A stretch of 24,589 nucleotides of DNA from a virus: the IMG/VR virus record IMGVR_UViG_3300033064_002782, positions 1 through 24,589 of that record; one strand, written 5' to 3'. Below the pieces are notes generated by a model. That model saw nothing but the letters and a program-made list of their open reading frames with translations, had not been told where the DNA came from and did no database searches. Shown in pieces: positions 1 through 24,589 of the stretch. The stretch's first letter is position 1, and each line of letters opens with the position of its first letter. A program made the translations under genes and the position numbers.

Positions 1-61
1 TCTTTACACTTCCACTTACATCCAATGCTTGTTCAGGTAATGTAGTTCCACCAATACCAAC
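1..61 (-). pseudogene. Continuation of the fibre frame beyond the in-frame stop
   Basis: After TAA 62-64, the same minus-strand frame has no further stop to the window edge. It reads V-G-I-G-G-T-T-L-P-E-Q-A-L-D-V-S-G-S-V-K, a second copy of the repeat that ends the upstream ORF. Where the first repeat has K before V-G-I-G, this one has the stop. No start codon with a ribosome site is visible between the two parts. It could be a severed fibre C-terminus, part of a readthrough product, or the result of a one-base sequencing error. Confidence 0.6.
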
Positions 62-105
62 TTATTGGCTAACAATTGTAGTCCCAATTACATCCAATGC
101 TTGTT
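16..105. repeat. 18-bp direct repeat, 72-bp period, in the fibre gene
   Basis: The 18 bases at 16-33 recur exactly at 88-105, an offset of 72 bases or 24 codons. They encode the Q-A-L-D-V core of two successive fibre repeats. Recombination between such repeats can change fibre length. Confidence 0.8.
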
Positions 106-475
106 TGGGATACGTGCTTCCTATTCCTACTTTTCCAGTTGTAAAAGGAAGTCCCTCAAGATCTGCAATTGCTCTTAATACGGTTCCACCAATTCCAACA
201 TCTAATCTTTTTCTGACTGTAAGAATTCCTACATTCGCGTTTCCTTCAACATATAAGTCACCTTTAATTAAAACATCTTTTTCAAAAATAACATCATCTT
301 TAAATACTACAGGACCATTAAAAGTTGTTGCTCCTGTTACATCAAGATTGTCTACTTTTATTAAAACATTTTTATCGAAATCATAATATAATTTGCCGTA
401 AATATAAACGTCCTTAAAGAATTTTGCGTCTTCATTAAAATATGCTTCTTGACCTGTAACAAAAATATCTGCCAT
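62..475 (-). CDS. Tail-fibre-like repeat protein, ended by an in-frame TAA
   Basis: This gene encodes 137 residues starting at ATG 475, one base after the preceding needle-like gene. The N-terminal half has short beta-rich steps (pattern V-x-F-K-x-D-V, then V-x-I-K-G-D-L), as in phage fibre shafts. The C-terminus carries the motif K-V-G-I-G-S-T-x-P-x-Q-A-L-D-V, common in repeat-containing virion fibre proteins of marine T4-like phages. The reading frame ends at TAA 62-64, but the same frame continues open to the window edge and encodes a second copy of the repeat. The protein is therefore either truncated by a nonsense change or only the first part of a longer fibre. Its place at the end of the hub operon suggests a virion surface or baseplate-fibre role; this is inference. 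The family is called from repeat character only. Confidence 0.7.
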   Translation of the reverse strand: MADIFVTGQEAYFNEDAKFFKDVYIYGKLYYDFDKNVLIKVDNLDVTGATTFNGPVVFKDDVIFEKDVLIKGDLYVEGNANVGILTVRKRLDVGIGGTVLRAIADLEGLPFTTGKVGIGSTYPKQALDVIGTTIVSQ

Positions 476-476
476 T

Positions 477-1043
477 TTATAACCCTATAATTGAAGCTAT
501 ACCACCACGGAATGTTTCTGTAATAATATCTGAACCAACGTAAGTTCCGGCAAAAACAATTTCTCCAAAACTAGTTCCTTTTGGGGCAAGATTTCCAGCA
601 AGAGCATCACAATCTGCCTTATTTGATTTAATAAGAAGTCTTCCAGAACCAGAATCTAGTATAATATTTCTTCCTGCTTTAATATCAACATCCTCGTCAG
701 CATCAATCATGATGTTTTGAGCACGAATTCTTACTCTACCATTTTTTTCTGCAGTAATACAGATATCACCATTTCTACCAGTAATTATAATATCCACACC
801 ATTTGATTCACTTTTTTGACCAGCAACAATTTCTATTGAATGATCATTGTAAATATGATAGGTTGCTCCTTCAGTCAATCCCGTAAGACAAACATCTTTA
901 CTATCAGTAACTGCATACAAGTTATATACATCAGTACCATTTAATCCCATTGTAGGATTATTCATATCTAATCTAAACTTTGGACCAAAACTGGTTAGAC
1001 TTCTTCCTTGCCAGTTTTGTTTATCAAAAGGTCTTTCCGCCAT
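477..1043 (-). CDS. Baseplate needle/spike-like beta-helix protein
   Basis: This gene encodes 188 residues and begins one base after the gp5 stop. From about residue 85 to 145 it has short alternating beta steps (I-I-I-T-G-R-N-G-D-I, V-R-I-R-A-Q-N-I-M-I-D-A, V-D-I-K-A-G-R-N-I-I-L-D). This is the pattern of triple-stranded beta-helix needles such as the T4 gp5 C-terminal domain. In T4 the needle is the tail end of gp5 itself; here it appears to be a separate gene directly behind gp5. The inferred role is the membrane-piercing tip, or a shaft at the hub. No catalytic motif is seen. The needle assignment is by pattern and position, so a tail-fibre adaptor remains possible. Confidence 0.6.
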   Translation of the reverse strand: MAERPFDKQNWQGRSLTSFGPKFRLDMNNPTMGLNGTDVYNLYAVTDSKDVCLTGLTEGATYHIYNDHSIEIVAGQKSESNGVDIIITGRNGDICITAEKNGRVRIRAQNIMIDADEDVDIKAGRNIILDSGSGRLLIKSNKADCDALAGNLAPKGTSFGEIVFAGTYVGSDIITETFRGGIASIIGL

Positions 1044-1044
1044 T

Positions 1045-3387
1045 TTATGTTACACAATCGATTACTTGTTTTACTTCACCCTGGAATTTTGCAGGTACTA
1101 TATCCAATAAAGGTCTCAATAAGGCACCAAAACCAGTATCAGATTTAATGACAATTATAGGAAGATCATTAACTATAGTAGTATTCCCACCAATATTTAT
1201 TGGTTCAATTTTATTAATATATCCCTCAAAGACTTCAATTGAATATTGATTATTAAATTGATCAATTGCAGTATCAATTTGATTATAATTTTGTCCAGGA
1301 TTTTGAATTAAAACACTCTTAACAATATAATTCCCAGCAACAAATGAATTCTTTTGAATATCATTTAGGTTATTAATTACTGATGTATTTTCATATACAT
1401 TTCCAATTGGATAATTTTCTCCTTCAGAAACAATATAAATTGAATTAACTTCGCCAGTATCATTAATTGTCGCTCTTGCTATCGCACCATAACCCTGATT
1501 ACAATTATCAACTATTTCTACAAATGGTGGGAATCTATATCCAGATCCACCATTAGTTAGTTTTACTCCAATGATGCTTCCAGTAAATCCAATAATTGCT
1601 CCCAATAATGGAATTGCGGCCGCACCTTCTCCACCACCACCAAAAATAGTAACCGTAGGAGCGCCACAATAAGTAGGTTTTCCGGTATAACAACCATTAG
1701 TAGATGAATTCCTTGTTACAGAACTAAAGATATCAAATACTCCATATTTTTGATTAAATGGTGAAGATTCAACTGATTTTGTTAAAAATTCTTGGGGTAC
1801 GGTATTGGTTATAGTAAATGATGATCCGCTTACATAATTTGTAGCAATTCCTGAATATGCTCTTTTTACTGAAACTTCATTTGTATTTGAATTAAAACTA
1901 TTAATTTGCATTAATTCACCAGTTCCAGAAATAATAAATCCTCCTGTGGTTATTCCTGCAAGATTAGGTAGTGTAATTATATTTGTAATGTCGCTAATTG
2001 CATTTTGAACAATAACACTAGATAAGAAATTATTTGAAATTATTTGATCCTCCGAACCAATTGTTTCAATATTTGCAATTTGTCCAATTCCTTTGGCAAT
2101 GTTTGCATTTTGCAAAATTTTTGCAAAATCTGGTGCAGGAACATTTGAAGGGCCTTGCCCAATTATCCATTGATCGACAATACCATTTGCCTTTCCCTTA
2201 CTTTGATTGCAATCAAATAATCCAACAAGACCCATGATTGCATCAGAACTTGTTCTTAAGAAACTATCGACACCAAAGGAAGGAAAAAATTGAAGAATAC
2301 TCTGTATTCCCCCAATTGCGGAACCTAATCCACTTGTTATTTTTCCAATAATATCATTAATTAGTGCTCCCGAAAATTGATCAGCCGCACAACTTACAAA
2401 ATTCTCAACATTGTCAATCATAGAATTGAGAAGTTCTTTAATCACACTTCCCAATCCACTAATAATGGCGCCAGGAACACATGAAATTGTTTCTTGTAAT
2501 GCCTTTACTGGTATAACCATTGCAGTTTGCACTGCTACTCCGGCAGCATGTGCGATTGCGGGATTTTTTGTTGCAAGAAAAATTAATTTATAAACTTTTT
2601 GATATAATAATTTTAATCCTTGATTTAATAATGATGACAATTTTTTAAATAACGTATTCACCATATTACCAACTAATCCATTAATAATCGCCTGAATCTT
2701 TTCAGTTACACGATTAATTTCATTTTTGATATTAGTAAAGATTGCAGGTGCTTTGATTTTATTCAGTAAATTATTGATTTCCGTAGAGATCTTGTTGACA
2801 AGAGTGTTTTTGACAGTATTTGCAAGTTGAATCTTATCTCCGATTGCACTATAATATGAGATTTCATCATCTCCAATATTTTTTGCTTGTTCTGGAGATA
2901 CATTTCTTGGTGATTTTGCAGATTCGGCATTTTGCTCACTTGTTTCATCTTTTTTTAATGCTGTTCCGTCATTATTAATTTTGCTAGTTTGTCCAGTAAA
3001 AGGTTGAAATGGACCTGGAGTATTAGAAGTAAGAACCTGTGAAGTTCTTCCAAAACATCCCATAATTACAGGAGTCTGTGCATTATCAGTATCTAAGAAA
3101 AATCCAAAAACAACATCACCAGGGGATACTTTTACTGTAGTTACATGATTTGCTGCCCCAGTACCTGCAGTTGTTGGAAGCAAACATTGCGCCCAAGGCA
3201 AGTCTTCATCTGGAAGTTCTGTAAGATCATATGGATGATATCCCATGATACGAACTTTGAATCTATTTCCCCATCCAGCACCATTAATTTGCCCACCATG
3301 AGCACTTTCTTGAGGAATCTGTCCGATCCACCAACGAAATCCGTCTCTTCCTAGGAAATTAGTTTTTAATAAGGATTCTTGTATCAT
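1045..3387 (-). CDS. 5: Baseplate central hub protein, gp5-like, no lysozyme domain seen
   Basis: This gene encodes 780 residues. Residues 1-120 look like the gp5/VgrG-type OB fold (W-W-I-G-Q-I, then R-F-K-V-R-I-M-G-Y-H-P, W-A-Q-C-L-L-P, and G-D-V-V-F-G-F-F-L-D-T-D ending V-I-M-G-C-F-G-R). A helical, partly hydrophobic middle follows (about 190-400). The C-terminal third is glycine-rich, with the structural repeat N-G-G-S-G-Y-x-F-P-P and later G-E-N-Y-P. The T4 gp5 GH24 lysozyme signature was not seen, although the protein is longer than T4 gp5 (575 residues). Its start overlaps the gp27-like gene by four bases, matching the gp27-gp5 partnership in the hub. The OB domain makes the family call fairly secure. 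Confidence 0.8.
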   Translation of the reverse strand: MIQESLLKTNFLGRDGFRWWIGQIPQESAHGGQINGAGWGNRFKVRIMGYHPYDLTELPDEDLPWAQCLLPTTAGTGAANHVTTVKVSPGDVVFGFFLDTDNAQTPVIMGCFGRTSQVLTSNTPGPFQPFTGQTSKINNDGTALKKDETSEQNAESAKSPRNVSPEQAKNIGDDEISYYSAIGDKIQLANTVKNTLVNKISTEINNLLNKIKAPAIFTNIKNEINRVTEKIQAIINGLVGNMVNTLFKKLSSLLNQGLKLLYQKVYKLIFLATKNPAIAHAAGVAVQTAMVIPVKALQETISCVPGAIISGLGSVIKELLNSMIDNVENFVSCAADQFSGALINDIIGKITSGLGSAIGGIQSILQFFPSFGVDSFLRTSSDAIMGLVGLFDCNQSKGKANGIVDQWIIGQGPSNVPAPDFAKILQNANIAKGIGQIANIETIGSEDQIISNNFLSSVIVQNAISDITNIITLPNLAGITTGGFIISGTGELMQINSFNSNTNEVSVKRAYSGIATNYVSGSSFTITNTVPQEFLTKSVESSPFNQKYGVFDIFSSVTRNSSTNGCYTGKPTYCGAPTVTIFGGGGEGAAAIPLLGAIIGFTGSIIGVKLTNGGSGYRFPPFVEIVDNCNQGYGAIARATINDTGEVNSIYIVSEGENYPIGNVYENTSVINNLNDIQKNSFVAGNYIVKSVLIQNPGQNYNQIDTAIDQFNNQYSIEVFEGYINKIEPINIGGNTTIVNDLPIIVIKSDTGFGALLRPLLDIVPAKFQGEVKQVIDCVT

Positions 3388-4733
3388 TTGTCGTTTGTCC
3401 CATGTGCTCCGAAAGTGTCTCTGATCAATTTCATTGAAGTATACGATGCATCACTATCAAAATGGTGGCACAGTTCTTTTATCATATATAGTCCACTTTG
3501 CTCCTTATCATATTCTCCCTTATCTCCTCTCGAAATTTTGGGAAAATTGCATCTAATGATATCTCCTGCTTTTAAATTTGTATTTGATCCTACAATAATA
3601 CTCATAGTTTGTGTAAACAACATATTATATCTCATGATCGCCTGAGATTGATACTTAAATGGATCGGAATTTACATCAGTAGAAACATCCTTTTCCATTG
3701 TACCAATATCGAGTACCTGAGTTAAATATCTGGTTGGAATATGTCCAAGATCAATATTAGAATCATTAGAAATTTTTGGAAGTTCAAGTTTTTGTCCAAG
3801 ATTCTTTACACCACTTACATAATCATCAGTCGTGAATATTCCTTTTTGGGGATCTGTAAATTCAAATGTTAATGGATTATAAAACATACGATAACTTGCA
3901 TAAGAACCAAGTCTCAATTTTTCGATTAAATTTTGATTCTTCTCTGTTTTATAATTTAAAATTGCAAAATCATTATCTCTAGTCGTTCCGGATTCATTAA
4001 CTTGCGTATAAGTATATGTCGGAATTTGATCTGGTTTTTGTGAGATTAGACTATCAATAGATCTAAACTGAAATCCCTCTCGTGTTTGATAGAATACAAA
4101 TCCTGCCGTCGCATCTCCAGAAATTTCTGCAGGAACTCCTTTTGATGCTAACCATACTAAGATTGTGAATGGTTTTCTTAGATTGCCAATAAATCCATAT
4201 TTGTTTTGCGTCTTATCAATCGTTCCAATCTTTTCGGTCTTTAAATAATTTTTGAGAATATCTGTTACTGATGCATCAATTGTCGAACTTGTTTTGTATT
4301 TTTTTCCGACTCTTGAAGTTTCATTCGTGATTGCTTCTCTTGAAGTTAAATGTAATAGAAAGGTTTCTCTTTGAGATTCGGATACGATATCAGTAATACT
4401 TGAGACATATAAGTAATCTTTTTGATTTGTAGCAAAATCTAATCCGGGATTGTTATTGGAGTTACCTTTTATCTTCAATGAAACTCTTTCACCACCACGA
4501 AGAGGAAGACCATTATAAATTGATTGCTTTTCTCCGTCAGGATTTCCTTCCTTATCAGGCGCCTGAATTGTATCTCCAGTATTAACTACTCTGATCTTGG
4601 CAGTAATTGTTGGTGAAAAAATATCCTCATAATAATCAATTGACACAGTACCTTGTCTAATATCAATTGTTCTCTTCTGATCATTTGATTCTAATATCAA
4701 TTCCTCATAAATTGACTTATTAATTGCTGCCAT
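3384..4733 (-). CDS. Baseplate hub protein, gp27-like
   Basis: This gene encodes 449 residues. The start overlaps the end of the preceding 623-residue gene by one base, and the stop overlaps the start of gp5 by four, so the genes are probably translationally coupled. The N-terminus (I-D-I-R-Q-G-T-V-S-I-D-Y-Y-E-D-I-F-S-P) reads like the first barrel of tail-hub proteins. A middle segment (F-L-L-H-L-T-S-R-E-A-I, then V-T-D-I-L-K-N-Y-L and F-T-I-L-V-W-L-A-S-K-G) matches the hub fold shared by T4 gp27 and phage Mu gp44. T4 gp27 is 391 residues and forms a trimer under gp5. The adjacency to gp5 supports the call; direct sequence similarity to T4 gp27 was not demonstrated. Confidence 0.7.
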   Translation of the reverse strand: MAAINKSIYEELILESNDQKRTIDIRQGTVSIDYYEDIFSPTITAKIRVVNTGDTIQAPDKEGNPDGEKQSIYNGLPLRGGERVSLKIKGNSNNNPGLDFATNQKDYLYVSSITDIVSESQRETFLLHLTSREAITNETSRVGKKYKTSSTIDASVTDILKNYLKTEKIGTIDKTQNKYGFIGNLRKPFTILVWLASKGVPAEISGDATAGFVFYQTREGFQFRSIDSLISQKPDQIPTYTYTQVNESGTTRDNDFAILNYKTEKNQNLIEKLRLGSYASYRMFYNPLTFEFTDPQKGIFTTDDYVSGVKNLGQKLELPKISNDSNIDLGHIPTRYLTQVLDIGTMEKDVSTDVNSDPFKYQSQAIMRYNMLFTQTMSIIVGSNTNLKAGDIIRCNFPKISRGDKGEYDKEQSGLYMIKELCHHFDSDASYTSMKLIRDTFGAHGTNDK

Positions 4734-6604
4734 TATGTGTACGCCAACTCTAGAAGTATTTGATTCTTAATAAGACTATTTAATGAACTTTCAATAGGAA
4801 TCATTTGTGATTGTGATCCACCACCACCTGCAGAAACTTGTTGAGGTTGAGGTTGTTGGGGATTATCTGCAATTATAATTTGTTGACCTCTTTTATTTTG
4901 CGCCACTGAAGGAACATTTTGTCCTGGTGGTTTTGGTGGTGAAACTTGTGCTAAAGAAGAAGGTTCAGTAGGTTTTGTTCCACCAGATTTAGATTTTGGA
5001 TCTAAGTGCCCCACCCAAACCTTTCCTGTTCCTGGTAATATTGCGGTTACTCCCCCCCTACCTCCAGTATTTCTTACATCATAAATTGGAAATGGAACTT
5101 TTGTCCCTTTAGGAACAAAAATATCAACCGAACGTCCATCCCCACTATGCCCATGTTGAGATAAACCAATTTTTATTAATTTTTTAATTTCTTCCATAGA
5201 CATTTTTTTCGAAAACTTCTGCCCCCCACTTAACTCAGGCGTAATACCAGAATTTAATAATCCTTTTACAATCGGTGCTGTATCATTAACAATATCATTT
5301 GCTGTTCCAGAATTAGTCTGAAAATGCCCATGAACCCAATTAGGCGCATTTCTTACATTTCCAGTTTCACCAAATGTAGCATTTCCACTTGCTTTAGTTG
5401 ATTGAGTTGGTTTTGTGGGAGAAGTTAAAGAAGATTGATAAACTGATTTTAAGTCTTGGGATCTTTTTGTTGGTTGTCCATAAGTATTTCCAGGAAAAGA
5501 CGCCCATTCTGGAGAAAGTTTTTTAATAACTGTTTCACTAAGACCTTCTTTTTTCAATACCTCAGAAGTTACACCCCTTGCAGCAGCGAGACGAAGTGCC
5601 ATTTCATCTTGAAAATTTTGGTCAAATTTTCGATTCATATTCATTCCCAAAGATCGTGCCTTCGCTGTAATATCAATAATCTGAAATGCACCAACAGCAG
5701 CAGATTTTTCACCACCATATCTTGATTGTGGGTCGTTTAAGAATTTAGTGACTAATTTTTCAACTTCATTGGCACTTAGTTTGGTCAAATCTCCATATTT
5801 TGATTTTCCATATTTGTCCCCAAAAAACATACTATAACCAGTAGGTCCTGCAGTTCCTTCAGCAAATCTAATAGTTTTTAATAATGCTTGTTGTTCTTTA
5901 GTTCCATATCCAGATACATCACCACCACTAGTTGGTCCAGGTTGAGTATAATCAGTATTCACTTCTGGAACTGGTTCTTCTCCAGGTCCTTCCCCAAGAG
6001 GTTTACTAAGAATATCAAATCCTTGTAGGAATTGATCACGCATTGTTTCAAGATTAACATTCAAATCGTCCATTGCACTCTGGACTCTTTTTGAGTCATC
6101 AGTAAAATCAAATTGAGTAACATTCTGATATACACCAGAAAGAAGATTTCCAAAATTTTCAAATGTATCTTTAATATTTGTCATAAAATCGGTCAATATT
6201 CCATATAAAGATTTAATTCGAGTAATCAAATCTTCAATTGCCGTCATAATGGTTGGCAAATTATAAAGCAACCAACCAAGTAAAAGATTAGACGCAAAAT
6301 CAAGTATTCTACTAAGAAATCCTTTTGTACTATCTCCAATAACTGATGCAGTTCTTTTCATTGCACCACCAATACCAGATGCTTCGATTATACTTTCTTG
6401 ATCTTTTCTTCGAATTGCTTCTTCTCTCATATTTGAAAGAATTTTATCTCTGGCAAAAGATTCTCGTTTTATTTTTGTTCTATTGAGAGTAACAGTTTTT
6501 ATAGAATCTGAAGATTTTTTTAAATTTCCCAATCCAGTATTAAGGGAATTCATCCCCTTTGAAACATTAGTAATATTAATTCCCGGTGCTAATTTTATTG
6601 CCAT
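4733..6604 (-). CDS. Tail-associated lytic protein: membrane segment, GH104-like transglycosylase, M23-like C-terminus
   Basis: This gene encodes 623 residues. After a helical N-terminus, a hydrophobic stretch lies at about 101-122 (L-L-L-G-W-L-L). Residues about 236-392 resemble phage lambda endolysin R (GH104 lytic transglycosylase). The shared signatures are A-E-G-T with candidate catalytic Glu249, G-Y-S-M-F-F-G, A-V-G-A-F-Q-I-I, Q-D-E-M-A-L, and W-A-S-F-P-G-N-T-Y-G-Q. Residues about 480-535 look like a degenerate M23 peptidase (D494 in R-S-V-D-I, G-T-K-V, V-G-H-L), but the usual His four residues before that Asp is absent. The rest is Pro/Gln/Ser-rich linker. The inferred role is local peptidoglycan opening by the tail during infection, replacing the lysozyme absent from gp5. 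Confidence 0.75.
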   Translation of the reverse strand: MAIKLAPGINITNVSKGMNSLNTGLGNLKKSSDSIKTVTLNRTKIKRESFARDKILSNMREEAIRRKDQESIIEASGIGGAMKRTASVIGDSTKGFLSRILDFASNLLLGWLLYNLPTIMTAIEDLITRIKSLYGILTDFMTNIKDTFENFGNLLSGVYQNVTQFDFTDDSKRVQSAMDDLNVNLETMRDQFLQGFDILSKPLGEGPGEEPVPEVNTDYTQPGPTSGGDVSGYGTKEQQALLKTIRFAEGTAGPTGYSMFFGDKYGKSKYGDLTKLSANEVEKLVTKFLNDPQSRYGGEKSAAVGAFQIIDITAKARSLGMNMNRKFDQNFQDEMALRLAAARGVTSEVLKKEGLSETVIKKLSPEWASFPGNTYGQPTKRSQDLKSVYQSSLTSPTKPTQSTKASGNATFGETGNVRNAPNWVHGHFQTNSGTANDIVNDTAPIVKGLLNSGITPELSGGQKFSKKMSMEEIKKLIKIGLSQHGHSGDGRSVDIFVPKGTKVPFPIYDVRNTGGRGGVTAILPGTGKVWVGHLDPKSKSGGTKPTEPSSLAQVSPPKPPGQNVPSVAQNKRGQQIIIADNPQQPQPQQVSAGGGGSQSQMIPIESSLNSLIKNQILLELAYT

Positions 6605-6605
6605 A

Positions 6606-8342
6606 TTATAATACTACATTATAATTAATTTGGGAATATAATGTATAGAAGTTATCGGGATTAGATGATGGGATAAGAGGAACATCACTAGCAGAACCAG
6701 TACTCAATGGTTGCTTTTGTGGAGGAGCAGAAGATCCAGAAGGAGCATAAACTATATTTGGTTTTGGTTCAGGTTCTGGTCCAATATTAAATGAAACAGT
6801 TTGCATCTTTGTTGTTTGTGCTGGAGTTATTTCTGGTGTAGAAGGTTTTGAAGAAGTTTCTGCTGGTGCCGATGGCATTAGTGGTAATGCAGAACTTGGT
6901 GATGGTGCTGGTTTTGCAGATTCTTTAGAAATATTAGCATCAGGTAATTTCATTTCATTCCAATCTTTACCTGTTGATGTTGCCCAATCTTTTGCATGTT
7001 TCTGTTCTTCTGGACTCATTTTATTCCAGGCGCCTTCAATTCTTCCTCTTGCCAAAGGATTATCTTTATATTGCCATGCCTGTTCAAATTTTGAAACCAT
7101 CTCAGGAGATGAAGCAGAAGTTGTTGGTTTTGAAGTATCTGGTGTGTTAATCTGCAAATTACTTGCAGGGGGAGTCATAGAAGTTGTTGGAGCAGGTTTA
7201 GCAGCTGCTGGTTTTGGTGGTTCATCTTTTTTAAGTGGAGATGATATAAGTTTATTTTTTTTATTTTTTTGTGCTTCTTCTAATTCTTTTTTCTTGGATG
7301 CAAGTTTTTGAGGATCTGCCCCAGTAAAGTTTTTACCAAGTATTTCTAGAACTTCGTCAATACCAAATGCAAGACCAGCTGCTGCTTTAATTCCAAATCC
7401 CACTTTTCCCTTAGCGGGAATAAGAGAAATCGCTGCTAATGCTCCATCAACATTTTCACCATTGAGAAAATTCAGCGCCCCACTTACACCAGTAATAATA
7501 TTACCAATTCCCGATAAAAGTCCACCACCTCCCAATTTTGGTCCTTTAGGTCCTGTACCTTTAGGTGGTGGTGGAGTTCTTCCAGGTAAAGCACCTCTCA
7601 ATGCAGTTGCAACCAGTTGGAATGGTTTAATAATCAATCCACCAACTAAAAATTTTGCAATCTTTCCTACAAGTCCAGTAATAGTTCCAATAACTTTACC
7701 TATACCAACATTAATAATAGTAAATACGCCACCAGCAATTAAAAGAGTTTTAATTACGGAATCTTTAATTTCATTTAGTTTCTTCTTATCACCATCTTGA
7801 AGTGCCTTTAAGACATTAATTCCTTGAGTGGTTAACCATCCACCAAGAAGTGTCATTACAAAACTCATCAAATTATTGAAACCAAATGATACCTTATCAC
7901 CAATACGCTTTACTGGTTCTGATAAGGCACTCTGAATTTTAGTTTCTAATAAACCTTCTTGTCCTCCCCGTGCGCCTGCCTCTGCTAATCTTTTTTGTTG
8001 TTGTTGTTCATAAAGATCTTTCTGCCTTTCTAAAGCACTTTCACTTGCAGTAATTGTTGCAACCGACTGCAATGTATCACTAATCCCATTCAATTGAAGT
8101 CTAACACTATCTACTTGTGCTTGAAAACTTCCAATTTGAGTTAGATTGGTAAGAATTTGTGCATTAGTTTGTGATAATTCATTAACCTGCTTCTGCATTG
8201 ATGCTACTGCAGAAGTATTTGCATTTATTGAAGACTGAGTTTGTGCATCAACCTTATTTCCACCACCAAAAATACTTCCCGATACGGTACTCTCATTAAT
8301 ACCTCGAATGGAATTGGAAAGTGGTGATGGTATGACAGCCAT
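6606..8342 (-). CDS. Large tail/baseplate protein in the gp29 (tape-measure) position
   Basis: This gene encodes 578 residues. Residues 35-120 are predicted coiled coil, with Gln/Asn-rich heptads. Hydrophobic segments lie at about 156-175 (with L-L-G-G-W-L), 198-225 and 230-250. A Pro/Gly linker (about 253-275), another hydrophobic Gly/Ala stretch and a long Pro/Ser/Ala-rich tail follow. Length and helical character fit T4 gp29, the 590-residue tape measure and hub protein, and gp51 lies directly upstream. The start overlaps the gp51 stop as TAATG. The L-L-G-G-W-L segment and the C-terminal tail resemble those of the next gene, suggesting distant paralogy. Tape-measure function is inferred from position and composition, not a recognised domain. 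Confidence 0.55.
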   Translation of the reverse strand: MAVIPSPLSNSIRGINESTVSGSIFGGGNKVDAQTQSSINANTSAVASMQKQVNELSQTNAQILTNLTQIGSFQAQVDSVRLQLNGISDTLQSVATITASESALERQKDLYEQQQQKRLAEAGARGGQEGLLETKIQSALSEPVKRIGDKVSFGFNNLMSFVMTLLGGWLTTQGINVLKALQDGDKKKLNEIKDSVIKTLLIAGGVFTIINVGIGKVIGTITGLVGKIAKFLVGGLIIKPFQLVATALRGALPGRTPPPPKGTGPKGPKLGGGGLLSGIGNIITGVSGALNFLNGENVDGALAAISLIPAKGKVGFGIKAAAGLAFGIDEVLEILGKNFTGADPQKLASKKKELEEAQKNKKNKLISSPLKKDEPPKPAAAKPAPTTSMTPPASNLQINTPDTSKPTTSASSPEMVSKFEQAWQYKDNPLARGRIEGAWNKMSPEEQKHAKDWATSTGKDWNEMKLPDANISKESAKPAPSPSSALPLMPSAPAETSSKPSTPEITPAQTTKMQTVSFNIGPEPEPKPNIVYAPSGSSAPPQKQPLSTGSASDVPLIPSSNPDNFYTLYSQINYNVVL

Positions 8343-8512
8343 TAGGATTGTTGATTCTTGAGATTTTCTTCTTCAATATATTGTTGCAATAGTGTAATAT
8401 AAATTTCCTTTTCCCAAGGAATCATATTTTCAAGATCTGTTAATGAGTATTTATGGTGTTGCATCAAAGAAAAATTAGTTCGGAAGTATGACGCAAGATC
8501 ATTATGAGCCAT
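8342..8512 (-). CDS. 51: Baseplate hub assembly protein, gp51-like (56 aa)
   Basis: This short gene reads ATG 8512 to TAA 8342-8344. Its protein runs M-A-H-N-D-L-A-S-Y-F-R at the N-terminus, I-P-W-E-K-E-I-Y in the middle and an acidic helical C-terminus (Q-Q-Y-I-E-E-E-N). The I-P-W-E-K/R-E-I-Y-V/I motif is characteristic of small phage proteins encoded directly after the hub or tail chaperone gene. It is packed between gp26 (two-base gap) and the 578-residue gene (TAATG overlap), which confirms it is a real coding gene. In T4, gp51 catalyses hub assembly and is not part of the finished virion; the same role is inferred here. Confidence 0.75.
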   Translation of the reverse strand: MAHNDLASYFRTNFSLMQHHKYSLTDLENMIPWEKEIYITLLQQYIEEENLKNQQS

Positions 8513-8514
8513 AC

Positions 8515-9234
8515 TTACACGAAAAAAGCAGGGAGGCCTTCCAATACAACCTCACTTTCAACACCAGTATTTGGATTTTTAATTTCAATAAGATGAGAAA
8601 GTTTCGGCATGGTTTCAAAAAACTTCTCAATTTCCTTAAATTGCTTGGAAGTTAACTGCTCAACAAATTCAGAAAGTTCTTTCTTAGAGCATTCACTTCC
8701 AATCCATGACTCCTCTTCAGAATAAACTTGGCCAATACATGCACAAATTAGATCAAAGGATTCATTAACACCAATTCCTTCTCCACTATTGAAATTGTTC
8801 TTAATGAATTCTGCCATAGAAGGATATTTCATTCTCATTGTCAAAGTATCGTCTAATTTAATATCTCTTGAATGTCCTTCTTGATCTTGCACTAAAATCT
8901 CATCCAGATTGATGCTGACAGGAACTTTTGTTACACCATCATCCGGACAAGTAATCAATACATCAACAGTCTCACCAACCGACTTACCACGAATATTTAA
9001 GAACAAATATTCAATATCAAATGTGGCAAGATCATCAATCTTAATTCCTTTGCTCAAAATACAATTCGAAATTACGGTCTTAACTGCATTTGCGATTTGC
9101 TTATTATCCTCACTCTCCATTGCGATAATGAGGATCTTTTCTTCTTTAACTAGAAATGGACGATATCTAATTTTTTTGTTTAATGAAGGTATTTCCAACT
9201 CATAAATTGGAGTCACAATCTTTGGTAATGGCAT
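8515..9234 (-). CDS. 26: Baseplate hub protein, gp26-like
   Basis: This gene encodes 239 residues; T4 gp26 has 208. The N-terminus M-P-L-P-K-I-V-T-P-I-Y-E-L-E-I-P-S, followed by R-Y-R-P-F-L-V-K-E-E-K-I-L, is the recognisable opening of the gp26/baseplate-hub family. Acidic and helical segments follow, with S-K-Q-F-K-E-I-E-K-F-F near the C-terminus as in tail-assembly chaperone-like hub proteins. It is the first gene of the hub operon behind a TATAAATA late box at 9261-9268, with AGG near the start as a weak ribosome site. It is therefore expected to be made late, together with the downstream hub genes. Confidence 0.8.
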   Translation of the reverse strand: MPLPKIVTPIYELEIPSLNKKIRYRPFLVKEEKILIIAMESEDNKQIANAVKTVISNCILSKGIKIDDLATFDIEYLFLNIRGKSVGETVDVLITCPDDGVTKVPVSINLDEILVQDQEGHSRDIKLDDTLTMRMKYPSMAEFIKNNFNSGEGIGVNESFDLICACIGQVYSEEESWIGSECSKKELSEFVEQLTSKQFKEIEKFFETMPKLSHLIEIKNPNTGVESEVVLEGLPAFFV

Positions 9235-9260
9235 AATAACCTATAGAATTCAGATGCTGT

Positions 9261-9268
9261 TATTTATA
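9261..9268 (-). promoter_or_regulatory. T4-type late promoter of the gp26 hub operon
   Basis: A perfect TATAAATA on the minus strand, 27 bases before the gp26 start. The box overlaps the gp54 stop codon (9264-9266). Confidence 0.75.
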
Positions 9269-10172
9269 CCCCATCAGATTGAATTGCCGTAACAGCAGAA
9301 TTTCTACTTGTTCCGGTTATTGTAGTTGGTGGTCCTGAAGAAGCATCACCAAAAGAAAACCATCCACTATTTCTGAAAGATGCAGTAGTAGAATTAGATA
9401 TTCCCCTTGGTCTTGGATCATCTAATCTTCCTGTACCCTGCTTGAGATTTCTCCATATTAATTCATCTCTTCCAGTTGCAAGTCTATTGGAATTAGATGC
9501 ATCTGCATAATTTGATGCTGTTATATTTTCAGATTGCTTATTATTGTCTCTCAAATAATTTATATCCAAACTTCTAATAGAACCGCAAACATATCTTTCA
9601 TAACTAAAAGACGCAGTTACTGTCAATATTTGAGATTCATTATATGCTATCGTTGGAGAATACATTGAAATTGGAAATAATCCAAAAAAATTATATTCTA
9701 TCTCATTTTCATAATCCCTATCAAACTTTAAAATTTTAACCCCATCAGTCTTATAATCTTTAGGATACTTCATTCTGAAAAAATATCCTTTGTTTGCAGA
9801 AGAAATTGGTCTAGATCCACCAGCAATAAATTCTATCCAGTGCTCCAAAAATTTAATCATTTTATATTCTTTATCAACATAAAATGTCAAATCAATTGCA
9901 TTAAACATTCTAGTATGAGCCATCTTCTCAGTGACTCCTGTAACATCATTAACAATATCAGTAGTTGCAAGAGAACTTCCTGGCAATGATGCAGAAGAAC
10001 ATAATAACCCAGCATCCTCCGCAACAAATCTCCAATCAATCCCCCGCAAAGTTAAATGACTTTCAAGAAGTCTTGATAATCCCCCGAAGGATACTTGGTA
10101 ATGACTGGTTTGTGCAAGATTGCCGAAAAGTGGTTTAATCTGCGATATCTTGCGAGGACGTGCTGTGGACAC
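9264..10172 (-). CDS. 54: Baseplate tail tube initiator, gp54-like
   Basis: This gene encodes 302 residues; T4 gp54 has 320. The start is GTG at 10172, because the M-S-T-A-R reading begins with GTG and no in-frame ATG precedes it. The body is beta-rich like tail tube proteins: H-Y-Q-V-S-F-G-G-L near residue 25, I-D-L-T-F-Y-V-D near 93, a run L-E-H-W-I-E-F-I, then Y-F-F-R-M-K-Y-P and F-G-L-F-P-I-S-M. The family starts tube polymerisation on the hub. It lies alone behind its own late box, divergent from gp4. It could be confused with gp48, but the plus-strand gene at 11221 is the better gp48 candidate. Confidence 0.7.
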   Translation of the reverse strand: MSTARPRKISQIKPLFGNLAQTSHYQVSFGGLSRLLESHLTLRGIDWRFVAEDAGLLCSSASLPGSSLATTDIVNDVTGVTEKMAHTRMFNAIDLTFYVDKEYKMIKFLEHWIEFIAGGSRPISSANKGYFFRMKYPKDYKTDGVKILKFDRDYENEIEYNFFGLFPISMYSPTIAYNESQILTVTASFSYERYVCGSIRSLDINYLRDNNKQSENITASNYADASNSNRLATGRDELIWRNLKQGTGRLDDPRPRGISNSTTASFRNSGWFSFGDASSGPPTTITGTSRNSAVTAIQSDGV

Positions 10173-10173
10173 T

Positions 10174-10180
10174 CTAAATA
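10174..10180 (+). promoter_or_regulatory. Late-type box CTAAATA for gp4
   Basis: CTAAATA on the plus strand, 27 bases before the gp4 ATG. Together with the minus box at 10200-10206 it forms a perfect palindrome with a 19-base spacer. Confidence 0.65.
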
Positions 10181-10199
10181 CTCTTAAGGTCTTATACTA

Positions 10200-10206
10200 T
10201 ATTTAG
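10200..10206 (-). promoter_or_regulatory. Late-type box CTAAATA for gp54
   Basis: CTAAATA on the minus strand, 28 bases before the gp54 GTG and abutting the gp4 ATG. The two boxes point toward each other, so each lies in or beside the leader of the opposite gene. Confidence 0.65.
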
Positions 10207-10644
10207 ATGTCGTATAAAGGAAAATATCAACCAGATAATCCTAAAAAATATAAAGGTGATCCAACTAACATCATATACAGATCTTTATGGGAACGCAAAT
10301 TCATGAAATATTGCGATCTTAATGAAAATATTCTTGAATGGGGCAGTGAAATTTTTGCATTGCCTTACCGATCACCTATTGACAACAAGATACATAAGTA
10401 CTTTCCTGATTTTTATATCAAAGTAAAGGAAAGTAGTGGTGAAATTAAAAAATGTATAATCGAAATTAAACCTAAGAAACAAACCGTGGAACCAATACCA
10501 CAAAAGAGAAAGACGAAAGGATATATCTATGAGGTTTATGAGTATGCAAAGAATCAGGCGAAATGGAAAGCTGCAGAAGAATTCTGTAAAGATCGTCAAT
10601 GGGAGTTCAGGGTGTTTACTGAAGATCACTTAGGTATCAAATAA
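10207..10644 (+). CDS. 4: Head completion protein gp4
   Basis: This gene encodes 145 residues. It shows the strong gp4 signature: G-K-Y-x-P near the start, N-P-K-K-Y-K-G-D-P-T-N-I-I-Y-R-S-L-W-E-R-K-F-M-K-Y-C-D as recognisable blocks, then P-Y-R-S-P-I-D-N-K and Y-F-P-D-F-Y-I-K. The conserved Y-R-S-x-x-E-x-K, P-D-F and I-E-I-K-P-K elements resemble a TnsA/PD-(D/E)XK-type nuclease fold, with D in P-D-F and E-x-K in I-E-I-K. In T4, gp4 is needed to finish DNA-filled heads before tail attachment. It starts a plus-strand late operon, and its stop overlaps the next ATG as TAATG. The T4 order gp4-gp53 is kept, with two genes inserted between. Confidence 0.88.
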   Translation: MSYKGKYQPDNPKKYKGDPTNIIYRSLWERKFMKYCDLNENILEWGSEIFALPYRSPIDNKIHKYFPDFYIKVKESSGEIKKCIIEIKPKKQTVEPIPQKRKTKGYIYEVYEYAKNQAKWKAAEEFCKDRQWEFRVFTEDHLGIK

Positions 10645-11198
10645 TGGCACTTACCGGATACGAAAAATCACTAGAAGAATATAGTAAGAGTGAATTAGTT
10701 GGTATTGCAAAAGAATATACCTTATATTATCAGACAGATTCTGGACAAGGATCTACAAGTAATTATGCTAAATTAACAAAAGAAAAATTAATCTCTCTCA
10801 TAAAATCGGATAGAGATTATCAAAATTCTGCTCCACCAATTAAAAAATTAAGCAGAGTTGAAATAATGATGCAAAGAATTTCAATAGGAGTTGATACACC
10901 GAATGAAATTATGGCAGTTATTCAAGAAGTTTTTGATGATACTGAACAATATCCAAGACCAGGAAATATATACACATTTGTTTATACTGCAAAAACACCA
11001 AGAATTCTTTATGACCAACATCCATTATTAATGGTCGAATCAATTAGTTTATCAGGATTCAAAGGATATAATGTTCATTGGTCAGATCATAGAAATTATG
11101 TTTGGGAAGGAGTTGAAAGTTCATTTCATAGAGTTCAAAAGGGTGAAGAGTTTGATTATCTTCATGATGTTCCATATGCAGAAATATTACAAACATAG
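10644..11198 (+). CDS. Unrecognised protein between gp4 and gp48
   Basis: This gene encodes 184 residues starting in a TAATG overlap with gp4. I do not recognise the family. The first 65 residues are helical and charged (S-K-S-E-L-V-G-I-A-K-E-Y, then K-L-T-K-E-K-L-I-S-L-I-K-S-D), resembling a small SAP/HeH-like nucleic-acid-binding helix pair, but this is weak. The C-terminal half is beta-rich and aromatic (Y-T-F-V-Y-T-A-K-T-P, L-L-M-V-E-S-I-S-L-S-G-F-K-G-Y-N-V-H-W, R-N-Y-V-W-E-G). That half reads like a conserved phage structural domain. Its place in a late operon with gp4, gp48 and gp53 suggests a virion or assembly role. Confidence 0.75.
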   Translation: MALTGYEKSLEEYSKSELVGIAKEYTLYYQTDSGQGSTSNYAKLTKEKLISLIKSDRDYQNSAPPIKKLSRVEIMMQRISIGVDTPNEIMAVIQEVFDDTEQYPRPGNIYTFVYTAKTPRILYDQHPLLMVESISLSGFKGYNVHWSDHRNYVWEGVESSFHRVQKGEEFDYLHDVPYAEILQT

Positions 11199-11199
11199 T

Positions 11200-11206
11200 C
11201 TAAATA
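11200..11206 (+). promoter_or_regulatory. Late-type box CTAAATA for gp48-gp53
   Basis: CTAAATA on the plus strand, just after the stop of the preceding gene and 15 bases before the gp48 ATG. It would allow gp48 and gp53 to be transcribed separately from gp4. Confidence 0.6.
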
Positions 11207-11220
11207 ATTAGAAAATCTAA

Positions 11221-12117
11221 ATGACGGAACTTCTCAGGTATCCACAAAAAAGAATAGATGATTTTGATGATTATCTGCAGATTCTTGTTGTGGATTATGT
11301 TCCTCCAGGTTTAAGTACCAATCCATCAAATCTTATTCAAAGAAATTCTACTCAGGCATTAAATTCTCCTGAGGCATTGGCAAAAAATGGAAGTTTAAAA
11401 AAACCATTATATCAGATTCTTCTTCCTATGCCACAAGGAATCTCTGATGAAAATTCTGTTGATTGGGGAGATGATAGTTTAAATCCCATTTCTGCAGCAC
11501 TAGTTGGTGGAGCGCAACAGACTATAGCAGGAGATCCTAAAAAAGGAATAACGGATTTTACATCAGCAATAAAAAATGTGGCTACTAGTGGAAATGGGCA
11601 AGATTTAGTTACTAATTATTTTGCGGCAATGGCAGTCAATAACTTAGGAGCAAATGTAAGTGCAGAAGGTCTTCTTTCTAGATCATCTGGTCAGGTTCTT
11701 AATCCAAATATGGAACTTCTGTTCAAAGGAGTTATGTTAAGATCATTTAATTTCTCATTCAATTTTGCACCAAGGGAGCAAAACGAAGCAATGGCAGTTA
11801 AAAATATTATAAGAACATTTAAAAAATCAATGTCTGCTAGAAATTCAAGTGGTGCTGGTGCAGGATTGTTTATTAGTTCCCCGAATATATTCCAATTAGA
11901 ATATCGAAGTGGAAATAAAAAACATCCATTCTTAAATACATTTAAACCATGTGCATTAAAATCTATGAATGTGGATTATACTGCTTCTGGTGCTTATGCA
12001 ACTTATGAAGATGCAACACCAGTTCATATGAAACTTACACTTTCATTTCAAGAATTAAATCCAGTTTACTTTAGTGATTATGATGGTCTTACTGATAACG
12101 ACGGAGTAGGTTACTAA
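11221..12117 (+). CDS. 48: Baseplate tail tube cap, gp48-like
   Basis: This gene encodes 298 residues; T4 gp48 has 364. The N-terminus (L-L-R-Y-P-Q-K-R-I-D-D-F-D-D-Y) and the C-terminal half (F-S-F-N-F-A-P-R-E-Q-N-E-A, I-I-R-T-F-K-K-S-M, F-Q-L-E-Y-R-S-G, F-K-P-C-A-L-K-S-M-N-V-D-Y-T-A-S-G) match the tube-cap family of T4-like phages. The segment A-T-Y-E-D-A-T-P-V-H-M-K-L-T-L-S-F-Q-E-L is typical of its tail-tube fold. It caps the baseplate hub with gp54 before tube growth. It precedes gp53 with no spacing to speak of. The gp48/gp54 distinction is by resemblance and could be checked by structure prediction. Confidence 0.75.
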   Translation: MTELLRYPQKRIDDFDDYLQILVVDYVPPGLSTNPSNLIQRNSTQALNSPEALAKNGSLKKPLYQILLPMPQGISDENSVDWGDDSLNPISAALVGGAQQTIAGDPKKGITDFTSAIKNVATSGNGQDLVTNYFAAMAVNNLGANVSAEGLLSRSSGQVLNPNMELLFKGVMLRSFNFSFNFAPREQNEAMAVKNIIRTFKKSMSARNSSGAGAGLFISSPNIFQLEYRSGNKKHPFLNTFKPCALKSMNVDYTASGAYATYEDATPVHMKLTLSFQELNPVYFSDYDGLTDNDGVGY

Positions 12118-12118
12118 A

Positions 12119-12766
12119 ATGTCATATTTTCGGGAGTTACCAGACCTGGAGTATCAATCGCCTTTTGTCGATAGAGTATCTTCAGATGCATATGTTCGCG
12201 CCAAGAATTTATTTCGCAGAGTCAAACTTCGTGACGATTTGCAAAATGTTTTTACACTTTTTAATAAGTATCAAATTTCAGATGGAGCAAGACCTGATAC
12301 TGTTGCAGAAGAACTTTATGGTAAAGCAGATTTGGATTGGGTAGTTCTATTAACTGCCGGTATTGTAAACGTAAGAAATGAATGGCCATTATCTGATAGA
12401 GATATCTACCAATATGCAGAAGAACTTTATAAGGAAAATTTAAATTCCAATCATCATTATGAGACTAAAGAAGTTAGAGACTCCAGAGGTCGTTTAATTC
12501 TTCCTGCGGGTAATGTTGTTGACTATAATTTTTCAATTCGAGATCCAGATGATTATATGGCAACATTAACTCCTGTTGTTGGTATCAGTAATTATGAATA
12601 TGAAGTTCGCAAAAATAATAAAAAAAGATCAATTTATATTCTCAAAAAAGTATATTTACAACAGTACTTAAATGATATGAGAAAAATTATGTATTATGAT
12701 AAATCTTCACAATATGTTGATAAAACTCTGATTCGTACAGAGAACACCAGAGTCACGATGCCATAA
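12119..12766 (+). CDS. 53: Baseplate wedge protein gp53
   Basis: This gene encodes 215 residues; T4 gp53 has 196. The N-terminus M-S-Y-F-R-E-L-P-D-L-E-Y and the following block (V-R-A-K-N-L-F-R-R-V-K-L-R-D-D, F-N-K-Y-Q-I-S-D-G-A-R-P-D, A-E-E-L-Y-G-K-A-D-L-D-W-V-V-L-L) are the recognisable gp53/gp25-associated wedge signature. In T4, gp53 completes the wedge and lets wedges join around the hub. The ribosome site is good (GGAG and AGG before the ATG). The stop codon overlaps the T-tract of the gp32 terminator read on the other strand. Confidence 0.88.
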   Translation: MSYFRELPDLEYQSPFVDRVSSDAYVRAKNLFRRVKLRDDLQNVFTLFNKYQISDGARPDTVAEELYGKADLDWVVLLTAGIVNVRNEWPLSDRDIYQYAEELYKENLNSNHHYETKEVRDSRGRLILPAGNVVDYNFSIRDPDDYMATLTPVVGISNYEYEVRKNNKKRSIYILKKVYLQQYLNDMRKIMYYDKSSQYVDKTLIRTENTRVTMP

Positions 12767-12789
12767 AAAAAGGGGAGGTTTCCCTCCCC
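12765..12789 (-). terminator. Intrinsic terminator of gp32
   Basis: On the minus strand a perfect 7-bp stem GGGGAGG/CCTCCCC closes a GAAA tetraloop and is followed by seven T. It lies eight bases after the gp32 stop. The plus strand has the stem but no T-tract, so it is best for gp32 and weaker for gp53. Confidence 0.92.
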
Positions 12790-12796
12790 ATTATAA

Positions 12797-13711
12797 CTAT
12801 TCCGCCAATTTTGCGAAATATGACATCGTGTCATCATCCTCTTCATCATAAGAAGAAGACTTAGAAGAACTTAGGTTACTCAGTTCGGTGCGAAGATCTT
12901 CATCAAGTTCACGAACTGGACCACGAGAAGTCTCTTCCTCATCGGCAACTTCGGGGTCTTGACGACGAGTTCCTTTGTTACCAAGAACATAATCAAGACG
13001 CTTCTTCAGTTCATCATAAGTCTTGAACTGATCTGGAGCAATAAGTTCTGCGAGAGAATACTGTTTCTTCCAGATTGCTTCCATCGCATCATCATCGTCC
13101 AGAAGAGCACCTTGTGGGGCAAATTCACTGGAGTCATAGTTACGATAACCGGCAACATTCTTTGCCTTCAGTTTGAAGTTAGCACCCTGCCAGAAGTCAA
13201 AAGGATCGATAGGAGTCTCATCCTGAAACTCTGGTTGCATAGCAGAAGTAATCTTATCAAAGATTTTCTTACCGAACTTATAAAGGAAGACTTTGCCCTC
13301 ATTATCGGGATTGGTAGGATCCTTGACCACATAGATATTGCTGATATAAGTCAGTTTACGTTTCTGCTTACGTGCAAGTTCCTTACCAGCATCAGTACCG
13401 TTGTTCCAAAGTTCGGAGTTTAGTTCACCAACTGGATCTTTCTGTCCAATTGTGCTGAGGTTGTTTTCGATATACCAACCACCAGGTCCTTGGAAGGCAT
13501 GAGAGTAAAGTTTAGCAAAAGGAAGATCTTCCCCATCAGGAGCAGGGAGGAAACGAATGACGGCATAACCATTGCCACTTTTATCACATTCTAAACGCCA
13601 TAACCGATCATCAGAAGAGCTAGAAGAAGAATTCATCTTCTCAACTTCTTTAACAAGTTTGGCAGTGAGAGAACCAAGTTTGGATTGTTTTTTTAAATCT
13701 GAAAAAGACAT
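12797..13711 (-). CDS. 32: Single-stranded DNA-binding protein gp32
   Basis: This gene encodes 304 residues from the ATG at 13711 (M-S-F-S-D-L-K-K-Q). An upstream in-frame ATG at 13771 lies between the -10 box and the expected transcript start, so it is rejected. The basic N-terminal patch S-K-L-G-S-L-T-A-K-L matches the T4 LAST-type cooperativity motif. The OB core has W-R-L, A-V-I-R-F-L-P and W-Y-I-E-N. The C-terminus is the expected acidic tail (D-E-E-D-D-D-T-M-S-Y-F). Where T4 gp32 has its Cys-x-x-Cys zinc ligands, this protein has D-P-V-G, so the zinc site appears lost. It coats single-stranded DNA and recruits gp59 and the helicase. It has its own sigma-70 promoter and a strong terminator, so can be a single-gene unit. 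Confidence 0.93.
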   Translation of the reverse strand: MSFSDLKKQSKLGSLTAKLVKEVEKMNSSSSSSDDRLWRLECDKSGNGYAVIRFLPAPDGEDLPFAKLYSHAFQGPGGWYIENNLSTIGQKDPVGELNSELWNNGTDAGKELARKQKRKLTYISNIYVVKDPTNPDNEGKVFLYKFGKKIFDKITSAMQPEFQDETPIDPFDFWQGANFKLKAKNVAGYRNYDSSEFAPQGALLDDDDAMEAIWKKQYSLAELIAPDQFKTYDELKKRLDYVLGNKGTRRQDPEVADEEETSRGPVRELDEDLRTELSNLSSSKSSSYDEEDDDTMSYFAKLAE

Positions 13712-13773
13712 TTGTATTTTTTGGATAAATTGAATTTGTTGGATTTTATTTTGTGTGAGTTGCCAACACACAT

Positions 13774-13802
13774 ATTATATATCAGATGCTCTCTGAAGTC
13801 AA
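13774..13802 (-). promoter_or_regulatory. Sigma-70 promoter of gp32, overlapping the end of an endonuclease gene
   Basis: TTGACT at 13802-13797, a 17-base spacer, then TATAAT at 13779-13774. The -35 box is the Leu-Thr codon pair near the end of the upstream homing endonuclease gene, and the -10 lies just after its stop. The expected start is near 13767, giving a leader of about 56 bases. Confidence 0.85.
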
Positions 13803-14456
13803 GTATCTAAGAGTATCCGAACCTAAAATTTTTATTAATTTTCTTTTCCCTCGACAGCACTCCGATAAATGCCCCACATTGCACCCTAGTATTCTAGCAG
13901 ATTCTTTAATACTTTCATATTTGCATATTAAACTACCCCCACTATTAAATCTCCCAACTTCTTTCCTATTTGGATTAGAATATCTTAATTTTTTTCTAGT
14001 TTCTTCGGAATGAATTTTTCCCTTGTTTATCTCACTTAATTTTCTTTTTGTCTCTTCAGATAGTTTATTGCCCAAATGAGATTTTCTCAAGTTCTCAATA
14101 TGTTCTGGAGAGAATTTCATCCCTTTTCTTATTTGTGATATTTTCTTTTTTGTATCTTCGGACATCTCATATTGATTACCACCTTTCATAAGATTATAAC
14201 CATTTGGATACAAAGAGTTTTTTTCTTGTATCCAATATTCTTCTCTATCATTTAATAATTTAACATCACATTCTTCAATAATATTAATAGTAAAATTATC
14301 CCATCCATATTTTCTTATTGCATTATAAAAAGGATTTGTATTTTTATAGGATTTAGCATTGCATCTATGACATCTTATTCTAGACTTAAAATCTTTTGCC
14401 TGACCAACATATATTTTTCCATTAATTTTATTTACAAACTCATATACAACTTTCAT
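13782..14456 (-). CDS. GIY-YIG homing endonuclease 1, with NUMOD3 repeats and a helix-turn-helix module
   Basis: This gene encodes 224 residues. The GIY-YIG nuclease domain covers about 1-90: V-V-Y-E-F (GIY-equivalent), I-Y-V-G-Q (YIG-equivalent), the catalytic Arg region F-K-S-R-I-R, and the metal-binding Glu in L-N-D-R-E-E-Y-W-I. Residues about 97-165 hold NUMOD3 DNA-binding repeats (S-E-D-T-K-K-K-I-S, S-P-E-H-I-E-N-L-R, S-E-E-T-K-R-K-L-S, S-E-E-T-R-K-K-L-R). A NUMOD1/IENR-like module follows (I-K-E-S-A-R-I-L-G-C-N). It is free-standing between gp32 and the DUF1825 gene. It has a late box in a possible hairpin, and its last codons contain the gp32 -35 box. It probably spreads by cutting relatives that lack it at this site. 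Confidence 0.88.
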   Translation of the reverse strand: MKVVYEFVNKINGKIYVGQAKDFKSRIRCHRCNAKSYKNTNPFYNAIRKYGWDNFTINIIEECDVKLLNDREEYWIQEKNSLYPNGYNLMKGGNQYEMSEDTKKKISQIRKGMKFSPEHIENLRKSHLGNKLSEETKRKLSEINKGKIHSEETRKKLRYSNPNRKEVGRFNSGGSLICKYESIKESARILGCNVGHLSECCRGKRKLIKILGSDTLRYLTSESI

Positions 14457-14459
14457 TTT

Positions 14460-14519
14460 TTTATTAACTTCCAGTTTCCATTATTATTTATAACAAGAAT
14501 AGTCTCATCTGTCAATAAA
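14460..14519 (-). promoter_or_regulatory. Late box TATAAATA in the loop of an inverted repeat, before endonuclease 1
   Basis: TATAAATA at 14492-14485 on the minus strand is 29 bases before the ATG. Arms at 14511-14519 and 14460-14468 pair over 9 bp with one G-U, and the 3' arm ends three bases before the ATG. The same box also serves as a -10 for TTGACA at 14515-14510 with a 17-base spacer, so the site could be both a host-type and a late promoter. The arms are AT-rich, so this is the weakest of the three hairpins. Confidence 0.55.
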
Positions 14520-14837
14520 TTGTTTCAGAGACTCAATAGTTTTATTCATACTATTAAAAAGTAAACTAATATCTGTGTCTGGTGGGAATCCCATAATTGC
14601 CACAGATTTTTTCAGATTTTCTTTCATCTCAATCGCTTTTGGGTCATCAGAAAGAGAAAGTCTTGTGTACATAATTCGTTGCTTTTCTAGCAACAAAATC
14701 ATTTTTTCAATGTGTTCTAATTTATTTTCACGGGACATTGAACCGAAAGAAAGAATACTTCCGTAAATGAACCTTTGAAGTTCATTGATTTCTTCAAGTT
14801 CTTCCCGAATCAATTCAGAATCAAAGAATTTACTCAT
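14505..14837 (-). CDS. DUF1825-type small protein
   Basis: This gene encodes 110 residues, mostly helical. Recognisable blocks are M-S-K-F-F-D-S-E, E-E-L-E-E-I-N-E-L-Q, K-L-E-H-I-E-K-M, L-L-E-K-Q-R-I-M-Y-T-R-L-S-L-S-D-D-P-K-A, and G-F-P-P-D-T-D. These match the DUF1825 family of cyanobacteria and their phages, whose function is unknown to me. Its presence is one of the better hints of a cyanobacterial host. It overlaps the gp59 stop by eight bases, so it is probably translated from the gp59 transcript. In T4 nothing similar sits between gp59 and gp32. It is unlikely to be gp33, which is found elsewhere in the window. Confidence 0.8.
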   Translation of the reverse strand: MSKFFDSELIREELEEINELQRFIYGSILSFGSMSRENKLEHIEKMILLLEKQRIMYTRLSLSDDPKAIEMKENLKKSVAIMGFPPDTDISLLFNSMNKTIESLKQFIDR

Positions 14838-15426
14838 TAACTATTTCCCGTAAAAGTTGTTTATATTGGAACACGTTGATATTTAGAAAAGGCTTGTATT
14901 TCCGAATTTTTAAACTTACGGTTTCCCATACAGGATCTATAAGTTTCTTATCAAAGACATTCCCGAACTGAAATAGTATATCATAAATTACTAAGACTTC
15001 AGGTGAAATCTTCCCACCCAGGAATTTTTTTAGAACTGGTGGATGACCTTTCGAACAGTTGAAGGCATCTTCTAATTTGATTTCCGAGAGTAATTCTTCC
15101 GATTGTTCTTTGAACAAGTAGGTCAAACTCTGCTGTCGTTTCATCCACTCTCGGTATGTTTCTTCTCCAAAATTTATAATTTGACCTATCCATATTTGAT
15201 TTACACTGCTAGATTCTATGAAGTTTGCAACCAAGAAATCAACAATCTCTTCGTCTTTATATTTGCGACTTGTTTTCTCGAACCAGTATTTATCGGATCG
15301 GGCATTAAACGATGTTGCAGAGGCACGAACTTTTTTGTTGTATTTGAAGTAATCGTATTTTACATTACTAAAATGTGATTTTAGGGCAAGATATTCAATA
15401 TAAACTTGATAAGGAGTCACCTTCAA
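14830..15426 (-). CDS. 59: DNA helicase loader gp59
   Basis: This gene encodes 198 residues; T4 gp59 has 217. Shared blocks with T4 are the Y-x-x-Y-L-A-L-K start, K-Y-D-Y-F-K-Y-N, R-S-D-K-Y-W-F-E-K followed by R-K-Y-K-D-E-E, an internal I-W-I-G-x-I, and near the C-terminus K-L-I-D-P-V-W-E and K-Y-K-P-F-L-N-I. The protein loads helicase gp41 onto gp32-coated forked DNA. The start is a TTG at 15426; an in-frame TAA lies just upstream, and the next start candidate is the GTG two codons later. Its own sigma-70 promoter lies at 15450-15478, predicting a very short leader. It heads a gp59-DUF1825 pair. Confidence 0.88.
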   Translation of the reverse strand: MKVTPYQVYIEYLALKSHFSNVKYDYFKYNKKVRASATSFNARSDKYWFEKTSRKYKDEEIVDFLVANFIESSSVNQIWIGQIINFGEETYREWMKRQQSLTYLFKEQSEELLSEIKLEDAFNCSKGHPPVLKKFLGGKISPEVLVIYDILFQFGNVFDKKLIDPVWETVSLKIRKYKPFLNINVFQYKQLLREIVNE

Positions 15427-15449
15427 TTTCTTACATTATAACTCTATGT

Positions 15450-15478
15450 ATTATAGCACGAACTCTGGGTGGAGTCAA
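15450..15478 (-). promoter_or_regulatory. Sigma-70 promoter of gp59, joined to the end of endonuclease 2
   Basis: TTGACT at 15478-15473, a 17-base spacer, then TATAAT at 15455-15450. The TGA stop of the upstream homing endonuclease gene is inside the -35 hexamer. A second TATAAT lies at 15440-15435. Expected leader to the TTG start is about 17 bases. Confidence 0.85.
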
Positions 15479-16137
15479 GACTCCAGATCCAGAGGCGCAT
15501 TTTCAAGGTTTTTCATTAGGTCACGTTGTCTTTGATATTCTATTAATCTTTCTCTATTTTTTTGATAATACTGTTTATGATATTCTCTTAATTTTTCTTT
15601 ATTTTTTATTTGATATTGTTTTTGAACTTCTCTTATTGTTTCTTTATTTTTTTCTCTATATTTTTTATTAACTTCTTTTTTTGTTTTACTATTTCTACCT
15701 TTTTCATTTAATTTTTCTTTATTATTATCTCTATATTTTTTCTTAATTTCCTTTACTCTTTCTCCATTTTCCTCCACCCATTTATCATAAGTTTCTTTTC
15801 CCTTTTTGGATTGTTGATATTTTTTTACAGATTCAATTCTCAATTTTTCTTTTTCTTCTTTACTTCTTATTAAACTTGCTCTATTTTTTCCACCAATGCT
15901 TCTGTTAATCAGAATACCACCCTCACTTTTTCTTTTATATACGGATATTAACTCCTCTTCAAATAAGTAACTTTCTTCTTCATTATCAAAATATTTAACT
16001 ATTACTATTCTATCCTTTGGTGGAGGAGAAATCCATCTTTTTCCCCAAGTATGCTTCACATATGCCCTGTATTCTTTACCTTTACCGACATAATAAGGAG
16101 TTCGGTCTTCCCTTACCCAGAGATAAACATAGTACAT
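15475..16137 (-). CDS. GIY-YIG homing endonuclease 2, with Lys/Glu/Tyr-rich repeat tail
   Basis: This gene encodes 220 residues. The N-terminal nuclease has Y-V-Y-L-W (GIY-equivalent), P-Y-Y-V-G-K-G (YIG-equivalent), a basic catalytic region (R-A-Y-V-K-H) and E-E-E-L-I for the metal-binding Glu. Residues about 125-210 form a charged repeat (N-K-E-K-L-R-E-Y-H-K-Q-Y-Y-Q-K-N style, about 12-14 residues per unit), commonly found behind GIY-YIG or HNH nucleases as a DNA-contacting helix. The coding DNA there is extremely A-rich on its strand, unlike gp59 and gp33, suggesting separate origin. It sits between gp33 and gp59. It has a late promoter in a hairpin loop, and its stop codon lies inside the gp59 -35 box. 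Confidence 0.82.
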   Translation of the reverse strand: MYYVYLWVREDRTPYYVGKGKEYRAYVKHTWGKRWISPPPKDRIVIVKYFDNEEESYLFEEELISVYKRKSEGGILINRSIGGKNRASLIRSKEEKEKLRIESVKKYQQSKKGKETYDKWVEENGERVKEIKKKYRDNNKEKLNEKGRNSKTKKEVNKKYREKNKETIREVQKQYQIKNKEKLREYHKQYYQKNRERLIEYQRQRDLMKNLENAPLDLES

Positions 16138-16146
16138 TTCTGCTCT

Positions 16147-16226
16147 TAAGTTGGGTGCATTACTATTTATACAAGAAAAGAGGCATTACTGCCCCTAATC
16201 TACCTGTGAAGATTGCACCCAACTCA
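16147..16226 (-). promoter_or_regulatory. Late box TATAAATA in the loop of a 13-bp inverted repeat, before endonuclease 2
   Basis: TATAAATA at 16171-16164 is 27 bases before the ATG. Arms at 16214-16226 and 16147-16159 pair over 13 bp with one G-U. The 54-base loop contains both the box and the gp33 terminator. The 3' arm ends nine bases before the ATG, next to the AAGAG ribosome site. Confidence 0.7.
16176..16195 (-). terminator. Intrinsic terminator after gp33
   Basis: On the minus strand GGGGCA/TGCCTC (6 bp, one G-U) closes a GTAA tetraloop and is followed by TTTT. It separates gp33 from the late box of endonuclease 2, which begins four bases further on. The T-run is short, so some readthrough is likely. 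Confidence 0.7.
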
Positions 16227-16248
16227 GGCATTATTATATAGTTTAGTA

Positions 16249-16509
16249 TTAAAGAGGCAATTTTGCCTTCGAAGTTTTTTTCATAAAATTCAGATTGATA
16301 GCATCATACTTCAATCTTTCTTTGAGGGGTTTTGATACCAATTTCGTAATTGAATCTACCTCAATCTTATTGATCTCACAATAATGGCAAATAGCATCAA
16401 TGTAGTTACATTTTTCTTCTGCAACAATCTTTTCTACTTCCAGTGCAAATTTAGAAGGAGTTAGAAACTTATCCTCTATTGCCTTTTCTAATTCCTTGTT
16501 AGGTTCCAT
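16249..16509 (-). CDS. 33: Late transcription co-activator gp33
   Basis: This gene encodes 86 residues from the ATG at 16509 (M-E-P-N-K-E-L-E-K-A). A longer open frame upstream is out of phase with, and inside, the exonuclease gene, so this start is chosen; it overlaps that gene by 11 bases. The core F-A-L-E-V-E-K-I-V-A-E-E, Y-I-D-A-I-C-H-Y-C-E-I-N-K-I-E-V, followed by K-L-V-S-K-P-L-K-E-R-L, parallels T4 gp33 (I-I-E-K-M-V-E-E, Y-L-E-A-T, E-E-N-S-I, I-P-S-G-I-I-E-K-I). gp33 links host RNA polymerase to the sliding clamp at late promoters. It is thus the likely activator of the late boxes in this window. It is shorter than T4 gp33 (112 residues). Confidence 0.82.
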   Translation of the reverse strand: MEPNKELEKAIEDKFLTPSKFALEVEKIVAEEKCNYIDAICHYCEINKIEVDSITKLVSKPLKERLKYDAINLNFMKKTSKAKLPL

Positions 16510-17182
16510 ACTGCTCAAGTTTATCTCCAACAAATTTTCTAATATATTGGACGAGTAATTTAAGGTACTTTGCTTTGTCGTATTCTTCATAAACAACACA
16601 TTCTCCATTTTCACAAGACATAATGATAACAAATTTTTTGACTGGTATCTCAGTCAGTTCGTAGTACATTGCTGCATAAGCACAGCACTGAACAAAATAA
16701 TGATCAATCCACTCGCGTGGTTTGGGTTTCTTAGAAGTTTTAAAGTCGATAATTGCTAATTCGCCGTTGTATTCTGCAATACAATCCGTCGTTCCTGCAA
16801 TACCCAATTGCTTACTATATAGGGAACCTTCTAAACAGTGAATATTATCAATATTTTTAAGTTCAGACTTAGAAATATTAAACAGAAACTCCGAGATTGG
16901 AAGAATATCTGTAGGAAGATCTTGATTTTTCAGAAAATACTCAGTAAGAGTATGAGTATCCGTACCACGACTTGTTGCAAGTTTCGTGATACGGTCTGCT
17001 TCTACATCTCCAACCCTCTTTCGCCATTTCACAAAGATTTCCTTGTTGAAATGACTTGTAATGGAAGTGATTGAAACTAACTTGAGAAATTCTTCATCTT
17101 CGCCAGGAACTTTATAATAACGAACACCATCTATAGTCTCCCGATCAAGTTTCGGGAGAGTCACATCAACATGATTGAACAT
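16499..17182 (-). CDS. PD-(D/E)XK exonuclease, RecB/Cas4-like
   Basis: This gene encodes 227 residues. The motifs are: R-G-T-D-T-H (72-77), the conserved early motif of this nuclease group; G-T-T-D (Asp133); I-I-D-F-K-T-S-K (Asp146, Lys148); and the downstream Q-C-C-A-Y (Gln165, Tyr169), the QxxxY motif. The protein lacks a helicase domain. The likely role is DNA end processing in phage recombination or host DNA breakdown. The ATG overlaps the stop of endonuclease 3 as TAATG. Its ribosome site (GAGG, five bases upstream) and sigma-70 promoter are both inside the coding end of endonuclease 3. It overlaps gp33 by 11 bases, so the two are probably co-expressed. Confidence 0.85.
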   Translation of the reverse strand: MFNHVDVTLPKLDRETIDGVRYYKVPGEDEEFLKLVSITSITSHFNKEIFVKWRKRVGDVEADRITKLATSRGTDTHTLTEYFLKNQDLPTDILPISEFLFNISKSELKNIDNIHCLEGSLYSKQLGIAGTTDCIAEYNGELAIIDFKTSKKPKPREWIDHYFVQCCAYAAMYYELTEIPVKKFVIIMSCENGECVVYEEYDKAKYLKLLVQYIRKFVGDKLEQYGT

Positions 17183-17907
17183 TAAAACCTCACTCTCCCT
17201 TTATTATAACCCATAGGTATAGATTCGTCAATTGTTATAAGTTTTTCTTCAGTTCCATTATTGACCCAAATTCTTTTGGGACGATTTTTTGCTTTTTGTT
17301 TTATTTTTTCAATAGTTTCTGGAGAATGTTTTTTCCCATACATAGGATTATTTTCTCCATTCACATCGTGGTGATTTTCACTTATTTTTTTTCTAGTTTC
17401 TTCACTAGCAATTTTACCAAGACTTAATTGACGTAATTTTTCAATAGTTTCTGGACTGAATTTCCTACCAATTAACCAAGGTTTAGATTTCCCTTTAGAT
17501 GCCTCACTCATCTTTTTTTTAGTTTCATCACTATGCATTTTACCATACATACCAACTTTTTTCTCTTTATGAAGTTGTTTAACTCTTTCAGAGCATTCTT
17601 GCCGATATTCTTCAGTTGCTTCCCAACCAAAAATTCCATCACCACCATCAGTTATATTATAACCATAAGGAACTTTACTATTATATTCTTTAATATAATA
17701 TTGCTCCAATTCATATGCTCTTCCAGCAGTATCAACTTCTTCAATCAATTCAATAGAAAACTTATCTTCACCATATTTTTTGATTGCTTCAGTTAAAATA
17801 AATCCTCTTTTGGTATGTTGATAAAATCTTTCAGTGATGGAAAATTTGGTTATTCCGACATACTGTTTTTTATTTTCAAGATTATTAATTAAGTAAATTT
17901 TATACAT
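17182..17907 (-). CDS. GIY-YIG homing endonuclease 3, with NUMOD3 repeats
   Basis: This gene encodes 241 residues. The nuclease domain has Y-K-I-Y-L (GIY-equivalent), Q-Y-V-G-I-T (YIG-equivalent), an Arg in T-E-R-F-Y-Q-H, and the metal Glu in Y-E-L-E-Q-Y-Y-I. A glycine-rich turn Y-G-Y-N-I-T-D-G-G-D-G ends the domain near residue 92. Three to four NUMOD3 repeats follow (H-S-D-E-T-K-K-K-M, F-S-P-E-T-I-E-K-L, A-S-E-E-T-R-K-K-I, H-S-P-E-T-I-E-K-I), which contact the target DNA. It lies between phoH and the exonuclease gene. The start is preceded by a strong hairpin holding a late promoter. The last 17 codons contain the whole sigma-70 promoter and ribosome site of the exonuclease. Confidence 0.88.
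   Translation of the reverse strand: MYKIYLINNLENKKQYVGITKFSITERFYQHTKRGFILTEAIKKYGEDKFSIELIEEVDTAGRAYELEQYYIKEYNSKVPYGYNITDGGDGIFGWEATEEYRQECSERVKQLHKEKKVGMYGKMHSDETKKKMSEASKGKSKPWLIGRKFSPETIEKLRQLSLGKIASEETRKKISENHHDVNGENNPMYGKKHSPETIEKIKQKAKNRPKRIWVNNGTEEKLITIDESIPMGYNKGRVRF
17203..17231 (-). promoter_or_regulatory. Sigma-70 promoter of the exonuclease, fully inside endonuclease 3 coding sequence
   Basis: TTGACG at 17231-17226, a 17-base spacer, then TATAAT at 17208-17203. The -10 is read as part of Gly-Tyr-Asn in the endonuclease. Expected start near 17196 leaves a leader of about 14 bases containing GAGG at 17191-17188. Confidence 0.8.
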
Positions 17908-17967
17908 TATCTAACTCATAAAAGGTTATAATTATTTATATAAATCTAAACTTCCACGAGTTAGACA
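17908..17967 (-). promoter_or_regulatory. Late box TATAAATA in the loop of a 17-bp hairpin abutting the start of endonuclease 3
   Basis: TATAAATA at 17940-17933 is 26 bases before the ATG. Minus-strand arms 17967-17951 and 17924-17908 pair over 17 continuous bp (perfect core TCTAACTC/GAGTTAGA, four G-U pairs outside it). The 26-base loop holds the late box, and the 3' arm ends directly against the ATG. A transcript from phoH would carry both arms, while one starting at the late box would carry only the 3' arm. Confidence 0.75.
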
Positions 17968-17973
17968 TATAAT

Positions 17974-18729
17974 TCAAAGATTTAATGTTTCTTTAGCAAT
18001 TAGAAATTCCTTAACTAATCCAGAACGAACAATATCATCAATACCAAACTCAATTATATCTAAAGAAGGCATCGTTCTCAAAATTTTCATAAAGTCAATT
18101 ACGCCATTCTTCTCGTTTGTTTTAATCAAATCGGATTGAGTAGCATCTCCACAGAACATAATCTTAGAGTTTTCACCAACACGAGTGATAATAGAACATA
18201 ATTCGTGGAAATTTGCGTTTTGGAATTCATCTACAATCACAATCGAATTATCAAGTGTGGTTCCTCTTAAGAATGAAGTACTCCAGAACTTAATCGTCTC
18301 CTGTGACTTAAGATTACCATAAAGCATCTCAAACTCAGCATCAGAAGGCATCTGGAACATATACTTCACCATATTCTTATAAGGAATCTGGTAGATGTCT
18401 GACTTATCCTCATAGGAACCAGGGAGGAAACCAATCTCCCTTGTAGCAACCAAAGAACGAACCAGATAGATTTTCTCATAAGGAGTTTTTTCATCAAGAA
18501 CTTCACGGAGAGCATTATAAAGAGTGATGAAAGTCTTACCAGTTCCTGCACAACCATATGCGACAAGATGCTTGCCTTCGGCATATGCATCAAAAAGTTT
18601 TCTTTGATTGTCTGTGAGTGGTTCAATATCTAATAGATACTCATTCCCAAGTGCTTTCTTTTTCTTTGTCTGTCGGGTTGTAAGATCAACACCATTTTGC
18701 TGATCGTTCGTCCTTTTTCTTCTTGCCAT
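17974..18729 (-). CDS. phoH: PhoH-like ATPase
   Basis: This gene encodes 251 residues. Walker A is G-C-A-G-T-G-K-T (59-66), Walker B is I-V-I-V-D-E-F-Q-N, and a later F-C-G-D-A-T-Q-S-D motif is typical of the PhoH family. The N-terminus is a short basic tail, and I-E-P-L-T-D-N-Q begins the domain. Cyanophage phoH is a common auxiliary gene in marine phages; its role is not firmly known, with RNA or phosphate-stress functions proposed. It follows a small gene by ten bases and is probably co-transcribed with it. No terminator is seen between phoH and endonuclease 3. Confidence 0.92.
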   Translation of the reverse strand: MARRKRTNDQQNGVDLTTRQTKKKKALGNEYLLDIEPLTDNQRKLFDAYAEGKHLVAYGCAGTGKTFITLYNALREVLDEKTPYEKIYLVRSLVATREIGFLPGSYEDKSDIYQIPYKNMVKYMFQMPSDAEFEMLYGNLKSQETIKFWSTSFLRGTTLDNSIVIVDEFQNANFHELCSIITRVGENSKIMFCGDATQSDLIKTNEKNGVIDFMKILRTMPSLDIIEFGIDDIVRSGLVKEFLIAKETLNL

Positions 18730-18739
18730 ATTAGGTAGG

Positions 18740-18982
18740 TTAGATTTTCTTTACTCTTGATTTGGGAGCTTTGCTTACATTACCCAGAACTTCATTCCAT
18801 GCTGGGTGTTTAGAGACCAACTTGTTACGCCAATCTCCAACTTCTCCTGGACTTGCAGATCCTTGTGACCAATCTCTGGACCACTGAGGATTGTCTTGAT
18901 ACCACTGTGTGATGTCATGAACACTCATTTCAATCACTTTAGTCTCACCAGTTTCTTTGTTCTTGATCGGATAAATTGCCAT
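18740..18982 (-). CDS. Small conserved protein, FmdB-like without zinc cysteines
   Basis: This gene encodes 80 residues. The start M-A-I-Y-P-I-K-N-K-E-T-G-E-T, with a helix V-H-D-I-T-Q-W-Y-Q-D-N-P, resembles small FmdB-like proteins of T4-like marine phages, which begin M-P-x-Y-x-F-K-x-x-x-T-G-E. The zinc-binding cysteines of cellular FmdB proteins are absent, and W-N-E-V-L-G-N near the C-terminus matches the phage version. The function is unknown. It lies between thyX and phoH, with a late-like box 23 bases upstream. Confidence 0.7.
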   Translation of the reverse strand: MAIYPIKNKETGETKVIEMSVHDITQWYQDNPQWSRDWSQGSASPGEVGDWRNKLVSKHPAWNEVLGNVSKAPKSRVKKI

Positions 18983-19004
18983 TGTTTATAATAATTTACA
19001 AAAA

Positions 19005-19012
19005 TATTTATG
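19005..19012 (-). promoter_or_regulatory. Possible late box CATAAATA before the small gene and phoH
   Basis: CATAAATA on the minus strand, 23 bases before the 18982 start, overlapping the thyX stop codon. It matches seven of eight bases of TATAAATA and has the same spacing as the other late boxes. Confidence 0.5.
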
Positions 19013-19763
19013 GTGAAAGTTTCGCTCTATACAATCTTTTTTCTTCATAGTAACTGAAGATTTCTGGAACCCATTCTTTCATTATAGGAGAAATTGCGTG
19101 ACAGAGTGCCTGAATTTCTACCTGTGCATCCATCTTTGCACGAAGATCCAAAAAGTGTAGTGCAGCACGAAGTGAGAATGTAACTACAAAGTTTTGGCGG
19201 ATATTCTGCGGAAGATAATCACGAAGATGCTCTTCAGCCATACCACGAGTATTAAATACTTCTGCATACCTCTCAGATGCCGCCAGACAGAACTTTAACT
19301 GCCTTTCATAATCTTCCTGCTTCCATTCATACTTGTGCCCTTTGCGGTCAAGATAGAGACCTTCTGGACGCACATAATAAACCTCTTGAGGAGTAAGTTC
19401 ACCTTTAGCAACCTTCAGAACACGACGACCAGTATAACGTTGAGATTGAACATCAAATGATACACCAACACGATGAGTTCGTGCCTGAACAATTACATTA
19501 TGAACAAATCCGACACAATCAAAGGTAATCGCAGGGTGCTCCAATGGTCCCCAGTGTCCACGATCATTTGCAAGTAGTTGCTCAATAACCCATTTACCAC
19601 ACTCCCTCTCATTTGGTGGAAATATTGTATGAATAGGTTCCTCCGAGTAATCATTCTTACCACCTTGCCACGCCAAAGTTTGTGGAAGTTGTGTCTGCCG
19701 AAGCATCACAACTTTCATATTTTGGTCCAATTCAAGAAGGTCTTTTGCTCTAATAGGTTTCAT
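19008..19763 (-). CDS. thyX: Flavin-dependent thymidylate synthase ThyX
   Basis: This gene encodes 251 residues. The ThyX motif appears as R95-T-H-R-V-G-V-S102-F-D-V-Q-S107-Q-R-Y110, matching the family pattern R-H-R-x(7)-S with its extended S-x-R-Y. Other family blocks are H-W-G-P-L-E-H (70-76) and N-F-V-V-T-F-S-L-R-A near residue 215. The enzyme makes dTMP from dUMP with FAD, NADPH and methylenetetrahydrofolate, supplying the phage with thymidine nucleotides. It replaces the ThyA-type td of T4. The ATG overlaps the stop of the preceding small gene (ATGA). Confidence 0.93.
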   Translation of the reverse strand: MKPIRAKDLLELDQNMKVVMLRQTQLPQTLAWQGGKNDYSEEPIHTIFPPNERECGKWVIEQLLANDRGHWGPLEHPAITFDCVGFVHNVIVQARTHRVGVSFDVQSQRYTGRRVLKVAKGELTPQEVYYVRPEGLYLDRKGHKYEWKQEDYERQLKFCLAASERYAEVFNTRGMAEEHLRDYLPQNIRQNFVVTFSLRAALHFLDLRAKMDAQVEIQALCHAISPIMKEWVPEIFSYYEEKRLYRAKLSP

Positions 19764-19927
19764 TTCTTTCCAAATCCTTTTGAGTATTTTGCTTCGATTT
19801 GTGCAAGTTCTTCTTTGACAACTCGTAGTTGAGACTTCATCTCTTTAAGTTGCTCACCAGAATACAAATGATCCTGTTTCGTAAGTTTCTCAAGCATCCT
19901 TACCAATTGTTTTACCCTTTTAGTCAT
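19760..19927 (-). CDS. Small helical protein upstream of thyX
   Basis: This gene encodes 55 residues from the ATG at 19927 (M-T-K-R-V-K-Q-L-V). The open frame extends further up, but the GAGG six bases before this ATG and the overlap with the preceding gene favour it. The protein is charged and helical (L-E-K-L-T-K-Q, Y-S-G-E-Q-L-K-E-M-K-S-Q-L, V-V-K-E-E-L-A-Q-I-E), with coiled-coil character. The function is unknown. It overlaps thyX by four bases (ATGA), so translation is probably coupled. Confidence 0.65.
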   Translation of the reverse strand: MTKRVKQLVRMLEKLTKQDHLYSGEQLKEMKSQLRVVKEELAQIEAKYSKGFGKK

Positions 19928-20078
19928 CGTCATCCTCGAATACTTCATCATAATCCACTTCCCTTGGTTTAATATTATCATATCGGTATGATGATACATC
20001 CGAATAGATTTCCGTTTTTAAAGAATCCACAAGGAGTTCCAAATTACGGACGATAAGTTTTACTTTTTCCTTATCCAT
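19920..20078 (-). CDS. Small acidic-tailed protein, first gene of the thyX operon
   Basis: This 52-residue gene reads from ATG 20078 to TAA 19920-19922. It begins M-D-K-E-K-V-K-L-I-V-R-N-L-E-L-L, continues with Y-R-Y-D-N-I-K-P-R-E-V, and ends in an acidic run E-V-F-E-D-D-D-D. A promoter directly upstream, an eight-base overlap with the next gene, and ordinary codon use support it as real. The family and function are not recognised. Confidence 0.65.
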   Translation of the reverse strand: MDKEKVKLIVRNLELLVDSLKTEIYSDVSSYRYDNIKPREVDYDEVFEDDDD

Positions 20079-20099
20079 AGGTTAGAATTGTTTCAATTC

Positions 20100-20128
20100 A
20101 TTCTAGCACAAAAAAAGGAGGGAATCAA
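20100..20128 (-). promoter_or_regulatory. Sigma-70-like promoter of the thyX operon, overlapping a terminator
   Basis: TTGATT at 20128-20123, a 17-base spacer, then TAGAAT at 20105-20100. The -35 is in the loop of the terminator hairpin and the spacer contains half its stem and the T-tract. The expected start is near 20093, giving a leader of about 15 bases. Confidence 0.65.
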
Positions 20129-20135
20129 TCCCCCC
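20110..20135 (-). terminator. Intrinsic terminator after the capsid-targeted protein gene
   Basis: On the minus strand GGGGGG/CCCTCC (6 bp, one G-U) closes a seven-base loop ATTGATT and is followed by seven T. It lies 26 bases after the stop at 20162. Confidence 0.85.
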
Positions 20136-20161
20136 AGAATATTGGCGCATTACAATTAATT

Positions 20162-21475
20162 TTATTTACCAGGACTGAACTTGACTCCAAGTGCTTTGTT
20201 GCGGGTAGCATCAGACTGTCTCGCCGTAGCAAGTTTCTTAGCAGCATTCGCCGCGTCAGATTTCTTGTAAGCACCAGCAAATAAAGATCTACCAATTCTT
20301 TCTAATGGATTGGAAGAAGTCTGCGCCAGACTCTTTGTATCTGATCTCTTATAAACTGCCTTACCGCCCTTATATGCAAGATTTCCAACTTCTTGCTTAC
20401 CACCAGGTCCAGTAACAACAGAAGTCTTACCTAATTGGGCAGTTTTTCTTTGTGCTCCCGTACCAGTTGTAATAGTATTCTTTTTGGTATCGAAAGTAGT
20501 CTTGCCACCAATACCTTTGATTGCACCACCCGACTGACCTTGACGATTAGTTGTTGCAATTGCCTTTCTTTCTTTTGCATTCGCACCAGCGGCAACATCA
20601 AATGCCTTAGATGCTGCCATAGATCCACCTACCGCGCCAGCAACCGTTCCAACTGGTCCGGCAGCACTTCCGCCTGCACCGCCAAGAGCACCACCAGCGG
20701 CAACTGTAGCACCTTTAGCGAGTGATCTTAACCACCCAGAACCTTTTGATCTCTCATCGGCAACATCAATAGCTGCAGAAGCAGGACCTACAACTCTCCC
20801 AAGTCCCTTGAGAATACCTTTCCCTGTTGCTTTTGTTGCTGTTTTGGCGGCCGCCTTTTCTGCTTCCTTAGCAGCAGATTTTTCTACTTGTTTGGCGGCA
20901 GAAGAGGATGCAGTAGAAGCGGAAGATTGTGGAGTGACGATTGTTTTTCCAGCTGATCCAGTTCCAGCAGCTGCTTTTGCTTGCTTTGCTTCTGCAGATG
21001 CCCTTCTCGCATTGGTTGAAGAAAGTGCTGGTGGTTTTCCTACAGAAGAAGGAGGTTTAGTAGGTGTAGAAGCAGGAGGTTTGGGTGTGGCAGGAGGTTT
21101 ATTTGCAGCATCCTGTGCCCCCCTTATCATAGCATCTGGAATATTTGGATTCCTACCAGTAGGACGTACTATTTCTCCACCTCTTGGACTGGGAGGTAAT
21201 GCTTTTGTGGGTGATGAGGATGGTGTAGAACCCCTTACACTAGATCCAGGAACTGTAGTAGTAGTTCCCTGTGGTCTAAATTGCGTTGAACGATCAGCAG
21301 CAGCACCTGTTGGACCTCTTTGTGCTGCTCTTGCTTTCTTTGCCTCATCTTCAGCATAAATTCTCGCCCTTTCTTGCTCATATGTTGGTCCACCAGGTTT
21401 TCTTTTCTTCATTGGTCTACCCGCAGGTTCTTCATTCAAATATGATTCTTGCAAAAACTGATTAAACGATTTCAT
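20162..21475 (-). CDS. Putative internal head protein with capsid-targeting sequence
   Basis: This gene encodes 437 residues. The N-terminus M-K-S-F-N-Q-F-L-Q-E-S resembles the T4 capsid-targeting sequence M-K-T-Y-Q-E-F-I-A-E-A of internal proteins IPI-IPIII. Two L-x-E sites, L-Q-E (8-10) and L-N-E (13-15), fit cleavage by the gp21-type prohead protease. The mature part is basic, low-complexity, and rich in Ala, Lys, Pro, Ser and Gly (about 16-250). A glycine-zipper-like stretch follows at about 254-297 (A-A-G-G-A-L-G-G-A-G-G-S-A-A-G), then a Gly/Lys/Thr C-terminus. The inferred role is a protein packed in the head with the DNA and possibly ejected into the host; the glycine zipper could enter a membrane. 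A late box lies 20 bases upstream, and terminators flank the gene, so it is a single-gene late unit in an early region. Confidence 0.7.
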   Translation of the reverse strand: MKSFNQFLQESYLNEEPAGRPMKKRKPGGPTYEQERARIYAEDEAKKARAAQRGPTGAAADRSTQFRPQGTTTTVPGSSVRGSTPSSSPTKALPPSPRGGEIVRPTGRNPNIPDAMIRGAQDAANKPPATPKPPASTPTKPPSSVGKPPALSSTNARRASAEAKQAKAAAGTGSAGKTIVTPQSSASTASSSAAKQVEKSAAKEAEKAAAKTATKATGKGILKGLGRVVGPASAAIDVADERSKGSGWLRSLAKGATVAAGGALGGAGGSAAGPVGTVAGAVGGSMAASKAFDVAAGANAKERKAIATTNRQGQSGGAIKGIGGKTTFDTKKNTITTGTGAQRKTAQLGKTSVVTGPGGKQEVGNLAYKGGKAVYKRSDTKSLAQTSSNPLERIGRSLFAGAYKKSDAANAAKKLATARQSDATRNKALGVKFSPGK

Positions 21476-21494
21476 ATTTTTTCGTCTTTTTAGT

Positions 21495-21502
21495 TATTTA
21501 TA
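21495..21502 (-). promoter_or_regulatory. T4-type late promoter of the capsid-targeted protein
   Basis: A perfect TATAAATA on the minus strand, 20 bases before the ATG. It follows directly after the terminator at 21518-21552. Confidence 0.78.
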
Positions 21503-21517
21503 AAATCTCATTGAAAC

Positions 21518-21552
21518 AAAAAAATACTGGAAAATTTTTTCACAGTATTTTT
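21518..21552 (-). terminator. Hairpin terminator between two small-gene and late-gene units
   Basis: Arms AAAAATACTG at 21552-21543 and CAGTATTTTT at 21529-21520 pair over 10 bp, and the loop can extend the stem with GAAA/TTTC. On the minus strand seven T follow from 21524 to 21518. It starts four bases after the stop of the 21557 gene. Confidence 0.75.
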
Positions 21553-21556
21553 GTAA

Positions 21557-21931
21557 TCATTTTCTCTTTTTTGTTTGGGGCGGTTTATAACCCCAGAGTC
21601 TAGGACTTACTTTACCATCAGTCCATTCAATAGATTTAAGACAGTTGCCAAATTTATCATAGTACATATCAAAAATACCAACTTTCCTACTCGTTTTGAT
21701 AATATCATAAAATATATTACCATCAATTTCATAGGTAACTAGATGCGAATCAAGAGGAAGTTGGTTATTCTTTGCGTCCTTTTGCGTACACTGTTCATGT
21801 AAAATTTCACATCCATAGCGAGACCTAGAAGATTCTCTTTCTTGATTGGACCAAACTTCAGATTTATTCTCTTTAGTGGATGTTTTTTCTTGTTCTGCCG
21901 CCATTGTATTAGTTTTGCTTATATTTTCCAA
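21557..21931 (-). CDS. Unrecognised protein with TTG start
   Basis: This gene encodes 124 residues from a TTG at 21931, supported by GAGG seven bases upstream; the next ATG (nine codons in) has no ribosome site. The first half is hydrophilic and low-complexity. The C-terminal half looks like a small folded domain (V-T-Y-E-I-D-G-N-I-F-Y-D-I-I-K, then V-G-I-F-D-M-Y-Y-D-K-F-G-N-C-L-K-S-I-E-W-T-D-G-K-V-S-P-R-L-W-G-Y in short blocks). That is a pattern common in conserved cyanophage hypothetical proteins. No function can be assigned. Confidence 0.65.
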   Translation of the reverse strand: MENISKTNTMAAEQEKTSTKENKSEVWSNQERESSRSRYGCEILHEQCTQKDAKNNQLPLDSHLVTYEIDGNIFYDIIKTSRKVGIFDMYYDKFGNCLKSIEWTDGKVSPRLWGYKPPQTKKRK

Positions 21932-21960
21932 ATTTATTCCTCATAATTAAAAAATTAAAT

Positions 21961-22554
21961 TTATCCTCGATTTCCCCATTGAATATCAGGGTATGCTTCT
22001 GTAACTATTTCTTTGGTAATATTGTACTTGGTATTAAGTTTCTTATCCTTTACAAGAATTAGAATTTCTGCTTCTAGTGGATGAAGACCTTGAAGAATAT
22101 TGATGAACATACTTTCTCTACGAATAGAACTTAGTCCATTGTTACCACCTTTGACAAAATTATAAAATTTTTGAAATTCTTTACGAATTGATGATCTTCC
22201 CTGATCTTGAGAACCAAGAGAATTTGATCCCATCTCATTCATTTTACTCACAGCATCTTCAATCTTTTTAGAAAGAGTTCCGCTGAAAGAATTTTGCTCA
22301 CTTGTCGCCGCATAAGGAACTTCGCCTTCTGGAAGAAGAGAAGTTACAGTCTCATCAAAATTCCAAATAAAAATTGCCTTCAATGAAGGGTGATCGTATC
22401 TTTTAAGTAGTTCTATCTTCTTTACATTTGAACTTTGTTTAGATACAAGATTCAAAACTTCAAAAGAAAAAGGATTAGAAGGAAGATCTTCAGATACTGT
22501 TTCTACCTTTTTAGTTACTGTTTTAGTTGTTGCTTTAATTTTTGTTGTAGTCAT
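21961..22554 (-). CDS. Conserved phage protein, DUF6433-like
   Basis: This gene encodes 197 residues. After a Thr/Lys-rich N-terminus, the conserved blocks are N-P-F-S-F-E-V-L-N-L-V-S-K-Q, L-K-A-I-F-I-W-N-F-D-E-T-V, L-P-E-G-E-V-P-Y, F-V-K-G-G-N-N-G-L-S-S-I-R-R-E-S-M-F and L-H-P-L-E-A-E-I-L-I-L-V-K-D-K-K-L. These match a widespread family of T4-like marine phages that I associate with DUF6433. The function is unknown. It lies in an early-region cluster of small genes next to the glutaredoxin and a membrane protein. Confidence 0.75.
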   Translation of the reverse strand: MTTTKIKATTKTVTKKVETVSEDLPSNPFSFEVLNLVSKQSSNVKKIELLKRYDHPSLKAIFIWNFDETVTSLLPEGEVPYAATSEQNSFSGTLSKKIEDAVSKMNEMGSNSLGSQDQGRSSIRKEFQKFYNFVKGGNNGLSSIRRESMFINILQGLHPLEAEILILVKDKKLNTKYNITKEIVTEAYPDIQWGNRG

Positions 22555-22577
22555 AATTATTATCAGTTGAAAAAAAA

Positions 22578-22808
22578 TTAGTCTTCGTCGTCGTCGTCTT
22601 CGTCTGAATCAAAGTAACCTTCTTCAAAACGAATTGCTAGTACTTCGTCAGGAATCAGATTTCCCTGGTTATCAAACATTTCTGGATGAATTCTAGGAAT
22701 TTCCCTATAACTCATCATATACTCTCGGGCAACCCATCCAATTACAATTCCCAATGTAAAGAACAATATGATTAAAAAAGAACCTACTACTAAGCTAACT
22801 GCTAACAT
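22578..22808 (-). CDS. Small membrane protein with acidic tail
   Basis: This gene encodes 76 residues. Residues 4-26 form one strong transmembrane helix (V-S-L-V-V-G-S-F-L-I-I-L-F-F-T-L-G-I). The following W-V-A-R-E-Y-M-M, R-I-H-P-E-M-F-D and I-P-D-E-V-L-A-I-R-F-E are conserved in cyanophage homologues as I recall them. The C-terminus is a run of Asp and Glu. A strong ribosome site (GGAG) precedes the ATG. The likely topology is a single-pass protein of the host inner membrane with a cytoplasmic acidic tail; the function is unknown. Confidence 0.78.
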   Translation of the reverse strand: MLAVSLVVGSFLIILFFTLGIVIGWVAREYMMSYREIPRIHPEMFDNQGNLIPDEVLAIRFEEGYFDSDEDDDDED

Positions 22809-23019
22809 TTTCTTTTCTCCCTATAGGAATTGTTTTTCTTTTCTTTACAGTTAAAGAGAATTCAAAATAGATAGTTACTTCTCGTCTTAAAAAACAAAGT
22901 AACTTCTCAAAAATAATATGAAAATCTTTTGGTTGCCTTCTTTTACCTCCACTAAGAATAAGTTCTACTCCACGATTTATACCATCGTAGTTATTGTTAT
23001 TTATAGATGTATCAGGCAA
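22795..23019 (-). CDS. Doubtful ORF with TTG start between glutaredoxin and the membrane protein
   Basis: This open frame encodes 74 residues starting at TTG 23019, overlapping the glutaredoxin stop by eight bases and the next gene by 14. Residues about 30-58 have plausible protein character (F-H-I-I-F-E-K-L-L-C-F-L-R-R-E-V, then Y-F-E-F-S-L-T-V-K-K-R-K). The start has no clear ribosome site, and a perfect late box lies inside its first codons. If it is not a gene, the stretch is a leader of about 190 bases for the membrane protein. Confidence 0.45.
   Translation of the reverse strand: MPDTSINNNNYDGINRGVELILSGGKRRQPKDFHIIFEKLLCFLRREVTIYFEFSLTVKKRKTIPIGRKENVSS
22998..23005 (-). promoter_or_regulatory. 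TATAAATA late box without a matching start codon
   Basis: A perfect TATAAATA on the minus strand. No convincing start codon lies 20-30 bases downstream; the nearest well-supported gene starts at 22808. It may drive late expression of that membrane protein with a long leader, or be a chance match. Confidence 0.4.
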
Positions 23020-23248
23020 TTTGATTCTCTTTTAAGTATTTGACGGTATCGGTACATCCACCAAGTTTTTGGTCATCACAAATAACTTGAGGGAAAGTAG
23101 AACCTTCACCAAACTCCGAATAGAATTCTTCTCTAGAAAAATCCTTCTCTAAAGTATACACCACAAAGTTACTTCCTGTCAACTCCAGTACTTGTTTGAC
23201 TTTATAACAATTTGGACAATCTTGTTTAGAATAAATTGTAAAATTCAT
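23012..23248 (-). CDS. nrdC: Glutaredoxin
   Basis: This gene encodes 78 residues. The redox site is C-P-N-C (11-14) in Y-S-K-Q-D-C-P-N-C-Y-K. The family cis-proline motif is T-F-P-Q-V, followed by G-G-C-T-D (matching the usual G-G-x-x-D/E). It probably supplies electrons to phage or host ribonucleotide reductase for deoxynucleotide synthesis, as nrdC does in T4. A -10 box TATAAT lies about 26 bases upstream. Confidence 0.88.
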   Translation of the reverse strand: MNFTIYSKQDCPNCYKVKQVLELTGSNFVVYTLEKDFSREEFYSEFGEGSTFPQVICDDQKLGGCTDTVKYLKENQIA

Positions 23249-23273
23249 ATTTTTTTATAGATATTCTTTATAT

Positions 23274-23303
23274 ATTATAGCAGTTTATATGAGGTTCTGG
23301 AAA
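23274..23303 (-). promoter_or_regulatory. Probable sigma-70 promoter of nrdC
   Basis: TATAAT at 23279-23274 with a weak -35 (TTTCCA at 23303-23298, 18-base spacer). The -10 is perfect but the -35 matches only four of six bases. The rest of the 125-base gap to the next gene shows no other clear feature. Confidence 0.45.
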
Positions 23304-23373
23304 GGTCTTGATGTTTTAGTTAAGAAGTTAAAGTTTACATCCACTCTACACTTATCATCAGTGCAAGTAGTGC

Positions 23374-24589
23374 TTAAATCTCAACAGATCCAGGAAATCT
23401 TGGACCTTCTTTGAGTGCAACCAGATGAGTATTTACTACGGCAATCTTGGTTCCTGGCCACCAATTTGTTTCTAATCTTAAAGAACAAAATCTTATATCT
23501 TTGTTTCTAATAAATTGTGCCTTAGATTGCCTTGTATAATAAGGAAAACTATCTTCATTCCAGAAAGATACATGAGTTGGGTCACACCAGGCACCATTAC
23601 CTTCAGTAGATGGAACCTCAATAAATGCCCATCCTCCATGAGCAAGAACCCTATGTATCTCTCTCATGGTTTTCATAGGGTCTCGTAAGTGTTCAATCAC
23701 ATGAGAAGCATTCAGTACTCCTACACTATTATCTTCTAAAGGAATACCATCATTCAAATCGCAGTTAATATCTCCATCTTCTTGGTCTATTGTAGTATAT
23801 CCTGCTCTTGGGAATAAACCACCACCAATATCAATCTTAAGTAATCCATTTAAATCAGCATCTCTTTCTGCAAGGAGTTGGGCATATTGATTATGAAGTT
23901 CTTTAGTTTTAATTTGTATTGCATCATTTCTTTCAAGGAAACTATTATCACCGGTAATTCTGTAGATATAAAGAACTTTAGGAATATGATAAAACTTTGT
24001 AACCAAATAAGTTCTTATCATCAGTTCGTGGTCATCACACATGGAGAGTTCTACATTGTGACCACCAATATCTTCATAAGTATTCTTTCTCCAGGCACGA
24101 ACATGGTCTGGTGCATACCAAATATAAGATAGAGAATGACTAGAAGATTCAAAAGTGTTCATTGCAGCCAACTTCTTACCATTCCAATCATAATTTCTAT
24201 AAGTCCAACCAAATGTTGAATCGTAAGGAACAAACTTATCTTCCATATGATAAGTTGCATTATCACTATAAACAAATCCACACTCTGGATTATTTTTAAA
24301 TGCAATTGCAAGTTCTGTTAAACAATCTGGAGTAATAATATCATCATGATCCATTTCCACCAGAACATCACCAGTTCCTAATGAGAATGCCTTGTTCTTT
24401 ACATAACCAATGTTTGTATTTCCATCGTAGTTGGTGTATATCTTTACTCTCTCATCATTTAGAATTTCTTTTGAGAGTTGGGATTTCTTAAATTCTCCAT
24501 TGAGATAAACAATCCACTCCCAGTTCTCATAAGTTTGTTGAGTAATACTAATATAAAGTTCATCAAAGTATGATTGATACTTATGCGAA
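23374..24589 (-). CDS. Glycosyltransferase-methyltransferase fusion, N-terminus outside the window
   Basis: The frame is open without a stop from 24588 to the stop at 23374, at least 404 residues, so the GTG at 24360 is not the true start. The N-terminal part is a GT-A (family 2) glycosyltransferase: W-E-W-I-V-Y-L-N-G, N-I-G-Y-V-K-N-K-A-F, then the metal and nucleotide-sugar motif V-L-V-E-M-D-H-D-D, and later C-D-D-H-E-L-M-I-R. The C-terminal part is a class I SAM methyltransferase: motif I L-K-I-D-I-G-G-G, acidic Y-T-T-I-D, then D-N-S-V-G-V-L-N-A-S-H-V-I-E-H-L and M-R-E-I-H-R-V-L-A-H-G-G. Such proteins may decorate a phage or host surface sugar; the substrate is unknown. Confidence 0.85.
   Translation of the reverse strand, partial: SHKYQSYFDELYISITQQTYENWEWIVYLNGEFKKSQLSKEILNDERVKIYTNYDGNTNIGYVKNKAFSLGTGDVLVEMDHDDIITPDCLTELAIAFKNNPECGFVYSDNATYHMEDKFVPYDSTFGWTYRNYDWNGKKLAAMNTFESSSHSLSYIWYAPDHVRAWRKNTYEDIGGHNVELSMCDDHELMIRTYLVTKFYHIPKVLYIYRITGDNSFLERNDAIQIKTKELHNQYAQLLAERDADLNGLLKIDIGGGLFPRAGYTTIDQEDGDINCDLNDGIPLEDNSVGVLNASHVIEHLRDPMKTMREIHRVLAHGGWAFIEVPSTEGNGAWCDPTHVSFWNEDSFPYYTRQSKAQFIRNKDIRFCSLRLETNWWPGTKIAVVNTHLVALKEGPRFPGSVEI

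Follow-up and report, generated by a model that had tools for sequence, protein, structure and literature searches.

Homing endonuclease genes between replication genes of a cyanophage overlap the promoter of the next gene and may be mobile cassettes with regulatory sequence at both ends

The retention of a homing endonuclease gene (HEG) by way of its neighbor's promoter has already been published for segG/gene 32 and other seg and mob genes of T4 (PMC2988022). In addition, in T4-related phages the early transcripts of I-TevI, I-TevII, I-TevIII, segB and Aeh1 mobE form a hairpin that hides the ribosome site of the HEG, and the transcripts from a late promoter, located within or close to the hairpin of I-TevI-type leaders, are unable to form it (PMC2988022). 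In cyanomyoviruses, sigma-70 early promoters and NATAAATA late promoters have been described (PMC2984593). We analyzed a stretch of 24,589 nucleotides (the window; IMG/VR record IMGVR_UViG_3300033064_002782) from a virus of cyanobacteria, in which three HEGs (HEG1, HEG2 and HEG3) lie between replication genes, and compared it with about 230 relatives.

The promoter boxes, HEGs and replication genes of this locus are all on the minus strand, as are the other features located below; they run from phoH (17974..18729) through HEG3 (17182..17907), the PD-(D/E)XK exonuclease gene exo (16499..17182; Pfam PF12705), the late-transcription coactivator gp33 (16249..16524; PF16805), HEG2 (15475..16137), the helicase loader gp59 with a TTG start (14830..15426; Pfam T4_Gp59), a DUF1825 gene (14505..14837; PF08855) and HEG1 (13782..14456) to the single-stranded DNA-binding protein gp32 (12797..13711; Pfam gp32, E 3e-50). 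HEG1 and HEG3 both encode the GIY-YIG catalytic domain (Pfam PF01541) and are GIY-YIG/NUMOD3 genes as judged by Pfam (PF07460 in HEG1) and PHROG (homing endonuclease in HEG1). HEG2 (phrog_10829) had no match in a Pfam search; its assignment as a probable GIY-YIG enzyme is based on the invariant pattern YVYL...YYVGKG...R...E. Its predicted structure is of low confidence (mean pLDDT 69, pTM 0.31) and gave only meaningless matches, and no fold match, in Foldseek, while a comparison with sequences of solved structures yielded a single weak GIY-YIG match (E 0.23) plus RecA matches that we read as coil-like artefacts. As all three genes are outside introns and inteins, at intergenic junctions that are empty in relatives, they appear to encode free-standing homing endonucleases, with cleavage of the HEG-less allele as their putative activity.

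A sigma-70-type promoter with a 17-base spacer overlaps the 3' end of each HEG at the positions claimed in the initial annotation. The gp32 box (TTGACT-N17-TATAAT, 13774..13802), identically placed in the HEG1-bearing relative L299, has its -35 and most of its spacer within HEG1, the TGA stop of which falls in the spacer; the gp59 box (TTGACT-N17-TATAAT with an extended -10, TGC; 15450..15478) includes the HEG2 stop (TGA, 15477-15475) within its -35; and the exo box (TTGACG-N17-TATAAT, 17203..17231) is entirely within HEG3, together with a ribosome-binding sequence (GTGAGG, 17188..17193) located 5' of an exo ATG that overlaps the HEG3 stop. The parts ascribed earlier to the three genes, namely the -35 to HEG1, a stop codon in the -35 to HEG2 and the whole promoter and ribosome site to HEG3, are all borne out. 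Each box scores 11/12. When the minus-strand stretch 12797-24360 was shuffled by dinucleotides, matches of at least 11/12 with a 17-base spacer averaged 0.095 vs. 4 in the real stretch, the fourth being within phoH, upstream of HEG3 (18081-18053); the chance of a box in one given interval of 100 bases upstream is 8e-4, and that of three of three is about 6e-10, in agreement with the earlier contention that the triple 17-base spacing is hard to ascribe to chance.

At their other end, most cyanophage HEGs appear from sequence to have a 5' leader in which the late promoter NATAAATA is located inside a long-arm hairpin, a feature which is new. In HEG2, the predicted leader comprises a 5' arm AGTTGGGTGCA (16214..16224), a terminator-like hairpin AGGGGCAGTAATGCCTCT (16179..16196) followed by a T-rich run, the late promoter TATAAATA in the loop (16164..16171) and a 3' arm TGCACCCAACT (16149..16159); in HEG3, it comprises a 5' arm TCTAACTC (17958..17965), the late promoter TATAAATA in the loop (17933..17940) and a 3' arm GAGTTAGA (17910..17917), with HEG3-type leaders lacking the terminator-like hairpin that HEG2-type leaders add. 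The fold z was -6.1 for HEG3 and -5.0 for HEG2; the HEG1 leader, with TATAAATA upstream of the gene at 14485..14492 (the minus strand has 6 such motifs), did not fold significantly (z -1.65). The arms vary in sequence and yet remain complementary, and stems of at least 10 bp surround NATAAATA at 26 sites vs. 0.5 after permutation of the flanks; NATAAATA with an inverted repeat of at least 8 was found upstream of 43/66 HEGs vs. 7/1481 other ORFs. Pairing was judged by this permutation test in place of pair counts, as the window row of the alignment was truncated at its 5' arm. The isolate S-SRM01, which can be cultured with Synechococcus KCZYC6, contains six leaders, each followed by a long ORF that either resembles a HEG or has an endonuclease annotation; it also has a HEG in front of gp32, with a promoter scoring 12/12. 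A search of the window with Rfam returned only two sub-threshold matches, probably by chance. Judging from the geometry in HEG2 and HEG3, the 5' arm would be absent from late transcripts, and the leader predicts that the HEG is silent until late infection; with a HEG silenced in this way, the next gene would need a promoter of its own.

The initial annotation had proposed that the HEGs either insert exactly at promoters or bring a replacement promoter. If the HEGs had simply landed immediately 5' of ancestral promoters, such promoters should be expected at HEG-free junctions, and this holds in part for gp32, with a promoter just upstream in 158/158 HEG-free relatives and HEG1 placed on top of it. 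However, a TTGACA-N17-TATAAA promoter (14487..14515), aligned with TTGACA-N17-TATAAT in the HEG-free relatives L006, L087 and L088, persists upstream of HEG1, indicating that the downstream gp32 promoter is an additional one; by alignment, HEG1 sits on the ancestral gp32 promoter and appears to have brought a second. At the other junctions, phoH and exo, as well as gp33 and gp59, overlap in HEG-free relatives, leaving no room for an intergenic promoter, and promoters were counted upstream of gp59 in 0/103, gp33 in 2/127 and exo in 7/92, the last being 10/12 sites with 16-base spacing. When the 100 bases preceding exo, gp33 or gp59 were examined for promoters scoring at least 10/12, these were present in 34/40 junctions with a HEG insert, 9/322 without an insert and 3/23 with a non-HEG insert, in counts that take in related contigs, so that p-values overstate independence. 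Among the 6/40 HEG junctions without a promoter, several have the HEG overlapping the next start codon instead. More generally, a promoter resides at the 3' end of 45/66 HEG-like ORFs vs. 197/1481 other ORFs, its position with respect to the stop taking about nine different forms. With HEG-free gp59 and exo junctions nearly promoterless and HEG-bearing ones furnished with a promoter, these data indicate that HEG2 and HEG3 brought theirs, as the second of the proposed options had it; insertion exactly at a promoter applies to HEG1 only, since none is found immediately upstream of gp59 or exo in close HEG-free relatives. Ancestral promoters, already contradicted for gp59 and exo, are overall an improbable explanation of the locus. 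A TATAAT-like codon run is common in phoH of HEG-free phages, but a full internal promoter for exo is not found consistently there; as HEG-free exo may use such an internal promoter, its ancestral junction is not proven promoterless.

The boxes might also be functionless by-products of AT-rich C-terminal codons, with P-x-G-Y-N-K-G-R giving rise to TATAAT and a purine-rich ribosome site. The -10 in HEG3 is indeed encoded by a GYNKGR motif, and other HEGs (L315, L203) have similar C-terminal motifs; a coding origin, however, does not account for 14 unique HEG3 tails in which 0/12 hexamer positions vary vs. 34/78 elsewhere, where third codon positions are variable, nor for the Asp codon of the -35 being GAC in 14/14 vs. 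9/89 Asp codons elsewhere. (The HEG3 tail had no blastn match in the phage collection.) The constant 17-base spacing and the lack of a promoter at non-HEG inserts, save for the few tallied above, also argue against by-products, as do relatives in which the promoter is kept once its coding role is gone, and we regard this as the least probable of the explanations considered. These footprints, all from metagenomic contigs and of five distinct forms (L123/L223, L182, L102, L090 and L209), have lost the HEG body and retained the promoter-bearing tail. One may argue that the short promoter-bearing regions in L209, L123 and L102, which share promoters with HEG-bearing relatives, are original and that HEGs inserted later. 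Yet L209 retains about the last 28 codons of HEG3, L123 retains the final 16 of an L114-type HEG, and L182 has a HEG leader joined to HEG tail codons, indicative of an internal deletion; we find it as hard to credit short regions as the original state as to credit ancestral promoters. The earlier suggestion that loss of the 3' end would damage an essential gene and stabilize the element is therefore upheld for the tail but not for the endonuclease, given that the body is lost and the tail kept.

The window is mostly 95-100% identical to the HEG-free relatives L087 and L088, with identity dropping beside the HEGs. The 5' tract of gp32 (13592..13711) is 60-80% identical to HEG-free relatives, the remaining gp32 of which is mostly at 95-100%, vs. 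98-100% to L299; that of gp59 (15187..15426) is 57-62% identical to L087 and L088 vs. 97-100% to the HEG2-bearing L163. Along the last ~280 bases of phoH, adjoining HEG3, identity to L087 and L088 is 56-90% over the last bins vs. 90-100% before. L299 and L163 thus share HEG1 and HEG2, respectively, along with the adjoining tract, and the mosaicism next to all three HEGs is suggestive of recent homing accompanied by co-conversion.

Considering these findings together, we think it quite likely that the HEGs are mobile cassettes with regulatory sequence at both ends, the tail promoter of which drives the next gene and outlasts the HEG. At the 5' end, the leader would hold the late promoter in a hairpin whose 3' arm adjoins the HEG start; early transcripts reading through from upstream would be folded or terminated at this point, leaving expression of the endonuclease solely to late transcripts, which would begin at about the 3' arm. 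At the other end of the gene, a sigma-70 promoter that is accompanied by a ribosome site, and that either overlaps the final codons of the HEG or lies just beyond them, would drive the next replication gene and replace the read-through and translational coupling broken by the insertion. We surmise that cassette, promoter and part of the flanking gene spread together via homing and co-conversion, and that upon decay of the endonuclease deletions would remove the body, whereas the promoter tail would be retained, being required by the next gene. A broader proposition, in which a portable leader of hairpin arms, late promoter and often a terminator-like hairpin silences the endonuclease until late while the tail restores the next gene and outlives the HEG, so that HEGs are promoter-delivery vehicles permanently rewiring essential operons and the leader is a new class of RNA element, strikes us as evenly poised. 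The verbal idea from T4, that HEGs persist by carrying a neighbor's promoter, is hereby turned into a comparative test across empty, occupied and decayed junctions, the last indicating that the embedded promoter protects the tail only; we also obtain a simple account of how tightly coupled replication operons tolerate HEG insertions, and a candidate structured RNA leader common to several cyanophage HEG families.

Among known systems, F-CphI near psbA of S-PM2 is, in the available part of its description, likewise a free-standing HEG of a T4-like cyanophage, but it belongs to a nuclease family with the Endo VII motif in a psbA intron context, and that part describes no replication-gene promoter (PMC6083498). 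The cyanophage leaders resemble those of the I-TevI type in combining a hairpin with a late promoter, with early translational repression by the hairpin being predicted; unlike them, the leader recurs across several HEG families and at many junctions, its arms differing in sequence, and in its HEG2 type has a terminator-like hairpin in the loop. The nearest known cases are segG, segA, segE, mobB and mobC of T4. Like HEG1, the free-standing GIY-YIG gene segG occupies the junction before gene 32 (T4 order 33-59-segG-32, which we checked) and includes promoters of that essential gene (PMC2988022), with TATAAATA near the segG 3' end; the T4 promoters, however, are middle and late whereas that of cyanophage gp32 is of the sigma-70 type, and the two proteins show little similarity (21% identity, E 0.049), so that orthology of HEG1 with SegG is unsupported. 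While the basic idea is known from segG/gene 32, the cyanophage case is a richer version of the T4 arrangement, with a single operon holding three HEGs, of which two are located at junctions that have no ancestral promoter immediately upstream, and with relatives that have lost the HEG body and kept the promoter tail, which is new relative to the T4 work.

The closest isolates to the window, a virus record of 24,589 bases, are the T4-like cyanophages S-SRM01 and S-SKS1, and its minus-strand gene order is phoH, HEG3, exonuclease (exo), gp33, HEG2, gp59, DUF1825, HEG1 and gp32, in which the HEGs are homing endonuclease genes (HEG2 a putative nuclease by motif). By simple consensus scoring, we recovered the sigma-70-type promoters that the initial annotation had placed before gp32 (13774-13802), gp59 (15450-15478) and exo (17203-17231), each matching 11/12 hexamer positions with a 17-base spacer, and their overlaps with the three HEGs were as it had described: the -35 from HEG1, the stop codon of HEG2 within the -35, and the whole promoter and ribosome site within HEG3. 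Chance was likewise a poor explanation, with four such sites found vs. 0.095 expected in shuffles of the same stretch, and a probability of about 6e-10, again from shuffles, that all three of three given 100-base windows would hold such a site. At the 3' end of HEG3 (17182-17270), the codons for the C-terminal PMGYNKGR make up both the -10 box and a purine-rich ribosome site; other HEGs have similar P-x-G-Y/F-x-x-G-R tails, which might be predisposed to turn into promoters. Another promoter-like site (TTGAGA-N17-TATAAT, 11/12) lies within the phoH 3' end (18053-18081), where GATATAAT is often kept in HEG-free relatives; this is perhaps an internal promoter for exo.

The initial annotation had left open whether the elements insert at promoters or bring them. 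We examined around 230 viral contigs retrieved with gp32, exo and gp59 together with further ones retrieved with HEG1, HEG2 and HEG3, including metagenomic contigs, with related sequences counted more than once. Without HEGs, two of the junctions are overlaps, of the form TAATG between phoH and exo and of 1-7 bases between gp33 and gp59, and a gap of about 64 bases separates DUF1825 from gp32. (The phoH of S-SKS1, L002 4501-5259, is present by tblastn and unannotated in NC_020851.) A gp32 promoter scoring at least 10/12 was found in 158/158 unique HEG-free junctions (17-base spacer in 157), a gp59 promoter in 0/103 and an exo promoter in 7/92, all seven at 10/12. These counts indicate that a promoter of this kind is ancestral at gp32, which fits insertion at a promoter there, but not at gp59 or exo.

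Among occupied exo, gp33 and gp59 junctions, counted without phylogenetic independence, a promoter accompanied 34/40 HEGs vs. 3/23 non-HEG inserts (oxygenase-like and other genes, classified by eye). All 8 HEG-occupied gp32 junctions had a promoter, and these HEGs lie in or at the old one, whose upstream remnant comprises TTGACA and a TATAAA(TA) box in the window and its relative L299, and mainly the -35 in L001, L196 and L297. Across HEG-like ORFs, the distance between the -10 end and the stop codon takes about nine different values, which argues for repeated acquisition. The gp33-gp59 junction is a hot spot at which both HEG and non-HEG genes insert, often holding a ~65-residue ORF that overlaps the gp59 start and lacks a promoter (L013, L041, L061, L126 and others). 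Between gp59 and DUF1825 (L020, L033, L074, L155, L157) are 100-135-residue ORFs beginning MLxVSxIN, some preceded by a hairpin/NATAAATA leader with GTAGGGGTA arms; they are possibly HEG-derived.

Promoter tails also occur without an HEG body. In L123 and L223 an L114-type HEG insert is reduced to its last 120 bases, promoter included, and the same tail is fused to the HEG leader in L182; L209 keeps about the last 28 HEG3 codons with TTGACG-N17-TATAAT, and shorter tails, from an L098-type HEG, persist in L102 and L090. These remnants indicate that the promoter can outlast the endonuclease. In 14 unique HEG3 tails (proteins down to about 70% identity), both hexamers were unchanged and 34/78 other positions varied; the Asp codon in the -35 was always GAC, a codon used for 9/89 of the remaining Asp residues in these genes. 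Identity between the window and HEG-free L087 and L088 is mostly 95-100% and drops to about 56-90% over the last ~280 bases of phoH and the first 240 of gp59 and 120 of gp32. L299 shares HEG1 (96%) and those 120 bases of gp32, and L163 shares HEG2 (99%) and those 240 bases of gp59, a sequence-level mosaic that homing with co-conversion would predict.

Every window HEG is preceded by TATAAATA, these three accounting for half of its six minus-strand occurrences. The motif sits in a hairpin loop in the HEG2 and HEG3 leaders (fold z -5.0 and -6.1, respectively); the HEG1 leader fold was not significant (z -1.65). HEG2-type leaders also have a terminator-like hairpin. Assuming T4-like late-promoter geometry, late transcripts would start at about the 3' arm, so that the hairpin could not form. 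In other phages the arms differ in sequence and remain complementary, stems of at least 10 bp occurring at 26 sites vs. 0.5 after permuting flanks. NATAAATA with an inverted repeat lies upstream of 43/66 HEG-like ORFs vs. 7/1481 others. S-SRM01 has six such leaders, each ahead of an HEG-like or endonuclease-annotated ORF, with a promoter-like site scoring 10/12 or better close to the 3' end of four of these six ORFs. Its gp114 (L361 12716-13474), annotated 'translation initiation factor 2', follows an HEG-type leader, and its start MVNPNRFYTYAYLREDRTPYYIGKG reads like that of a GIY-YIG HEG.

In cyanomyoviruses, NATAAATA and sigma-70-like sites are the reported late and early promoters, respectively (PMC2984593). 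According to a review (PMC2988022), segG contains the promoters of T4 gene 32, segA, segE, mobB and mobC are similarly arranged, an embedded neighbour promoter favours HEG retention, and I-TevI-III, segB and Aeh1 mobE are controlled by hairpins combined with late promoters. The principle is thus already known. As far as searches of an open-access library show, what is new here is the comparison of relatives, in which the promoter arrives together with the element where the junction had none, the promoter footprints, and the shared leader of HEGs in cyanophages.
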